Position numbers and translations under genes: made by a program | Shown here: in pieces, positions 1 through 64,000 of the stretch | Layout: each line of letters begins with the position of its first letter | How positions within the stretch are numbered: the stretch's first letter is position 1 | Notes under the pieces: model-generated | Databases searched by the model: none | What the model was told of the DNA's origin: nothing | What the model saw: only the letters and a program-made list of their open reading frames with translations | NCBI RefSeq assembly: GCF_034377285.1 | Contig: NZ_CP139715.1 | Location: forward strand, 2,092,001-2,156,000 | DNA: 64,000 nucleotides | Source: Thalassobaculum sp. OXR-137 | Lineage (GTDB): Bacteria; Pseudomonadota; Alphaproteobacteria; Thalassobaculales; Thalassobaculaceae | Direction of reading: 5' to 3'

Positions 1-209
1 GGCCGGCCGGCGGTTCCACCGTCGAGGCGCTTGCCAGAGGCGGCAATCGGGCGGATCATGGGATCAAGGCCCGGCCTAAGGGCACATGCGACGGGATCGG
101 GCCGTTCTAGCCGCCTCGGAACGGGCGCGGCCGAGCATTGACCAGGACGACCCGACGTTCCGCAAGGCCGCCGGACCGGCCCGCCCGCTTCGCCAAGCGG
201 GAGGTTGAA

Positions 210-641
210 ATGCTTGTTTCCGATATCCTGAAGACCAAGGGCAACAATGTGGTCACGGTCGCGCCGGATACCCCGGTGGGTGCGGCCGTCGCCACGCTCG
301 CCGAGATGCGGATCGGCTGCATCGTCGTCACCACCGACGGCGGTGCGCTCGCTGGCATCCTGTCGGAACGCGACGTGGTGCGGGTGCTGGCCCAGCAGGG
401 CGGCGACGTGCTCGATGAGCCGGTCAGCGCGCTGATGACCGCCAAGGTGATCACCTGCGCGCCGACCCAGACCATCGCCGACGTCATGGAGATGATGACC
501 AAGGGCCGGTTCCGGCACGTCCCCGTGCTGGAGGACGGACGGCTGGCCGGAATGGTGTCGATCGGCGACGTGGTCAAGTTCCGCCTGGAGGAAACCGAGG
601 AGGAGGTCCGCCAACTCGCCGCCTACGTCGCCGGCGGCTGA
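210..641 (+). CDS. CBS domain pair protein
   Basis: Protein of 143 aa made almost entirely of two CBS domains (about residues 8-65 and 75-132). Such Bateman modules bind adenine nucleotides and act as small ligand-sensing regulators; the partner here is unknown. Visible CBS hallmarks are GILSERDVVRVLA in the first repeat and RHVPVLEDGRLAGMVSIGDV in the second. I chose ATG 210 because a GGGAGG ribosome site lies just upstream and homologous sequence begins there, although the frame stays open back to 138. The 200 bases before it hold no gene I recognise. It converges with the lyase gene across a strong hairpin. Confidence 0.88.
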   Translation: MLVSDILKTKGNNVVTVAPDTPVGAAVATLAEMRIGCIVVTTDGGALAGILSERDVVRVLAQQGGDVLDEPVSALMTAKVITCAPTQTIADVMEMMTKGRFRHVPVLEDGRLAGMVSIGDVVKFRLEETEEEVRQLAAYVAGG

Positions 642-662
642 GGGTTTCGACGCTCAGATACA

Positions 663-691
663 GACCGTCCGGCGGCCTCCGCCGGACGGTC
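663..691. terminator. Perfect hairpin between convergent genes
   Basis: A 13-bp perfect stem (GACCGTCCGGCGG and its complement) with a 3-base loop sits between the stop codons of two convergent genes. It is GC-rich without a clear T run, so it may act as a bidirectional terminator or RNA-stabilising hairpin. Confidence 0.6.
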
Positions 692-712
692 GTGCGCTGG
701 TGCGCTCCGGCG

Positions 713-1927
713 TCAGAGACCGCGGGCGCGGACCGCGTCGCGGATGCGGACGAGGGCCTCGTCCAGGGTGCTGCGCGGGCAGGCGAGGTTGATGCGCTCG
801 AAGCCTTCGCCCTCCGCGCCGAAGATGTAGCCCTCGTCGAAATAGACCTTGGCCTCGTTCAGCATCAGGTCCTCCAGCGCATCCTTGTCCAGGCCGAGCG
901 CCCGACAGTCGAACCACTGCAGATAGGTGCCCTGGGGCCGGATCGCGCGGATCTGCGGCACTTCCTGACCGAAGAAGGCGATCAGCCGGTCGGCGTTGCC
1001 GGCGACATAGGCCATCACCCCGTCGAGCCAGTCGGACGCTCCGCGATAGGCGGCGATGGTCGCGGCGATGCCGAACGGGTTCATGCCCGGCAGGGTGTGG
1101 ATCGCGTAGGTCTCGGCGAATGTCTCGCGCAGGGCCGGGTTGGGAATGAAGATGTTGGAGGTGTGCAGCCCGGCGAGATTGAAGGTCTTGGACGGCGCGG
1201 TGCAGACGATGGTGTTCTGGGCCGCCACGTCGCCCAGGGTGGCGAAGGGCGTGAAGGTCTCGCCCGGCAGCATCAGGTCGCCATGAATCTCGTCGGCGAC
1301 CACGATCACGCCGTTTCGGGCGCAGATCTCGGCGACGGCGGTGAGTTCCTCGGCGGTCCAGACCCGGCCGATCGGGTTGTGCGGCGAGCACAGGATCAGC
1401 AGCTTCGCCTTCGGGTCCTTGGCCTTCGCCTCCAGGTCCTCCAGGTCCATGCGATAGGCGCCGTCCTCCAGGATCAGCGAGTTGGAGACCACCTCGCAGC
1501 CGTTGTTGGTGGTCACCCGGAAGAACGGATAATAGACTGGCCGCTGGACGATGACCTTGTCGCCGGGCTGGGTGAAGGCGCGGACCACCACGTTCAGGGT
1601 CGGCACCACACCGGGCGCGGTGATCAGCCAGTCGCCCTGGGCGTCCCAGCCCTGCCGGGTGCGGAACCAGCCGCAGACCGCGTCCACATAATCGTCGGTC
1701 TTGGCCGAATAGCCGAAGATGCCGTGGGCGGCGAGGTCGCCCAGCGCCTTGGTCACCGCCGGCGGGCAGCGGAAATCCATGTCGGCCACCCACATCGGCA
1801 GCACCCGGTCGTCGCCGTGATGCCGGTACGTCTTGTCCCAGGCCGCGAAGCCGCCGTGGTTGTGGTAGTCCCATTTGACCGAATGGGTGTTCTCGCGGTC
1901 GATGATCTCGTCGAAGTCGAACGGCAT
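713..1927 (-). CDS. MalY/PatB family C-S lyase (cystathionine beta-lyase-type aminotransferase fold)
   Basis: Fold-type I PLP enzyme of 404 aa, the usual length for the MalY/PatB group, which cleaves the C-S bond of cystathionine or related cysteine conjugates. The N-terminus RENTHSVKWD, the block LPMWVADMDF and the PLP lysine K247 in the motif APSKTFNLAGL are typical of the group. The reading frame runs far upstream of the start, but family similarity begins at ATG 1927 (MPFDFDEI). It is followed on the minus strand by nothing co-directional; upstream lies a glutathione transferase about 90 bp away, so a shared transcript is possible. Substrate (cystathionine or another thioether) cannot be decided from sequence. 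Confidence 0.88.
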   Translation of the reverse strand: MPFDFDEIIDRENTHSVKWDYHNHGGFAAWDKTYRHHGDDRVLPMWVADMDFRCPPAVTKALGDLAAHGIFGYSAKTDDYVDAVCGWFRTRQGWDAQGDWLITAPGVVPTLNVVVRAFTQPGDKVIVQRPVYYPFFRVTTNNGCEVVSNSLILEDGAYRMDLEDLEAKAKDPKAKLLILCSPHNPIGRVWTAEELTAVAEICARNGVIVVADEIHGDLMLPGETFTPFATLGDVAAQNTIVCTAPSKTFNLAGLHTSNIFIPNPALRETFAETYAIHTLPGMNPFGIAATIAAYRGASDWLDGVMAYVAGNADRLIAFFGQEVPQIRAIRPQGTYLQWFDCRALGLDKDALEDLMLNEAKVYFDEGYIFGAEGEGFERINLACPRSTLDEALVRIRDAVRARGL

Positions 1928-2016
1928 GCGGGGCGTCCTCGGGGCAGGTCGGATCTGGACGGTAGAGGACCATACTCCTCCGCCGAACTGAAGCGACCAA
2001 TGGCGACCGAGACGGC

Positions 2017-2670
<654 letters not shown>

Positions 2671-2721
2671 GTCCGATCGTTCCTTCCCTGATGGGGCGCC
2701 CATTTCTGCGGATGTGTCGGT

Positions 2722-3399
2722 TTACGGACCGATGGGCTTGCCCAGCAGTCTGCAGGTGTTCAGCACCGCGTCAATCCACCAGCCCTCCAGTAGATCCTCC
2801 TCCAGCTCCCAGCGCTGCTTGGTGGCGCGCCAGCGGGCGGCATAGGGACACCAGTAGCCATGGGCGGGGGGCATCCAGGACAGTGGGTCGCCGTCGCCCT
2901 TCGATCGGTTGGCGCTCCGGTCGACGGCGATCAGCGTGTCCGGGTGGGACAGATCGTTGGCATAGGCCACGCGCCGGGCGGCGTCCCAGCGGTGCGCGCC
3001 GGAGCGGTGCGCCTCCGACAGCGGCACCCGGTGATCGACGTCGAGGTCGCCCGGATCGGTGAAGGTCGCGCCGGTGAACGGGTCGTACCAGCGGCCTGCG
3101 ACGACCTTGCAGCCGTCGGGGCTCAGGGTCGGCCGGTCGAGGCTTTCGGCGATCAGCACTTCCTGGCGGGTGTCCCGGCAATTGCCGTCGTCATCGTTCC
3201 AATGCCGGTAGAGCTCTCGGTCGAACGGCTCGTCCACCGGATAGAACAGTTCCGACTGGCGCAGGCCGGCGGTGGCGGCGACCAGGGCGGCGATCACCAC
3301 GGCCCAGCGCGACCACCGGCCTGTCCGGCGTCTCCAGAAGCCGGTGCGCTGGTGGTTGGCGGCCTTGCGGGAGTGGGGGCGAGCCTGCCGGCGGGCCAT
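2722..3399 (-). CDS. Membrane-anchored or secreted HNH nuclease (GmrSD C-terminal/DUF1524-like)
   Basis: Protein of 225 aa. Residues 1-30 are strongly basic, residues 31-48 form a hydrophobic segment that could be a signal anchor, and the rest is an HNH-type nuclease domain. The metal-finger core is DLDVDHRVPLSEAHRSGAHRW, with D122 and H123 the expected general-base pair and the later NRSKGD (N164) completing it, followed by PLSWMPP and a WCPY segment common in this family. Its ATG begins 2 bp after the stop of the AEC carrier gene, so the two are co-transcribed. The anchor suggests an extracytoplasmic nuclease, perhaps for DNA scavenging. The target is unknown. Confidence 0.82.
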   Translation of the reverse strand: MARRQARPHSRKAANHQRTGFWRRRTGRWSRWAVVIAALVAATAGLRQSELFYPVDEPFDRELYRHWNDDDGNCRDTRQEVLIAESLDRPTLSPDGCKVVAGRWYDPFTGATFTDPGDLDVDHRVPLSEAHRSGAHRWDAARRVAYANDLSHPDTLIAVDRSANRSKGDGDPLSWMPPAHGYWCPYAARWRATKQRWELEEDLLEGWWIDAVLNTCRLLGKPIGP

Positions 3400-3401
3400 G
3401 C

Positions 3402-4349
3402 TCAGACCCCGATGGGCGGATAAAGGATCAGCAGCCCGGTCACCGTCAGCAGCGACAGGCCGGTCGCGGCCAGGATGGCAGCCGAGGCGGCGGTGACCGA
3501 GATGCCGTAGTGCTGGGCGAAGACATAGACGTTCGCGCCCACCGGGCAGGCGGCGAAGATCACCGCGGCTTGCACCCAGAACGGATCGGCGCCGACCACA
3601 TAGGCGAGGATCACGAAGGTGAGCGCCGGGTGCACGAACAGCTTGAACAGCACCATCATCGCCGCCGGTCCGACGCTGCCGGCGACGCGGCGATAGGCCA
3701 GGGTGGCGCCCAGCGCGAACAGGGCGGAGGGCGGTCCCGCCTGGCCGATAAAGCCGAAGCTCTTGTCGATCAGGTCGGGCACCGGCAGGCCGGCGATGCC
3801 CCACAGGATGCCGATCAGGGTCGACATCAGGATCGGATTCTTCAGCATGGCCCGCAGCGACAGGCGCACCGCCCGCCATCCGCCGCCCGGCCGGTCGCTG
3901 CCTCGGGCGATTTCCAGCATCATGGTGACGATGCTGAACAGCAGCACGTCGAGAGTGAACAGCAGCACGGCCGCGGTGGCGCCCTTCTCACCGAACAGGC
4001 CGAACAACAGCGGCAGGGCGAGCAGCACCCCGTTCGAGAAGCAGGACCCGAAGCCCTGCATGGTCATCTCGGCGAAGCGCTGGCGGAACAGCAATCCGCC
4101 GAGCACCGCACTGGCGGTGAAGACCAGCACCTCGCTGTAGAAGAAGCCGGCCACGAAGGACCATTCGCCGATCGACGTGACATCGGTCTTCGCCATCAGC
4201 CGGAACAGCATGGGCGGCATGGCGAAGGTGAAGACGAAGGCGTTGAGGCCGCGTACCCATTCCTCCGCAAGCACGCGGGTCTTGCCGGCGATGAAGCCGG
4301 CGAAGATCACGGCGAACAGAGGGACGACGGCGTTGAGGATGGCATCCAA
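3402..4349 (-). CDS. AEC family (auxin efflux carrier-like) permease
   Basis: Integral membrane protein of 315 aa with about ten hydrophobic segments in two halves, matching the AEC family. Bacterial members export or import small organic anions such as malonate or malate, so the substrate here is open. The N-terminus DAILNAVVPLFAVIFAGFIAG is typical of family starts. No ATG exists at the right place: a TTG at 4349 is the likely start, with GGGAG about seven bases upstream. The downstream HNH nuclease gene follows 2 bp after the stop. Confidence 0.86.
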   Translation of the reverse strand: MDAILNAVVPLFAVIFAGFIAGKTRVLAEEWVRGLNAFVFTFAMPPMLFRLMAKTDVTSIGEWSFVAGFFYSEVLVFTASAVLGGLLFRQRFAEMTMQGFGSCFSNGVLLALPLLFGLFGEKGATAAVLLFTLDVLLFSIVTMMLEIARGSDRPGGGWRAVRLSLRAMLKNPILMSTLIGILWGIAGLPVPDLIDKSFGFIGQAGPPSALFALGATLAYRRVAGSVGPAAMMVLFKLFVHPALTFVILAYVVGADPFWVQAAVIFAACPVGANVYVFAQHYGISVTAASAAILAATGLSLLTVTGLLILYPPIGV

Positions 4350-4420
4350 GCGTCGGCTCCCGGGGAAGACGCGCCATCTAGCGATGGTGGCGCGGGCGCG
4401 TCAACGCGTAGACTGTGCCC

Positions 4421-5245
4421 ATGCCGAGTGTCGTCACCCGTCGAACGCTGATTGCCGCCCTAGCCGGTCTTCCCGCCGCCTGCGCCGGCGGGCCGGGACC
4501 GGAGATCTGGCGGCGTCACGATCCGCTGTCGCTGCGGGTGGTCGACCATCGGGTCTGGCAGGTCTTCCTAGACCGCAACACCCGGGACTGGCCGGACGGA
4601 ATCACCAGGGTCGACTATGCCCGGGTGTCGACCGCCGATCGCGAACTGCTGGAGGCGTATATCCGCGAGCAGTCGGCCCTGCCGGTGGCCTCGCTCGCCC
4701 GGCGCGAGCAGCTTGCGTTCTGGCTGAACATGCACAACGCCCTGGTGGTGCGGCTGGTCCTCGACCATCTGATCGTCGGCAGTCCGGACGAGATCGAGAC
4801 CGGCGGCCTGTTCAGCCGGGGCCCCTGGGATGTGCCGCTGACCCGGGTGGAGGGGCGGGAGGTCTCGCTCGCGGGGATCCGGCGGGAGGTTCTGGCCCCG
4901 GTCTTTCACGACCCGCGCTGGCATTACGGCCTGTGCGACGGGACCCTCGGCGCGCCGAGCCTGCAGCGCGGGGCCTTCGTCGGCGCCGATGTGGACCGGC
5001 GGCTGGAGGATGCGGCCATCGACTATATCGCGCACCCGCGGGCGGTGGACGTGCCGGCGGATCGCCCCGGGGTGGTCCGCCTGAACGCTCTCTGGCGGCG
5101 CCACATGGCGGATTTCGGCGGGTCGCTTCAGGCCGTCTTCGCCAGCATCGACCTGTATGCGGAGGCCAGCCTGAGAGCCGTTCTCGCGCGCCGTCCGGAG
5201 GTGGTCTGGATGGACGACCGGCGACTGAACAATTTTCAAGTCTAG
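4421..5245 (+). CDS. DUF547 domain protein, probable exported/lipoprotein
   Basis: Protein of 274 aa with an N-terminal export signal (twin arginine TRRT, hydrophobic stretch, then a cysteine in LPAACAGG that could be a lipidated cysteine, although the preceding residues are an imperfect lipobox). The body is a DUF547 domain; the characteristic AFWLNMHNALVVRLVL block is present. The biochemical role of DUF547 is not established. ATG 4421 is preferred to GTG 4415 two codons earlier. The gene is divergent from the AEC carrier with only about 70 bp between, so the two promoters must overlap or face each other. Confidence 0.8.
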   Translation: MPSVVTRRTLIAALAGLPAACAGGPGPEIWRRHDPLSLRVVDHRVWQVFLDRNTRDWPDGITRVDYARVSTADRELLEAYIREQSALPVASLARREQLAFWLNMHNALVVRLVLDHLIVGSPDEIETGGLFSRGPWDVPLTRVEGREVSLAGIRREVLAPVFHDPRWHYGLCDGTLGAPSLQRGAFVGADVDRRLEDAAIDYIAHPRAVDVPADRPGVVRLNALWRRHMADFGGSLQAVFASIDLYAEASLRAVLARRPEVVWMDDRRLNNFQV

Positions 5246-5371
5246 CGGGCGTCCTGCGTCGACAGTCAAGGTTAATTTGGTATATGTACCCGTCGCCACT
5301 AGGGTTTTACTCTAGGAGCATCGAAATGAACCCGATTTCGAACGGAAGCCGCGGCAGGGGCCGGAGGGATC

Positions 5372-6388
5372 ATGCGCGTTCGTGAGGATTACCGCAGCAT
5401 CAACGGCCCGGAAAAGGCCGCCATCCTGCTGATGTCACTCGGCGAGCATCAGGCTGCCGCCCTGTTCGCCCAGATGGACGACGAGGAGATCAAGGAGATC
5501 TCCCAGGTGATGGCCGGCCTCGGGACAGTCTCTTCAAATATCGTCGAAAGGTTGTTCGTCGAATTCGCCGAGCAGGTGTCCTCCACCGGCTCGCTGGTCG
5601 GCTCGCTGGACAGTACCGAGCGTCTGCTGACCAAGGTACTCGGCGAGGATCGCGTCGCCGACATCATGGAGGAGATCCGCGGCCCGGCGGGTCGCACCAT
5701 GTGGGACAAGCTCGCCAACGTGAACGAGAACGTTCTGGCGAACTATCTGAAGAACGAGTACCCGCAGACCGTCGCCGTCATTCTCGGCAAGATCAGCCAG
5801 GCGCACGCCGCCAAGGTGCTGGCGACCCTGCCGGAGAACTTCGCCATGGAAGTCGTCATGCGCATGCTGCGCATGGAGGCGGTGAACAAGGAAATCGAGC
5901 GCGACGTGGAGCGGGTGCTGCGCACCGAGTTCATGTCCAACCTGGCGCGCACCAACCGGCGCGACAGCCACGAGATGATGGCGGAGATCTTCAACAGCCT
6001 GGACCGCGCCACCGAGAGCCGGTTCCTGTCCGCTCTGGAAGAGCGCAACAAGGACAGCGCGGAGAAGATCCGCTCGCTGATGTTCACCTTCGAGGATTTG
6101 AGCCGCCTCGACCCGGCGGGCGTCCAGACCCTGCTGCGGGCGGTGGACAAGGACAAGATGACGATCGCGCTCAAGGGTGCGTCGGAGGAGCTGCGCGACC
6201 TGTTCTTCTCCAACATGTCGGAACGCGCCGGCAAGCTGCTGCGCGAGGACATGCAGGCGATGGGGCCGATCCGGCTCAAGGACGTGGAGGACGCCCAGAC
6301 CGCCATGGTGCAGTCGGCCAAGGATCTGGCCGACCGCGGCGAGATCGTGCTGGGCGGGTCCGGCGGGGACGACCAACTGGTCTACTGA
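5372..6388 (+). CDS. fliG: Flagellar motor switch protein FliG
   Basis: Protein of 338 aa, normal FliG length. The N-terminal domain begins with the conserved [17 protein letters not shown]. The middle domain has [12 protein letters not shown], the alphaproteobacterial version of the EHPQ motif, and the C-terminal torque helix contains [16 protein letters not shown] with the charged residues that face MotA. FliG forms the rotor ring on the MS ring protein FliF. Start ATG 5372 has a good GGAGGG site. No other flagellar gene is visible in the window: neighbours are DUF547 and a DksA-like gene, so this copy sits outside a flagellar operon. Confidence 0.96.
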
Positions 6389-6451
6389 TCCGCTTGGGTC
6401 CAAGCGGGGGAATCGTTAGGACAATCGGGCCATCGGGTGCATCATCGCCGC

Positions 6452-6814
6452 ATGAGCCCCATGCAAGAACTGCAGTTCGACACGGATGACGACGACGCTG
6501 TTCGTCACGTGCTGACTGAACGCCGCGCCGAGATCGAAGCCCTGATGGCCGGATCCAAGGAGGCGCGCGGGGCGGTGGAGCTCGATCAGAGCCGGGTCGG
6601 ACGCCTGTCGCGCATGGACGCGATCCAGGACCAGGCCATGGCGCTGGAGACCGACCGCCGGCGGACCCTGGAACTTCAGCGCATCGGCTCGGCCCTCAAG
6701 CGTCTCGCCGCCGGCGAGTACGGAAGTTGCGTGCGCTGCGGCGAGGAAATCGAGGCCGCCCGGCTCGGCAGCGATCCCGCCGCCACGATCTGCATGGACT
6801 GCGCCGACAGCTGA
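6452..6814 (+). CDS. TraR/DksA-family zinc finger protein
   Basis: Small protein of about 120 aa. The N-terminal two thirds is predicted helical (coiled-coil-like), and the C-terminus has a four-cysteine zinc finger CVRCGEEIEAARL...CMDC, as in TraR/DksA proteins. These bind the RNA polymerase secondary channel and modulate initiation with ppGpp. It is shorter than DksA itself and lacks the coiled-coil tip acidic pair at a position I can align with certainty, so it is a paralogue rather than dksA. The start is uncertain: GTG 6437, ATG 6452 and ATG 6461 are all in frame and none has a clear ribosome site. It follows fliG by about 60 bp. Confidence 0.8.
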   Translation: MSPMQELQFDTDDDDAVRHVLTERRAEIEALMAGSKEARGAVELDQSRVGRLSRMDAIQDQAMALETDRRRTLELQRIGSALKRLAAGEYGSCVRCGEEIEAARLGSDPAATICMDCADS

Positions 6815-6874
6815 TCCCGCGCTGCGGTCATCAACCGCGTTGCCTCTGTCCGACCGCGGTGGCAGTGTCCCGTC

Positions 6875-7918
6875 ATGGCGATAGACGGCAACGAATTTCT
6901 CCGCGACATCTGGTACTTCGCGATGCCTTCGGCGGCGCTGAAGCCGGGTGAGATGTGCGACAAGACCCTGCTCGAGGAGCCGCTGGTCTTCGCGCGGACG
7001 TCCGAGGGCGCGGTGTTCGCCCTGCGCGACATCTGCCCGCACCGGGGCATCCCCCTGTCGGACGGCTGGTTCGACGGCAAGGAGGTGGAGTGCTGCTATC
7101 ACGGCTGGCGCTTCGCCCCGAACGGCCACTGCACCTGCATCCCGTCGCTGACCGACGACCAGGAGATGGACGTGGACGCGATCCGCGTGCGGCCCTATCC
7201 GGTTGAGGAACGCGGCGGCGGGATCTGGGTCTACATGTCCTCCGACCCGCGAGGCCGCACCGAGCCGAAGGTGGCCCCGCCCGATCTGCCGGAGGTCACC
7301 GCCCTCGGCCCCGGCCTGACCGAGCGGATGATCTTCCCCAGCCATATCGACCATGCGGTCATCGGCCTGATGGACCCGGCGCACGGACCCTTCGTGCACC
7401 AGAGCTGGTGGTGGCGCAGCAAGCGCTCGATCCACGAGAAGGCCAAGCGCTTCGGGCCGGCCGAGTACGGCTTCGCCATGCTGCGCCACCAGCCGTCGAG
7501 CAACTCCGCCGCCTACAAGCTGCTGGGCGGCACCCCGACCACGGAGATCCGCTTCCGCCTGCCGGGCATCCGGATCGAGGATATCGAGGTCGGCGACAAG
7601 CGGGTCTGCAACCTGACCACGGTCACCCCGATCGACCGGCAGACGACCGAAATCCATCACATGATGTACTGGAACGTCGGCTGGGCCGGGGCGCTGAAGC
7701 CGATTCTGCGGGTCTTCGCCCGCAAGTTCCTGGGCCAGGACCGCGACGTGGTGGTCAAGCAGCAGCGCGGGCTGAAATACGACCCGAACCTGATGCTCAT
7801 CAACGACGCGGACATGCAGGCCAAGTGGTACTACCGCCTGAAGAAATCCTACGCCGGCTGGACCGAGGGCGCGTTCGAGAACCCGGTGCGGGAAACCACG
7901 CTGCGCTGGCGGAGCTGA
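6875..7918 (+). CDS. Rieske non-heme iron oxygenase, alpha subunit type
   Basis: Protein of 347 aa with an N-terminal Rieske [2Fe-2S] domain (ligands C54 and H56 in CPHRG, C73 and H76 in CCYHGW) and a C-terminal mononuclear iron domain. D167, H170 and H175 in LMDPAHGPFVH fit the bridging aspartate and iron histidines. The family covers vanillate O-demethylase-like and other ring hydroxylating or demethylating oxygenases; the substrate is unknown. No reductase or ferredoxin gene is adjacent, so electrons must come from elsewhere. The next gene, an adenylate cyclase, starts 7 bp after the stop, and an MFS transporter follows it with a 4-bp overlap. Confidence 0.88.
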   Translation: MAIDGNEFLRDIWYFAMPSAALKPGEMCDKTLLEEPLVFARTSEGAVFALRDICPHRGIPLSDGWFDGKEVECCYHGWRFAPNGHCTCIPSLTDDQEMDVDAIRVRPYPVEERGGGIWVYMSSDPRGRTEPKVAPPDLPEVTALGPGLTERMIFPSHIDHAVIGLMDPAHGPFVHQSWWWRSKRSIHEKAKRFGPAEYGFAMLRHQPSSNSAAYKLLGGTPTTEIRFRLPGIRIEDIEVGDKRVCNLTTVTPIDRQTTEIHHMMYWNVGWAGALKPILRVFARKFLGQDRDVVVKQQRGLKYDPNLMLINDADMQAKWYYRLKKSYAGWTEGAFENPVRETTLRWRS

Positions 7919-7925
7919 CCGGAAC

Positions 7926-9209
7926 GTGAGCACGACCGCCGAGGTCCTGCGCGACCGCGAGGCGAAGGGCGTCGCCCTGTTCATCACCCTGGAGATCGTC
8001 GGCCTCGCCGCCCTCACCGCCGGCATCCTGCTGTTCGTGTCCCGGGCCATGCCGCTGTCGGTGCTGGCGGTCTCGCTGCCGGGCATTCTCGTGCTGGCCG
8101 GGCTTCTGTTTCGGGTACGCCGTCGGCGGTGGGTGACCCGGGCCGGTCTGGTGGCCGTCCTGGTGTCGATCCTCGCCACCGGGCCGTTCGTGTTTCTGGA
8201 GTGGGAGGGAACCGGAACCGCCGCCGCCTATCTGGCGAAGACCGGTTATCCCATGGGCCTGATCCTGCTGGTTCTGACCGCCACGACCCTCCAGCCGATC
8301 TATCCCGCCATCGTCACGGTTCTGCTGGCGCTGTTCCACGGGCTCCTGATCGGTCTCGCTCTGGACGATCCGAGCACCGTGCTTGCGACTCTCGCCACCT
8401 GGCAGGAGCATGTGATGGGACCGGCCCTGCATCTAGGCCGGACGGCGAACGAGATGGCCTTCCTGCTGGCCACCGGCGCGATCGTCACCTTCTCCACCTG
8501 GATCGCCCGGCGCACGGTCATGTCCGCCGCCCGTCTGGAACAGGCGGCGGGGCAACTCAGCCGGTACTTCTCGCCGGAGGTGGCGGAGCGCGTGGCGACG
8601 GCCGATCCCGACTTCCTGCGTCCGGGCGGCAGCCTGCGCTTCGTCGCGGTGCTGGTGTCCGATATCGGCGGCTTCACCGCTCTGTCCGCCTCAATCGGGC
8701 CGGACGCGACCATGCGGTTTCTGGCCGACTACCAGAAGCGGATGACCGAGGTGATCTTCCGTAACGGCGGCTCGGTCGACAAGTTCATCGGCGACGGCAT
8801 CCTCGCCACCTTCGGGGCCACCGGGACGATGCCCTCGCCCTGCGAGCGCGCAGTCGCCACCGCCCAGGGAATGATGGCGGCGCTGCACGACCTGAACGCC
8901 GACCGCGCCGCCGCCGGCGAGCCGCCGGTCACCCACCGCATCGGCGTGCACGCCGGCGAGGCGATGGTCGGCAATGTCGGCAGCGAGGACCGACTTGAGT
9001 TCACGGTGATCGGCGACGTGGTCAATCTGACGAACCGGATCGAGCAGGCCTGCAAGCAGACCGGCGATGCGGTGCTGCTGTCGCGCGCCGTGCTGGAGGC
9101 CTGTCCCGACGTGACGGGGACGTCCCGCGGGTGCGTGCCGCTTCCCGGCGTCGAGACGCCGCCGGAGCTCTTCGCCCTGACGCCTCCGGCCGACCGGGAG
9201 ACCGCATGA
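7926..9209 (+). CDS. Membrane-bound class III adenylate cyclase
   Basis: Protein of 427 aa. Residues 15-195 contain about six hydrophobic helices, and a class III cyclase homology domain fills residues 235-415. Metal-binding aspartates are D246 (VSDIGGFTAL) and D290 (KFIGDGILATFG). K286 together with D364 in VIGDVVNLTNR gives the adenine-specifying pair, and R371 is the transition-state arginine, so the enzyme should make cAMP. It starts at GTG 7926, only 7 bp after the Rieske oxygenase stop. Its stop overlaps the ATG of the MFS gene. The membrane part is not a known named sensor type. Confidence 0.9.
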   Translation: MSTTAEVLRDREAKGVALFITLEIVGLAALTAGILLFVSRAMPLSVLAVSLPGILVLAGLLFRVRRRRWVTRAGLVAVLVSILATGPFVFLEWEGTGTAAAYLAKTGYPMGLILLVLTATTLQPIYPAIVTVLLALFHGLLIGLALDDPSTVLATLATWQEHVMGPALHLGRTANEMAFLLATGAIVTFSTWIARRTVMSAARLEQAAGQLSRYFSPEVAERVATADPDFLRPGGSLRFVAVLVSDIGGFTALSASIGPDATMRFLADYQKRMTEVIFRNGGSVDKFIGDGILATFGATGTMPSPCERAVATAQGMMAALHDLNADRAAAGEPPVTHRIGVHAGEAMVGNVGSEDRLEFTVIGDVVNLTNRIEQACKQTGDAVLLSRAVLEACPDVTGTSRGCVPLPGVETPPELFALTPPADRETA

Positions 9210-10438
9210 CGTCCCTGCGCCTGATCGCCCTGGATTGGCGGCTGTTGGCGTTCGGCTTTCTGATGTCGTTCTCCTCCAGCTTCGGACAGACCTACTTCAT
9301 CTCCCTGTTCTCCGCCGAATTCCGGGAGGCGTTCGACCTCACCCATGGTGGGTTCGGCAGCCTCTATTCGGCGGCGACGCTGACCAGCGGGATCCTGCTG
9401 CTCTGGGCAGGAGGGCTGATCGACCGGTTCGACCTGCGGCTGTTCGGCGCTTTCGTGCTGGTCGGCATCGCCGCGGCCTCCGCCTTCGCCTCGGCGACGG
9501 CCGGGCCGGCGACCCTGGTGGTCGTGCTCTTTCTGCTGCGATTCTTCGGCCAGGGGCTGGCGAGCCACACGGCGGTCACAGCCGTCGCCCGGTATGCGGA
9601 GCCCGGGGTGCGCGGCCGGTCGGTCAGCCTCGCCGCGCTCGGCTTTCCGGTCGGCGAGGCGATCTGGCCGACCGCGGCGGTCGCGCTGATCGCGCTGATC
9701 GGCTGGCGCTGGACCTATGGCGCGGCCGGGCTTCTGGCGCTGCTGGTGTTCCTGCCGGTCGCCATGGTCCTGCTGGCGACCCACGGACGGCGCCACGCCG
9801 ACCTGATGGCGAAGACGGTCGACGACGGGACCGATGGCGGGCTGCGTCAATGGACCCGCGGGGAGGTGATGCGCGATCCCACATTCCTGTGGTCGCTGAC
9901 GGCGGTGCTGGCGCCCTCCTTCATCGTCACCGGCATCCTGTTCCACCAGGTCCATCTGACGGAAACCAAGGGGTGGGATCTGTCGGTCTTCGCGACCGGC
10001 TACGTCGCCTACGCCGCCTGTCAGATCGCCGTCGCCCTGGTCACCGGTCCGGCCATCGACCGGATCGGCGCCCGCCGCGTGGCCCGGGTCTATCTGGCGC
10101 CCATGGTGATCGGGCTGGTGCTGCTCGGCGTGTCGGACACGGTCTGGTCCGGCCTGATCTTTCTCGCCATGTGCGGGGCGACGTCGGGTGCGTCCTCGAC
10201 CCTGCTCGGCACCTTGTGGGCGGAGATCTACGGCGTTCGGCATCTGGGGGCGATCCGCGCGCTGGTGACGGCCTGCTCGGTGGTCTCCAGCGCCCTGTCG
10301 CCGGCGCTCATGGGCTGGGGCCTAGATGCGGGGATCGCCATCGACGCGATCGCCCTGGCTTGCGCCGTCTACGTGGTCCTGGGCATCGGCGTCCTCTGGG
10401 TGCTGTTCACCCGCCGCGGGATCGCCTCCGGCCGATAG
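9206..10438 (+). CDS. MFS transporter
   Basis: Protein of 410 aa with about twelve transmembrane helices in two six-helix halves and the MFS loop element LIDRFDLRLFGAF after helix 2. The start ATG 9206 lies inside an ATGA overlap with the cyclase stop, so translation is probably coupled. Substrate cannot be read from sequence. As the last gene of the Rieske/cyclase/MFS run it may import the oxygenase substrate or export its product. A hairpin with a short T run follows the stop. Confidence 0.87.
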   Translation: MTSLRLIALDWRLLAFGFLMSFSSSFGQTYFISLFSAEFREAFDLTHGGFGSLYSAATLTSGILLLWAGGLIDRFDLRLFGAFVLVGIAAASAFASATAGPATLVVVLFLLRFFGQGLASHTAVTAVARYAEPGVRGRSVSLAALGFPVGEAIWPTAAVALIALIGWRWTYGAAGLLALLVFLPVAMVLLATHGRRHADLMAKTVDDGTDGGLRQWTRGEVMRDPTFLWSLTAVLAPSFIVTGILFHQVHLTETKGWDLSVFATGYVAYAACQIAVALVTGPAIDRIGARRVARVYLAPMVIGLVLLGVSDTVWSGLIFLAMCGATSGASSTLLGTLWAEIYGVRHLGAIRALVTACSVVSSALSPALMGWGLDAGIAIDAIALACAVYVVLGIGVLWVLFTRRGIASGR

Positions 10439-10473
10439 ACTCCGGCAGATATCCCATTGCCAAACCGACCCCC

Positions 10474-10498
10474 GAGCCGCTCTCATCCCGGCTCTTTT
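10474..10498 (+). terminator. Probable Rho-independent terminator after the MFS gene
   Basis: Six-base stem GAGCCG/CGGCTC followed directly by TTTT, about 35 bp after the transporter stop and just before the ribosome site of the next gene. It would isolate the Rieske/cyclase/MFS transcript from the DUF1330 gene. Confidence 0.5.
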
Positions 10499-10515
10499 CT
10501 GTTTCGGAGGATGAC

Positions 10516-10809
10516 ATGGCGAAGGCCTACTGGATTTCCGCGTATCGCAAGGTGAAGGACGCCGACAAGCTCGCCGCCTATGCCAAGCTGGCCGGCCCGG
10601 CGATCACCGCCGGCGGCGGCACCTTCCTGGCCCGCGGCATGCCGGCCAAGACCTACGAGGCCGGTCTGGCCGAACGCACGGTCCTGATCGAGTTCCCCAG
10701 CGTCGAGGCGGCTGTCGCCACCCATGACAGCCCGGCCTACAAGGAAGCGTTGGACGCGCTGGGCGACGGCGCCGAGCGCGACATGCGGATCGTCGAGGGT
10801 GCGGAGTAA
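10516..10809 (+). CDS. DUF1330 protein
   Basis: Protein of 97 aa with the ferredoxin-like alpha/beta fold expected of DUF1330 (dimeric alpha/beta barrel superfamily). The pattern AYWISAYRKVKDADKLAAYA at the start and RTVLIEFPSVEAAVATHDSP in the middle is diagnostic. The function of the family is unknown. The start ATG follows a CGGAGG site by five bases; an earlier ATG at 10511 is out of frame. A second, diverged DUF1330 protein lies at 53582-53875. Confidence 0.88.
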   Translation: MAKAYWISAYRKVKDADKLAAYAKLAGPAITAGGGTFLARGMPAKTYEAGLAERTVLIEFPSVEAAVATHDSPAYKEALDALGDGAERDMRIVEGAE

Positions 10810-10898
10810 CGCGACCCCCGCGGTACCGACCCTCCGGGCCCGTCCTGCGGCGGTTGCCGCCATTGACGGGTCCGGCTCCGTCGGCTATCCGGCGCTCC

Positions 10899-11717
10899 GT
10901 GACTTCTGACGCACCCATTCTGTTCATCGGCGGCCTTGGCGGCTCCGGGACCCGAGCGGTTGCCGGCACCATGATGGCGCTCGGCTACTACGCGGGCGGC
11001 TGCCTGAACGGCGCCAACGACAACCTGATCTTCACCGAACTGTTCAAGCGCCCCGACTGGGTCCGCGACGGGGCGACGCCGAAGGCGATCGACCGGCGGC
11101 TGGCACTGTTCGAGCAGGTGATGCGCAAGGGGGTGGGGGCGATGTCCTGCCTGCGCTGGCCGGGGCTGCTGAAGTTCCGGGCCGGGCAGGGACGCGGGCT
11201 TGCCGGCGCGCCACAGGCCGTCGGCTGGATGACCAAGGAGCCGAACTGCCATCTGTTCGCCGAGACGATCCTCGACCGCTGGCCCTATGCCCTGTTCGTC
11301 TACGTCACGCGCCATCCGCTCGACATGGCCTATAGCGACAACAAGGGGCAGTTGGGCAATTGGAGTTGGCTGTTCGACCTGGATCCGGCGGCCTACGACA
11401 CGCCCGAGTCCGCGCAGCTCGAGTATTGGATCCGCACCCAGCGCCGCCTCGACGACCTGCTCAAGCGGTATCCCGGCCGCATCTATCCTCTGAACTTCGA
11501 TGCCTTCGCGCTCGATCCGGTGGCCCATATGGGGGCGCTGGCGCAGCGGCTGGGGCTGCACCCGGCGCCTTCCGCCCTCGCCGAGGCGGTCGGCCACGTC
11601 ATCGTGCCGTCGTCGATCGGACGGTGGCGCGAGCGCGATCTGTCGGTGTTCACGCCGGAGCAGCTCGCGTTCTGCCGCGACACCGGATGGCCGGTCGATC
11701 CTACCCGGGCCCCATAG
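10899..11717 (+). CDS. Sulfotransferase-like protein
   Basis: Protein of about 272 aa with a PAPS-dependent sulfotransferase pattern. The 5'-phosphosulfate loop ILFIGGLGGSGTRAVAGTMM is at the N-terminus, and the 3'-phosphate segment VYVTRHPLDMAYS with its R/S pair lies in the middle. The acceptor could be a carbohydrate or small molecule; nothing nearby tells. The start is uncertain: GTG 10899 gives the best family-like N-terminus, while TTG 10854 is also open. The gene converges with the histidine kinase and the two coding regions overlap by 17 bp at their 3' ends. Confidence 0.75.
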   Translation: MTSDAPILFIGGLGGSGTRAVAGTMMALGYYAGGCLNGANDNLIFTELFKRPDWVRDGATPKAIDRRLALFEQVMRKGVGAMSCLRWPGLLKFRAGQGRGLAGAPQAVGWMTKEPNCHLFAETILDRWPYALFVYVTRHPLDMAYSDNKGQLGNWSWLFDLDPAAYDTPESAQLEYWIRTQRRLDDLLKRYPGRIYPLNFDAFALDPVAHMGALAQRLGLHPAPSALAEAVGHVIVPSSIGRWRERDLSVFTPEQLAFCRDTGWPVDPTRAP

Positions 11718-13989
11718 AGACGATCGCGGGCAGATCGATCTTCACCCGGGTTCCGGTCTTGGCCGAACTGTCCAGCGACACCTCGCCGTCCATGCGCTCG
11801 GCCATGGTCTTCACGATCGCCAGTCCGAGGCCGGTCCCGTCGACATCCTCTGAATCCACGCTGGCGTTCATCGGATTCATCCCGCGATAGAACGGATCGA
11901 AGACGTGCGGCAGATCGCGCGGCGATATCCCCGGCCCGTCGTCGATCACGGTGATGGAGATCCGGTCGTCCCGGCGCTCCAGCTCCAACCAGATACCTCC
12001 GCTCTTGCTGCCGTATTTCGACGCGTTGGTCAGCAGATTGATCATGATCTGCTTCACCGCCCGCGCGTCGCCCTTGATCCTGTCCTCCGGCGAGAGCCGG
12101 TTGGCGACGCTCAGGGTCTGCTGCCGGCGGGACAGGATGGAGCGGACGATCGCTTCGGCCTCGGCGGCCACGGCGGTGACGTCGACTGCGTCCTCGGCCA
12201 GGGTGCGGTCGCGGGAGCGGATGGAGGAGAACTCCAGGATGTCCTGGATCAGCTCCAGAAGATGGCGGCCCGATCGGTTGATGTCCCAGGCATATTCCTT
12301 GAGCTTGTCGGGAGCCAGCGAGAGCTGATCGGCCGTCATGAGTTCCGACAGGCCGATGATGGCGTTGAGCGGTGTGCGCAGCTCGTGGCTCATGCGCGCC
12401 AGAAAGGCGTCGGCCGCCCGGGCCGAGGCTTCGGCCTTCTCCAGGGCGACGGTCATGGCCTCGTTGCTGGCCCGGGCCTGGGAGTTGTCGAAGCCGACGA
12501 CCAGACGCCCGCCGTCGGAGGTCGGACGGTCGTGGATGCGGATCCAGCGGTCGCCGAAACGATACTCGTGGGAGCCGGTCGCCGCCCAGTAGCGCTGCAG
12601 CCGGTCGACCACGGCCATCTCGCGGGTTTCGGCGTCGAGGGTCGGATCGCCGCGCTGGATGATCTCGCGGGTCAGGTCCTCGATCGTCGTCTCGCGCAGG
12701 TGGACGGATTTGGGGTCGATGCCGAAGGTCTGCAGGAAGGCCTGGTTCATGAACAGCACGGTGCCCATGTCGTCGAACAGGGCGATCAGCTCCTGGATGC
12801 CTTCCAGGGCGGCGCCGACGAGCATGGAGTTGACCCGGTTGCGCTCGATATCGGTGACGTCCCGCGACACGCCCTCGTACCCGAGAAAGGTCCCCTGCGG
12901 ATCGAAGCGCGGGGTGCCGGAGACCAAGACGAGGCGGTCGACCGGTGTCGCCTTCACCCGGTAGATGAAGTCGCGATAGGGCTCCCGCCGCTCGAGGGCC
13001 TTGCGGTACTGGTCCCATTTCTGGGTCGTGGTGTCCTCCGCCGACACGTCTTCCCGCCGGGCGCCGATCCGTCGACCCTGGGCAACCGCCGGGGCCCCCC
13101 AGACCCGCACGAAGCGGTCCTCGGCATCGGTCTCGAAATACCACTGGCCGTGGAGTTCGGCGATTGCCAGCGAGCGCTTCTCCGCATCCGCCCGGTCGCG
13201 CTCGGCCGTTTCCGACGTCTCGGTCAGCAAGGACAGCCAGACCAGCCTGCCGGTCGGGTCCACGTCGGGATGCCGCTCCAGGTTCACCGTCAGCGGCGCG
13301 CCCCAGGCGTTGAGGATCCTGATCTCATGGTCGAACGGCTGCCGCTCGACCTGATGGGAGGCCAGGAGGGAGACGACGGCCGGATTCAGCTCCTTGTATC
13401 TGAGCAGGTCGTCGCAGACGGCGCCCACCGCGTCGGTCCGCCGGAAGCCGGTTATCCGCTCGAAGGCCGGATTGACCCACAGGATACGCTGGTCGCGGTC
13501 GGTGATGATCACCGCCCGGCGCATATGGGCGAGCGCCCGCTCCTTGCGCCAGGCCCGCAGGTCCGCCGGCGTGGGCACGGGTTCCAGCCCCGGGGGGCGG
13601 GACGCCCGGATCAGCGCCAGCGTGTGCCGGATCGGATCCTCGAGTTCGCTTGCCAGGCTCGCGGAATGGAACGTTGCAATGACGAAGGGAGGCGGGCCGT
13701 CATCCGGCGGCAGCAGGTCGAACCGCCGTTGGTCCTCCGACAGCGTCGACGGAACGGTCTCCAGCAGGGTCGAGGCGAGGGCGGGCAATTCGGACAGCAA
13801 GGCCAGCACTCGTTCCGCGTCGCCGAGATCGTCGCCCGGCACAGCGGTTCGGGCTCCCTCGCGCAGCAGATAGCGCAGGGACGGTAGCAGTCGGGGATCC
13901 GTATCGGGGAGGGTGAGAACTCCGGGGGCGCTGCTTGTGCGGCCGGAAACCTCAACGCTCTGGTCCGGCTCACGCCCATCTTTTGTCAT
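11701..13989 (-). CDS. PAS-domain sensor histidine kinase
   Basis: Protein of 762 aa without transmembrane helices, so probably cytosolic. An N-terminal region of about 150 aa is unassigned. Three PAS-like segments follow (about 153-265, 285-400, 405-520; the first reads AVIITDRDQRILWVNPAFER), then a HisKA domain with phospho-acceptor H535 in MSHELRTPLN and a HATPase domain with N-box NLLTNASKYG, G1 DDGPGI and G2 GTGLGLAIVK. It has no receiver domain, and no response regulator gene is adjacent, so it is an orphan kinase whose partner lies elsewhere. Its 3' end overlaps the convergent sulfotransferase gene by 17 bp. It is related in style to PleC/DivJ-type alphaproteobacterial kinases, but orthology is not claimed. 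Confidence 0.9.
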   Translation of the reverse strand: MTKDGREPDQSVEVSGRTSSAPGVLTLPDTDPRLLPSLRYLLREGARTAVPGDDLGDAERVLALLSELPALASTLLETVPSTLSEDQRRFDLLPPDDGPPPFVIATFHSASLASELEDPIRHTLALIRASRPPGLEPVPTPADLRAWRKERALAHMRRAVIITDRDQRILWVNPAFERITGFRRTDAVGAVCDDLLRYKELNPAVVSLLASHQVERQPFDHEIRILNAWGAPLTVNLERHPDVDPTGRLVWLSLLTETSETAERDRADAEKRSLAIAELHGQWYFETDAEDRFVRVWGAPAVAQGRRIGARREDVSAEDTTTQKWDQYRKALERREPYRDFIYRVKATPVDRLVLVSGTPRFDPQGTFLGYEGVSRDVTDIERNRVNSMLVGAALEGIQELIALFDDMGTVLFMNQAFLQTFGIDPKSVHLRETTIEDLTREIIQRGDPTLDAETREMAVVDRLQRYWAATGSHEYRFGDRWIRIHDRPTSDGGRLVVGFDNSQARASNEAMTVALEKAEASARAADAFLARMSHELRTPLNAIIGLSELMTADQLSLAPDKLKEYAWDINRSGRHLLELIQDILEFSSIRSRDRTLAEDAVDVTAVAAEAEAIVRSILSRRQQTLSVANRLSPEDRIKGDARAVKQIMINLLTNASKYGSKSGGIWLELERRDDRISITVIDDGPGISPRDLPHVFDPFYRGMNPMNASVDSEDVDGTGLGLAIVKTMAERMDGEVSLDSSAKTGTRVKIDLPAIVSMGPG

Positions 13990-14210
13990 CAGTCAATCGT
14001 ACCCTGACCTGGCCACGCGGAACCCGAACCGTAAGGCCTAAAATGGCCGGAAACATTATAATTAAGCTGTGAATCTGCTGGCCTGGTCGAAGTGTTCGAC
14101 CGCCTGTTGAAGCGCCTGCGACAAGCTGCAATTTTCTGCCAATCACTGCCACGGGCGCGCTCCCGCCGGGACCGACCTTGTGCTTGTGGAATCGCGGGCG
14201 TCGGAGCCGG

Positions 14211-14669
14211 TCAGCCGCCTGTTTCGGCTGTCCTCAGGATCAGCGAGACGTCGGCATCGAGCTCGGTGCCCAGCGCTTTCAGCGCGTCGGAGCCGTAGGC
14301 ACCGAAAATCGCGCTCGGCAGCCGGTAGGAAACATGGGCGGTGCCGTCTCCGGCTTCGGTGACATAGAGCCGGATCGGCGCCTCGATCCCGGCTTCCGTG
14401 CCGGCCCGGAGCATGCGGCGGGCATAGTCGGGCCGGAAGAACAGGAACACCCGGTTCCCGGGTACCGTCTCGTTGAACGTGTTCTGAATGGCGCAGGTGG
14501 CGCAGGCGATGCCGACGATGTTGAAGCCGTTCGCGGTGATCGCCCGGGTCAGCGCCTCGACATACGAGCCGAAGGGTTTGCCGGTCTGCTGGGTGACACG
14601 GTCATCCCGGGACTCGGCGAGCGCCGGCGTCGCAAGGACGAGGAGAAGGACGACGAACAGGGAACGCAT
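14211..14669 (-). CDS. Secreted DUF302 protein
   Basis: Protein of 152 aa with a clear signal peptide (hydrophobic FVVLLLVLA, cleavage after ALA near residue 18). The mature part resembles DUF302: KPFGSYVEALTRAITANGF, then a paired-cysteine segment CATCAIQ, then RVFLFFRPDYARRML. DUF302 members are small periplasmic alpha/beta proteins of unknown role. The two cysteines three apart could form a disulfide or bind a metal. Start ATG 14669 is chosen because it begins the signal peptide. The 220 bp between this gene and the kinase hold no recognisable gene. Confidence 0.72.
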   Translation of the reverse strand: MRSLFVVLLLVLATPALAESRDDRVTQQTGKPFGSYVEALTRAITANGFNIVGIACATCAIQNTFNETVPGNRVFLFFRPDYARRMLRAGTEAGIEAPIRLYVTEAGDGTAHVSYRLPSAIFGAYGSDALKALGTELDADVSLILRTAETGG

Positions 14670-14853
14670 GACGGCCTCCACGGGCGGATGCACCTTTCCT
14701 AGTCGAGGCCGCGAAGCCGGCGAACACACCATTTCGTGAGGAGCGCGGGGCCGCAATGCGCTCGCAATGCCGGCGGGTGCTTCGTCTTGACGTCTTTATT
14801 CCCCGCCGGTCCCGGTGTAGGAACACCGGCCTTCCTTTCCGGAGTACCCCCTC

Positions 14854-15696
14854 ATGGCAGAATTCGGCGGCGATTTCGTCGGCTACCTTCCGTCCATCCT
14901 CGTCCTGATGTTCACCGGCGCCGTCGCGGGGCTGCTCGCCGGCCTGCTCGGCGTGGGTGGCGGCATCGTCATCGTGCCGGTGCTGTTCAACATGTTCGGC
15001 GTGCTGCACCTGCCGCCGGAATGGGCGATGCACGTGGCCGTGGCCACCTCGCTGGCGACGATCATCCCGACCTCGATCGTGTCGATGCGGGCGCATTGGA
15101 AGAAGGGCAACGTCGATGTCGACCTTCTGAAGGTCTGGGCGGTCTGGGCCTTCGTCGGCGCCACCATCGGCACCATCCTCGCCGGCCAGTTCAAGAGCTG
15201 GATGCTGACCGCGATCTTCGCCGTCGTCGCGTCCCTGGTCGCCATCAACATGGCCAGCCGCGACGGGCTGAAGGTCGCCGATACCCTGCCGGTCTCCAAG
15301 GTGAAGAACGCCATCATGTCGTTCTTCATCGGCGGCTTCTCCGTCACCATGGGCATCGGCGGCGGGACCCTGTCGGTGCCGACCCTGTCGGCCTTCAATT
15401 TCCCGATTCACCGGGCCGTCGGCACCGCCGCCGCCCTTGGTCTGCCGATCGCCATTCCCGGCGTGATCGGCTTCGCCATCGCCGGCTGGGGCGTCGAGAA
15501 CCGGCCGCCGCTGTCGATCGGTTTCATCAACATCGTCGGCTTCCTACTGATCTTCCCGCTGTCGTCCCTGATGGCCCCGTATGGCGCGGCCATTGCGCAC
15601 AAGCTGAACCGGGTCTGGCTCCGGCGCGCCTTCGCGCTATTCTTGGGGGTGACGGCGGTGCGGATGTTCCTGCGGCTCTACGAAGTCTTCGCATAA
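14854..15696 (+). CDS. TauE/SafE (TSUP) family sulfite exporter-like permease
   Basis: Membrane protein of 280 aa with about eight hydrophobic helices and the repeated TSUP glycine motif (GLLGVGGGIVIVPVLFNMFG near residue 30 and MGIGGGTLSVPTLSAFNF near 170). Family members move sulfite, sulfoacetate or other sulfur-containing anions. The neighbour upstream is a divergent DUF302 gene and downstream is a threonate-type dehydrogenase, giving no direct hint of substrate. It is normal in length and intact. Confidence 0.88.
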   Translation: MAEFGGDFVGYLPSILVLMFTGAVAGLLAGLLGVGGGIVIVPVLFNMFGVLHLPPEWAMHVAVATSLATIIPTSIVSMRAHWKKGNVDVDLLKVWAVWAFVGATIGTILAGQFKSWMLTAIFAVVASLVAINMASRDGLKVADTLPVSKVKNAIMSFFIGGFSVTMGIGGGTLSVPTLSAFNFPIHRAVGTAAALGLPIAIPGVIGFAIAGWGVENRPPLSIGFINIVGFLLIFPLSSLMAPYGAAIAHKLNRVWLRRAFALFLGVTAVRMFLRLYEVFA

Positions 15697-15760
15697 GCGC
15701 GCTGGACACTCTCCCGTCTCCAATGCAGAAGCGCCGCACGCCGGCGAACGGGAGGATGGC

Positions 15761-16672
15761 ATGAGCGAGACTATCAGTGCGGGGGTGATCGGCCTCGGCT
15801 CCATGGGCATGGGTGTGGCGCGGTCGCTGCGGCGCGCCGGCATCGAGACCTGGGGCTGCGACGTGGTCGATACGCGCCGGGCCGAACTGGAAGAGATCGG
15901 CGGCCACTGGGCGTCCAGCCCGTGGGAGCTCGGCAAGAATGTCGACGTCGCCATCGTCCTGGTGGTCAACGCCGAGCAGACCCGCAGCGTTCTGTTCGCC
16001 GATGCCGGTGCCGCGGAGGCCATGGCGGCGGACTCCGTCGTCATCGCCAGCGCCACCGTCCCGGCGTCAGAGGCTGTCGCCATCGGCCAGGATCTGGCGG
16101 AACGCGGCATCCATATGATCGACGGGCCGGTCTCCGGCGGCGCGGTCGGCGCCAATGCGGGCGAGCTCTCGATCATGGCCTCCGGGCCCGACATCGCCTT
16201 CGACCTGGCCGAGCCGGTGCTCGAGGCGATCGCCAAGAAGGTCTACCGGCTGGGGGCGGCCCATGGCGTGGGCTCCTCGGTGAAGACCATCAACCAGCTT
16301 CTCGCCGGGGTGCATATCGCCGCCGCCTGCGAAGCCATGGCGCTGGGCGTGCGCGCCGGCGTCGATCCGCACACCCTGTTTGAGGTGATCTCCAACTCGG
16401 CCGGCGCCTCCTGGATGTTCAACAACCGGGTGCCGCACATCCTCGACGGCGACTACGCGCCGAAGAGCGCGGTCGACATCTTCGTGAAGGATCTCGGCAT
16501 CGTGCTGGAGACCGGCAAGCGGCACACCTTCCCGCTGCCGCTGACCGCCGCCGCCCACCAGCAGTTCCTGGCCGCCGCCGCTGCCGGCCTCGGCCGCGAG
16601 GACGACAGCGCGGTGATCAAGGTCTACCAGAAGCTCTCCGGGATCGAGCTGCCCGAGTCCAAGGACGGCTGA
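15761..16672 (+). CDS. L-threonate dehydrogenase-like NAD(P)-dependent oxidoreductase
   Basis: Beta-hydroxyacid dehydrogenase of 303 aa. The Rossmann motif GLGSMGMG is at residues 11-18, the substrate motif DGPVSGGAVGANAGELSIMA at 121-140 and the catalytic lysine K175 in SSVKTINQLL. The combination with HIAAACEAMALG resembles LtnD, which oxidises L-threonate at C2, more than 3-hydroxyisobutyrate dehydrogenase. The other ltn genes (kinase, isomerase, decarboxylase) are not next to it, so the exact substrate is an inference. ATG 15761 has a GGGAGG site. Confidence 0.82.
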   Translation: MSETISAGVIGLGSMGMGVARSLRRAGIETWGCDVVDTRRAELEEIGGHWASSPWELGKNVDVAIVLVVNAEQTRSVLFADAGAAEAMAADSVVIASATVPASEAVAIGQDLAERGIHMIDGPVSGGAVGANAGELSIMASGPDIAFDLAEPVLEAIAKKVYRLGAAHGVGSSVKTINQLLAGVHIAAACEAMALGVRAGVDPHTLFEVISNSAGASWMFNNRVPHILDGDYAPKSAVDIFVKDLGIVLETGKRHTFPLPLTAAAHQQFLAAAAAGLGREDDSAVIKVYQKLSGIELPESKDG

Positions 16673-16679
16673 GCCGCCC

Positions 16680-16866
16680 TCATTCCTCGGCGAACGGGTC
16701 GTAGTTCCCGAAGGACCAAAGCCTGCCCTCCAGGTTGCGCACCGAATAGCCGGGCGCGCCGTCTTCCTTGTCCGCCGGTCCGCTGACGCTGTCGGCACCG
16801 GCGGCCTTGGCGCGGGCGTGGTGGGCGTCCACGTCCTCAACCCGGACATAGACGCCGATCGGCGCG
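16680..16866 (-). pseudogene. C-terminal remnant of a VOC (glyoxalase/bleomycin resistance) protein
   Basis: Reading the minus strand, the last 60 or so codons before a TGA at 16680-16682 encode IGVYVRVEDVDAHHARAKAA and later YSVRNLEGRLWSFGNYDPF, a textbook C-terminal half of a VOC-fold protein. The N-terminal half (about 70 residues) is absent. Upstream the same frame continues into the end of an unrelated small membrane protein gene and shows no start or family match. This looks like a decayed gene whose 5' part was deleted. Confidence 0.65.
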
Positions 16867-16869
16867 ATC

Positions 16870-17076
16870 TCACTTGAAGAGACAGGCGATGCCGTAGCAC
16901 TCGGCGCCGAAGACGTGAACCGTCAGGGCCCAGGCCGCCAGATCGAGCAGGGCCATGAGCAATGTGACCGGCAGGCCGACGAAGATCAGCACATAGATGA
17001 TCGCCCACCACGTATAGTGCCGGCGCTGGACCTCGTGACCAAGGACGGTTACGGGCTTGTTTTTAATGCCTACCAT
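16870..17076 (-). CDS. Small membrane protein, unknown function
   Basis: Protein of 68 aa: a polar N-terminus (MVGIKNKPVTVLGHEVQRR), a hydrophobic hairpin of about 40 residues rich in W, L, V and I, and a short tail with two cysteines (GAECYGIACLF). I do not recognise the family. The start at ATG 17076 is favoured because upstream residues look non-coding. It is divergent from the FemAB/GNAT-like gene with about 40 bp between starts. Its stop lies 4 bp from the VOC remnant, suggesting that a deletion joined the two. Confidence 0.55.
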   Translation of the reverse strand: MVGIKNKPVTVLGHEVQRRHYTWWAIIYVLIFVGLPVTLLMALLDLAAWALTVHVFGAECYGIACLFK

Positions 17077-17117
17077 GGGCGCAAGAGTAGCCTCGGAGCG
17101 GCGGAGACGGAACCACC

Positions 17118-18116
17118 ATGGCGGTAGCCCGAAGCAAAAGACGAGCGGCGTCTCCGGCCGGTACGGCGGGCGGCGAGCGTGCCGGGCTGATGCTGACATG
17201 GGACGGGGTGGACAAGCGTCGCTGGATGGACCTGCACGGCGCGGTGGTCATGGCGCCGTTGGAACAGACCTGGATGTATGGCGAGGCCATCGCCGCCGGG
17301 TCGCCTTACCGGCCGACCCGGGGGGTGGTCACCCGCGCCGGCCAGCCGGTGGCGATCGTGCAGGCGCTGGAATGGTCCGTCGGCCGCATCGCCAGGCTGG
17401 CCAAGGTGGTGCGCGGCCCGCTGTTCCTCGGGGAGGTGACCGAGGAGGAGTGCATTGCCGTCCACCAGCTCATCGCCGAACGCTGGCCGATGCCGCGGCT
17501 GAACTGGTTTCTCTTCACACCAGAGATGGTCGATGGCGACTTCGCCCGCTCTGTGATGGGCGGCCTGAAGCTGAAGCAGACGGTGACCGGGTATTCCACC
17601 GCCTGGCTCGATCTCTCCCTGGGCGCCGAGCGGCTGCGGGCGGGGCTGCACCAGAAATGGCGCAATCAGCTCGTGGCGGCGGAAGGCGAGAAGCTGCGCA
17701 TCCGCGACGCCCATTCCGGACAGGCCCTGAACTGGTTGCTGGCCCGGTACGATGCCGATCGAAAGCGCAAGCGGTTCCGGGCGGCCAGCGGCACCTTTGC
17801 CGCCGCGCTGGCCCTCTATGCGCCCCGGCCGAAAGATGTGCTGCTGCTCCAGGCGGAGCGCGGCTCGGAACCGCTGGCGGGCGTGCTGTTCCTGCGCCAC
17901 GGCGTCTCCGCCACCTATCAGATCGCCTACACGAGCGAGGCCGGACGGGCCGCGAATGCCAATCGGCTGCTGGTGTGGGAGGGCATGCAGCGATTGGCCG
18001 CCGAGGGAGTGCGCTGGCTCGACCTGGGCGGAATCGACGCCTCCATGGCGGGCGTGTCCCGCTTCAAGCTCGGCACCGGCGCCATGCCGGTGACCCTGGC
18101 CGGGACCTGGATGTAA
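17118..18116 (+). CDS. FemAB/GNAT-like acyltransferase domain protein
   Basis: Protein of 332 aa resembling the FemAB-like (BioF2/Acetyltransf_6) branch of the GNAT superfamily. Supporting patterns are PLEQTWMYGEAIAA near the start, the LHQKWRNQLVAAEGEKLRI block (the KxRxxxxxAxxxGL-like helix) and the C-terminal LVWEGMQRLAAEGVRWLDLGGID, where the glycine-rich end is typical. Members transfer amino acids or acyl groups to cell-wall or lipid precursors, or have unknown acceptors. Nothing nearby identifies the substrate. The start ATG 17118 is plausible, but a second start at residue 25 (MLTWDGVD) is possible. Confidence 0.7.
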   Translation: MAVARSKRRAASPAGTAGGERAGLMLTWDGVDKRRWMDLHGAVVMAPLEQTWMYGEAIAAGSPYRPTRGVVTRAGQPVAIVQALEWSVGRIARLAKVVRGPLFLGEVTEEECIAVHQLIAERWPMPRLNWFLFTPEMVDGDFARSVMGGLKLKQTVTGYSTAWLDLSLGAERLRAGLHQKWRNQLVAAEGEKLRIRDAHSGQALNWLLARYDADRKRKRFRAASGTFAAALALYAPRPKDVLLLQAERGSEPLAGVLFLRHGVSATYQIAYTSEAGRAANANRLLVWEGMQRLAAEGVRWLDLGGIDASMAGVSRFKLGTGAMPVTLAGTWM

Positions 18117-18272
18117 CGACGGGCGCCGCCCTGGAACCGTCACTTGTGTCAGTGATGGCTCCGAAGCCTCGGAACTTTCCGTTTCTGGAACTGTTCAAAA
18201 CAGAAGAACGCGCGCGCTCCGACAGCGCCGCTCTTCCCTGCGAACCGATCCAGAAACCCCGAGGGTATCCCC

Positions 18273-20381
<2,109 letters not shown>

Positions 20382-20429
20382 CCCTTCCGCTCCCTGTGTT
20401 CTGACGGCCGGTTCCTCCCGGCTCCCTCA

Positions 20430-20466
20430 AGCCGGCGGTGTCTCGCACATCGCCGGCTCTTTCTTG
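20430..20466 (+). terminator. Rho-independent terminator after katE
   Basis: Stem AGCCGGCG/CGCCGGCT extended by wobble and further pairs, followed by CTCTTTCTT. It lies 50 bp after the katE stop and ends just before the TetR operator. Confidence 0.65.
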
Positions 20467-20475
20467 CCACTTTAC

Positions 20476-20501
20476 AAACATACCAACCAGTCGGTATGTT
20501 T
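20476..20501. promoter_or_regulatory. Palindromic TetR-family operator
   Basis: Perfect 9-bp arms AAACATACC and GGTATGTTT separated by eight bases, ending 22 bp before the tetR start codon. The layout (ACATACC-N8-GGTATGT) matches the style of operators bound by TetR-family repressors, so autoregulation of the tetR/fusion pair is likely. Confidence 0.72.
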
Positions 20502-20523
20502 CATTGCAACGAAGGAGACGCGC

Positions 20524-21159
20524 ATGCCCAGGCCCACCGCCGGAACGCCGAGTGCCCGCGACAAGCTGCTCGACGCCGCCCTGTCGGTGATCCGCGCCAA
20601 GGGCTATTCGGCCACGAGCGTCGACGAACTCTGCGCCGAGGCCGGCGTAACGAAGGGCGCCTTCTTCCATCACTTCAAGAGCAAGGACGGGCTGGCGGTC
20701 GCCGCGGCCGAGCACTGGTCCGAGGTGACCGGCGACCTGTTCGCCTCCGCCGCCTATCATGACCATGCGGATCCGCTGGACCGGGTCCTCGGCTACCTCC
20801 GGTTCCGCCGGGCGCTGATCGCCGGCGAGGTCAGCGAGTTCACCTGCCTTGTCGGCACGATGGTGCAGGAAGCCTACGACGCTCATCCCGACATCGCGGC
20901 CGCCTGCGGACGCAGCATCTTCTCTCACGCCCGCACCCTGGAGAGCGATATCGCCGCGGCGATGGCCGACCGGGGTGTCGCCGGGACCGATTGGACCGCC
21001 GCAAGCCTCGCCCTGCATACCCAGGCGGTGCTCCAGGGCGCCTTCATCCTGGCCAAGGCCGGCGGCGGCGGCGGCGTCGCTGTCGAGCAGGTCGACCACC
21101 TCTATCGCTACATCACGCTCCTGTTCGGAGCCTCCGGGAACAAGGAACCGAGGACATGA
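20524..21159 (+). CDS. TetR/AcrR family transcriptional regulator
   Basis: Repressor of 211 aa. The N-terminal HTH is complete (DAALSVIRAKGYSATSVDEL then AEAGVTKGAFFHHFKSKDGL). The C-terminal ligand domain contains AFILAKAGGG, often seen in regulators paired with stress or detoxification genes. Start ATG 20524 has AAGGAGA upstream. Its TGA overlaps the ATG of the AHSA1-VOC gene, so the regulator and its likely target are made together, and the palindrome at 20476-20501 sits in their common promoter. The inducer is unknown. Confidence 0.92.
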   Translation: MPRPTAGTPSARDKLLDAALSVIRAKGYSATSVDELCAEAGVTKGAFFHHFKSKDGLAVAAAEHWSEVTGDLFASAAYHDHADPLDRVLGYLRFRRALIAGEVSEFTCLVGTMVQEAYDAHPDIAAACGRSIFSHARTLESDIAAAMADRGVAGTDWTAASLALHTQAVLQGAFILAKAGGGGGVAVEQVDHLYRYITLLFGASGNKEPRT

Positions 21160-22136
21160 CCGTGCCTGTTCAGAAGCCCGACGACCTCACCCTCGTCATC
21201 GACCGCGTCCTCGACGCCCCCCGCTCGGCCGTCTGGCGTTGCTGGAGCGAGCCGGACCTGATGATGCAGTGGTATTGCCCCAAGCCCTGGCAGGTCACCG
21301 CCGCCGAGATGGATCTGTACCCGGGCGGCCGGTTCAACACGGTGATGGAAGGACCGGACGGCGAGCGGTTCGACAATGTGGGCTCGTTCCTGAAGGTCGA
21401 ACCGGGCCGCCATCTCACCTTCACCGACGCCTATACCGAAGGCTTCGTGCCCTCGGGCAAACATTTCATGACGGGCTTTCTGACCCTGGAGGAAGCGGAG
21501 GGAGGCCGGACGCGCATGATCTGGGGCGCCCGCCATTCCTCGGTCGAGACTGTGCAGCAGCATCTGGAGATGGGATTCGAGGCGGGCTGGAACGCGGCAG
21601 CCGACCAGCTCGAGGCGCTGGCCGCATCGCTGCCCGTGCCGATCGGTGCCGACCTGCTGTTCACCTCCAAGGCGCGCACCTGCCTGTTTCTGCCCGAAGG
21701 CGCGTTGGAGGCTGCGGAGTTCTACATCTCCCTGCTGCCGGACAGCCGGATCGAGCAGGTCTATCGGCCCGATCCCAACGGGCCGCCGCTGGTGGTCGAG
21801 TTCACCCTCGGCGGCACGCCTTACATGACGATGAACGGCTGTCCGGCGACCACGCCGTCCCATGCGGTGTCGATCTCCGTCCTGACCGAGGATCAGGCCG
21901 AGACCGACCGGCTCTGGGCCGCGCTGTCGGCGGATGGCGGGGAGGGCGGCCAGTGTGGCTGGATCGTCGATAGGTTCGGGATCCACTGGCAGATCGTGCC
22001 GAAGGCGCTGCCCCGGCTGATGCATGCCGCAGACCCCGAGGCGGCGGGCCGCGTAATGGAGGCGTTGATGGGTATGGGCAAGATCGACGTGGCCGGGTTG
22101 CAGGTCGCGTTCCTGGGGCACCGCGCGGCCGGTTGA
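21156..22136 (+). CDS. AHSA1/SRPBCC - VOC (PhnB-like) fusion protein
   Basis: Protein of 326 aa built of two domains normally found as separate proteins. Residues 1-155 form an AHSA1-type START-like lipid or small-ligand binding domain (RVLDAPRSAVWRCWSEPDLM, YPGGRFNTVMEGPDGERF). Residues 165-315 form a PhnB-like VOC domain (CLFLPEGALEAAEFYISLLP, then GWIVDRFGIHWQIVPKALPR). Both domain types bind hydrophobic small molecules and are common in TetR-controlled detoxification loci. The ATG overlaps the tetR stop (ATGA). Enzyme activity, if any, cannot be assigned. Confidence 0.85.
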   Translation: MTVPVQKPDDLTLVIDRVLDAPRSAVWRCWSEPDLMMQWYCPKPWQVTAAEMDLYPGGRFNTVMEGPDGERFDNVGSFLKVEPGRHLTFTDAYTEGFVPSGKHFMTGFLTLEEAEGGRTRMIWGARHSSVETVQQHLEMGFEAGWNAAADQLEALAASLPVPIGADLLFTSKARTCLFLPEGALEAAEFYISLLPDSRIEQVYRPDPNGPPLVVEFTLGGTPYMTMNGCPATTPSHAVSISVLTEDQAETDRLWAALSADGGEGGQCGWIVDRFGIHWQIVPKALPRLMHAADPEAAGRVMEALMGMGKIDVAGLQVAFLGHRAAG

Positions 22137-22476
22137 GCGGGGGCCGGTCTCCTTGCGCTACGGGGCGTCATACGGAATTTGCGAAAAATTTCCCGGTGCG
22201 CCTTAACATGTGTCGTTGAAGCAAGTGGCAAGAACCGGCTGCTCCAGGCGCCGGTTGGCCCTTCTCCGCGGGAGAAACGCTCACGAATTACACGCGGTCA
22301 AAGATGTAAGTCCCTATCACAAAAGATAATTTCTCGAGTTTTCGCGATGACTTCTCGGATCCGATACTAGAGAGCATGGTTAACAAGCAATTAATTATAA
22401 CATTAAAGGTATTTTAATCAGTAACCCCCAATTATCTCCTACGTCGGAACCACCGCTTTGGATCATGGGGGAAGCT
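22137..22476. other. Intergenic region before the chemoreceptor gene
   Basis: This 340-bp stretch holds no gene. The first part has two small hairpins (AACCGGC/GCCGGTT near 22233-22256 and a TTCTC/GAGAA stem near 22262-22276) that could end the upstream transcript. From about 22290 onward the base composition drops sharply to AT-rich (for example CAATTAATTATAACATTAAA near 22390), the most AT-rich run noticed in the window and a likely promoter for the receptor. I could not assign -35/-10 boxes with confidence. Confidence 0.45.
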
Positions 22477-23289
22477 ATGAGCGCTGATCTACGGGCCCAT
22501 GTTGACTTTATCGAGCTGTCATCTGGTGAGAGAAAGCTCCTGGCAGAGTTCTTTCCTGTGGTCGAACAGCACCTTCCGGGAATTCTCACCCGCTTCTACG
22601 AAAAGCTCGGCGGCATTCCCCATCTGTCGGCCATGTTCGACTCCGCCGCTCGGCAGAAGCATGCCGCCACGGCCCAGGCGTCGCATTGGAAGCGCATGTT
22701 CACCGCCGGCGACAACCAGGACTATTTCGACTCGGTTCAGCGGATCGGCGAGGTTCACAACACGCTCGGCCTGGAGACCTCCTGGTACATCGACGGGTAT
22801 ACCCGTATCACGGCGGAACTCCACCGACTGGCGATCACCCATTCCCTGACCGGCTTCTCCATGAAGGCGGCCGGGGAGCGCGCGGGCAACCTGGTCGCGG
22901 CTTTGGACAAGGTGATCCTGCTGGACATCAACCTGGTGATCGGCGTGTATCTGGAGGCCAAGGAGCGGGATCACCGCAAGCGGCTGTCCCAGCTCTCCAC
23001 CCAGTTCGACGACTCCATCGGCAAGCTCACCCAGTCGCTGTCCTCGGCGGCGGAGGCCATGGGCCGGACTGCGGCCGGACTGACCGGAGAGGCCGATGCC
23101 ACCCGCAACGCATCGTCGATGGCCGTCTCCCGCGCCTCCGACATGAGCGTCAACGTTCAGACGATCTCCAGTGCCATGGAGGAGATGAGCGCCACCATCG
23201 CCGAAATCTCCCAGCAGGCGAACGGTGCCGTAAGGGAAATGCGCGGCGCGTCGGAACTGGCCTCGAACGCGACCGACACCGTCTGTTGA
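22477..23289 (+). pseudogene. Globin-coupled chemotaxis receptor, 5' fragment (interrupted by IS21-family element)
   Basis: Residues 1-165 form a protoglobin sensor domain with the proximal haem histidine H94 in RIGEVHNTLGLETSWYIDGY. From about residue 170 a coiled coil leads into a methyl-accepting signalling domain. There is no transmembrane segment, so the receptor was soluble, like HemAT aerotaxis sensors. The frame runs into the insertion and stops at 23287-23289 (ATDTVC then stop). Removing the element and one ACCGTC copy joins codon 269 in frame to the fragment after the insertion, giving 448 aa. Start ATG 22477 is chosen over ATG 22465 because GGGGGAAG precedes it. Confidence 0.9.
23278..23283. 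repeat. Target-site duplication, left copy (ACCGTC)
   Basis: Six bases immediately before the left end of the insertion, identical to 25625-25630. Confidence 0.8.
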
Positions 23290-23334
23290 TACCGGAGTGA
23301 ATCTCCCCAGAACCGCCGTTTGAAAATTCCCCAG
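23284..23334 (+). repeat. IS21-family left terminal repeat
   Basis: Begins TGTTGATACCGG and contains two CCCCAG motifs (TCTCCCCAGAACCGCCG and AAAATTCCCCAG). It is an imperfect inverted match of the right end at 25574-25624. Confidence 0.85.
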
Positions 23335-23343
23335 TTGGCGTGT

Positions 23344-23379
23344 CGCCGGTCATCCGGGGCGCGCCCCGGATGACCGGCG
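23344..23379. repeat. 36-bp perfect palindrome near the IS left end
   Basis: Two uninterrupted 18-base arms (CGCCGGTCATCCGGGGCG and its exact complement) with no spacer, between the left terminal repeat and istA. It would form a very stable hairpin in RNA read through from outside the element. Confidence 0.8.
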
Positions 23380-23426
23380 GCGGCGAGTTGCCGATGCTCC
23401 TCTCGGTCGGCGAGAGGAGTTCGGCG

Positions 23427-24695
23427 GTGATCAAACTGGGAGAGATGCTCATGATCTTGGAACTGCATCGGCAGGGGCTGTCTATATCGGCGATCGCACG
23501 GGAGAGCGGGTTCGACCGCAAGACCGTTCGTCGCTACATCGAGCGCGGCCTGGAGCCACCGAGCTATGGCCCACGCAGGCCACGGTCACGTCTGCTGGAT
23601 CCGTACACCCCCTATCTGCGCGAACGCGTGATGACGTGGCCTGGCCTGACCGGCGCCCGGCTGCTGCGAGAATTGCGGGACCTCGGCTATAGCGGCGGCT
23701 ATACGGCGGTGACGGATTATCTGCGTGATATCCGTCCCGCGCCGACACCGGGTTATGAGATCCGCTTCGAGACACCTCCCGGTCAGCAAGGACAGGTCGA
23801 CTTTGCTCAGTTCCAGGTGGTGTTCACCGATGAGCCGGAACAGCCGCGGATCGTGTGGCTGTTCTCGCTGGTCCTGGGGCATAGCCGCCTGATCTGGGCA
23901 CGGTTCGTCGCCCATCAGGACCTAGCGACAGTGCTGCGCTGCCACGTCGCCGCCTTCGACGCGATCGGCGGCGTGCCACGCGAGCTTCTCTACGACCGCA
24001 TGAAGACGGCGGTGATCGGCGAAGCTGCTGACGGGGAGCCGCGCGGCATCGTCTACAACAGGGCCCTTGTGGATCTGGCCCGCCACTATGGCTTCCACCC
24101 GCGCGCGTGCCAGCCCTACCGGGCCAAGACCAAGGGCAAGGTCGAGCGGCCGTTCCGATACATCCGCGAGGACTTCTTCTTGGCCCGTTCGTTCCGCAAC
24201 CTGGACGATCTGAACGAGCAGCTGCGGCGCTGGCTGGACAGTGTCGCCAATCCCAGGGTGCATGCCACAACCCGGCGGGTCGTGAACGAGGCGTTCGCCG
24301 AGGAGAAGCCGCACCTGCTGGTTCTGCCTCTGGCGCCGTTCCGCTCCGTACTACGTCTGGAGCGACGGATCTCCCGGGAAGGGATGGTAAGCGTCGGTGG
24401 CAACTTCTACAGCGTTCCGGATGCCACCCGGCGGCGCACGGTCGAGGTGCACACGCTCGCCCAGGAGATCAGGATCTTCGAGGACGGCACGTTGATCGCG
24501 ACCCATCCGGTCCTGGAAGGCCGCCACCAGCGCCGGGTGGCTCCTGGACACCGAAAAGGAGGGGGCTCCACAGGACGAAGACGTGGAGCCGACGGAGATG
24601 TGGTCGTCAGCCGAACCGGCGACGTGGTCGCTCAGCGCTCCCTGGAGTTCTACGACGCTGTCGCTCGCCGTCTTGCCCGGGAGTGCCGGTCATGA
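23427..24695 (+). CDS. istA: IstA transposase (IS21 family)
   Basis: Protein of 422 aa from GTG 23427, which gives the family start IKLGEMLMILELHRQGLSIS and has GAGAGGAG upstream; the frame is open back to 23340. An N-terminal helix-turn-helix (SISAIARESGFDRKTVRRYI) is followed by a DDE integrase core with aspartates in GQVDFAQFQ and LLYDRMKTAV and glutamate in KGKVERPFRYIRE. The C-terminal beta-rich domain contains VGGNFYSVPDATRRR. It cuts and joins the element ends. Its stop overlaps the istB start (ATGA), the normal IS21 arrangement. Confidence 0.95.
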   Translation: MIKLGEMLMILELHRQGLSISAIARESGFDRKTVRRYIERGLEPPSYGPRRPRSRLLDPYTPYLRERVMTWPGLTGARLLRELRDLGYSGGYTAVTDYLRDIRPAPTPGYEIRFETPPGQQGQVDFAQFQVVFTDEPEQPRIVWLFSLVLGHSRLIWARFVAHQDLATVLRCHVAAFDAIGGVPRELLYDRMKTAVIGEAADGEPRGIVYNRALVDLARHYGFHPRACQPYRAKTKGKVERPFRYIREDFFLARSFRNLDDLNEQLRRWLDSVANPRVHATTRRVVNEAFAEEKPHLLVLPLAPFRSVLRLERRISREGMVSVGGNFYSVPDATRRRTVEVHTLAQEIRIFEDGTLIATHPVLEGRHQRRVAPGHRKGGGSTGRRRGADGDVVVSRTGDVVAQRSLEFYDAVARRLARECRS

Positions 24696-25564
24696 GCGCT
24701 CCAGGTGATCTGACCCCGTCGACCCTGGAGCGGATCCGCCACGATCTGGTCGGTCTGAAAATGCCACGCGCCCTGGAAGCCCTCGATCAGGTCGTGCGCC
24801 GCCTCGAGCACGGGGAGATCGGTGCTCTGGAGGCCATCGACATGCTGCTCGCCGAGGAACTGACCCTGCGCGAGAACAGCCGCATCAAGACGGCCCTGCG
24901 CATGGGCCGACTGGCGACCATCAAGACGCTCTCAGGGTTCGACTTCTCCTTCCAGCCGTCGCTCGACCGCGATCGTATCCTCACCCTCGCACAACTCGGC
25001 TTTATCGGTCGCTGCGAGGTCGTCCACTTCCTCGGCCCGCCCGGCACCGGCAAGAGCCATCTGGCCATCGCCCTCGGCGTCGAGGCGGTGAAGGCAGGGC
25101 GCAGTGTCTACTTTTGCACACTCGCCGACCTGCTCGGGCAACTCGCCCGCGCCGAGCGCGAGGGACGGCTGACGGAACGCATACGCTTCTTCTGTCGACC
25201 GGCTCTGCTGATCGTTGACGAGATCGGCTACCTGCCCGTCGTTCCTGGGGGTGGCAACCTGTTCTTCCAGCTGGTCAACGCCCGATACGAGCGTGGTGCG
25301 ATGGTCCTGACCTCCAACCGCGGCTTTGCCGAATGGGGCGAGGTGTTCGGAGACCCGGTCGTCGCCACCGCACTCCTCGACCGCCTGCTGCATCATGCTC
25401 TGGTCATCCAGATCGAAGGCTCCAGCTACCGGTTGCGCCAGCACGCCGACCTCATGCCCGAGCACGTCCGCTCCAAGGCTACCATCACACCGCCGACCCC
25501 AGCACCGCTACGACGGCCAAGGGGACGGCCGCCCAAAAACGACCACATCACCGCGACAACCTGA
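24692..25564 (+). CDS. istB: IstB ATPase helper (IS21 family)
   Basis: Protein of 290 aa, somewhat longer than the usual 250-260 because of a basic C-terminal tail. It is an AAA+ ATPase with Walker A GPPGTGKSHLAIAL, Walker B LLIVDEIGYLP and a sensor block VLTSNRGFAEWGEVFGD. IstB assembles on target DNA and presents it to IstA. Translation is coupled to istA by a 4-bp overlap. The gene ends just before the right terminal repeat. Confidence 0.95.
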   Translation: MSAPGDLTPSTLERIRHDLVGLKMPRALEALDQVVRRLEHGEIGALEAIDMLLAEELTLRENSRIKTALRMGRLATIKTLSGFDFSFQPSLDRDRILTLAQLGFIGRCEVVHFLGPPGTGKSHLAIALGVEAVKAGRSVYFCTLADLLGQLARAEREGRLTERIRFFCRPALLIVDEIGYLPVVPGGGNLFFQLVNARYERGAMVLTSNRGFAEWGEVFGDPVVATALLDRLLHHALVIQIEGSSYRLRQHADLMPEHVRSKATITPPTPAPLRRPRGRPPKNDHITATT

Positions 25565-25573
25565 CCGGCGAAA

Positions 25574-25624
25574 CTGGGGAAATTTACTTCGGCGCTTCTG
25601 GGGAAATTACGGGCGGCATTGACA
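25574..25624 (-). repeat. IS21-family right terminal repeat
   Basis: Ends GGGCGGCATTGACA; its reverse complement aligns along 51 bp with the left end and also holds two CCCCAG motifs. Confidence 0.85.
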
Positions 25625-25630
25625 ACCGTC
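25625..25630. repeat. Target-site duplication, right copy (ACCGTC)
   Basis: Identical to 23278-23283 on the other side of the element. Confidence 0.8.
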
Positions 25631-26170
25631 GGCGATCTCGCCACCGTCACCACCGAGATTTCCAATGTCCTGAGCCTGATCCGCGACATCGCCGACCAGA
25701 CCAATCTGCTGGCGCTGAACGCGACGATCGAAGCGGCGCGGGCGGGGGATGCCGGCAAGGGCTTCGCGGTGGTCGCCGGCGAAGTGAAGAGCCTTGCCAA
25801 GCAGACCGGCGACGCGACGGTGGAGATCACCTCCCTGGTCGACCGCATCCAGCAGGCCTCCGGCCAGAGCTGCGAGATCGTCGCCTCGATCTCCGAGACC
25901 ATCGGCCGGATGGAGGAGATGGCCCAGGCCATCGCCGGCGCCGTCGAGCAGCAGAACGCGGCGACGGGCGAGATCACCCAGAACGTCGCCCAGGCGACCC
26001 AGGGCACCCAGGAAGTCTCCCGGCTTGCCGAGGACGTCCAGAACACCGCCGACCGCACCTCGGATGCCGCCGCCTCCGTGACCAGCGCCGCCGACGGACT
26101 GATGGCCGACATCAAGTCGCTGACCGAGCAGTCGTCCGCCTTCGTCGGCAAGATCAGCGCGATGAACTGA
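25625..26170 (+). pseudogene. Globin-coupled chemotaxis receptor, 3' fragment (signalling domain)
   Basis: About 180 codons of the receptor's cytoplasmic signalling domain: the hairpin tip [20 protein letters not shown] and [20 protein letters not shown], then the descending helix to the stop at 26170. It contacts CheA and CheW in intact receptors. A TTG at 25619 inside the insertion end could in principle start an orphan signalling fragment, but no ribosome site is evident. The reading frame is otherwise undamaged, so the insertion looks recent. Confidence 0.9.
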
Positions 26171-26176
26171 CCCCCT

Positions 26177-26210
26177 CCGGCTACGGGGCGATCTTACGCC
26201 CTGTAGCCGG
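26177..26210. terminator. Hairpin between convergent receptor and aldolase genes
   Basis: A 14-bp stem with one mismatch (CCGGCTACGGGGCG against CGCCCTGTAGCCGG) and a six-base loop spans the end of the receptor gene and the last codons of the convergent aldolase gene. Likely a bidirectional terminator. Confidence 0.6.
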
Positions 26211-26967
26211 GCTCCTCGCGGTCCAGCATCCGGCGCAGCGCTGTGAAGTGGCGATCCGCCACCGCCTTGCGCTCGGTCTCCATCTGACCCATCACCCGGG
26301 CCCTGACATTGTCGCCGATCTTCCGGAGGGTGCCGCCGGTCGACTTGGCGTGCACCTGAAACATGCAGGCGCGCTCCAGGTAGTACAGGTCGTTGAAGGC
26401 GTCGGCGACGGTCGGCCCGCTGACCATGACGCCGTGGGAGGCCAGCATCAGGATCGGCTTGCCGTCCATCTGCGCGGCCATCCTGTCGCCTTCCTCGGTC
26501 GCCAGCGCCAGACCTTCGTAATCGTCGTCATAGGCGATGCGGTCGTCGAACATCAGCGCGTTCTGCTCCACCATCTCCAGCCGCCCGCCTTCCAGCAGGG
26601 TCAGCGCCGTGGCGTAGGGCTGGTGGGTGTGCAGGACCACCGCGGCGTTCGGGTGGTTGATGTGGATGCGCGAGTGGATGCAGAAGGCCGTCGCTTCCAC
26701 CGTCTCGCGGCCCTCCAGCACCGTGCCGTCCACGTCGCACAGGACCAGGGACGAGGCGGTGATCTCCGACCAGTGCCAGCCGAACGGGTTGATCAGGAAC
26801 TTATCGCCCTTGATGCTGCCGTCCGGCTCCGGCACGGCGGCCGAGAAGTGGTTGTCGACCCCTTCGTTCAGGCCCATGCGCGCAGCCCAGCGCAGGGCGC
26901 AGGCGAGATCGACGCGAAGCTGCTGGACGGTGTCCGCGTACGAGGCGGGTGTGCTCATCTCGTTCAT
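26194..26967 (-). CDS. Class II aldolase/adducin family protein
   Basis: Protein of 257 aa in the class II aldolase/adducin fold. Zinc-binding histidines H113 and H115 (VVLHTHQPYA) and H178 (ASHGVMV) are present, with E91 in the region of the catalytic acid. Bacterial members act on phosphosugars or related hydroxy-acids; the substrate here is unknown. ATG 26967 is preceded by an ideal GGGAGGAAA site. It lies 13 bp downstream of the PhyH gene in the same direction, so the pair form an operon. Confidence 0.87.
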   Translation of the reverse strand: MNEMSTPASYADTVQQLRVDLACALRWAARMGLNEGVDNHFSAAVPEPDGSIKGDKFLINPFGWHWSEITASSLVLCDVDGTVLEGRETVEATAFCIHSRIHINHPNAAVVLHTHQPYATALTLLEGGRLEMVEQNALMFDDRIAYDDDYEGLALATEEGDRMAAQMDGKPILMLASHGVMVSGPTVADAFNDLYYLERACMFQVHAKSTGGTLRKIGDNVRARVMGQMETERKAVADRHFTALRRMLDREEPGYRA

Positions 26968-26980
26968 CTTGTTTCCTCCC

Positions 26981-27802
26981 TTATCCGTGTCCGACCCGGA
27001 AATCGTTCCGGCCACAGGCGTCCTTGCCGCGCAGCAGCCAGAGCGGCCGGGTGGTGAAATCGACCAGATTGCCCTTGGCCTGAAGCTCCCGTCCGATCTC
27101 CCGGTCGAATTGGGAGGTGGTGGGCATGTATCGGCAGACATAGCCGGCGCGGCGCTTGTCCGACCGGTTCGGCTCGGACCCGTGCACCAGATAGACGTCG
27201 TGCAGGGACAGCTGACCGGCCTCCAGCACGAAATCGACCGCGTCTGCCTCGTCGTATTCGTCGGGCGAGAGGACCTGGTTCAGGGCCAGCTCGTCGCTGT
27301 CGTCCTGGGCGTGTGCACGCAGACGCTGCTGCTTGTGGGAGCCGGGAATGACGCGCAGGCACCCGTTCTCCGGCGTGGCGTCGTCCAGCGCGATCCAGGC
27401 GGAGCAGGTGGCGAGCGGCCGGATCGGCCAGTACTCGCCGTCCTGGTGCCACGGCACCCGCTTGCCGGTCCCCGGCGGCTTGCCGAACACCGTGGTGCCC
27501 CACAGGGCGATGTCCGGCCCGATGAGCTGCTCGACCATGTCCAGCACCTCCGGGATGCGGGCATGGTCCAGCCACACGCCGGAGCCCTTCAGCCCCTGCA
27601 CCCCGCCCGAGGGGATATGCGGACAGATCATGTTGTCGGAGCCGACGCCGGGATTCGCGGCCTTCAGCGCCTCGAAATCGGCGCGCATCCGGTCCAGGGT
27701 GGCCGGCGGCAGACGCCAGTTGGGGATGACGAAGCCCTGGTCGTGATACTGCGCGACCTCGGCGTCGGACAGCAGGTGCGAGGCGGAAGCCTGGACGTTC
27801 AT
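26981..27802 (-). CDS. Phytanoyl-CoA dioxygenase (PhyH) family protein
   Basis: Fe(II)/2-oxoglutarate dioxygenase of 273 aa. The iron triad is H119 and D121 in VPWHQDGEYW and H207 in VYLVHGSEPNRS, and an arginine about ten residues later binds 2-oxoglutarate. LRVIPGSHKQQ is a further family hallmark. Substrates of bacterial PhyH proteins vary widely (ectoine, secondary metabolites, alkyl chains), so none is assigned. It is first in an operon with the class II aldolase, and divergent from lepA with 180 bp between. Confidence 0.88.
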   Translation of the reverse strand: MNVQASASHLLSDAEVAQYHDQGFVIPNWRLPPATLDRMRADFEALKAANPGVGSDNMICPHIPSGGVQGLKGSGVWLDHARIPEVLDMVEQLIGPDIALWGTTVFGKPPGTGKRVPWHQDGEYWPIRPLATCSAWIALDDATPENGCLRVIPGSHKQQRLRAHAQDDSDELALNQVLSPDEYDEADAVDFVLEAGQLSLHDVYLVHGSEPNRSDKRRAGYVCRYMPTTSQFDREIGRELQAKGNLVDFTTRPLWLLRGKDACGRNDFRVGHG

Positions 27803-27982
27803 GGCAGCGTTTCCTCTTTTTTTGCCATGCTAGGCCCGCAACCCGACCGGGTGAAGAGGCTGACGACATCGCCTTGAATCGTGCCGTGGCGGTGACGCTA
27901 TTGCCGCGCCGCAAAACAGAGCGATTTTTGCTATGGTGACGCCACTACCCAACCCCCACGATTTCGGGCATAACCCCGCGCT

Positions 27983-29785
27983 ATGACGAGTGATCTCTCC
28001 CATATCCGCAACTTTGCGATCATCGCCCATATCGACCACGGCAAGTCGACGCTTGCCGATCGGCTGATTCAGATGTGTGGCGGCCTGACCGATCGCGAGA
28101 TGAAGCAGCAGGTTCTCGACTCGATGGATATCGAGCGGGAACGCGGCATCACCATCAAGGCGCAGACGGTCCGGCTGATCTACGATGCCAAGGACGGCAA
28201 GCGCTACACCCTGAACCTGATCGACACGCCGGGTCACGTCGACTTCGCGTATGAGGTCAGCCGGTCGCTCGCGGCCTGCGAGGGCTCGATCCTCGTGGTC
28301 GACGCGGCCCAGGGGGTGGAGGCGCAGACGCTGGCCAACGTCTATCAGGCGATCGAGGTCAATCACGAGATCATCCCCGTCCTGAACAAGGTCGACCTCC
28401 CCGCCGCCGAGCCGGACCGGGTGAAGGAGCAGATCGAGGACGTGATCGGGCTGGACGCCTCCAACGCGATCATGATCTCGGCCAAGACCGGCCTCGGCGT
28501 GGACGAGCTGCTGGAAGCGATCATCGAGCGCCTGCCGCCGCCCAAGGGCGACCGCGAGGCGCCGCTGAAGGCGATGCTGGTCGACAGCTGGTACGACAGC
28601 TATCTCGGCGTCACCTGTCTGGTGCGCGTGCATGACGGCGCCCTGAAGAAGGGCCAGCGCATCAAGATGATGCAGGCCGGTGCCCTGCACATGGTCGAGC
28701 GGGTCGGCGTGCTGACGCCCAAGGGTCTCGCCGTCGACGAGCTGGGCCCGGGAGAGGTCGGCTTCATCAACGCCTCGATCAAGACCGTGGCCGACACCAA
28801 TGTCGGCGACACGATCACCGAGGAGAAGCGGCCGACCGCCAAGGCGCTGCCGGGCTTCAAGCCGAGCGTGCCGGTGGTGTTCTGCGGCATGTATCCGGTC
28901 GACGCCGCCGATTTCGAGGATCTGCGCGACAGCCTGGAGAAGCTCCGGCTGAACGACGCCAGTTTCCAGTTCGAGGCGGAGACCTCCGCCGCGCTGGGCT
29001 TCGGCTTCCGCTGCGGATTCCTCGGCCTGCTGCATCTGGAAATCATCCAGGAGCGGCTGGAGCGCGAGTTCGACCTCGACCTGATCACCACCGCGCCGAG
29101 CGTGATCTACAAGATCCACAAGACCGATCGCACGATGATCGAGCTGCACAATCCGGCCGACATGCCGGAGGTGATGAAGATCGATCACATCGAAGAGCCG
29201 TGGATCAAGGCGACGATCTTCGTGCCGGACGACTATCTCGGCCCGATCCTGGCGCTGTGCACCGAGCGGCGCGGCGAGCAGATCGAGCTGACCTATGCCG
29301 GCAACCGGGCGATGGTGGTCTACCGCCTGCCGCTGAACGAGGTGGTGTTCGACTTCTACGACCGCCTGAAATCGATCAGCCGCGGCTATGCCAGCTTCGA
29401 CTACCAGATGGACAGCTACTCCGAGAGCGATCTGGTGAAGCTGTCGATCATGGTGAACGCCGAACCGGTGGACGCCCTGTCGATGATCGTGCACCGCTCC
29501 CAGGCGGATCCCCGCGGCCGGGCCATGTGCGCGCGGCTGAAGGAACTGATCCCCCGGCAGCTCTTCAAGATCGCCATCCAGGCGGCGATCGGCGGCAAGG
29601 TCATCGCCCGCGAGACCGTCAGCGCGATGCGCAAGGACGTCACCGCGAAATGCTACGGCGGCGACATCACCCGTAAGAAGAAGCTTCTGGAGAAGCAGAA
29701 GGAAGGCAAGAAGAAGATGCGGCAGTTCGGCCAGGTCGAAATCCCGCAATCCGCCTTCATCGCCGCCCTGAAGATGGACGCCTGA
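27983..29785 (+). CDS. lepA: Elongation factor 4 (LepA)
   Basis: GTPase of 600 aa, standard length. G1 [15 protein letters not shown]3 DTPGHVDF and G4 NKVDLP are all intact, and the lysine-rich C-terminal domain ends [19 protein letters not shown] as in all LepA proteins. It binds the ribosome and can back-translocate or rescue stalled elongation or initiation complexes. Complete and single; divergent from the PhyH/aldolase operon. An inverted repeat follows the stop. Confidence 0.98.
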
Positions 29786-29822
29786 CCGGGCGTCCATCTG
29801 AGTAGCCGACAACTCCCAAATC

Positions 29823-29929
29823 CGTCATCCCGGTGGACCCCGGACCTGATCCGGGGGCCGGCCGGGACCCGGCTGCCGGCGTTGGGGCACGGTCCCGACC
29901 CGATCCCGGATCAGGTCCGGGATGACAGG
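29823..29929. repeat. Intergenic inverted repeat, family A copy 1
   Basis: Starts CGTCATCCCGG and ends CCGGGATGACAGG. The arms share GGACCTGATCCGGG and its complement, with a ten-base interruption in the left arm, and the centre contains GCCGGCCGGGACC. It shares the outer GTCATCCCGG and the central CGGCCGGGACC...GGCGTT...CGGTCCCG blocks with 52935-53048. Confidence 0.75.
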
Positions 29930-29961
29930 GAGGCGGGATGACGGTGAGGGGTGAGAGGCCG

Positions 29962-31596
29962 CTATCCCCGATGCCCCGCCCGCGACTTGGCGATCTGCCG
30001 GCTGAGCAGGATCACCGGCAGCAGCCCGACCGCGACGATGGTCAGCGCCGGGGTGGATGCCTGGGTCAGCCGCTCGTCGGCCGCCAGGTTGTGTGCCTGA
30101 ACCGCCAGCGTGTCGAAATTGAACGGCCGCAGGATCATCGTCGCCGGCAGTTCCTTCATCACGTCCACGAACACGATCAGCCCGGCGGTCAGCAGGCTGC
30201 TGCGCAGCATCGGGAAATGCACCCGCTTCAGGGTCGCCCGCGGCGCATGGCCGAGGACCCGGGCGGCCTGGTCCATGCTGGGGGTGATCTTGGTCAGCCC
30301 GGCTTCCGCCGTTTGCAGCGACACCGCCAGGAACCGCACCAGATAGGCATAGACCAGCGCCACGATCGTCCCGGTCACCAGCAGCCCGGTGGACAGGCCG
30401 AACAGGCTGCGCGCCGCATCGTCGACGCTGCGGTCGACCACGGAAAACGGGATCAGGATACCGATGGCGATGACCGAACCGGGCACCGCATAGCCGAGCG
30501 CCGCGAGACGGGTGAGGATATGGGTCGCCCTGTCTTTCGACAGCCGGTTGGCATAGGCCAGCAGCAGCGAGACCAGCACCGCCAGCAGGGCGGTGATCCC
30601 GGCCAGGGTCACGCTGTTCAGCGTCAGGGTGAGGTAGCGGGCGCCGAACATCGTGTGACCGCCGGTCGCCGTCATGTGGATCAGCAGGATCGCCGGAAGC
30701 AGGAAGCCGACGAAGACCGGCAGGCCGCAGGCCAGGATCGCGCCGGCCGCCTTCCAGCCGGTCAGCCGGAAGCCGGGCAGGGCCCGGTGGGTGTTTGTCG
30801 TGTGGTCGAACCGGCGGCGGCCACGGGAGATCCGCTCCAGCGCGATCACCAGAATGACGAAGGCCAGCAGGCCGGTGGCAAGCTGGGCGGCGGCCACCCG
30901 GTCGCCGAAGGAGAAGATCGCCCTGTAGATGCCGGTGGTGAAGGTCTGCACGCCGAAATAGGAGACGGTTCCGTAATCGGCCAGGGTCTCCATCAGCGCC
31001 AGGGCGACGCCGGCGACGATGGCCGGCCGGGCCAGCGGCAGGGCAACCCGCAGGAAGGCGCGGGCCGGCGACTGGCCCAGGGTCCGGCTGACCTCGAGCA
31101 CGCAGACCGACTGCTCGATGAAGGCGGCGCGGGACAGCAGGTAGACATAAGGGAACATGGTCGCCGTCAGCATGACGATGGCGCCGCCCAGCGACCGGAC
31201 TTCCGGGAACCAGTACGCCCGCGGCCCGAGGTCGAAGGTCTGGCGCAGCAACTCCTGCACGGGTCCGGCATGTTCCAGGAAGTTGGTGTAGGTGTAGGCC
31301 AGCACATAGGCCGGGGCGGCCAGCGGCAGCACCAGCGCCCATTCCAGCACCCGACGGCCCGGGAACCGGCACATGGTCACCAGCCAGGCGGTACCGACGC
31401 CGATCACCCCGGTGCCGATTGTCACGCCCAGTGCCAGCAGCGCGGTATTGGCGACATAGGTCGGCAGCACCGTATGGACCAGGTGGTCGATCAGGTCCGT
31501 GTGGGCCAGCCCGTTCAGGGCCACCGCCAGGATCGGCGTGACGACCAGCGCGCAGATCACCGCGGGGGCCAGAAAGAAGCGGTCGCGAAAGGGCAT
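29962..31596 (-). CDS. Iron(III)-type ABC transporter permease (FbpB/SfuB/AfuB family)
   Basis: Fused-dimer permease of 544 aa with about twelve transmembrane helices. Each half has the EAA-type loop that docks the ATPase (first half SRTLGQSPARAFLRVALPLA, second half ARVLGHAPRATLKRVHFPML). Paired halves of this sort are typical of Fe(III) importers, with thiamine as an alternative. The periplasmic binding protein and ATPase genes are not adjacent. A Fur-like palindrome lies about 50 bp upstream of the start, which supports iron. An inverted repeat separates its 3' end from lepA. Confidence 0.87.
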   Translation of the reverse strand: MPFRDRFFLAPAVICALVVTPILAVALNGLAHTDLIDHLVHTVLPTYVANTALLALGVTIGTGVIGVGTAWLVTMCRFPGRRVLEWALVLPLAAPAYVLAYTYTNFLEHAGPVQELLRQTFDLGPRAYWFPEVRSLGGAIVMLTATMFPYVYLLSRAAFIEQSVCVLEVSRTLGQSPARAFLRVALPLARPAIVAGVALALMETLADYGTVSYFGVQTFTTGIYRAIFSFGDRVAAAQLATGLLAFVILVIALERISRGRRRFDHTTNTHRALPGFRLTGWKAAGAILACGLPVFVGFLLPAILLIHMTATGGHTMFGARYLTLTLNSVTLAGITALLAVLVSLLLAYANRLSKDRATHILTRLAALGYAVPGSVIAIGILIPFSVVDRSVDDAARSLFGLSTGLLVTGTIVALVYAYLVRFLAVSLQTAEAGLTKITPSMDQAARVLGHAPRATLKRVHFPMLRSSLLTAGLIVFVDVMKELPATMILRPFNFDTLAVQAHNLAADERLTQASTPALTIVAVGLLPVILLSRQIAKSRAGHRG

Positions 31597-31646
31597 GCGG
31601 TTCCCGTGGCGCGGAACTGTCCTTTACCCCGAAGCCTGTCAGGGTA

Positions 31647-31665
31647 TTTGCGAGACGTTCGCAAA
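31647..31665. promoter_or_regulatory. Fur-like palindrome upstream of the iron permease
   Basis: TTTGCGA-gacgt-TCGCAAA, perfect 7-bp arms with a 5-bp spacer, between the divergent iron permease and FAD oxidase genes. It resembles alphaproteobacterial Fur-type sites (TTGCGA...TCGCAA), so iron-dependent repression is inferred. Confidence 0.5.
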
Positions 31666-31763
31666 AGACGGTTCCGCCTTATGGCAACCGGTCTCGAAAG
31701 TGTCAACTTCTCGCCGCCCGACGGACCGCTTAAGCTCGGTTAAAACTGGCACCGGAGATGGCG

Positions 31764-33077
31764 ATGACGCCGATGGATATCTTTGCCGACGGATTCAAGA
31801 CCGATCCCTACTGGTGGGATGCCGCCCCGCCGGACGACGAGGGCGACGCTCCGCCGCCGGAGCAGGTCGACGTGGCCATCGTCGGCAGCGGCTATACCGG
31901 CATGTCGGCGGCGCTGGAACTGGCGCGTAACGGCGTGAAGGTGGTGATCCTGGAGGCGGAGCGCTTCGGCGAGGGGGCGAGCACCCGCAGCGGCGGCATG
32001 ATGTCCGGCGGCGTGAATGTCGGCAAAGGCGGCGATATCGAGAAGCAGTTCGGCCGTCAGCGGGTCGACGACATGCTGTCGGAGGCGCGTGACAGCTACG
32101 ACCACGTGGAGGAGGTGATCCGCCGCGAGAACATCGACTGCTTCTACGCCCGCACCGGCCGCTTCGTCGGCGCCCATACGCCCGCCGCTTTCAAGGCGAT
32201 GAAAGCCAAGGCCGACGACCTGAACACCTACGCCGAAGCGGGGGCCGCCCTGGTGTCCAGGGAGCGCCAGGTCGATCACGTCAACACCCAGTACTATCAC
32301 GGCGGCATGACCGTGGACCGGGCCGGCGGGGTGCATCCCTCGCTCTACCACAAGGGTCTGCGGCAGGCCTGCCGGGCCGCCGGCGTCCATCTGTCGGCCC
32401 ACACAAGGGTGGAAGGCATCGACGGCACGGCCGGCGATCTGACCGTGCGCACCTCCCGCGGACCGGTGCGGGCGAAGGAGGTCGTGCTCGGCACCAACGG
32501 CTATACCGGCAAGGCGACCCCCTGGCACCGCCGCCGGGTGATCCCGATCGCCAGCTACATCATCGCCACCGAGCCGCTCGGCAAGGAGCGGGTGAGCGAG
32601 CTGTTCCCGGACGGCCGGATGATCGCCGACACCAAGCGGGTGCTCTACTACTTCCGCCCGTCGCCGGACGGTACGCGGGTGGTCTTCGGCGGCCGGGCGA
32701 GCTTCCAGGCCCGCACCGCGCTGGAGACCGCGCCGGTGCTGTACCAGTACATGCTGGGCATCTTCCCGCAGCTCGCGGGGGTGAAAATCACCCATGCCTG
32801 GAACGGCAACGTCGCCTTCACCTTCGACCGGGTGCCGCATATGGGGGTGGAGAACGGGGTGCACTACGCCATGGGCTGCAACGGCAGCGGCGTGGTGATG
32901 ATGAGCCATCTCGGCCACCGCACCGCGCTGAAGATCCTGGGCAAGACCAACCGGCCGAGCGCCTTCGACGGCCTGCCCTTCGAGACCCGACCGTTCTACA
33001 CCGGCGTGCCCTGGTTCCTGCCGACGGTGGGCGCCTGGTACAAGTTCCGCGACTGGATGGACCGGCGGGCGGCGTAG
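31764..33077 (+). CDS. FAD-dependent amine oxidase (PuuB/OrdL-like, DAO family)
   Basis: Protein of about 437 aa. The FAD-binding Rossmann motif VAIVGSGYTGMSAALELARN is near residue 38, the DAO-family block FGEGASTRSGGMMSGG near 73, and the C-terminal MGCNGSGVVMMSHLG seals the flavin site. It resembles gamma-glutamylputrescine oxidase and related enzymes that oxidise secondary amines. ATG 31764 is preferred over ATG 31758 because GGAG then sits six bases upstream. Other Puu-like genes (a gamma-glutamylpolyamine ligase-type GS) lie 24 kb away, so a shared pathway is only a possibility. Confidence 0.85.
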   Translation: MTPMDIFADGFKTDPYWWDAAPPDDEGDAPPPEQVDVAIVGSGYTGMSAALELARNGVKVVILEAERFGEGASTRSGGMMSGGVNVGKGGDIEKQFGRQRVDDMLSEARDSYDHVEEVIRRENIDCFYARTGRFVGAHTPAAFKAMKAKADDLNTYAEAGAALVSRERQVDHVNTQYYHGGMTVDRAGGVHPSLYHKGLRQACRAAGVHLSAHTRVEGIDGTAGDLTVRTSRGPVRAKEVVLGTNGYTGKATPWHRRRVIPIASYIIATEPLGKERVSELFPDGRMIADTKRVLYYFRPSPDGTRVVFGGRASFQARTALETAPVLYQYMLGIFPQLAGVKITHAWNGNVAFTFDRVPHMGVENGVHYAMGCNGSGVVMMSHLGHRTALKILGKTNRPSAFDGLPFETRPFYTGVPWFLPTVGAWYKFRDWMDRRAA

Positions 33078-33111
33078 TCTCCGGCGCTACCCAATTCCCC
33101 CCACCGTGAAC

Positions 33112-33213
33112 TCCCCGGCCTTGTGCCGGGGCCCACGGTGGGGCGGCTTCAAGGTCGGAGATGGGCCCCAAGCGGCTGTGCGCCCGACGGGTGGGTCCCG
33201 GCACAGGGTCGGG
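33112..33213. repeat. Intergenic inverted repeat (single copy seen)
   Basis: Left arm CCCCGGCCTTGTGCCGGGGC followed by CCAC, right arm GTGGGTCCCGGCACAGGGTC, pairing with a few mismatches across about 55 bases. It fills most of the gap between two convergent genes. Distinct in sequence from the other repeat families. Confidence 0.6.
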
Positions 33214-33239
33214 AAGTGTGTGAGGAGAAGCCGGATCCC

Positions 33240-33953
33240 CTACTCCCGGATGCTCCTTGTGTCCGGCGCGCCCGGGTCGAACGGGTTGACCAGGGTACGC
33301 TGGCGCTGCTGCTGGCCGGTGTAGAGCGCGTCGCGCTTCTCGGAGAGCTTCTTGGCCAGATACTGCAGGTCGCCCGGCAGCATCTCGTATTCCCGGTTCA
33401 GCATGTCCTGCCAGAGGTCGTGGATCTTGCGGATCGACTGGTCGTTCGGCTCCAGCTTGGCGATGTCGTTCTCCACCGACTTGATCCAGTCGAGAGAGTC
33501 CTGCCGTGCGCCCTTGGCGTCGCTGATCAGGGTGCGCAGCTTGGAGGCGATCTCCTCGGCCACCGGCGCTTCGAAGGTTCCGCATTCCGGCCACAGGGTG
33601 CTCAGATAGGCGATGTCGGCATCCGACAGGGCGTAGAGCGGCTTGCCGAAATAGGTCAGTTCCAGGTTGCGCACCGACATGCCGCCCTGAAGCCGGGCCA
33701 TGCGCTGCACCGGCGCATTGCCGCCGGGAAGCTTGGCGCAGTCGGGGTTCTTGGGCGCTCCCCGATTGGCCCCGGCGGCCCCGGGCGCGGGGGCCTGTGC
33801 CTGGGCGAAGGCGGGTTCGGGCAGCAGCAGGCCTATCAGCAAGGGGCCCGCCGCGAGCGCCGTTCCGATCCGCACGAGGCATTCGGCCCGCCATCGACCC
33901 CACCGGGCACCCGATGCAAGGCGAAGGCTGGACAACAGATTCCCGACCGCCAT
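33240..33953 (-). CDS. Exported protein of unknown function
   Basis: Protein of 237 aa. A long N-terminal region ends in a hydrophobic stretch and a signal-peptidase-like site (LLLPEPAFA then QAQAPAPG), so the mature protein should be periplasmic or secreted. The mature part starts with an A/P/G-rich linker, carries two cysteines (CAKL and PECGTF) that could form a disulfide, and ends in a charged helical region (SLDWIKSVENDIAKLEP, LQYLAKKLSEKRDALY). I do not recognise the family. The true start may be inside, since the signal peptide would be unusually long (about 50 residues) from ATG 33953. Confidence 0.62.
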   Translation of the reverse strand: MAVGNLLSSLRLASGARWGRWRAECLVRIGTALAAGPLLIGLLLPEPAFAQAQAPAPGAAGANRGAPKNPDCAKLPGGNAPVQRMARLQGGMSVRNLELTYFGKPLYALSDADIAYLSTLWPECGTFEAPVAEEIASKLRTLISDAKGARQDSLDWIKSVENDIAKLEPNDQSIRKIHDLWQDMLNREYEMLPGDLQYLAKKLSEKRDALYTGQQQRQRTLVNPFDPGAPDTRSIRE

Positions 33954-34076
33954 ACCGTATCCGCTCCTTTCGGTCCCGCCCGCCGTCTTACCATGTGCTG
34001 AGCGCCGCTTCGACGGTCAAGCACCCCCATGACAGCGGATGCGACGGTGGACCCCGCACACAATCAGGAGGGCGGC

Positions 34077-35648
34077 ATGCCCGCGATCTCGCTTCCCGAA
34101 ACCTCACCCATCGAGACCTGGACCCAGTCCAAGCCGCCCGTGCGCGGGACCAAGGGCGTCGTGGCGTCCCAGAACGTCCAGGCCTCCGAAGTCGGCGCCG
34201 CCGTGCTGGCGGCGGGCGGCAATGCCGCCGATGCGGCCGTCGCGACCGCGCTGGCGCTGACCGTGGCCGAGCCGTGGATGAGCGGGTTGGGCGGCGGCGG
34301 CTATGCCATCGTCTACGACGCCAAGTCCGGTACCACCCGCTGCATCGATTTCGGCATGCAGTCCGGCAGCAAGCTCGACCCGGCCGATTACGGGCTGGTC
34401 AGCGAAACCGAGGGCACGCCGGACATGTTCGGCTGGCCGGCCGTCGTGGAGGACCGCAACCTCCAGGGCTACCACTCCATCGCCCTGCCGGGTTCCTGCG
34501 CCGGCTACGCCAAGCTGCTGTCGGAGTTCGGGTCCTGGTCCTGGGCCGACGCGATCTCGCCGGCCGTGACCATGGCCGAGCGCGGCCACCGGCTGACCTG
34601 GTGGACCACCCTGAACGTGGCCTCGGAAATCTCCTGGCTGCGGCAGTACGAGACTTCGGCCTCGGTCTGGCTGCCGGGCGGCGAGGCGCCGGTGATCTCC
34701 GATCACACCAACCGCGGCATGCCCATGGGCAACTTCGCCGACACCCTGAAGCGTCTGCGCGATGCCGGGCCGGAGGATTTCTACACCGGCGAGATCGCCA
34801 AGGCGCTGGTCGCCGACCTGCAGGCCGGCGGCTCGCGGATCACGGCGGAGGATATGGCCAGCTACGAGGCCAAACTGCTGGAGCCGATCAAGCGCACCCG
34901 CAAGGGCACCGAGTACAATCTGGCGCCGGGCTATACCGCCGGGCCGACCTTCGCCGGTGCTCTGTCGCGCCTGCCGGAGTTCAGCGGCAAGATCGACGCC
35001 GCCGCCTACAAGGCCCATGCCGAGGCGCTGATCGAGTCCTACAAGGTCCGTCTGTCGACCATGGGCCATGCCGGCGACGTGGGCGACCGGAGCTGCACCA
35101 CCCACCTCTCCGTGCTCGACGCCGAGGGCAACATGGTGGTGATGACCACCACCCTGCTGTCGCGCTTCGGCTCGCGGGTGGTGCTGCCGAAGACCGGCGT
35201 GCTGATGAACAACGGCATCAACTGGTTCGATCCGCGCCCCGGCCAGCCGAACTCGCTGGCGCCGGGTCAGAAGGCGCTGTCCAACATGTGCCCGATGCTC
35301 GCCACCCGCGACGGCAAGGCCGCCTTCGGCCTGGGCGCGTCGGGCGGGCGCAAGATCATGCCGGCGATCTTCCAGCTCACTTCGTTCATCAACGATTTCG
35401 GGATGGACCTGGAAGCCGCCTTCATGCAGCCGCGCATCGACATCAGTCTGATGGACAGGATCGTCGCCGACGACCGGGTGGGTCCGGAGGTGGTCAAGGC
35501 GCTGGAGAGCGTGGTCCCGGTGGAACAGGCCAGCACCAGCGCCTTCCCGGGCTCCTGGGCGATCCCTTGCGGCGTGATGGTCACGCCGGAAGGCCCGATC
35601 GCCGCGGCCCATGTGTTCGGGCCGCTGAACGCGGCGGTGCCGGCCTAA
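34077..35648 (+). CDS. Gamma-glutamyltransferase family protein
   Basis: N-terminal nucleophile hydrolase of about 523 aa. The autoprocessing nucleophile is T341 in SCTTHLSVLDAEG, with the following MTTTLLSRFGSR block and GLGASGGRKIMPAIFQLTS matching the glycine-binding loop of GGT. The N-terminal GNAADAAVATALALTVAEP is diagnostic. It transfers or hydrolyses gamma-glutamyl groups. No signal peptide is visible, unlike classic periplasmic GGT, so a cytosolic acylase-like role is possible. ATG 34077 is chosen for its strong AGGAGGG site; the frame is open from 34029. Confidence 0.88.
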   Translation: MPAISLPETSPIETWTQSKPPVRGTKGVVASQNVQASEVGAAVLAAGGNAADAAVATALALTVAEPWMSGLGGGGYAIVYDAKSGTTRCIDFGMQSGSKLDPADYGLVSETEGTPDMFGWPAVVEDRNLQGYHSIALPGSCAGYAKLLSEFGSWSWADAISPAVTMAERGHRLTWWTTLNVASEISWLRQYETSASVWLPGGEAPVISDHTNRGMPMGNFADTLKRLRDAGPEDFYTGEIAKALVADLQAGGSRITAEDMASYEAKLLEPIKRTRKGTEYNLAPGYTAGPTFAGALSRLPEFSGKIDAAAYKAHAEALIESYKVRLSTMGHAGDVGDRSCTTHLSVLDAEGNMVVMTTTLLSRFGSRVVLPKTGVLMNNGINWFDPRPGQPNSLAPGQKALSNMCPMLATRDGKAAFGLGASGGRKIMPAIFQLTSFINDFGMDLEAAFMQPRIDISLMDRIVADDRVGPEVVKALESVVPVEQASTSAFPGSWAIPCGVMVTPEGPIAAAHVFGPLNAAVPA

Positions 35649-35681
35649 GGTCTGTGGGGGAGGCGTTGGTCGGGGACCGCC

Positions 35682-36254
35682 CTAGCCCAGCGCCTCCACA
35701 TAGGCGAGCATCATCAGGTGATCGGGACGGCGGCCGTCCCGTGCCAGGGGCAGCGCCAGCGCGTCCCAGCGCGCCCGGCCGACCCGCTTCCCGGCCCGCT
35801 CCAGGGCGATCTCCTGACGAACCCGCATCGAAGCCCGGGCGTCCATCGCGAGGTCGTAGAGCCGGATGCGCGGAATGGACTGGGCCGGAGACAGCGCATC
35901 GCTCAGGAACAACCCCTGGAAATTGCCGCCTTCCACACCGGCGGCGGCGGCGCCGACCGTCCGATAAAGGTAGGAGCGGCCGCCGAAGACCAACGGCTCG
36001 GCCTCCAGCACGATGAGATGCTCCGTCCAGGGCTGCAGCGCCAGCGGATCGAACTGAGCGAGGGCGGGCAGGCCATGCCGCGACGGCCGGCGGCTCTCCC
36101 ACAGGGCGGTCAGCGCGCGGATATTGACCTCTGCCAGGTCAACGGACGCAGTCCATCGCCGTCCCGGCGCGGGCGCGAACGCGTACGGCCGCGGCATGTC
36201 GATATCGACTGCCGTCGCCGGGTCGGCCCTTAACGCCGTCTGGGATGCGGGCAT
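35682..36254 (-). CDS. PAS_5-type PAS domain protein
   Basis: Protein of 190 aa with one PAS domain of the alphaproteobacterial PAS_5 type: LPALAQFDPLALQPWTEHLI leads into the fold, and the C-terminal half has ALERAGKRVGRARWDALALP. There is no output domain, so it may act as a stand-alone sensor or adaptor. It lies 18 bp downstream of the MEMO1-AMMECR1 gene on the same strand, so they may be co-transcribed. A second PAS_5 protein is at 42992-43480. Confidence 0.75.
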   Translation of the reverse strand: MPASQTALRADPATAVDIDMPRPYAFAPAPGRRWTASVDLAEVNIRALTALWESRRPSRHGLPALAQFDPLALQPWTEHLIVLEAEPLVFGGRSYLYRTVGAAAAGVEGGNFQGLFLSDALSPAQSIPRIRLYDLAMDARASMRVRQEIALERAGKRVGRARWDALALPLARDGRRPDHLMMLAYVEALG

Positions 36255-36272
36255 ATCCGTCCTGCCTCTTGC

Positions 36273-37685
36273 TCAGCCGGCGGTCTGCCGGAACGAGCCG
36301 CCGAAACTCTCCGTAGTATAGCGCTGGACCGCCAGCCCGTCCGACCAATGCTCCATCGGAAGCCCCGCCTTGTTCTTCAGCCGGCGCACGAAATCCTCGG
36401 GCTTGGGAATCGACGACCACACGCTGGGCAGGAACAGCCCGCGATGGTCGCGGCCGTCGACCCGGTCGCTCAGGATCAGACCGTCGGTATCCGGCCGGGT
36501 CTGGCGCACCAGGTCGGCCTCGTGGGCGAAGGTCATCGGCCGCGGGGTGGAGAGGACCGACACGGACACCTCCATGCGCTCCGCCTCCTCTTGCGTGAGC
36601 CGGGGGAAGCGGGGATCGGCGAAGGCCGCCTTGTAGGCGTTGGCCGCCACGTCGGCGATCAGCGGCTGGTGGGCGATGACCGAGCCGATGCAGCCCCGCA
36701 ACTGGCCGTCCAGCATGAGGGTCACGAAGGACGCGCGCTGGGCCGAGAGGGCGGGGGACAGGCCGGGGGCGATCCCGACGCTGGGCGCGCGGCCGTGCTG
36801 CAGGCCGAAGGTCACGCCGAACCGCGCGGCCTCCACGAGCTGGCGGCGGTCGGCCTCGCCGATCCGGGCGGACTCTGCGTATTCCAGGCCGAAGGCGCCG
36901 TAGCCGACGACCCGGTCCCTGCCGCCGGCAGTATCGCCCGAATTGCGCACGTCCAGCGCCGTCGCCCGCAGGTCGCGCCGGCGGGCCTGATCCAGCACCC
37001 CGGCCAGCGCCCGGTGGCCGCAGGCGCGCAGGCCGTCGATCCGGTCCGGGCGCAGCAACTCGATATTCGCCGCCGTCGCCCCGTCGAGCTTCCGGGCGGT
37101 GTCGTAGTCGTGGAAATGCGACAGGTCGGAGGAGACGACGACCAGCGTCTCCGGCCCGCCCCACAGCGCCTCCACGACCTGGGAGACGAGGGATGCGGGC
37201 GCGTCGCCGACCAGCAGCGGCACGATGGCGGCGCGCTCGAACACCCGCTGGATGAAGGGGACATGAACCTCCAGGCTGTGTTCCTGGGCGAAGGCGGCAT
37301 CGCGCACGATCACGCCTGGCAGGTGCAGGACGGCGCGCAACGCCCCCCAGTCCACCGGCACGGTGCCGAGCGGCGTGGCCCAGGCGTCGGCGCTGGTGGT
37401 GGCGATGCCCTGGAACGCGACCCGATGGGCGGGACCGAGCAGGACGATCCGGGTGATCTCCTCGCCCCGGCTGCGCAGCCCGGTATAGGCGGTGCCGGCG
37501 ATCTCTCCGGAGAACCGGTAGCCGGCATGGGGGGCGACCAGCACCTTGGGCTTCACCCCGCCATCGGGTCTGGCAGCGGCCAGGCAGCGCTCCACCGTAT
37601 CGGCCAGCGCGTTATGCCCGTCTGGATAGAACATGCCCGCGACTTCAGGGGCGCGGATTACCGCCGTATTCGCTAGTTCAGCCAT
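36273..37685 (-). CDS. Fused MEMO1-AMMECR1 protein (AmmeMemoRadiSam system)
   Basis: Protein of 470 aa. Residues 10-270 form a MEMO1 domain (APHAGYRFSGEIAGTAY; SSDLSHFHDYDTARK, with metal-binding type histidines as in LigB-like dioxygenase folds). Residues 285-465 form an AMMECR1 domain (FVTLMLDGQLRGCIGSVIAH; DPRFPRLTQEEAERMEVSVS). In many genomes these are separate proteins that travel with a radical SAM enzyme, together called AmmeMemoRadiSam; their reaction is unknown. Here the partner radical SAM gene is divergent, 104 bp away. ATG 37685 is used; GTG 37721 is an alternative. A PAS_5 gene follows 18 bp downstream. Confidence 0.92.
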   Translation of the reverse strand: MAELANTAVIRAPEVAGMFYPDGHNALADTVERCLAAARPDGGVKPKVLVAPHAGYRFSGEIAGTAYTGLRSRGEEITRIVLLGPAHRVAFQGIATTSADAWATPLGTVPVDWGALRAVLHLPGVIVRDAAFAQEHSLEVHVPFIQRVFERAAIVPLLVGDAPASLVSQVVEALWGGPETLVVVSSDLSHFHDYDTARKLDGATAANIELLRPDRIDGLRACGHRALAGVLDQARRRDLRATALDVRNSGDTAGGRDRVVGYGAFGLEYAESARIGEADRRQLVEAARFGVTFGLQHGRAPSVGIAPGLSPALSAQRASFVTLMLDGQLRGCIGSVIAHQPLIADVAANAYKAAFADPRFPRLTQEEAERMEVSVSVLSTPRPMTFAHEADLVRQTRPDTDGLILSDRVDGRDHRGLFLPSVWSSIPKPEDFVRRLKNKAGLPMEHWSDGLAVQRYTTESFGGSFRQTAG

Positions 37686-37789
37686 GGTTAATTCGTAGCA
37701 CAGCGGGAGGACGGTCTCCACACCGACGGGTGATATGATGACCTTCGATCGATAGGATGGCCGCCTGAAACTTCCGAGGACTCGCCGTC

Positions 37790-38914
<1,125 letters not shown>

Positions 38915-39047
38915 CCGCCCCACCTGTCGCCCATCCGACACGACCGGTCGCGGGGATGGCAGCGCGACCTTGCCGATCCATGTCTTTTGCGTAGTCAGGA
39001 GCCGAGGGAATCGGCCTGCACAGCGAACGTGTTGGAGGCAGACGGCC

Positions 39048-39764
<717 letters not shown>

Positions 39765-39796
39765 CGGCGGCCCGGACCCATGGGAGCGGAAACGCC

Positions 39797-40438
39797 ATGG
39801 CGGATTGGTCCATCGACGGCTTGACCCGGGCTCGTCCGCAAGCGCTGTTCATCGCCTGCGGGGCGCTGGCCCGCGAGCTGGTCGACCTGAAGCGGATGAC
39901 CGGCTGGGCGGAGCTGACCGTCACCTGCCTGCCGGCCCATTGGCACAACACGCCGCAGAAGATCGCCCCGGCGGTGCTGCGCAAGATCCGCGCGGCCGGC
40001 AACCGGTACGACCGGGTCTATGTGCTGTATGGCGATTGCGGCACCGGCGGCGAACTCGACCGGATGCTGGAGGCCGAGGGGCTCGAGCGGATCCCCGGCC
40101 CGCACTGCTACCAGATGTTCGCCGGCACCGACGCCTTCACCGAGATGGCCGAGCGCGACCCGGGACAGTTCTACCTGACCGACTATCTGGTCCGGCATTT
40201 CGACCGGCTGATCATCAAGGGGCTGGGTCTGGATCGCTATCCCCAGCTGCTGCCCGATTATTTCGGGCACTACACGACCCTGGTCTACCTCGCCCAGACC
40301 GCCGACTCCCGGCTGCGCGACAAGGCGGCAAAGGCGGCCGAGCGGCTGGGCCTCGCCTTCGAGTACCGGCACGTGGGCTATGGCGAGATCGGCAATTTCG
40401 TTGCCGCGGCCGCCGCTCCCGCCCAGGCCGCGGAGTAG
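39797..40438 (+). CDS. DUF1638 protein
   Basis: Protein of 213 aa matching DUF1638 in pattern: ALFIACGALARELVDLKRMT at the start, LPAHWHNTPQKIAPAVLRKI, then VLYGDCGTGGELDRMLEAEG with a conserved cysteine and glycines, and a GPHCYQMFAG block. The family is found beside corrinoid methyltransfer genes, and its job is unknown. The conserved cysteines and histidines hint at metal or cobalamin chemistry, but this is inference. It begins 32 bp after the corrinoid gene and is followed 7 bp later by the virulence-factor gene. Confidence 0.85.
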   Translation: MADWSIDGLTRARPQALFIACGALARELVDLKRMTGWAELTVTCLPAHWHNTPQKIAPAVLRKIRAAGNRYDRVYVLYGDCGTGGELDRMLEAEGLERIPGPHCYQMFAGTDAFTEMAERDPGQFYLTDYLVRHFDRLIIKGLGLDRYPQLLPDYFGHYTTLVYLAQTADSRLRDKAAKAAERLGLAFEYRHVGYGEIGNFVAAAAAPAQAAE

Positions 40439-40445
40439 GGCCGCC

Positions 40446-40763
40446 ATGGCGCATCTGATCATCGTCTCCTGGCGCGACATCCCGGCCCAGGTCATTGTCG
40501 AGAAAGGGCGCGGCCGCCGGCGCGAGAGTGCCAAGGTCGAACTGCCTCAGCGCTTCATCGCCGCCATCGACGCCGCCGCCATGAAGGACGGGGCCGAGAG
40601 TGCGGACGCGTATCTGGACGACTGGGTGCGCTCCGAGCCCGTGGAGGTGTCCGACGACGGCATGGAGGCCACTGCCAATGCCAAGGCGGCGGAGATTGAG
40701 GCCGCCTATCCGGCGGAGCGGCTGCGCGGCCTGATCGCCAATGGGGGCAAAGAGGCCGGCTGA
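40446..40763 (+). CDS. Virulence factor family (PF13769-like) small protein
   Basis: Protein of 105 aa resembling the small family labelled Virulence factor, whose name comes from an annotation rather than shown function. Recognisable features are the start HLIIVSWRDIPAQVIVEKG and basic GRGRRRESAKVELPQRFIAA. It has no signal peptide or membrane segment. It lies 7 bp after DUF1638, as in other genomes where corrinoid protein, DUF1638 and this family occur together, so a role in corrinoid handling is inferred. Confidence 0.75.
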   Translation: MAHLIIVSWRDIPAQVIVEKGRGRRRESAKVELPQRFIAAIDAAAMKDGAESADAYLDDWVRSEPVEVSDDGMEATANAKAAEIEAAYPAERLRGLIANGGKEAG

Positions 40764-40826
40764 CCGATTGCGGCGGCGGGACGGGCGCGGCAGACTGTGC
40801 GCCCCTTCCTCAGTGCGGATCCTCCG

Positions 40827-41552
40827 ATGTCCTCCATCCCCGCCCCGTCACAGGACACGCTCGACAAGCTGCGTGCCGTGGGCACGGCCACCGTCTCCAT
40901 GCAGCTTCTCAAGCGCGGCCTGCGCCATGTCTCGATCAACGGCGTGAAGCCGCTGCGCCCGGATCAGGGCTGCGTGGTCGGCCCGGCCTATACCCTGCGC
41001 TTCCTGCCCCTGCGCGAGGATCTGTCCGACCCGGCGGTGCTCGGCGCGCCCGGCTACGGCCCGCGGGTCGCGATCGAGGCCTGCCCGGAGGGTGCGATCC
41101 TGGTGGTGGAGGCGCGCGGCATCGCTACCACCGGCACCATCGGGGACATTCTCACCGCCCGTCTCGCCAAGCGCGGGGTTGCCGGCATGGTGGTCGACGG
41201 CGCGGTACGCGACGGTGCCGGGGTGTCGGCGACCGGCTTCGACGTCTGGTGCCTGGGGGCCGCCCCGCCGGCCAGCATCACCCAGCTCTCCGGCGGCGAC
41301 GTGGAGATCCCGGTCGCCTGCGGCGACGTCACTGTGTTTCCGGGCGACGTGATCGTCTGCGACGGCGACGGGGCGGTGGTGATCCCGGCCAAGCTCGCCG
41401 CCGAGGTGGCCGAGGACGCGGTGGAACAGGACCGGTTCGAGCGCTGGGTCCAGGCGCGGGTGGAAGAGGGGCGGCCGACCATCGGCCTCTATCCGCCCAA
41501 TGCGGAGACCAAGGCCGAATATGAGGCCTGGAAGGCGTCTGGCGGCCAGTGA
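40827..41552 (+). CDS. RraA-like aldolase/demethylmenaquinone methyltransferase family protein
   Basis: Protein of 241 aa in the RraA/HMG aldolase fold. The active-site stretch GDILTARLAKRGVAGMVVDG followed by AVRD contains the G...R...D pattern that binds pyruvate enolate and divalent metal in 4-hydroxy-4-methyl-2-oxoglutarate aldolases. It is more likely an aldolase or decarboxylase in acid catabolism than an RNase E regulator. Start ATG 40827. Its stop overlaps the start of a glycerate kinase gene, so the two are translationally coupled and may share a pathway, for example breakdown of a sugar acid. Confidence 0.82.
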   Translation: MSSIPAPSQDTLDKLRAVGTATVSMQLLKRGLRHVSINGVKPLRPDQGCVVGPAYTLRFLPLREDLSDPAVLGAPGYGPRVAIEACPEGAILVVEARGIATTGTIGDILTARLAKRGVAGMVVDGAVRDGAGVSATGFDVWCLGAAPPASITQLSGGDVEIPVACGDVTVFPGDVIVCDGDGAVVIPAKLAAEVAEDAVEQDRFERWVQARVEEGRPTIGLYPPNAETKAEYEAWKASGGQ

Positions 41553-42856
41553 TGAGCATCGATCCGACCGACCTGCTGCGCCGGATGATGGACGCGGCGA
41601 TCGCCGCCGCCGATCCGGCCCATTGCCTGCCGCCGCATCTCCTGCCGCTCGCCCGCGCCGAGCACAAGGGCCGCACATTGGTGATCGGCGCCGGCAAGGC
41701 GGCCGCCTCCATGGCGGCCGCGGTGGAGACCCTGTTCGCCGCCGAGGCGCCGGATTGTGAGCTGGAGGGGCTGGTGGTCACCCGCTACGGCCATGGCTGC
41801 CCGACCGAACGGATCGAGGTGGTGGAGGCGTCCCATCCGGTGCCCGACGCCGCCGGCCGCGATGCCGCTAGGCGGATCCTGGACCTGGTCTCGGGTCTGG
41901 GGGCGGAGGACCGGGTGATCGCACTGATCTCCGGCGGCGGGTCGGCCCTGCTGACCCTGCCGGCCGAGGGCGTGAGCCTGGAGGACAAGCAGGCGGTCAA
42001 CCGCGACCTGCTGAAGTCCGGCGCGACGATCCACGAGATGAATGCCGTGCGGAAGCACCTGTCGGCGATCAAGGGCGGTCGTCTCGCTGCCGCCGCAGCC
42101 CCGGCTTCGCTGCATGCGTTTCTGATTTCCGACGTGCCGGGCGACGACCCGGACGTGATCGCCTCGGGACCGACCGTGGCCGATACCAGCACCCTGGCGG
42201 ATGCGAAGGCGGTGCTGAGGAAATACGGCATCACCCCGCCGGACAGCGTCGCCAAGGCCCTGGACGACCCGGCGCACGAGACACCCAAGCCGGGCGATGC
42301 GGTGCTGGGCAAGGCCGAGACGGTCATGGCCGCCCGCCCGCAGGCCTCGCTGGAGGCGGCGGCGGAGATCGCCCGAGCCGCCGGGGTGACGCCGGTGATC
42401 CTGGGCGACGCCATCGAGGGCGAGTCCCGCGACGTGGCGACGGTGATGGCCGGCATCGCCGCCCAGGTGGCCCGCCACGGTCAGCCGGCACCGGCCCCCT
42501 GCGTGCTGCTGTCGGGCGGGGAGACCACGGTGACCGTGCGTGGCGACGGCTGCGGCGGACGCAATGCCGAGTTCCTCTGCGCCTTCGCGGTGACCGTGAA
42601 GCGGCGGATGCCGGAACTGGGGGGCCAGATCGCAGCCCTCGCCTGCGACACCGACGGGATCGACGGCACGGAAGACAATGCCGGGGCCCTGTTCGTGCCG
42701 GGCGATCTTGAGCGGGCCGACGCGACGGGCATCGATCTGGTGGCGCACCTGGAAAACAACGATGGCTACGGTGCCTTCTCCGCCCTGGACCGGCTGATCG
42801 TGACCGGGCCGACGCTGACCAACGTGAACGATTTCAGGGCGGTGCTCATTCTTTAA
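41552..42856 (+). CDS. Glycerate 2-kinase-type (GckA/TtuD, MOFRL) family protein
   Basis: Protein of 434 aa in the DUF4147/MOFRL glycerate kinase family. The N-terminal domain has GKAAASMAAAVE and the block IALISGGGSALLTLPAEGVS. The C-terminal MOFRL domain has LLSGGETTVTVRGDGCGGRN and AALACDTDGIDGTEDNAGAL. It phosphorylates glycerate (usually at C2, or C3 in TtuD-type enzymes) and feeds lower glycolysis. ATG 41552 overlaps the TGA of the RraA gene. An inverted repeat follows its stop. Confidence 0.9.
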   Translation: MSIDPTDLLRRMMDAAIAAADPAHCLPPHLLPLARAEHKGRTLVIGAGKAAASMAAAVETLFAAEAPDCELEGLVVTRYGHGCPTERIEVVEASHPVPDAAGRDAARRILDLVSGLGAEDRVIALISGGGSALLTLPAEGVSLEDKQAVNRDLLKSGATIHEMNAVRKHLSAIKGGRLAAAAAPASLHAFLISDVPGDDPDVIASGPTVADTSTLADAKAVLRKYGITPPDSVAKALDDPAHETPKPGDAVLGKAETVMAARPQASLEAAAEIARAAGVTPVILGDAIEGESRDVATVMAGIAAQVARHGQPAPAPCVLLSGGETTVTVRGDGCGGRNAEFLCAFAVTVKRRMPELGGQIAALACDTDGIDGTEDNAGALFVPGDLERADATGIDLVAHLENNDGYGAFSALDRLIVTGPTLTNVNDFRAVLIL

Positions 42857-42872
42857 CGAACCAATAAATCAA

Positions 42873-42970
42873 CCGACTTCCTGGAAGCGCCAGCGGCGCT
42901 ATCCAGGACCTTGTGGTCGAGGCCGGAGTTACGATCCTGGACAGCGCCTACGGCGCTTCCAGGAAGTCGG
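42873..42970. repeat. Intergenic long inverted repeat
   Basis: Arms of roughly 40 bases (CCGACTTCCTGGAAGCGCC on the left, GGCGCTTCCAGGAAGTCGG on the right, then GGCGCTATCCAGGA/TCCTGGACAGCGCC) with few mismatches. It fills the space between the convergent glycerate kinase and PAS_5 genes. Only one copy was seen in the window. Confidence 0.75.
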
Positions 42971-42991
42971 CGTTGGGGCGTGGTGAAACGG

Positions 42992-43480
42992 TCACAGCAC
43001 CCAGCGCCTCGACTGGGGCAGGCTCTTCACCTCGGCGCCGGTCATCAGTTCGAACTCGATCAGCGAGATCACCTGACCGCCGCCCTCCGCCGTGCGGAAA
43101 GGTACGGCGATCTGGCGCACGGATTTGCAGATGCTGCTGCGGCCCACATAGGGCAGGGCGCAGCCGACCATGCCGCCCCGTCGCAGGGTCTCCACGTACA
43201 GGGTGTGGATCCGGTTGCCCGGACCGTGGCCGTCGATCTCCGAGGTCTTCTTCCCGGTGTAGGAGCGTCGGGTAAAGGCGTCGACGCCGGTGCCGAGCAG
43301 ACGGTAGCGGAACTCGTCGCCGGCCAGATGCTCGACCACGATGAGGTTGGGCAGCATGTCGGCGAGGGCCGTGGGATCGAAATCGACCCGGTCCGGCACG
43401 GCGCCCGCGCTGTCCCTGAGCGAAAGCCAGTAGCGGCCGAAGCGGCCGATGCGATCGCTTCCGAGATCGGCCGAAGACAT
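42992..43480 (-). CDS. PAS_5-type PAS domain protein
   Basis: Protein of 162 aa with one PAS_5 domain: DRVDFDPTALADMLPNLIVV, FRYRLLGTGVDAFTRRSYTG, and IAVPFRTAEGGGQVISLIEF. There is no output domain. Start ATG 43480 is tentative, since no strong ribosome site is visible and the frame continues upstream into the thiolase region. It is a paralogue of the protein at 35682-36254 but diverged in sequence. Confidence 0.72.
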   Translation of the reverse strand: MSSADLGSDRIGRFGRYWLSLRDSAGAVPDRVDFDPTALADMLPNLIVVEHLAGDEFRYRLLGTGVDAFTRRSYTGKKTSEIDGHGPGNRIHTLYVETLRRGGMVGCALPYVGRSSICKSVRQIAVPFRTAEGGGQVISLIEFELMTGAEVKSLPQSRRWVL

Positions 43481-43602
43481 CGGACCCGGATCGGTGTCCG
43501 GTACCCGCGACGGCTCGGCGTCCTGGGGGTGCGGGGATCCCGCGATCGCTGCCTCCTGCACCGGAAATAGGGCTCGGGCGCCGGGCGCCCGAGCCGCTGG
43601 GA

Positions 43603-44790
43603 TCAGATCCGCTCCAGCAGAACCGCCATACCCTGGCCGGCACCCATGCACATGGACAGGATAGCATAGCGCTGCCCGGTATCCTCCAGGTGCTGCATCG
43701 CCACCAGCGCCATGCGCACGCCGGTGGCTCCCGGCGGGTGGCCGATGGAGATGCCGCCGCCATAGAGATTGGTCACGTCGCGCGGCACGCCGAGCTCCTT
43801 CTCGGCATGCAGGTTCACCACCGCGAAGGCTTCGTTGATCTCGTAGTAGTCGACGTCGGACGCCTTCAGTCCCCGCTTCTCCCACAGGGCGCGGATCGCC
43901 GGGACCGGGCCGCAGCCCATGATCCGCGGCGGCACGCCGACGATGGCCCAGTCGACCAGCCGGGCGCGCGGCTTCACGCCTTCCGCTTCGAGCTTCGCAC
44001 GATCACCGACCACAACCCAGGCGGCGCCGTCGGTCACCCCCGACGAATTGCCCGGCGTCACCTGACCGCCCTTGCGGAACACCGGCTTCAGCGCGCCGAG
44101 CTTCTCGACCGTGACCGAGGGGCGGGGAAACTCGTCCATCTCCATCAGCCGGGTGCCCTTGCGGCCCTCCGGCACCTCGATCGGCGCGATCTGCCTGGCG
44201 AGGAACCCGCTCTCCATCGCCGCCCCGGCCCGCTGCTGGGACATCACGCCCCAGGCGTCCATGTCCTCGCGCCGGTACTGGAAGTCTTCCGTCAGGTTCT
44301 CCGCCGTCGCCCCCATGAGGCCATGGCCGAAGGGGTCTGAATAGGCCCACTCGACCGTGTCCTCCAGGGTCTGCTGGCCGCGGGTCACGCCCCAGCGCAT
44401 GCCGGTCTGGGCGTAGGAGCCGCGCGAGAAGTTCTCGCCGCCGCCGGCGATGGCGATCGAGGAATGGCCCGACATGATCTGCTGGGCAGCGGTCAGGATC
44501 GCCTGGGTGCCCGAGCCGCAGGCCCGGTTCACGCCCAGGGCGCAGCTGCTGTCCGGCATGCCGATGTTCAGGGCCGCGACCCGGCCGACGTAATACCCGT
44601 CCGGATCGACCGGCAGCACGTTGCCCCAGACCGCGTGGTCGATCTTCTCCGGGTTCAGCTCGGCCGCCTCGACGCAGGCCTTGGCCGCGTGGGTGGCAAG
44701 GGTGGAAAGCGGAATGTCCTTCAGCGATTTGCCGAAGTCGCCGAACGGCGTGCGTTTGCCGCCGGCGATGACGATTTCTTGTGCGGGCAT
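43603..44790 (-). CDS. Acetyl-CoA acetyltransferase (thiolase)
   Basis: Thiolase of 395 aa, complete. The acyl-accepting cysteine is C91 in NRACGSGTQA. The N-E-A-F-A motif, GHPPGATG histidine and second catalytic cysteine in SMCMGAGQG are all intact. It may act in acetoacetyl-CoA/PHB formation or in acyl-CoA breakdown. The neighbours (PAS_5 protein, hybrid kinase) do not decide which. It is divergent from the hybrid histidine kinase with about 260 bp between starts, the likely promoter region for both. Confidence 0.92.
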   Translation of the reverse strand: MPAQEIVIAGGKRTPFGDFGKSLKDIPLSTLATHAAKACVEAAELNPEKIDHAVWGNVLPVDPDGYYVGRVAALNIGMPDSSCALGVNRACGSGTQAILTAAQQIMSGHSSIAIAGGGENFSRGSYAQTGMRWGVTRGQQTLEDTVEWAYSDPFGHGLMGATAENLTEDFQYRREDMDAWGVMSQQRAGAAMESGFLARQIAPIEVPEGRKGTRLMEMDEFPRPSVTVEKLGALKPVFRKGGQVTPGNSSGVTDGAAWVVVGDRAKLEAEGVKPRARLVDWAIVGVPPRIMGCGPVPAIRALWEKRGLKASDVDYYEINEAFAVVNLHAEKELGVPRDVTNLYGGGISIGHPPGATGVRMALVAMQHLEDTGQRYAILSMCMGAGQGMAVLLERI

Positions 44791-45052
44791 GGGTGTCCTC
44801 CGTCAGCCGATTTCGCGAACAGTGGCGCGGCGGGGGCGGGAGAACAAGCCGAGGAACGCGCCGGCGCGACCGCCAGAGCGCGTTCCGGTCACAACTTGGC
44901 ACAGCTCCGGTGTTAACGCTCCCCGGAGGCGGGGGTAGATTTGCTCCAAGGGTGCCGGTTAGAACTCAGATGCCTCCATTTTAACTGAAATGTTGATAAC
45001 CTAAGGGTTGTCCACCGATCCTTGTCGCGGCCCCGGAGCCTGATCCTCGCCC

Positions 45053-47683
45053 ATGCGCCTGCGGAACCTCCTGTTCCTGACCCTATCGGGGGTAGCCGTT
45101 CTGCCTGTCCTGGCGCTGGCCGGGTGGGTGTATCTGCGCGCGCATGACCGTGAGATACAGATCGTAGACGACACCCATCTGCTGCTCGCGCGGAACGTGG
45201 GCGGCGCGCTGGAGCGGTACGCCCGCGATGTGATCTCGGTGTTCGACCTCGCCGCGGAGGCGGCCCTCGGCGGAGACCCGTCGGGGAAGGTCGCGGATCT
45301 GATGCAGGATCTGAACCTGCTGCATCTCTGCCTGGTCCGGGCGGAGGACGGCCAAGTCGCGCGCAGCCTGATATCGAGCGAGTATCCGTGCCCCGATGCG
45401 GTCGAGCCGGATCGGCTGCAGGTCTTCCTCGACATCGCCCGATCGGACGGCGCCACCTTCTCCGGCGTGATGCCGCGGGAGAACGGAGCGCCGACCCTCT
45501 ATGTGCTGCGGCGGTACGGCGACATTCTCGCGGTCGGCGCGGTCTCGACCCGCTACATCATCGAACGCGGTAAGGCGATCGCCTTCGGTGAGAAGGGGCA
45601 TGCCGCCATCGTCGATCAGACCGGCCGCGTGCTCGCCCATCCCCTTCCGTCTTGGGTCGCGGAGATGAGGCAGATCGCCCAGCTTGAGCCGGTCGCGCGG
45701 ATGCTGCGGCGGGAGACCGGGACGACGGTCTTCCATTCGCCGGCGCTCGGGGCGGACATGGTGGCCGGCTATTCCTTCGTGCCGACGACCGGATGGGGCG
45801 TCATGATCCCCCAGCCGCTGACCGAGATCAGGCGCCATGCCGATGAGGCCGCGTTCTACGCGCTGATGATCGGGCTGGCGGGGCTGGCGGCGGCGGCAAT
45901 CCTGAGCTGGTTCCTGGCCGGATATTTCACCCGCCCGCTCAGCGCCGTGGTGACCGCCAGCCGACAGATGAGCGGCGGCGATCTGCAGGCCCGGGTGACC
46001 CTGGAGGGCGGCCTGCAGCCGCGCGAAGCCGTGGACCTGGCCGAGGCGTTCAACACGATGGCGGCGGAGATTGCCCGCAAGAACGCCGAACTGCTCGACG
46101 CCCTGGGACGTGCGGAGGACGCGGCGCAGGCCAAGACCAGCTTCCTCGCCACGATCAGCCACGAGATCCGCACGCCGATGAACGGTGTGCTGGGGACCTC
46201 GGAATTCCTGCTCGACACCAGGCTCGACGCCGAACAGCGGCGCATCGCCCAGACCATCAACGAATCCGCCCGCTCCCTGCTCGCCATCGTCAACGACGTG
46301 CTCGACATGTCGCGGATCGAGGCCGGCCGGATGGAGGTGGAGCGCGAGCCGGTGGCCCTGCTGCCGCTGGTGGATGCGCTGATCGCCGAGATCTCGCCGG
46401 CGGCGGAGAGCAAGGGCTTGGCGCTCTACGTCGAAACCCGGCCGGGAACCCCGGCGCAGATCGACACGGACGGGATGCGGCTGCGCCAGATCCTGGTGAA
46501 CCTGATCAACAACGCCATCAAGTTCACCGACCGGGGCTGGATCCGCGTGATCCTGCGCACGGTGGACACAGACGGAGACTCGGCCGGCGGGCGCCGGCTG
46601 GAGATCGCGGTGCAGGACACCGGCATCGGCATTCCGCAGTCGGTCCTGCCGCTTCTGTTCCAGCCCTTCGTGCAGGCCGACACCTCCACCACCCGGCGCT
46701 TCGGCGGCTCCGGACTGGGCCTGGCGATCAGCCGCCGACTGGCCCAGATCCTGGGCGGCAGCATCACCGCCAGCAGCGTCGACGGCGAAGGCAGCACCTT
46801 CAGCCTGATCCTGCCGCTGGCCGCCGAGGAGGCGCTGCCCGCCCCGGCCGCCGGTGCGACGGCCGAGCAACCGGCGATCGCCGAATTCACGGGTCGCCGG
46901 GTGCTGGTGGCGGAGGATCATTCCACCAACCGCTGGCTGCTCAGCCGGCAACTTGCCCGGCTCGGCCTCGTCGCCGACATGCGCAACGACGGGGCGGAGG
47001 CGCTGGCGGCGTTCCGGGCGAACCGGTTCGACGTGGTGGTGACCGACTACCTGATGCCGGAGATGGACGGGGTCGAACTGACCCGCGCGATCCGGGAGAT
47101 CGACCGCCAGACCGGGGCGCGCACGCCGATCCTGGGGTTGACCGCCAACGCGTTCGAGGACGCCGTCCAACGCTGTCTTTCGGCGGGCATGGACGCGGTC
47201 CTGACCAAGCCGGTGGAGCAGGCGACCATCGGCCGCGCCATCGCCCAGCTCCTGGCCGGCAGGCCGGTGGCGGTCCCGCCCTCGGAGGCGGCCCACCGGA
47301 CCGACCTTTTCGATCCGTCGACGGCGGTGGAGCTGTTCGGCGCCGAACCGGAGGCTGGGAAGGCCTGGATCAGCGACTTCGTCGACACGGTGCGCGAGAA
47401 GACGGCCACGCTGCGGGCTTTGAGGATCACGGGGCCGGTTCCCACCGGTGCGGCATTTCCGATCCTGCACGCCCTGAAGGGGGTGTCGGGCTCCGCCGGC
47501 GCGGCCCAACTGGGCGCTTTGGCCCGCCGCCTGGGAGACGCTGCGCGGGCGGATGACGCAGCCACTCTGAATTCCGGGGTTGATGAACTCCTCCGGTTGT
47601 CGGAAGAAACCATACAAGCCGCATTGGAATTCGCCGCGACTTGGACGACCGGGTCACCCGGTCATCACCACAAGGAAAGATAG
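45053..47683 (+). CDS. Hybrid sensor histidine kinase with Cache-type sensor, HAMP, receiver and Hpt
   Basis: Protein of 876 aa. A transmembrane helix (residues 7-29) is followed by a periplasmic Cache-like sensor domain (about 30-270), a second helix (about 272-292), a HAMP linker, HisKA with H370 in [10 protein letters not shown], a HATPase domain with [13 protein letters not shown], a receiver with phospho-acceptor D665 in [12 protein letters not shown], and a C-terminal Hpt-like segment with H806 in [13 protein letters not shown]. The phosphorelay H370-D665-H806 could pass on to the response regulator encoded 3 bp downstream. The sensed ligand is unknown; Cache domains usually bind small organic molecules. 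Confidence 0.93.
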
Positions 47684-47686
47684 GCG

Positions 47687-48103
47687 ATGGTCGCATCCCT
47701 GTCGGCCGTCGACGTGCTGATCGTCGACGACGAAGCCTTCGTCAGAAAGACGCTGACCCAAATGCTCCGCCTGGCGGGTGTCCGCAGCGTCACCGAGGCG
47801 GTGAACGGGCGCCATGCGTTCTCCGAACTGCTCGACGTGCCGGAACAGCAGCTTCCGAACCTGATCCTCTGCGATGTGGAGATGGATCAGATGGACGGCC
47901 TGGAATTTCTGAAGAAGCTGCGGGACAACGAGAACGAGGCGATGGCCTCGATCCCGGTCATCATCACCACGGCCCACACCGATGCGCAGACCGTCAAGGC
48001 GGCCGCCCAGCGGCAGATCGACGGCTATCTGGTGAAGCCGTTCACCGCGGCCAAGCTGGTCGGCCGGATCGAGGCGATCCTCGCGGCACTGCCGGAGCGC
48101 TGA
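47687..48103 (+). CDS. CheY-like single-domain response regulator
   Basis: Receiver domain protein of 138 aa without output domain. The acidic pocket D14/D15 (IVDDEAF), phospho-acceptor D63 (LILCDVEMDQMDG), switch threonine in IITTAHT and lysine in LVKPF are all present. It starts 3 bp after the hybrid kinase stop, so it is the likely final acceptor of that relay and may act by protein-protein contact. It converges with the EamA transporter gene with 31 bp between. Confidence 0.92.
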   Translation: MVASLSAVDVLIVDDEAFVRKTLTQMLRLAGVRSVTEAVNGRHAFSELLDVPEQQLPNLILCDVEMDQMDGLEFLKKLRDNENEAMASIPVIITTAHTDAQTVKAAAQRQIDGYLVKPFTAAKLVGRIEAILAALPER

Positions 48104-48134
48104 ACCTCGGCCTGGAGCGCAGTCTGGAGCCGGA

Positions 48135-49136
48135 TTACGGCGCCTTCTCCTCCCGAGCCCGGCCGAGGGCGGCGCGAATGTCGTCGAAGAAGATTTCGCC
48201 CAGGACGAAGCCGGTGATCGCCAGGATCGCCAGGAGCTGCGGCACGGTGATGGTGTCGCCGAGGATGAAATAGGCGAGCAGGGCCGCCAGCACCGGCTTG
48301 AGGAAGAACAGATAGTTGCCGCGTGCCGGGTCGGGCACGTTGCCGAGCCCCCAAAGCCACAGGATGAAGCCGATGCAGGTGTTCCACATCCCCAGGGTGA
48401 TCAGCGCCGCCGCCTGATCGGACGGGCGGTCGAACAGGGTGGTCGGATCCACCCAAACGCCCCACAGGAAGCCGGCGACGAACCACATGGGAATCGCGCC
48501 GAGAGCGAAGGTGTAGGTAGTCATCCGGATCGCGCCGTACTGCTTGATCAGCGGCCGGACCAGCACGAGATAGATCGCGCCGACGATGGCGCAGCCGACG
48601 GCCAGCAGGATCCCGGGCAGCGAGCTCTCGCCGCCGTCGAGCCGGTCGAGCACGCCGTCGGTCAGCAGGAACAGGCATCCCAGGAAGGCGCCGATGCCGC
48701 TGACCAGCTTGGGGGCGGTGATCTTGGTCCCGTCCACGATCCGCAGCACGAAGACCACGAAGATCGGCATGGTGGTCACCATGGTCGCCACCTGCACGAC
48801 GCTGGCGTAGTCCAGCGCCCAGTGGAACAGGAACTGCGCGAAGGCCATACCGAAGATCGACAGACCGACCACCTGAACGAAATTTTCCCGCAGCGGCGTG
48901 ATCAGGTCTCGGGTCTGCGGCCGGGCAAGGGAGACCAGCACCAGCGCCGCCCCGCCGAGCATGAAGCGCCAGACGGTGACCTCGGCCCCCTGGAGCTGGG
49001 TCAGTTTGACGACGAACTCGCTCGACGCATGACCGCATACCCCGGCGAAAGCGGCGAGATAGGCGAGCAGAGCCAGGGACCGGGCGGGGCCGGCACCTGC
49101 CGGGTTTCCGTTCGCCGCGCCGTCATTCGGGGCCAT
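48135..49136 (-). CDS. EamA/DMT family transporter
   Basis: Membrane protein of 333 aa with ten hydrophobic helices in two EamA repeats, flanked by short polar ends. The first repeat starts near GVCGHASSEFVVKLTQLQGA and the second near LAVGCAIVGAIYLVLVRPLI. Members export amino acids or other small metabolites; the substrate is not decided here. It is divergent from pyk with about 130 bp between starts, and converges with the response regulator. Confidence 0.86.
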   Translation of the reverse strand: MAPNDGAANGNPAGAGPARSLALLAYLAAFAGVCGHASSEFVVKLTQLQGAEVTVWRFMLGGAALVLVSLARPQTRDLITPLRENFVQVVGLSIFGMAFAQFLFHWALDYASVVQVATMVTTMPIFVVFVLRIVDGTKITAPKLVSGIGAFLGCLFLLTDGVLDRLDGGESSLPGILLAVGCAIVGAIYLVLVRPLIKQYGAIRMTTYTFALGAIPMWFVAGFLWGVWVDPTTLFDRPSDQAAALITLGMWNTCIGFILWLWGLGNVPDPARGNYLFFLKPVLAALLAYFILGDTITVPQLLAILAITGFVLGEIFFDDIRAALGRAREEKAP

Positions 49137-49266
49137 GCGTTTCCTCCGGCTTATTGGTTGCCTAGCAGACTATTGGATGGGCTACGATCTGGAAAGACCC
49201 GCGTTGATAGTCCTTTGGGCCGACGTGGCAGGCTCGTTATGCTTACGTTCGTCATAAAATCATGCG

Positions 49267-50694
49267 ATGTCTTTGCCCATGAGACGCTTCAGAAGCACCA
49301 AGATCGTCGCGACGCTGGGGCCCGCAAGCTCCGACGCCGACATGATCCGCCACCTGTTCGAGGCAGGAGTGGATGTCTTCCGCTTTAACTTCTCCCACGG
49401 TAGCCACGAGGACCATCAGAAGCGCTGCGATGTGGTGCGCGCGCTCGAGGCGGAGTCGGGCCGGCCGATCGCCATCATGGCGGACCTGCAGGGACCCAAG
49501 CTGCGCATCGGCACCTTCCCCGACGGTCCGATCGAGCTGAAGACGGGCGACAAGTTCCGCCTGGAGCTGAAGGAGGGGCCGGGGACCGCGAAGCGGGTGA
49601 CCTTGCCGCATCCTGAGATCTTCGCCGCCCTGGAGGCGGGAACCGACCTGCTGCTGGATGACGGCAAGGTGCGCCTGCGGGTGCTGAAATGCGACGGCAA
49701 GTCGGCCGATACCGAGGTGATCACCGGCGGTCCGCTGTCCGACCGCAAGGGCGTGAACGTGCCCGGCGTCGTCGTGCCGCTCTCGGCGCTGACGCCGAAG
49801 GACCAGGACGACATGCGCTTCGCCCTGGACATGGGGGCGGACTGGATCGCCCTGTCCTTCGTGCAGCGTCCGGAGGACGTGGCCGAGGCGCGCAAGCTGA
49901 TCGCGGGCCGGGCCGCGGTGCTGGTCAAGCTGGAGAAGCCGGCCGCCATCGAACAGCTCGACCAGATCGTCGAAATCTCCGATGCGGTGATGGTCGCGCG
50001 CGGCGATCTGGGCGTCGAGCTTCCGCCGGAGCAGGTGCCGCCGATCCAGAAGCGGATCGTCCGGCTGTGCCGCTCCCTCGGCAAGCCGGTGATCGTCGCC
50101 ACCCAGATGCTGGACAGCATGGTCAACGCGCCGTCCCCGACCCGGGCAGAGGCCTCGGACGTGGCGACGGCGGTGTACGACAATGCGGATGCGGTGATGC
50201 TCTCGGCCGAGACGGCGGCGGGCAAATATCCGATCGAGGCCGTGACGATGATGAACCAGATCATCCGCACGGTGGAGAGCGACGACTACTATCTTGCCGC
50301 CGCCCACGCGGACCAGCCGGTGCCGGACCGCACCGTGTCCGACGCGATGACCCTGGCGGCGCGCGAGGTGGCCGAGGCGATCGACGCGGGCTGCATCGTC
50401 ACCTACACCACCTCGGGCTCGACCACGATCCGCGCCTCGCGCGAGCGGCCGACGGTGCCGATCCTGTGCATCACCTCGTCGATGAAGACCGCCCGGCGCC
50501 TGGCCATGGCCTGGGGCGTGCACGCGGTCGCCATCGCCCAGGAAGAGCGGTTCTCCGCCATCGTCCAGCGCGCCACCGAGGTGGCGAAAAGCGAGGGTTT
50601 TGCCGGCACGGGCGACAAGGTGGTCATCACCGCCGGCGTGCCCATGGGCAAGCCGGGATCGACCAACGTGCTGCGGGTGGAACGGATTCCGTAA
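49267..50694 (+). CDS. pyk: Pyruvate kinase
   Basis: Enzyme of 475 aa. The N-terminal RSTKIVATLGPASS, substrate loop FRFNFSHGSHEDH, ADLQGPKLRIG and the Mg/phosphate segment MVARGDLGVELPPEQVPPIQ are intact, and the A-domain effector region ATQMLDSMVNAPSPTRAEAS is typical. It converts phosphoenolpyruvate and ADP to pyruvate and ATP. ATG 49267 is used; ATG 49279 (MRRFRSTKIV) is a credible alternative because neither has a good ribosome site. Confidence 0.97.
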   Translation: MSLPMRRFRSTKIVATLGPASSDADMIRHLFEAGVDVFRFNFSHGSHEDHQKRCDVVRALEAESGRPIAIMADLQGPKLRIGTFPDGPIELKTGDKFRLELKEGPGTAKRVTLPHPEIFAALEAGTDLLLDDGKVRLRVLKCDGKSADTEVITGGPLSDRKGVNVPGVVVPLSALTPKDQDDMRFALDMGADWIALSFVQRPEDVAEARKLIAGRAAVLVKLEKPAAIEQLDQIVEISDAVMVARGDLGVELPPEQVPPIQKRIVRLCRSLGKPVIVATQMLDSMVNAPSPTRAEASDVATAVYDNADAVMLSAETAAGKYPIEAVTMMNQIIRTVESDDYYLAAAHADQPVPDRTVSDAMTLAAREVAEAIDAGCIVTYTTSGSTTIRASRERPTVPILCITSSMKTARRLAMAWGVHAVAIAQEERFSAIVQRATEVAKSEGFAGTGDKVVITAGVPMGKPGSTNVLRVERIP

Positions 50695-50702
50695 GGCGCC
50701 GG

Positions 50703-50837
50703 CCCTTCGACACGCTCCTGCGGAGCTGCTCAGGGCGAGGTCGAAAAATCAGCTTTGAAGAGGTCGAAAAATCAGCTCTGAAAATGACCTCGCCCTGAGC
50801 AGCGCCCCGGATCTACTCCGGGGCGCGTGTCGAAGGG
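50703..50837. repeat. Intergenic inverted repeat family D, copy 1, with internal tandem repeat
   Basis: Outer arms CCCTTCGACACGC/GCGTGTCGAAGGG and inner arms GCTGCTCAGGGCGAGGTC/GACCTCGCCCTGAGCAGC. In the loop a 23-bp unit (GAGGTCGAAAAATCAGCTTT plus GAA) is repeated twice in tandem at 50737-50782 with one mismatch. The same arms recur at 56499-56644. Confidence 0.85.
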
Positions 50838-50855
50838 CAAGGCCGCAGGTGCGCC

Positions 50856-51884
50856 TCAGTCCGGCTTGCGGGCGGTCATCACCCGGGTCATGCCGGGGAT
50901 GAGGTCGTCGTCGATCTCGATCTCGAAACCGGCCTTCTTCAGGTGCTTCTCCACGAAGCCCGGCGTCATGCCGACGCCGTCCGGGGTGTAGACCATGTGC
51001 TGGAGCTGCCAGAGCGCGGCCAGCGCCGGGCCCTTGCGGTCGTCGGTCACCATGAAGTCGTGGATCGCGATCAGCCCGCCCGGCTTCAGCACCCGGAACG
51101 CGTCGGAGCAGAGCTTGTCGATGGCTTCCTCCGGCACGCCGGAGAACAGGTAGCTCATCAGCACGATGTCCTGGTCGTTCGGCCAGTTCGCGTTGGTGCC
51201 GTCGCCGGCGACGAAGTCGATCCGGTCCGACATCTCCTCCTCGGCGACGAAGGTCTTGCCGACCTCGATCACATTGGGGAAGTCGAGCACCGTGGCGTGC
51301 AGCTTGGGGAAACGCTTGCAGAACATGATGGAGAAGGCGCCGGAACCGCCGCCGACATCCAGCATGGAGCCGACATCTTCGGAGACGGCACCTTCCTTGA
51401 GCAGGCGCTTGGCCAGCACCGCGCCCGGGCCGAGCGAGCCGGAATGCTGCGAGCGGCTGAACAGCTCGGCATGGTGCCGGTCGGCCATCCAGGACGCGTA
51501 GTCCGGATATTCGATGTCGTCGGTGTCGCCGAGCAGGACCTTGTCCAGGTTTTCCATGAACGGATACATCTGGCGATCGATCTGGAAGCGCAGGTAATCG
51601 CCGAAATAGTTGGTGTTGTCGCGCACCAGATAGGCCTCGCTGGCCGGTGCGTTGGCGATCTTGCCGTCATTGCGGGTGAGCAGGCCGACCGAGACCAGGG
51701 CCGTCACCAGCGTCTGCATGCGCTGGGCGGGCACCTTCGTCGCCGCCGCCAGATCCTTGATCGATTTCGGGCCGTCCGACAGCGCTCCGAACACGTCCAC
51801 ATGCAGGGCCGCGAACAGTGCCTTCGACGCCATGAACCCGAAGGCGAGCTCGGAAATGTCCTCGGCGGATTCGATCGGTTTCAC
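50856..51884 (-). CDS. SAM-dependent O-methyltransferase (acetylserotonin OMT family)
   Basis: Protein of 342 aa with an N-terminal winged-helix dimerisation domain (FGFMASKALFAALHVDVFGA, typical of this family) and a C-terminal Rossmann domain with SAM motif I MLDVGGGSGAFSIMFCKRFP. FRVLKPGGLIAIHDFMVTDD is motif III. The substrate could be a phenolic, a carotenoid/bacteriochlorophyll intermediate or a small hydroxy compound; no biosynthetic cluster surrounds it. About 290 bp separate its start from the divergent dienelactone hydrolase; I see no gene there. Confidence 0.87.
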   Translation of the reverse strand: MKPIESAEDISELAFGFMASKALFAALHVDVFGALSDGPKSIKDLAAATKVPAQRMQTLVTALVSVGLLTRNDGKIANAPASEAYLVRDNTNYFGDYLRFQIDRQMYPFMENLDKVLLGDTDDIEYPDYASWMADRHHAELFSRSQHSGSLGPGAVLAKRLLKEGAVSEDVGSMLDVGGGSGAFSIMFCKRFPKLHATVLDFPNVIEVGKTFVAEEEMSDRIDFVAGDGTNANWPNDQDIVLMSYLFSGVPEEAIDKLCSDAFRVLKPGGLIAIHDFMVTDDRKGPALAALWQLQHMVYTPDGVGMTPGFVEKHLKKAGFEIEIDDDLIPGMTRVMTARKPD

Positions 51885-52178
51885 GGGAATGTTCCTCCTG
51901 GGTCGTTGATGGGACTTTCGGAAATGCGCGTGTTGCAGCGCAGCAGAACCTTAACCGATGCGCGTCCCAGACCAAACCCTGAATGTGTCAAAAGCGACAT
52001 TCTTAGATATAATCGTCGCTGATAGAACAATCTAAGTCTCTTACCCGTCTGGCCTTTTCCGTCTCGCTCGGGCAATCGCCCGTCGGCTGCTTGAGAAACC
52101 GGACCGGACGCTCATTTAGTTCTCAATGTGACCATCCGGGTTCCCTGTAATCGACTGTGCTACAGGGAGATCTATTCC

Positions 52179-52922
52179 ATGCGACTTCTGGCCACTGCGG
52201 CGCTTGCCGCCCTGCTGCCCTTCTCCGCCTATGCCGGCGAGCCGGTGGACTACACGGTGAACGGCGAGAGTTTCACCGGCTACCGGGCCGAGGCGGCCGG
52301 GGAGTCGAAGGGACTTGTGCTGATCATCCACGATTGGGACGGGCTGACCGCCTATGAGGAAAAGCGGGCGGAGATGCTCGCCGAACTGGGCTACGACGCC
52401 TTCGCCGTCGATCTCTACGGCAAGGGCAACCGACCGGTGGAGACCGGGGCCAAGAAGGAAGAGACCGGCAAGCTCTATAAGGACCGCGAGCGGATGCGGA
52501 CCCTGATCCTGGGCGGCCTCGCCGAGGCGCGGAAGGAGCGGGACGGCAAGACGGTGGTGATGGGCTACTGCTTCGGCGGGGCGGCGGTGCTGGAGCTGGC
52601 CCGTTCGGGCAAGGCGGCGAATATCGTCGGCTATACGACCTTCCATGGCGGGCTGGCCACGCCGGAGGGGCAGAGCTATCCGGCCGACACCTCGCCGATC
52701 CTGGTCGCCCATGGCGGTGCGGACACCGCCATCCCGATGAGCCAGGTCGCGACCCTGTCGGAGGAGCTGGAGAAGGCCGGCGTGATGTACGAGATCCAGG
52801 TCTATTCGGGTGCGCCCCACGCCTTCACGGTGTTCGACAGCGACCGCTACCGCGAAGTGGCGGACACGCAGTCCTGGGACGCGTTCAAAGACTTCCTGGC
52901 GGCGAATCTGGTGAGCGAGTGA
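52179..52922 (+). CDS. Secreted dienelactone hydrolase family protein
   Basis: Alpha/beta hydrolase of 247 aa. A clear signal peptide (MRLLATAALAALLPFSAYA) puts it in the periplasm, unusual for true dienelactone hydrolases, which are cytosolic. The triad is C131 (MGYCFGGAAV), D182 (GGADTAIP) and H214 (GAPHAFTVF). The nucleophilic cysteine is as in DLH. It likely cleaves esters or lactones. The start ATG 52179 has AGGGAGA upstream. An inverted repeat follows the stop. Confidence 0.88.
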   Translation: MRLLATAALAALLPFSAYAGEPVDYTVNGESFTGYRAEAAGESKGLVLIIHDWDGLTAYEEKRAEMLAELGYDAFAVDLYGKGNRPVETGAKKEETGKLYKDRERMRTLILGGLAEARKERDGKTVVMGYCFGGAAVLELARSGKAANIVGYTTFHGGLATPEGQSYPADTSPILVAHGGADTAIPMSQVATLSEELEKAGVMYEIQVYSGAPHAFTVFDSDRYREVADTQSWDAFKDFLAANLVSE

Positions 52923-52934
52923 TTGTGCGCTAGT

Positions 52935-53048
52935 CGTCATCCCGGCGGGGACCGGACGTGATCCGGGACCCGGCCGGGACCGAGTGGCGGCGTTCGGACG
53001 CGGTCCCGGGCAGCCCCCGGATCAAGCCCGGGGTCTCCCGGGATGACG
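52935..53048. repeat. Intergenic inverted repeat, family A copy 2
   Basis: Begins CGTCATCCCGGCGGGGACCG and ends TCTCCCGGGATGACGG. It shares the outer GTCATCCCGG/GGGATGAC and the central GGCCGGGACCG...GGCGTT...CGGTCCCGG blocks with 29823-29929. It occupies the space between convergent genes. Confidence 0.75.
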
Positions 53049-53069
53049 GTATTGAGGGCGGCTGTCGCT

Positions 53070-53435
53070 TTATCCTAGGTTTTGCTTCGCCTTGATCCCC
53101 TCCCACACGGGGCGGAAGTCGTAGGTCGGGTAGAACTCGGTGTCGAAGCCGCCCCAGGCGCTCTGCTCGATCGCCAGGTTGACCTCGCGCAGCCGGTGGC
53201 CGGGGACCTTGAGGGTCACCACCTGGCCGATGCCCATCATCACGTACCAGGACACCACCTCGATCCCCTCGGGCGGGAACTTCTTCCAGAACCCGGCGGC
53301 GTCGAGCTTGGCGTTGATCTCGGCCAGGTTCTTGTCCTTCTGATGCTTCAGCATGACCGTCAGCAGGATCTCCCCCTCGCCGGCGGGTGCGCCGACCTCC
53401 GATGCCCCCATCTTGGATGTCACGTCTCCCTCCAT
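53070..53435 (-). CDS. Conserved small protein of unknown function
   Basis: Protein of about 121 aa. The core WKKFPPEGIEVVSWYVMMGI and VTLKVPGHRLREVNLAIEQS followed by FYPTYDFRPVWE gives the impression of a dimeric alpha/beta-barrel-like fold. I have no name for it. The start is not settled: ATG 53435, ATG 53411 and TTG 53495 are all in frame. It has no signal peptide. It is divergent from the second DUF1330 gene, whose protein has a similar size. Confidence 0.68.
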   Translation of the reverse strand: MEGDVTSKMGASEVGAPAGEGEILLTVMLKHQKDKNLAEINAKLDAAGFWKKFPPEGIEVVSWYVMMGIGQVVTLKVPGHRLREVNLAIEQSAWGGFDTEFYPTYDFRPVWEGIKAKQNLG

Positions 53436-53581
53436 CCTTGCCGCTATAAGGTTTCCCTCCCGCGACGATAGCATGCGCGGCTGGACTACGGACAAATCCA
53501 GCTCATGGGTCTATGAGATTGTCTTGCGCGCGCGGCGTCCGCGAATGCGCCAACATGAAACTCAGCGAGGAGGAACAGGAC

Positions 53582-53875
53582 ATGGCTTTCGGATACGTGA
53601 TCGTGCAGGTCGACGTGAAGGATCAGGAGACCTTCGAGGCCTATCGCGCCCAGGTGCCGGCCACCATTGCGCAGTATGGCGGCGAGTATCTGGTCCGCGG
53701 CGGCAAATTCGAGAAGCTGGAAGGGGCGGAGCCCCTCGGCCGTATGGTCGCCCTGAAGTTCCCGAGCTACGAGCAGGCGAAGGCCTGGTACCACAGCGAG
53801 GAATACAAAGGCCCCAAGGATCTGCGCCAGTCCTGCAGCGTGGCCAATGCGATTCTCGTGGAAGGCGTTGATTAA
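53582..53875 (+). CDS. DUF1330 protein
   Basis: Protein of 97 aa. The DUF1330 pattern FGYVIVQVDVKDQETFEAYR, then RMVALKFPSYEQAKAWYHSE and EEYKGPKDLRQSCSVANAIL is clear. ATG 53582 has GAGGAGGAACA upstream. The function of the family is unknown. It lies 15 bp before the class V aminotransferase on the same strand, so the two are probably co-transcribed. A paralogue is at 10516-10809. Confidence 0.9.
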   Translation: MAFGYVIVQVDVKDQETFEAYRAQVPATIAQYGGEYLVRGGKFEKLEGAEPLGRMVALKFPSYEQAKAWYHSEEYKGPKDLRQSCSVANAILVEGVD

Positions 53876-53890
53876 CCTTGGAGTAGACGC

Positions 53891-55075
53891 ATGTCGCGAC
53901 AGCCCGGCCGCCAGTTTCTGAACATCCCCGGTCCGACCAACATTCCGGACCGGGTGCTTCAGGCGATGCACCGCCCCGCCCTGGATTTCATGACCCCGGA
54001 ATTCTGGGAGGTCCAGGTCGAGTGCAAGGAGAACCTGGCCAAGATCCTGAAGACCGAGGGCGAGATTATGGTCTATGCCGCCTCGGGCCACGGGTCGTGG
54101 GAAGCGGCGATGACCAATACCTGCTCGCCGGGCGACACGATCCTGATGTGCGAGACCGGCCGGTTCTCGGAATCCTGGGCCGACATGGCCGAGGCCATGG
54201 GGCTGAAGATCGTGACCCTCGCCAACGACTGGGACCGGGCCTTCGACCCCGACCGGGTGGCGGAGGCGCTGGCCGACGACAAGGACCATGCAATCAAGGC
54301 GGTCTGCGTGGTCCATAACGAGACCTCCACCGGCATCGCCCACGACGTCGAGACCATCGGCAAGGCCATCAAGGCGTCCGGGCATCCGGCCCTGTTCATG
54401 GTCGACACCATCTCCTCGCTCGCCTCCATGGATTTCCGCATGGACGAGTGGGGGGTGGATGTCGCCGTGGCCGGCTCGCAGAAGGGGCTGATGCTGCCGG
54501 TCGGGCTCGGCATTTCCGGGGTCAGCGCAAAGGCGATGGCGGCGAGCGAGAGCGCCAAGCTGCCGCGCAAGTATTTCGACTGGGACGGCATCAAGGCGCT
54601 GGAGAACGGCCGTCTGCGCTTTGCCGGCACCGCGCCGAGCCACCTGTTCTTCGCCATGCGCGAGGGTCTGAAGATGCTGCTGGAGGAGGGGCTGGACAAC
54701 GTCTTCGCGCGCCACGCCCGGCTGGCCGAGGCGACCCGCAGCGCGGTGCGGGCCTGGGGGCGCGGCAACGGTCCGACCCTGTACGGCCGGGACGACGCCT
54801 CCCTGTCCAATTCGGTGACGGCGGTGCGCATGCCCGACGGGTTCAACGCCGACGTGTTCCGGGGCAAGGTGCTGTCGGAGAGCAATGTGGCGTTGGGCGG
54901 CGGGCTGGCGCGGCTGTCGGGCAGCGTCTTCCGCATCGGCCACCTGGGCGACCTGAACGAGCCGATGATTCTCGGCTGCCTCGCCACGGTGGAGATGCAG
55001 CTCAAGCGGCAGGGCATCCCCCATGGCGAGGGCGGCGTCGACGCGGCGGTCGCCTATCTGGCGGAGACGCGTTAG
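53891..55075 (+). CDS. Serine-glyoxylate / alanine-glyoxylate type class V aminotransferase
   Basis: PLP enzyme of 394 aa. The PLP lysine is K198 in VAVAGSQKGLMLPVG and the ring-binding aspartate is D172 in FMVDTISSL. The N-terminal NIPGPTNIPDRVLQAM is typical of SgaA/AGXT enzymes. It should transaminate glyoxylate using serine or another amino acid donor, a step of the serine cycle or of photorespiration-like glyoxylate disposal. No other serine-cycle genes are adjacent. It follows the DUF1330 gene by 15 bp. Confidence 0.88.
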   Translation: MSRQPGRQFLNIPGPTNIPDRVLQAMHRPALDFMTPEFWEVQVECKENLAKILKTEGEIMVYAASGHGSWEAAMTNTCSPGDTILMCETGRFSESWADMAEAMGLKIVTLANDWDRAFDPDRVAEALADDKDHAIKAVCVVHNETSTGIAHDVETIGKAIKASGHPALFMVDTISSLASMDFRMDEWGVDVAVAGSQKGLMLPVGLGISGVSAKAMAASESAKLPRKYFDWDGIKALENGRLRFAGTAPSHLFFAMREGLKMLLEEGLDNVFARHARLAEATRSAVRAWGRGNGPTLYGRDDASLSNSVTAVRMPDGFNADVFRGKVLSESNVALGGGLARLSGSVFRIGHLGDLNEPMILGCLATVEMQLKRQGIPHGEGGVDAAVAYLAETR

Positions 55076-55087
55076 CGCCATCTTTCC

Positions 55088-55161
55088 CGTCATCCCGAAC
55101 TCGTTTCGGGACCTCAAATCGGCCACCCGCCGCGAGGTCCCGAAACGGGTTCGGGATGACG
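55088..55161. repeat. Intergenic inverted repeat, family E copy 1
   Basis: Near-perfect 27-bp arms CGTCATCCCGAACTCGTTTC + GGGACCT and their complement around a 20-base centre. The same arms recur in damaged form at 56389-56478. Both copies flank the serine hydrolase gene. Confidence 0.85.
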
Positions 55162-55259
55162 ATCATTCATGTTCCCATCGATCGCCCAACCCAATTCCAT
55201 GGCTTGGCGCGGCGCCAAAGATCGGTAGCATCGCGGCCGAACCCATTGGGAGAGATCGC

Positions 55260-56372
55260 ATGACCGACTACGTGCCGGGTGCCGGCGACGACTGGGCCCG
55301 GATCGAGGCCGACGAGGCGGGGGCCGATGCGGCCGCGCTGCAGGAGGCGGTGACCTTCGCCGTCGACCACGAGTCGAAGATGAACCGCGACATCGCCAAG
55401 GCGCTGGAGGGTGGTCACTTCTCCGAGCCGCCTCCCCTGGGCGATATCATCGGCCCCACCGCCCCGCGCGGCCCGGCCGCCGGCCTGGTGCTGAAGGGCG
55501 GCAGGATCCTGGCCGAATGGGGCCCCACCGACCGCGCCGACATCACCTTTTCCTGCACCAAGTCGTATCTCTCGATCGTTGCCGGTCTGGCGGTCGATGA
55601 CGGACTGATTCCCGACGTCGACGACCCGGTCGGCGCGCTGGTCGAGGACGGCGGCTTCGACGCCGCCCAGAACAAAACCTGTACCTGGAAGCACTTCCTG
55701 CAGAACACCTCGGAATGGGAGGGCACCCTGTTCTCCAAGCCCGATCTGGTGGACCGCAACCGCGACCTGTCCCTGCCGCCGGGCACCCCGTCGAAGAAGG
55801 GCACCCACCGCGACCTGGCCGCCCCCGGCGCGTTCTGGGAATACAACGACGTGCGGGTGAACCGGCTGTCCCTGTCGCTGCTGCAGGTCCACAAGAAGCC
55901 GCTGCCCAAGGTGCTGAAGACCCGGATCATGGATCCGATCGGTGCGTCGGATACCTGGAGCTGGAACGGCTACATTAACTCCTGGGTCGAGGTCGACGGC
56001 CAGCCCATGCAGTCGGTCTCCGGCGGCGCCCATTGGGGCGGCGGGTTGTTCATCTCCGCCCGCGACCACGCCCGGGTCGGCCTGCTGATGCAGCGCCGGG
56101 GCATGTGGGGCGGGGTGCCGCTGCTCTCGCCGGACTGGATCGACGCCTGCACGACGCCCTGCGAGCTCAACCCGAGCTACGGCTATCTGTGGTGGCTGAA
56201 CGGCGACGGCCGCCATGTGCCGAGCGCCCCTCGGACCAGCTACTTCGCCATGGGCGTGGGCTCCAACGTGATCTGGATCGACCCGGAGCTGGATCTGGTC
56301 TGCGTGCTGCGCTGGATCGACAAGGCCTCGCTCGATGGTTTCGCCAAGCGGCTGATGAAGGCGCTGGGGTAG
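55260..56372 (+). CDS. Serine hydrolase, class C beta-lactamase/esterase fold
   Basis: Protein of 370 aa in the PBP-like class C beta-lactamase superfamily. The nucleophile motif is S98-C-T-K101 (SCTKSYLS) and the second motif is YNDVRVN; the third, HWGGGLF, replaces K-T-G. This pattern suits esterases or D-aminopeptidase-type hydrolases better than true beta-lactamases. No signal peptide is visible, so it is likely cytosolic. ATG 55260 has GGGAGAG nearby. It is flanked by a family E inverted repeat on each side. Confidence 0.84.
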   Translation: MTDYVPGAGDDWARIEADEAGADAAALQEAVTFAVDHESKMNRDIAKALEGGHFSEPPPLGDIIGPTAPRGPAAGLVLKGGRILAEWGPTDRADITFSCTKSYLSIVAGLAVDDGLIPDVDDPVGALVEDGGFDAAQNKTCTWKHFLQNTSEWEGTLFSKPDLVDRNRDLSLPPGTPSKKGTHRDLAAPGAFWEYNDVRVNRLSLSLLQVHKKPLPKVLKTRIMDPIGASDTWSWNGYINSWVEVDGQPMQSVSGGAHWGGGLFISARDHARVGLLMQRRGMWGGVPLLSPDWIDACTTPCELNPSYGYLWWLNGDGRHVPSAPRTSYFAMGVGSNVIWIDPELDLVCVLRWIDKASLDGFAKRLMKALG

Positions 56373-56388
56373 CCCTTCACTTAAAGGA

Positions 56389-56478
56389 CGTCATCCCGAA
56401 CTTGTTTCGGGACCTCGCGGCGATCGGCCGAGATGAGGTCCTGAAACGATCTTGGATTTCATCAGTGACAGGATGACG
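56389..56478. repeat. Intergenic inverted repeat, family E copy 2 (degenerate)
   Basis: The left arm CGTCATCCCGAACTTGTTTC is well preserved, while the right arm has diverged (AGGTCCTGAAACGATCTTGG, then extra bases before GGATGACG). A decaying copy of the element at 55088-55161. This and the next repeat fill the 310-bp gap after the serine hydrolase. Confidence 0.75.
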
Positions 56479-56498
56479 GAGGTCGAGCCGGCGGCTGG

Positions 56499-56644
56499 CC
56501 CTTCGACACGCCCCTGGCGGGGCTGCTCAGGGCGAGGTCATTCATTAGCAATAAAGGCCTCGCCAGCAATAAAGACCCCGCCAGCAAGAAAGACCTCGCC
56601 CTGAGCAGGACCCCGGACGAAGGTCCGGGGGCTGTGTCGAAGGG
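56499..56644. repeat. Intergenic inverted repeat family D, copy 2, with internal tandem repeat
   Basis: Outer arms CCCTTCGACACGC/GTGTCGAAGGG and inner arms GGCTGCTCAGGGCGAGGTC/GACCTCGCCCTGAGCAGG match 50703-50837. The loop sequence differs completely and holds an 18-bp unit in three tandem copies. Confidence 0.85.
56547..56600. repeat. 18-bp tandem repeat, three units, inside repeat copy 2
   Basis: AGCAATAAAGGCCTCGCC, AGCAATAAAGACCCCGCC and AGCAAGAAAGACCTCGCC in direct succession with one to three changes between units. The last unit merges into the right inner arm. Confidence 0.85.
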
Positions 56645-56682
56645 CCGTTCCCAGCCATTACCGGAGGGCGCGTGCCCCCGCC

Positions 56683-58056
56683 TCAGATAATCTCGAAATA
56701 CCGCGCCAACTCCCAGTCGGTCACGTGCCGGCGGTACTCGCGCTCCTCCCACATCCGGCTGGCGGAGAAGTGGTCGACGAAAGCGTCGCCGAACAGGTCC
56801 CGTGCCGCTTTCGACCGCTTCAGCCGGGCCGCCGCCTCGCCCAGAGAGCCGGGCAGGGCGGCCTTGGCCGGGAACTTCTTGGCGTAGGCGTTGCCGGTCA
56901 CGCCCTCGCCGGGCTCGACTTTGTTCTCGATGCCCCACAGGCCGGAGCCGATCGCCGCCGCCATCGCCAGATACGGGTTCGCGTCGGCCGCCGCCACCCG
57001 GTACTCCACCCGCTGCGACTTGGGCGAGCCCTCGATCACCCGCAGCGAGGTGGTGCGGTTGTCGGCCGCCCAATTGGCATGGGTCGGCGCCCAGAAGCCG
57101 GGGATCAGCCGGGTGTAGGAGTTGATCGTCGACGCGGTCATCGACAGCAGCTCCGGCATCAGCGCCTGCTGGCCGCCGACGAACCAGCGCATGGTGTCGG
57201 ACATGCTGTAGGTGCTCTTGGGGTCGTGGAAGACTGGGGCGCCGTCCTTGGTCGTCAGGGAGGTGTGGATGTGGCCGGACTGGCCCGGATAGTCCATCGA
57301 CCACTTGGCCATGAAGCTGGCCATGATGTCGTGGCGCTGGAAGAACACCTTGGTGAAGGTCTTGAACAGGGCGGCCCGGTCGGCGGCGACCAGGGCGTCG
57401 TCCACCTTGATCGCTGCCTCCATCACCCCCGGGCCGGTCTCCGTGTGCAGCCCCTCCACGGGGAAGTCCATCAGTTCGCACATCTCCAGGAACATCAGGT
57501 GCAGGTCGGCATGCACCGACGAGCGGATGCCGGAATAGCCGAAGAAGCCGGGGGTCAGCGGCTTGAGGTCCCGGTAGCCCTTCTCACGCACCGAATGGGG
57601 CGTCTCGTCGAACAGGAAGAACTCGTACTCGGCCGCCGCCTTGACGGCGAAGCCCATGTCGTCGGCCTTCTTCAGCACCCGGCGCAGGGTGCCGCGCGGG
57701 CAGACCCCCTCCCACTTGCCGGCGAACTCGCCCAGCACCATGACCATATCCGGCTCGAAGGCCACGTCGCGGGCGGTGTCCGGCAGCAGACGCACCTCGG
57801 CGTCCGGATAGCCGGTATGCCAGCCCGTGACGTCCACCGCCGGGTCCTCGTAGAGCTGGTCGTTGCTGTCCCAGCCGAGCACCACGTCGCAGAAACCGAA
57901 CCCGCCCTTCAACGCGCTGGCGAATTTGTCGCGCGCCATCCACTTGGCGCGGAAGATCCCGTCGATGTCGAAAACGCCGACCTTCACATGGGTGAGCGCC
58001 CGTTCGTCCACCAATGCCAGAACGTCCTCTGCGGTTTTGACGTCGCTCGGCTCCAT
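56683..58056 (-). CDS. Glutamine synthetase family protein (gamma-glutamylpolyamine ligase-like)
   Basis: Protein of 457 aa with the GS catalytic core: the metal/glutamate segment AAAEYEFFLFDE, TETGPGVMEAAIKVDDALVA, the histidine block YPGQSGHIHTSLTTKDG and ATP/ammonia-side RVIEGSPKSQRVEYRVAAAD. The N-terminal beta-grasp domain is short (KVGVFDIDGIFRAKWMARDK), as in PuuA/GlnA3-type enzymes that glutamylate amines rather than ammonia. It is therefore probably a gamma-glutamylputrescine-type ligase or ethanolamine analogue. ATG 58056 has CAGGAG upstream. Divergent from a RraA-family gene about 90 bp away. Confidence 0.87.
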   Translation of the reverse strand: MEPSDVKTAEDVLALVDERALTHVKVGVFDIDGIFRAKWMARDKFASALKGGFGFCDVVLGWDSNDQLYEDPAVDVTGWHTGYPDAEVRLLPDTARDVAFEPDMVMVLGEFAGKWEGVCPRGTLRRVLKKADDMGFAVKAAAEYEFFLFDETPHSVREKGYRDLKPLTPGFFGYSGIRSSVHADLHLMFLEMCELMDFPVEGLHTETGPGVMEAAIKVDDALVAADRAALFKTFTKVFFQRHDIMASFMAKWSMDYPGQSGHIHTSLTTKDGAPVFHDPKSTYSMSDTMRWFVGGQQALMPELLSMTASTINSYTRLIPGFWAPTHANWAADNRTTSLRVIEGSPKSQRVEYRVAAADANPYLAMAAAIGSGLWGIENKVEPGEGVTGNAYAKKFPAKAALPGSLGEAAARLKRSKAARDLFGDAFVDHFSASRMWEEREYRRHVTDWELARYFEII

Positions 58057-58145
58057 GCGCCACACTCCTGTTCGCGTTGTTCGACGCGGCTACTCTAAAG
58101 ACAACCAATGGCGGACTGAAAGCCGCCTGTGCGAGGGAGAGGAAG

Positions 58146-58793
58146 ATGGCGGATCTCGCCGATCGGCTGCTCGGCTGTTACGCCAGCGCCGTGCACGATG
58201 TGCTGCGGGTGATGGGGTACGGCAACCAGGTTCTGCCGCCGACCATCAGGGCGCTCGATCCGACCAAGCGGGTGGCGGGCGAGATCTACACCATCTCCGG
58301 TCATATCGATCAGACTCTGAGCCGGCACGAGACGCTGCTGCGCTGGTCCCGCGTGCTGTCGCGGGTGCCGGGCGGCAAGGTTCTGGTCTGCCAGCCCAAC
58401 ACCAAGGCGGTGGCGCTGATGGGGGAGCTGTCGGCCCAGGCGCTGACGGTGAAGGACACCCGCGGCTATGTGGTGGACGGCCATTGCCGGGACACCGACT
58501 TTATCCTCGACATGGGCTTCCCGGTGTTCTGCGAACTCAACACCCCGGCCGATATCGTGGAGCGCTGGACCTATGACGCCCTGGGCGAGCCGATCACCAT
58601 CGGGACGGTGACGGTACGCTCCGGCGACTGGCTGATCGGCGACCGGGACGGGGTGGTGATCATCCCGGGCGAAATCGCCGAGGAGGTGGTGGCCGAGACC
58701 GAGAAGGTGGTCTCCACCGAGGGCGACATGCGCAAGGCGATTCTGGAGGGCATGGATCCGGAGCAGGCCTACCTGAAGTTCGGCAAGTTCTGA
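58146..58793 (+). CDS. RraA family protein (aldolase-like)
   Basis: Protein of 215 aa with the RraA fold. The active-site run GELSAQALTVKDTRGYVVDG followed by HCRD keeps the G-E-L, G-x-V-x-D-G and R-D elements of HMG/CHA aldolases. It is only distantly similar to the RraA-like protein at 40827-41552. Start ATG 58146 is preferred over 58077 because GAGGGAGAGGAAG precedes it. The substrate is unknown; divergent position next to the GS-like ligase may mean shared regulation. Confidence 0.82.
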   Translation: MADLADRLLGCYASAVHDVLRVMGYGNQVLPPTIRALDPTKRVAGEIYTISGHIDQTLSRHETLLRWSRVLSRVPGGKVLVCQPNTKAVALMGELSAQALTVKDTRGYVVDGHCRDTDFILDMGFPVFCELNTPADIVERWTYDALGEPITIGTVTVRSGDWLIGDRDGVVIIPGEIAEEVVAETEKVVSTEGDMRKAILEGMDPEQAYLKFGKF

Positions 58794-58899
58794 GGCGCAG
58801 CCCGGGAATACCGGCGTCTGGAGCGGCGGCGGCGGGTCCGCTACACTGTCCTCCGGACGACGGGAAAGCGGGGCAACCGGCAGGGGAGGACCTGACGGC

Positions 58900-59403
58900 A
58901 TGCGCATATCTCACATCCTGGCGGTAATTCTCGGCGCAGGGGTTCTCGCCGCGGCGCTCGTCGGCCTGGGCGCGCGGCCGGCGTTCGCCGACTTCCTGTG
59001 GTTCGGCGGTCCCAAGGACAAACTGTCTCTCTCCATCGCGGTGGAGGACAATGTCAGCGGCGGCTGCTGGGCGGACCGGGAGGGAACCGTCGACCACATC
59101 GCCGGGACGCTGACAGGCTACGGCATCACCGTCGACGACCGGGCACCGCTCAATCTCGTGCTCTTCGCGATCGGCTCCCCCTCGGCGACGGGACAGTATC
59201 GCAAGGACCTGTCCTGTGTCGGCGTGCTTCAGGTCCGGGTCAGCTCTCTGGAGGTTTCGGAGGATCGCAGTTTCCGGGTGACCAGCCTGTATGACCAGGA
59301 ACGGCTGCTGGTCTCCCACCACGTGCTCGACCGCGCGATCGGGACCTTGACGGTGGAACTGGTCGACAATTTCGCCCGGCGCTATGCGGAGAAGCGTGAG
59401 TAG
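58900..59403 (+). CDS. Exported protein of unknown function
   Basis: Protein of 167 aa. The N-terminal hydrophobic segment (ILAVILGAGVLAAALVGLGA) ends with a likely cleavage site after FA (ARPAFA then DFLWFGG). The mature part holds two cysteines (GGCWAD and DLSCVG) that could form a disulfide, and beta-rich stretches. No family is recognised. It follows the RraA gene by about 100 bp on the same strand but without evident link. Confidence 0.66.
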   Translation: MRISHILAVILGAGVLAAALVGLGARPAFADFLWFGGPKDKLSLSIAVEDNVSGGCWADREGTVDHIAGTLTGYGITVDDRAPLNLVLFAIGSPSATGQYRKDLSCVGVLQVRVSSLEVSEDRSFRVTSLYDQERLLVSHHVLDRAIGTLTVELVDNFARRYAEKRE

Positions 59404-59422
59404 GGGTTCGCCCGGATCTTTT

Positions 59423-59586
59423 CCCTCTCTCACTCCCGGAACCAGTCCAGGGAGCGCGAGATGAGACCCTGAAGCCGGTACATCTGCATTCCCCGGATTT
59501 ATTCCGGGGCAAGGTTTCCATGTGATCGACCTCTGACGCGCAGGCTCTGGCCTCGCCCCGGAATAAATCCGGGGAGTGCGAGAGGG
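59423..59586. repeat. Intergenic nested inverted repeat
   Basis: Inner perfect 20-bp arms CCCCGGATTTATTCCGGGGC (59491-59510) and complement (59555-59574). Each arm is itself a small near-hairpin. Outer arms CCCTCTCTCACTCCC and GGGAGTGCGAGAGGG extend the pairing. It lies between the exported protein and the convergent beta-lactamase gene. Confidence 0.8.
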
Positions 59587-59608
59587 GGCGGTTCCGCGGA
59601 AGCGCCCC

Positions 59609-60436
59609 TCACTTCGGCATCGCCTCGGCCCGGTCGAAATAGGCCGCGAACAGCCCGTCCCGGGTTTTCGGTCCCGCCGGTTTCTCCGGCTTCTCGGTTT
59701 CCTGCACCAGCCGGGCGAAGACCACCCGGCGGCCGTCGCGCTCGGCCCAGCCGACGAACCAGCCGAACGGCTCGCCCCACATCAGGCTTCCCTTGTCGTC
59801 GCGGGGCAGGCCGGAGCCGGTCTTGCCGTGGACGTGCCAGCCGCCCGGCCGCACGCCGTAATCGGTGATCGCCGCCGTGTTCTCCACCGCCGCCTGGGAC
59901 ACCGGCAGCTCGCCGGCCAGCATCCGCTGCAGGAAGGCCACCTGCTCGGCCGGCGAGATCTTCAGGGAGGCGCTCAGCCAGGCGTCGGTCAGCCCGTTAT
60001 CCTCGCCCCGTTCTCCGCTCAGGTCTTGGTTGCCGTAGTCGAAACCGTCCACATAGGACCGGAACCGCTCCAGCCCGAGGCGGCTGGTGACCTGCTGGGA
60101 ATACCAGACGACGGATTCCTGCATCCAGCGGGTCGGGTCGGTCGGCTGCTTCCAGGCCTCGCGCCAGTCCACATAGCCCTTGCGGAACGGCATCTCCGGC
60201 TCGCTCGGCGAGGTCAGGATGCCGGCGTCGAACCCCATCAGGGCGATCGCGATCTTGAAAGTGGAGGCGGGGGAGTATCGGGTGTCGCAGTCGCCGTCGG
60301 AGACCAGCGTTCGGGGCGCTTCGGCGCCGGGAGCGGTCACTTCCTCGATCAGGGTGCAGACGATCCGGCTTTCGGCCGCCGCCGGCCCGGCGAGAAGGAT
60401 CTGGGCGAAGAGCAGGGAGAGCAGCAGTCGACGCAT
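59609..60436 (-). CDS. Class D (OXA-type) beta-lactamase
   Basis: Serine beta-lactamase of 275 aa with signal peptide (LLLSLLFAQILLAGPAAA then ESR). The class D signatures are S58-T-F-K61 (SPASTFKI), S108-V-V, Y134-G-N (FDYGNQDLS) and K205-T-G (HGKTGSGL), with W in FGWFVGW. It probably hydrolyses penicillins in the periplasm. Sequence motifs show an OXA enzyme but not its spectrum. The frame extends far upstream without a family match, so start ATG 60436 with AAGGAAAGG is used. No mobile element adjoins it, so it looks like a resident chromosomal gene. Confidence 0.9.
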   Translation of the reverse strand: MRRLLLSLLFAQILLAGPAAAESRIVCTLIEEVTAPGAEAPRTLVSDGDCDTRYSPASTFKIAIALMGFDAGILTSPSEPEMPFRKGYVDWREAWKQPTDPTRWMQESVVWYSQQVTSRLGLERFRSYVDGFDYGNQDLSGERGEDNGLTDAWLSASLKISPAEQVAFLQRMLAGELPVSQAAVENTAAITDYGVRPGGWHVHGKTGSGLPRDDKGSLMWGEPFGWFVGWAERDGRRVVFARLVQETEKPEKPAGPKTRDGLFAAYFDRAEAMPK

Positions 60437-60643
60437 CGGGGGCCTTTCCTTGGGGTGGTGGAACCGGTCGTCAGTAGGGCGTGCGAACAGGTCTGCATGA
60501 TGGCGCCGGCCGCCGCAATACCGTCGCCATTCGACCCGTGGCCGGATCGCCACAAGCCCCGCCGCGGATAGGCGCTTATCAGCGGCGCCGGGCTTTGCCA
60601 TTCTTGCCGACCAATCAACAAGCAATCCGACGGGGAGGCCTGC

Positions 60644-61432
60644 ATGGACCTGGGAGTGAAGGGGAAGACCGCGCTGATCACCGGCGCGTCGAAGGGGATC
60701 GGCCGCGGCGTGGCCGACAGCCTGGCGGCCGAGGGCTGCAACCTGCGCCTGGCCGCGCGGTCGGGCGACATGCTGGAGCAAGCCGCCGCCGAGCTCCGCG
60801 ACGCCTACGGGGTCACGGTCGCGGTCCATGCCTGCGACATCACCGCGCCCGGCGTGATCGACGAGCTGGCCGCCGGCGGAATCCCGGACATTCTGGTGAA
60901 CAATGCCGGTGCCATCCCGGCTGGCGATATCGAGGCGATGGTCGAGGAGCGCTGGCGCGACGCCTGGGAACTGAAGGTCTTCGGCTACATCAACATGACC
61001 CGCAAGTTCTTCTCCGCCATGAAGCAGCGCGGCCATGGCGTGATCTGCAACGTCACCGGATTGGCGGCCGACAAGACCGACTTCAACTACGTGGCCGGCA
61101 CCACCGGCAACGCGGGGCTGAACGCCTTCACCAAGGCGGTCGGCGGGGTGAGCCTGGAATACGGCGTGCGCGTCTTCGCCGTCAGCCCCGGCCCGGTCCA
61201 GACCGAGCGCCTGATCGGCCTGCTGAAGACCCGCGCGGTGCAGGACGGCGGCAGCGAGGACAACTGGCAGAGCTACATGTCCGGCATGCCGATCCAGCGC
61301 GCCGCCACGGTGCCCGAGGTCGCCGACACCGTCGCCTTCTTGGTCAGCGAGCGGGCCAGTTACTTCACCGGCCAGGTCGTGACCGTCGATGGCGGCATGG
61401 GCTCGCGCGGCGGCAGCTTCGCGAACAAATAA
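60644..61432 (+). CDS. SDR family oxidoreductase lacking the canonical catalytic lysine
   Basis: Protein of 262 aa with cofactor motif TGASKGIG (residues 13-20) and NNAG (86-89). At the active site the tyrosine Y149 is followed by V-A-G-T153 rather than Y-x-x-x-K, and the usual serine region reads CNVTGLAA. The related segment NYVAGTTGNAGLNAFTKAVG belongs to an SDR subgroup with this change, so activity may differ. The C-terminus VVTVDGGMGS is typical. It lies 57 bp upstream of a PLP aminotransferase on the same strand and a metA gene follows, suggesting one transcription unit. Confidence 0.84.
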   Translation: MDLGVKGKTALITGASKGIGRGVADSLAAEGCNLRLAARSGDMLEQAAAELRDAYGVTVAVHACDITAPGVIDELAAGGIPDILVNNAGAIPAGDIEAMVEERWRDAWELKVFGYINMTRKFFSAMKQRGHGVICNVTGLAADKTDFNYVAGTTGNAGLNAFTKAVGGVSLEYGVRVFAVSPGPVQTERLIGLLKTRAVQDGGSEDNWQSYMSGMPIQRAATVPEVADTVAFLVSERASYFTGQVVTVDGGMGSRGGSFANK

Positions 61433-61489
61433 CCAACGGCACCCACAACCAAGAAACGGTCCGAACGAGACCATCCCGGAGGAAACCCG

Positions 61490-62722
61490 ATGCCTTTCGA
61501 TTTCGCCCCGCTGCTCAATCCCAAGCTGCCCCCCGCCGCCGGGAAGTTCGGCGGGTTCCCGAAGTACAACTTCGTCGGCGGCCACAATGACGGGGACAGC
61601 ATCCCGGTGCAGGTCCTGGCCGACGCGGTCAGCCGGGCGCTGTTGCGGGAGGGCAATGCGCTGGCGACCTACGGGATGCAGAGCGGGCCGCAGGGCTATC
61701 GTCCCCTGCGTGAGGCGGTGGCGCAGATCCTGGAGCGCCGAGCCGGGATGAAGACCGATCCGGACGAGGTGCTGATCACCGGCGGCTCGCTGCAGGCCAT
61801 GGACCTGGTCAACAACGCCCTGCTGGAACCGGGGGACACGGTGATCATCGAGGAGGCCTGCTACGGCGGGGCGATGACCAAGCTGAAGAAGCTCGGCGTC
61901 GACTGGGTCGGCGTGCCGGTCGACGGCGACGGCATGCGCATGGACGTGCTGGCCGAGACGCTCGACAGCCTGAAGGCGGCGGGCAAGCGGGTGAAGTTCA
62001 TCTACACGATCCCGACCGTGCAGAACCCGACCGGCACCGTCCTGTCGCTGCCGCGCCGCCACGAGATGCTGAAGCTGGCCGAGAAGCACGGCATCGCCAT
62101 CTTTGAGGACGACTGCTACTGCGACCTGATCTTCGACGGCCCCTATGCGGACCAGCGTCCGCCGGCGATCCGCGCGCTCGATGACAGCGGGCGGGTGGTC
62201 TACTGCGGCTCCTTCTCCAAGTCGATCGCCCCCGCTCTCCGGGTCGGCTATGTGGTCGCCGACTGGCCGGTGCTGAGCCGCATCCTGGCGCAGAAGTCGG
62301 ATGGCGGCACCGGGGCGGTGGAACAGCTCCTGCTGGCCGAGTTCGCAAAGGATTTCGACGCCCATGTCGGGTCGCTGAACAAGATCCTGAAGGGCAAGGC
62401 CGACGCCCTGGTCGAGGCGCTGGAGGCTGAGTTCGGCACGGCGGCCGAGTTTACGCGGCCGACCGGTGGTATCTTCCTGTGGGTCACCCTGCCGGCGGAG
62501 GTCGACACCACCCGCCTCGCCCAGGTCGCCGCGGCCGAGGGCGTTGCGGTAAACCCCGGTGCGGAGTGGTCGGCGGACCCGGAATCCGGTAAGCGACGTA
62601 TCCGCATCTGCTTCGCCCATCCCTCGGCGGAGACGATCAAGGAAGGAATGGCCAGGCTCGCCGAGATCTGTCACCGCGAATTCGGTGTCCCGGCGCGCGG
62701 CCGCAATGTGGAACGGAGTTAG
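61490..62722 (+). CDS. PLP-dependent aminotransferase (MocR/2-aminoadipate-type)
   Basis: Fold-type I aminotransferase of 410 aa without the MocR DNA-binding domain. The PLP lysine is K244 in CGSFSKSIAPALRVGY; YTIPTVQNPTGTVLSLPRR and the motif ATYGMQSGPQGYRPLREAVA are typical of the LysN/2-aminoadipate transaminase branch. Preferred amino donor is unknown. Located between an SDR and metA in the same orientation with short gaps. Confidence 0.87.
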   Translation: MPFDFAPLLNPKLPPAAGKFGGFPKYNFVGGHNDGDSIPVQVLADAVSRALLREGNALATYGMQSGPQGYRPLREAVAQILERRAGMKTDPDEVLITGGSLQAMDLVNNALLEPGDTVIIEEACYGGAMTKLKKLGVDWVGVPVDGDGMRMDVLAETLDSLKAAGKRVKFIYTIPTVQNPTGTVLSLPRRHEMLKLAEKHGIAIFEDDCYCDLIFDGPYADQRPPAIRALDDSGRVVYCGSFSKSIAPALRVGYVVADWPVLSRILAQKSDGGTGAVEQLLLAEFAKDFDAHVGSLNKILKGKADALVEALEAEFGTAAEFTRPTGGIFLWVTLPAEVDTTRLAQVAAAEGVAVNPGAEWSADPESGKRRIRICFAHPSAETIKEGMARLAEICHREFGVPARGRNVERS

Positions 62723-62778
62723 AAATTGACCCAATCGTCATCGACTGCGTCGGCCCTCGCTGAGAGCGGGGGCCGCTG

Positions 62779-63699
62779 ATGCCGATCAAGATCCCCGACG
62801 ATCTCCCCGCCCGCGCCCAGCTCGAGGCTGAGGGGGTGGCGGTCATGGACGAGGCCACCGCCATTCGCCAGGACATCCGCCCGATGCGGATCGGCCTGCT
62901 GAACCTGATGCCGAACAAGATCCGCACGGAAACCCAGTTCGCCCGGCTGCTCGGTGCGACGCCGCTGCAGGTCGAGCTGACGCTGGTGAAGATCACCAAT
63001 CACGTCGCCCGCAACACCTCCAGCGACCACATCATCTCGTTCTACCAGAACTGGGAGGACATCCGGGACCAGCGGTTCGACGGGTTCATCATCACCGGTG
63101 CGCCGATCGAGCAGCTCGAGTACGAGGAGGTCACCTACTGGGACGAGTTGCGCCGCATCTTCGACTGGACCCAGACCAACGTGCACGGCTGCCTCAATAT
63201 CTGCTGGGGGGCCCAGGCCGCCGTCCACCATTTCCACGGCATGCCGAAATACGACCTGCCGAAGAAGGCGTTCGGCGTGTTCCGGCATCAGGCGCTGGAC
63301 AGCACCTCGCGCTACCTGCGCGGCTTCTCCGACAATTTCGTGATCCCGGTGTCGCGCTGGACCGAGGTCCGCTCCGAGGACATTCCGGCCGATAGCGGGA
63401 TGGAGGTGCTGGTGGAGTCGAAGGACACCGGGCTGTGCCTGCTGGACGACCCGAAATGCCGGTCGCTGCACATGTTCAACCACATCGAATACGACTCGCT
63501 GTCGCTCGGCGAGGAGTATTTCCGAGACGTGGAGAGCGGCAAGCCGATCGACGTGCCGCACGACTACTTCCCGAACAACGATCCGTCGCTGCCGCCGGAG
63601 AACCGGTGGCGCAGTCAGGCCTACCTGCTGTTCTGCAACTGGATCAACGAGATCTACCAGACCACGCCTTTCGATCTGAAGGATATCGGACAGCGCTGA
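62779..63699 (+). CDS. metA: Homoserine O-acyltransferase MetA (predicted acetyl-CoA type)
   Basis: Protein of 306 aa. Catalytic C142 ([16 protein letters not shown]), H235 and E237 (MFNHIEYDS) are present, and the start [20 protein letters not shown] matches MetA throughout. Residue 111 is glutamate ([12 protein letters not shown]), where E. coli-type succinyltransferases have glycine, so the enzyme should use acetyl-CoA to make O-acetylhomoserine. First step of methionine synthesis. No SAM riboswitch could be recognised in the 56 bp before it, where the aminotransferase ends. Confidence 0.95.
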
Positions 63700-63732
63700 C
63701 CCGCAGCATTCAACGCCAAAGGAGAGGGACCC

Positions 63733-64000
63733 ATGGCCGCAGTGATCACCATCGCCTTGCTGGACGAGATCCAGGACGGATTCAACCGCCACGACGTCGA
63801 CGGGATCCTGTCGCATTTCGTGGAGGACTGCGTGTGGGTCATGGCCAGCGGCCCGACGCCGCCGGAGGGCCGGGTCTGTCACGGCAAGGCGGAGATCGGC
63901 CAGGTGCTGAGCGAGCGCTACAAGCAGATCCCCGACATGCGCTGGGAGGACATCCGCCACTGGATCGTCGACGACAGCAAGGCGATCTCCGAATGGGTGG
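63733..64000 (+). CDS. SnoaL-like / NTF2-fold protein, truncated by window end
   Basis: The first 89 codons are visible and remain open at the edge. The translation MAAVITIALLDEIQDGFNRH, then ILSHFVEDCVWVMASGPTPP and GKAEIGQVLSERYKQIPDMR, matches SnoaL-like polyketide cyclase or NTF2-fold proteins, which bind or isomerise small ligands. GGAGAGGG precedes the ATG. Function cannot be narrowed from the partial sequence; it follows metA by 33 bp. Confidence 0.8.
   Translation, partial: MAAVITIALLDEIQDGFNRHDVDGILSHFVEDCVWVMASGPTPPEGRVCHGKAEIGQVLSERYKQIPDMRWEDIRHWIVDDSKAISEWV

Follow-up and report, generated by a model that had tools for sequence, protein, structure and literature searches.

Interruption of a HemAT-type chemoreceptor gene by an IS21-family element in Thalassobaculum sp. 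OXR-137

In a 64,000-nucleotide stretch of the Thalassobaculum sp. OXR-137 genome (the window), an insertion sequence separates two halves of what reads as a single chemoreceptor gene. What was this gene, how recently was it split, and does its interruption deprive the cells of oxygen-guided swimming? We consider it highly probable that an IS21-family element, in a recent burst, inserted into a HemAT-type chemoreceptor gene and that oxygen sensing by this receptor was lost, while aerotaxis may persist.

The interrupting sequence is a 2,341-bp IS21-family element on the forward strand (positions 23284–25624 of the window), delimited by copy alignment, flank comparison and NCBIfam profiles. Its ends are fixed by the 12 copies found in the genome, all exactly 2,341 bp long and 100% identical, with flanks that vary from copy to copy. 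The 6-bp target duplication ACCGTC can be read on the left (23278–23283) and on the right (25625–25630). The istA gene (23340–24695, forward strand) has profile matches to the helix-turn-helix, rve/DDE core and Mu-type C-terminal domain of a transposase and starts at GTG 23340 or further downstream, for instance at ATG 23445. The gene for the helper ATPase, istB (24692–25564, forward strand), overlaps istA by ATGA. Both pass the NCBIfam cut-offs for IS21 proteins (istA, NF033546, 316.3 bits against 160; istB, NF038214, 269.5 bits against 200). Two repeat units lie at the left end (23304–23334, with TCCCCAG/TTCCCCAG; element positions 21 and 44) and two at the right (TTCCCCAG on the minus strand, 25574–25605; positions 20 and 44 from that end). 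With at least two repeat units per end and an outermost TG...CA, the element has the termini described for IS21 in an earlier report, whose own element makes a 5-bp target duplication (PMC10122671). Furthermore, a perfect 36-bp palindrome (23344–23379) lies near the 5′ end of istA. The copies, flanks and NCBIfam scores thus bear out the original prediction of an intact IS21 element with matching ends, both genes and a 6-bp ACCGTC duplication.

Relatives of the element share its istA/istB layout: a plasmid copy in Jiella pelagia (78.3% DNA identity over 99% of the element), the ISRel3 family (73.8–74.7% over 100%) and the ISMtsp8 family (78.1% over 55%). At these identities all three are too distant to count as copies of this element. 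Plasmid records matching the element number 85; in 13 the match spans 80% or more of its length, with identities of no more than 78.3%. Two of the 85 match at 80–95% identity, neither of them among the best 30 of the 85 listed.

The split gene has a 5′ part (22477–23283, forward strand) that carries codons 1–269, with a protoglobin domain (Y41, H94) and the start of the signalling helix, and a 3′ part (25631–26170, forward strand) that carries codons 270–448 and the stop, with the rest of the signalling hairpin. The empty site reads as an open frame of 448 amino acids that includes H94. Pfam detects Protoglobin in the left half (1.3e-33; 116.7 bits against a cut-off of 25) and MCPsignal in the right (8.3e-33; 114.1 bits); an NCBIfam search of the left half gave no match. 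Y41, H70 and H94 are invariant in this globin and in 20 homologous globin domains, two of them paralogues from the same genome. The row of one further protein (L104) was excluded from these residue counts because it gave no usable alignment. L104 is a 712-aa MCP whose Protoglobin match falls below the threshold.

HemAT of Bacillus subtilis (PDB 1or4/1or6) combines, like the OXR-137 receptor, an N-terminal globin with a C-terminal MCP hairpin. H94 aligns in an ungapped stretch with position 123 of the 1or4 chain, reported as the haem histidine of HemAT (PMC13401364; PMC10851874), and Y41 corresponds to Y70 by counting along the same alignment. Haem binding by the receptor globin would follow from these conserved residues. 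HemAT Thr95 is replaced by Ala66 in OXR-137, and its ligand behaviour may therefore differ from that of HemAT. A structure-database comparison ranked HemAT 1or4 third (5.6e-6); a coiled-coil spike construct scored highest, and the matches of the receptor coiled coil to viral spike constructs were set aside as reflecting helix composition. Another alphaproteobacterial receptor, Atu1027 of Agrobacterium tumefaciens, is likewise described as a cytoplasmic globin-coupled chemoreceptor; it has an intact 1500-bp ORF and is reported to be necessary for normal aerotaxis (PMC10851874). The OXR-137 gene, split by the insertion, is by its sequence best read as a broken member of the globin-coupled HemAT-type chemoreceptors rather than a working one: the MCP domain is still present in the DNA but no longer in the same polypeptide as the globin, the element and a stop codon lying between them. 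The joined halves had been predicted to encode a protoglobin sensor with haem histidine H94 followed by a signalling hairpin, and the Pfam domains and the 1or4 alignment agree. The original prediction also made the receptor a soluble one.

An uninterrupted orthologue in Thalassobaculum litoreum DSM 18839 aligns with the joined protein over all 448 residues, 399 of them identical, without a gap (84% identity over the 269 residues of the left half), as expected if removing the element and one ACCGTC restores a continuous 448-codon receptor. The flanks of the locus are collinear with T. litoreum, with the same gene neighbourhood and 80–93% DNA identity. The gene is also uninterrupted in the metagenome-assembled genome bin.58, which, like T. 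litoreum, lies outside this species. Private amino-acid changes are few on the OXR-137 branch (8 in the left half and 2 in the right, against 19 and 2 on the T. litoreum branch), and dN/dS between the two species is 0.14 in the left half, 0.055 in the right and 0.124 over the whole gene. These low values indicate that neither half has decayed, as originally proposed, and an old pseudogene is rejected for the same reason. Together with the intact gene in T. litoreum and bin.58, the undecayed halves suggest that the insertion is recent.

The history of the element points the same way. The OXR-137 genome holds at least 12 copies (a minimum, 40 of 187 candidates having been scored), and their identity implies recent mobility. 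Exact target duplications of 5–6 bp flank 11 of the 12, the exception being the site L017. One copy was found in T. litoreum, identical at every retained base (2,317 of 2,341) and lacking 24 bp that include one of the two right-end repeats. The average nucleotide identity of the two hosts is reported as 89.25% (PMC12016528). An element this similar in hosts at about 89% identity therefore suggests that it passed between species recently and then multiplied in OXR-137. The prediction of a probably recent insertion gains from this near-identity as well as from the identical copies and undecayed halves. Overall, the receptor interruption is an ordinary IS knock-out within a recent IS burst, a common kind of mutation.

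At this site, IstA and IstB would have placed a copy after codon 269 and duplicated 6 bp. The insertion point would fall about 37 residues short of the tip of the signalling hairpin, within its descending helix. The T. litoreum protein was modelled from a two-sequence alignment, with mixed confidence (mean pLDDT 67.2, below 55 in the globin and 64–89 in ten-residue blocks from residue 171); its last two helices in this model span residues 129–306 and 308–445 and so place codon 269 before the tip. The hairpin tip is the contact for CheA and CheW. A TGA inside the left end of the element (23287–23289, forward strand) closes the receptor frame after 269 receptor residues and one Cys, and this globin fragment, without the tip, would be the only product that can now be made from the 5′ part. 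Oxygen sensing through the split receptor was thus very probably lost.

Loss of one receptor need not abolish a behaviour, and we find it somewhat probable that the gene was split as a side effect of the burst, at little or no cost to the cell, the receptor being redundant and aerotaxis continuing through PAS-type receptors. The burst recorded in 12 identical copies favours this reading, as does a genome that retains one CheA match and 27 other MCP genes, three of them with two to four PAS domains. However, one of the three (L103) matches the MCPsignal profile only in part, and the interspecies dN/dS of 0.124 indicates a constrained receptor that normally matters. The suggestion that the isolate may have lost oxygen-guided swimming is partly supported: this receptor very probably no longer works, and the loss of all aerotaxis is unsupported because CheA and the other receptor genes remain and may sustain the behaviour. 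It is quite unlikely that the right-hand fragment is still made and signals constantly as a sensor-stripped receptor. There is a precedent in Tsr, whose soluble signalling fragments can be constitutively active, and an in-frame ORF from TTG 25619, in the right end of the element, runs into the 3′ part and includes the hairpin tip. Such a fragment would nonetheless require a start like this TTG, ahead of which no strong ribosome site is visible by eye, and a scan of positions 22200–26300 returned no promoter-like or terminator-like sites (0.5 and 2.1 expected in shuffles), weak evidence since the receptor gene's own promoter was also missed. An outward promoter from the element was rejected on the same weak evidence. 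Misplacement of the element by the assembly is rejected as scarcely credible: 12 identical repeats can mislead assemblers, but the site has its own duplication matching its flanks, is otherwise collinear with T. litoreum and comes from an ONT and Illumina assembly reported to have been made through Trycycler (PMC12016528).

The remaining sites raise the question of selection. Three OXR-137 protoglobin genes pass the Pfam cut-off and two carry the element, which could mean that selection favoured cells without globin-based oxygen sensing; we regard this as unlikely. In the second gene the globin domain is at C1:1474172–1474702, and the element lies in the open frame on its 5′ side, probably in the 5′ coding part. 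For a globin target of 2.5 kb fixed in advance, at least two hits among 12 random insertions have a probability of 1.3e-5, but the comparison is post hoc and a crude correction for an assumed 500–2000 small gene families raises the figure to 0.6–2.6%. In evolved B. subtilis pellicles hemAT is reported to be mutated above expectation, in a text that leaves the effect on function unstated (PMC10654089). Against selection, the two globin genes differ in architecture, and the second, whose globin domain remains whole within an ORF of 239 aa beginning in the element, may still be alive. No theme links the remaining 10 sites, several of which lie in apparent mobile genes, and a single functional theme across the 12 was rejected because the targets are mixed. 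Among these sites, a third copy interrupts a reductase gene (L013), possibly bciA from co-occurrence only; NCBIfam matched neither of its pieces. More doubtful still is a broader reading, in which one invading element, through selection, disabled or rewired two of three protoglobin genes and a possible bacteriochlorophyll gene, so that a lineage of the vent plume or of culture was being stripped in parallel of the sensing or use of oxygen and of light.

We therefore favour the ordinary knock-out of a HemAT-type receptor in a recent burst. The two species form a small natural experiment on IS21: with both right-end repeats in place 12 copies were found, and with one of them lost a single copy, a contrast that agrees with the report that IstA requires two repeats per end. 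The description of OXR-137, from a vent plume, stresses how many chemotaxis genes it has and that it carries genes for bacteriochlorophyll (PMC12016528). Despite this inventory, the same element breaks a receptor of the oxygen type and what may be bciA, and the split receptor illustrates how gene inventories may overstate the abilities of an organism.

The gene split in Thalassobaculum sp. OXR-137 (22477..23283 and 25631..26170, forward strand) encodes a HemAT-type globin-coupled chemoreceptor, interrupted after codon 269 by an IS21-family element (23284–25624). Codons 1–269 contain the Protoglobin domain and codons 270–448 the remainder of the MCP signaling domain. With the element and one ACCGTC copy removed, the reading frame runs unbroken for 448 codons, 399 of them identical to the protein of Thalassobaculum litoreum DSM 18839, the nearest named relative with the receptor gene, with zero gaps. 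The gene is also uninterrupted in the MAG bin.58 (loci L027 and L033, on one and the same contig). A search of 146 genomes, OXR-137 included and with at most 17 candidates scored per genome, recovered 83–84% matches only in T. litoreum and bin.58 (next best, 45%). Judged by identical contig positions, records G002 and G004 duplicate T. litoreum and bin.58, respectively, so the intact gene has two independent witnesses, not four. Among the other genomes of the genus, the search found no close match in G003 (best 5.2e-10) and none in G001 and G005. Counted along the ungapped alignment, H94 and Y41 correspond to HemAT H123 and Y70, whereas the position of HemAT Thr95 is occupied by Ala66. Y41, H70 and H94 are invariant across OXR-137 and 20 homologous globin domains. 

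The OXR-137 genome has 5,646,840 bases in three contigs (the window being C1:2092001–2156000); its published description gives a Moytirra vent plume origin, three contigs, 5.65 Mb and 67.0% GC (PMC12016528). Window GC ranges from 0.62 to 0.71 per 2-kb step. The genome carries at least 12 copies of the element (11 on the chromosome, one on the 169-kb contig C2), each 2,341 bases at 100% identity among the 40 of 187 candidates scored; the left 120 bases as query again gave 12 matches (40 of 87 candidates scored). Flanks vary between copies, and 11 of the 12 sites have an exact 5–6 bp duplication; the exception is L017 (C1:2898554–2900894; TGAGG/TGAGC). Both istA and istB pass curated IS21 cut-offs, and each end has two copies of a repeat unit. 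These identical full copies, the exact duplication and the restored frame confirm the predicted splitting by an intact element. Near the istA 5′ end lies a perfect 36-bp palindrome (23344–23379), whose neighborhood matches the element of a distant relative (G007) at 92% over 39 bp. The element also matches 85 plasmid records, 13 of which, with at least 80% coverage, are 73.8–78.3% identical.

Among the 146 genomes, at two scored candidates each, a further near-identical copy turned up only in T. litoreum (2,317 bp, 100% over positions 1–2301 and 2315–2341, duplication GCAGG). It lies inside a Tn3-type transposase gene (DDE_Tnp_Tn3, 7.2e-114), and the same contig encodes a MerR-type regulator (1.2e-24) some 900 bp from it. 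Because the hosts share an ANI of just 89.25% (PMC12016528), a recent transfer of the element from one lineage to the other is very probable. The T. litoreum copy lacks 24 bp, including one of two right-end repeats, and should be immobile, since IstA requires two complete repeats at each end (PMC10122671). One copy was found in T. litoreum (one right-end repeat), against at least 12 in OXR-137 (both repeats). One caveat is that T. litoreum is represented by a draft assembly of about 50 contigs, in which repeats can collapse. The element left end had one match in T. litoreum and zero in G003 and G004.

The interrupted gene still resembles a functional one, which marks the insertion as recent. 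Between OXR-137 and T. litoreum, dN/dS is 0.14 for the left part and 0.055 for the right; with bin.58 as third sequence, private amino-acid changes (left/right) number 8/2 in OXR-137 and 19/2 in T. litoreum. The low dN/dS and the lack of excess private changes relative to T. litoreum agree with the earlier claim of no further damage in either half. The 12 difference-free copies are consistent with a recent insertion, but gene conversion could likewise maintain their sameness. Together, the undecayed gene and identical copies support recency beyond what the sequence alone offered at first reading.

By our interpretation of gene and domain matches, seven of the 12 insertions are inside a gene, four are near or ahead of an ORF 5′ end (L010, L014, L015, L016) and one is intergenic (L017). 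The intragenic targets are this receptor, a second globin (L018), a transposase (HTH_21 and rve), ArdC, a type IV coupling protein, an NAD-binding reductase (L013, C1:4892029–4894730) and a partition-like protein, whose best match of 47.4 bits falls well short of the required 640. The reductase is uninterrupted in T. litoreum (90%) and bin.58 (68%). The gene may be bciA, which encodes the 8-vinyl reductase of the bacteriochlorophyll pathway, because its strong matches (E<1e-40; 4 of 61 genomes) all fall within the six of 61 genomes carrying reaction-centre genes; of two weaker matches, one is in a genome with such genes and one is not. An NCBIfam search gave the reductase no name, and the OXR-137 genome has no match to PF04432 (BciB-type). 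In Rhodobacter, another enzyme, COR, can substitute for BciA (PMC4432870).

Three OXR-137 loci pass the Protoglobin cut-off (a fourth falls short), and two of these three genes contain the element. The second (L018, C1:1474172–1477044) has an identical copy ahead of the globin domain (C1:1474172–1474702; duplication ATAAGG) and is a single-domain protoglobin with a PAS histidine kinase/receiver gene upstream. Its frame stays open over the element junction for 47 codons upstream, with a candidate ATG start, and the element probably sits in the 5′ coding part. A 239-aa ORF initiating within the element retains the entire globin domain, so the gene may have survived the hit. The best T. litoreum match to this globin is only 53% identical; the figure for OXR-137's third globin gene, which has no insertion, is 59%. 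Two hits in a preset globin target have a chance of 1.3e-5, rising to 0.6–2.6% after crude correction for 500–2000 small gene families; the double hit is no more than a hint. Adjoining the element-hit globin gene is a degraded second reductase piece (C1:1473894–1474118; 87% identical to the L013 gene, one TAG). Separately, a 712-aa MCP with PilZ (L104, C1:711500–715500) scores 20.2 bits for Protoglobin, below the cut-off of 25; by eye, it apparently lacks the proximal histidine.

Two codons into the element (TGT TGA) the receptor frame terminates, so the left product consists of 269 receptor residues and a single added Cys. A structure model of the T. litoreum receptor places the hairpin turn at residue 307; the cut therefore falls in the descending helix ahead of the tip, and the region contacting CheA and CheW is missing from the left product. 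A right-hand fragment could start at TTG 25619. Loss of the split receptor's function is nearly certain, but the same does not hold for aerotaxis. The genome has one CheA-type match, and a domain scan covered the 27 further MCP genes identified, three of them with PAS domains (L101, L081 and L103, the last matching the MCPsignal profile in part only). The phenomenon is a familiar IS knock-out, and the predicted loss of oxygen-guided behavior in this isolate is plausible.
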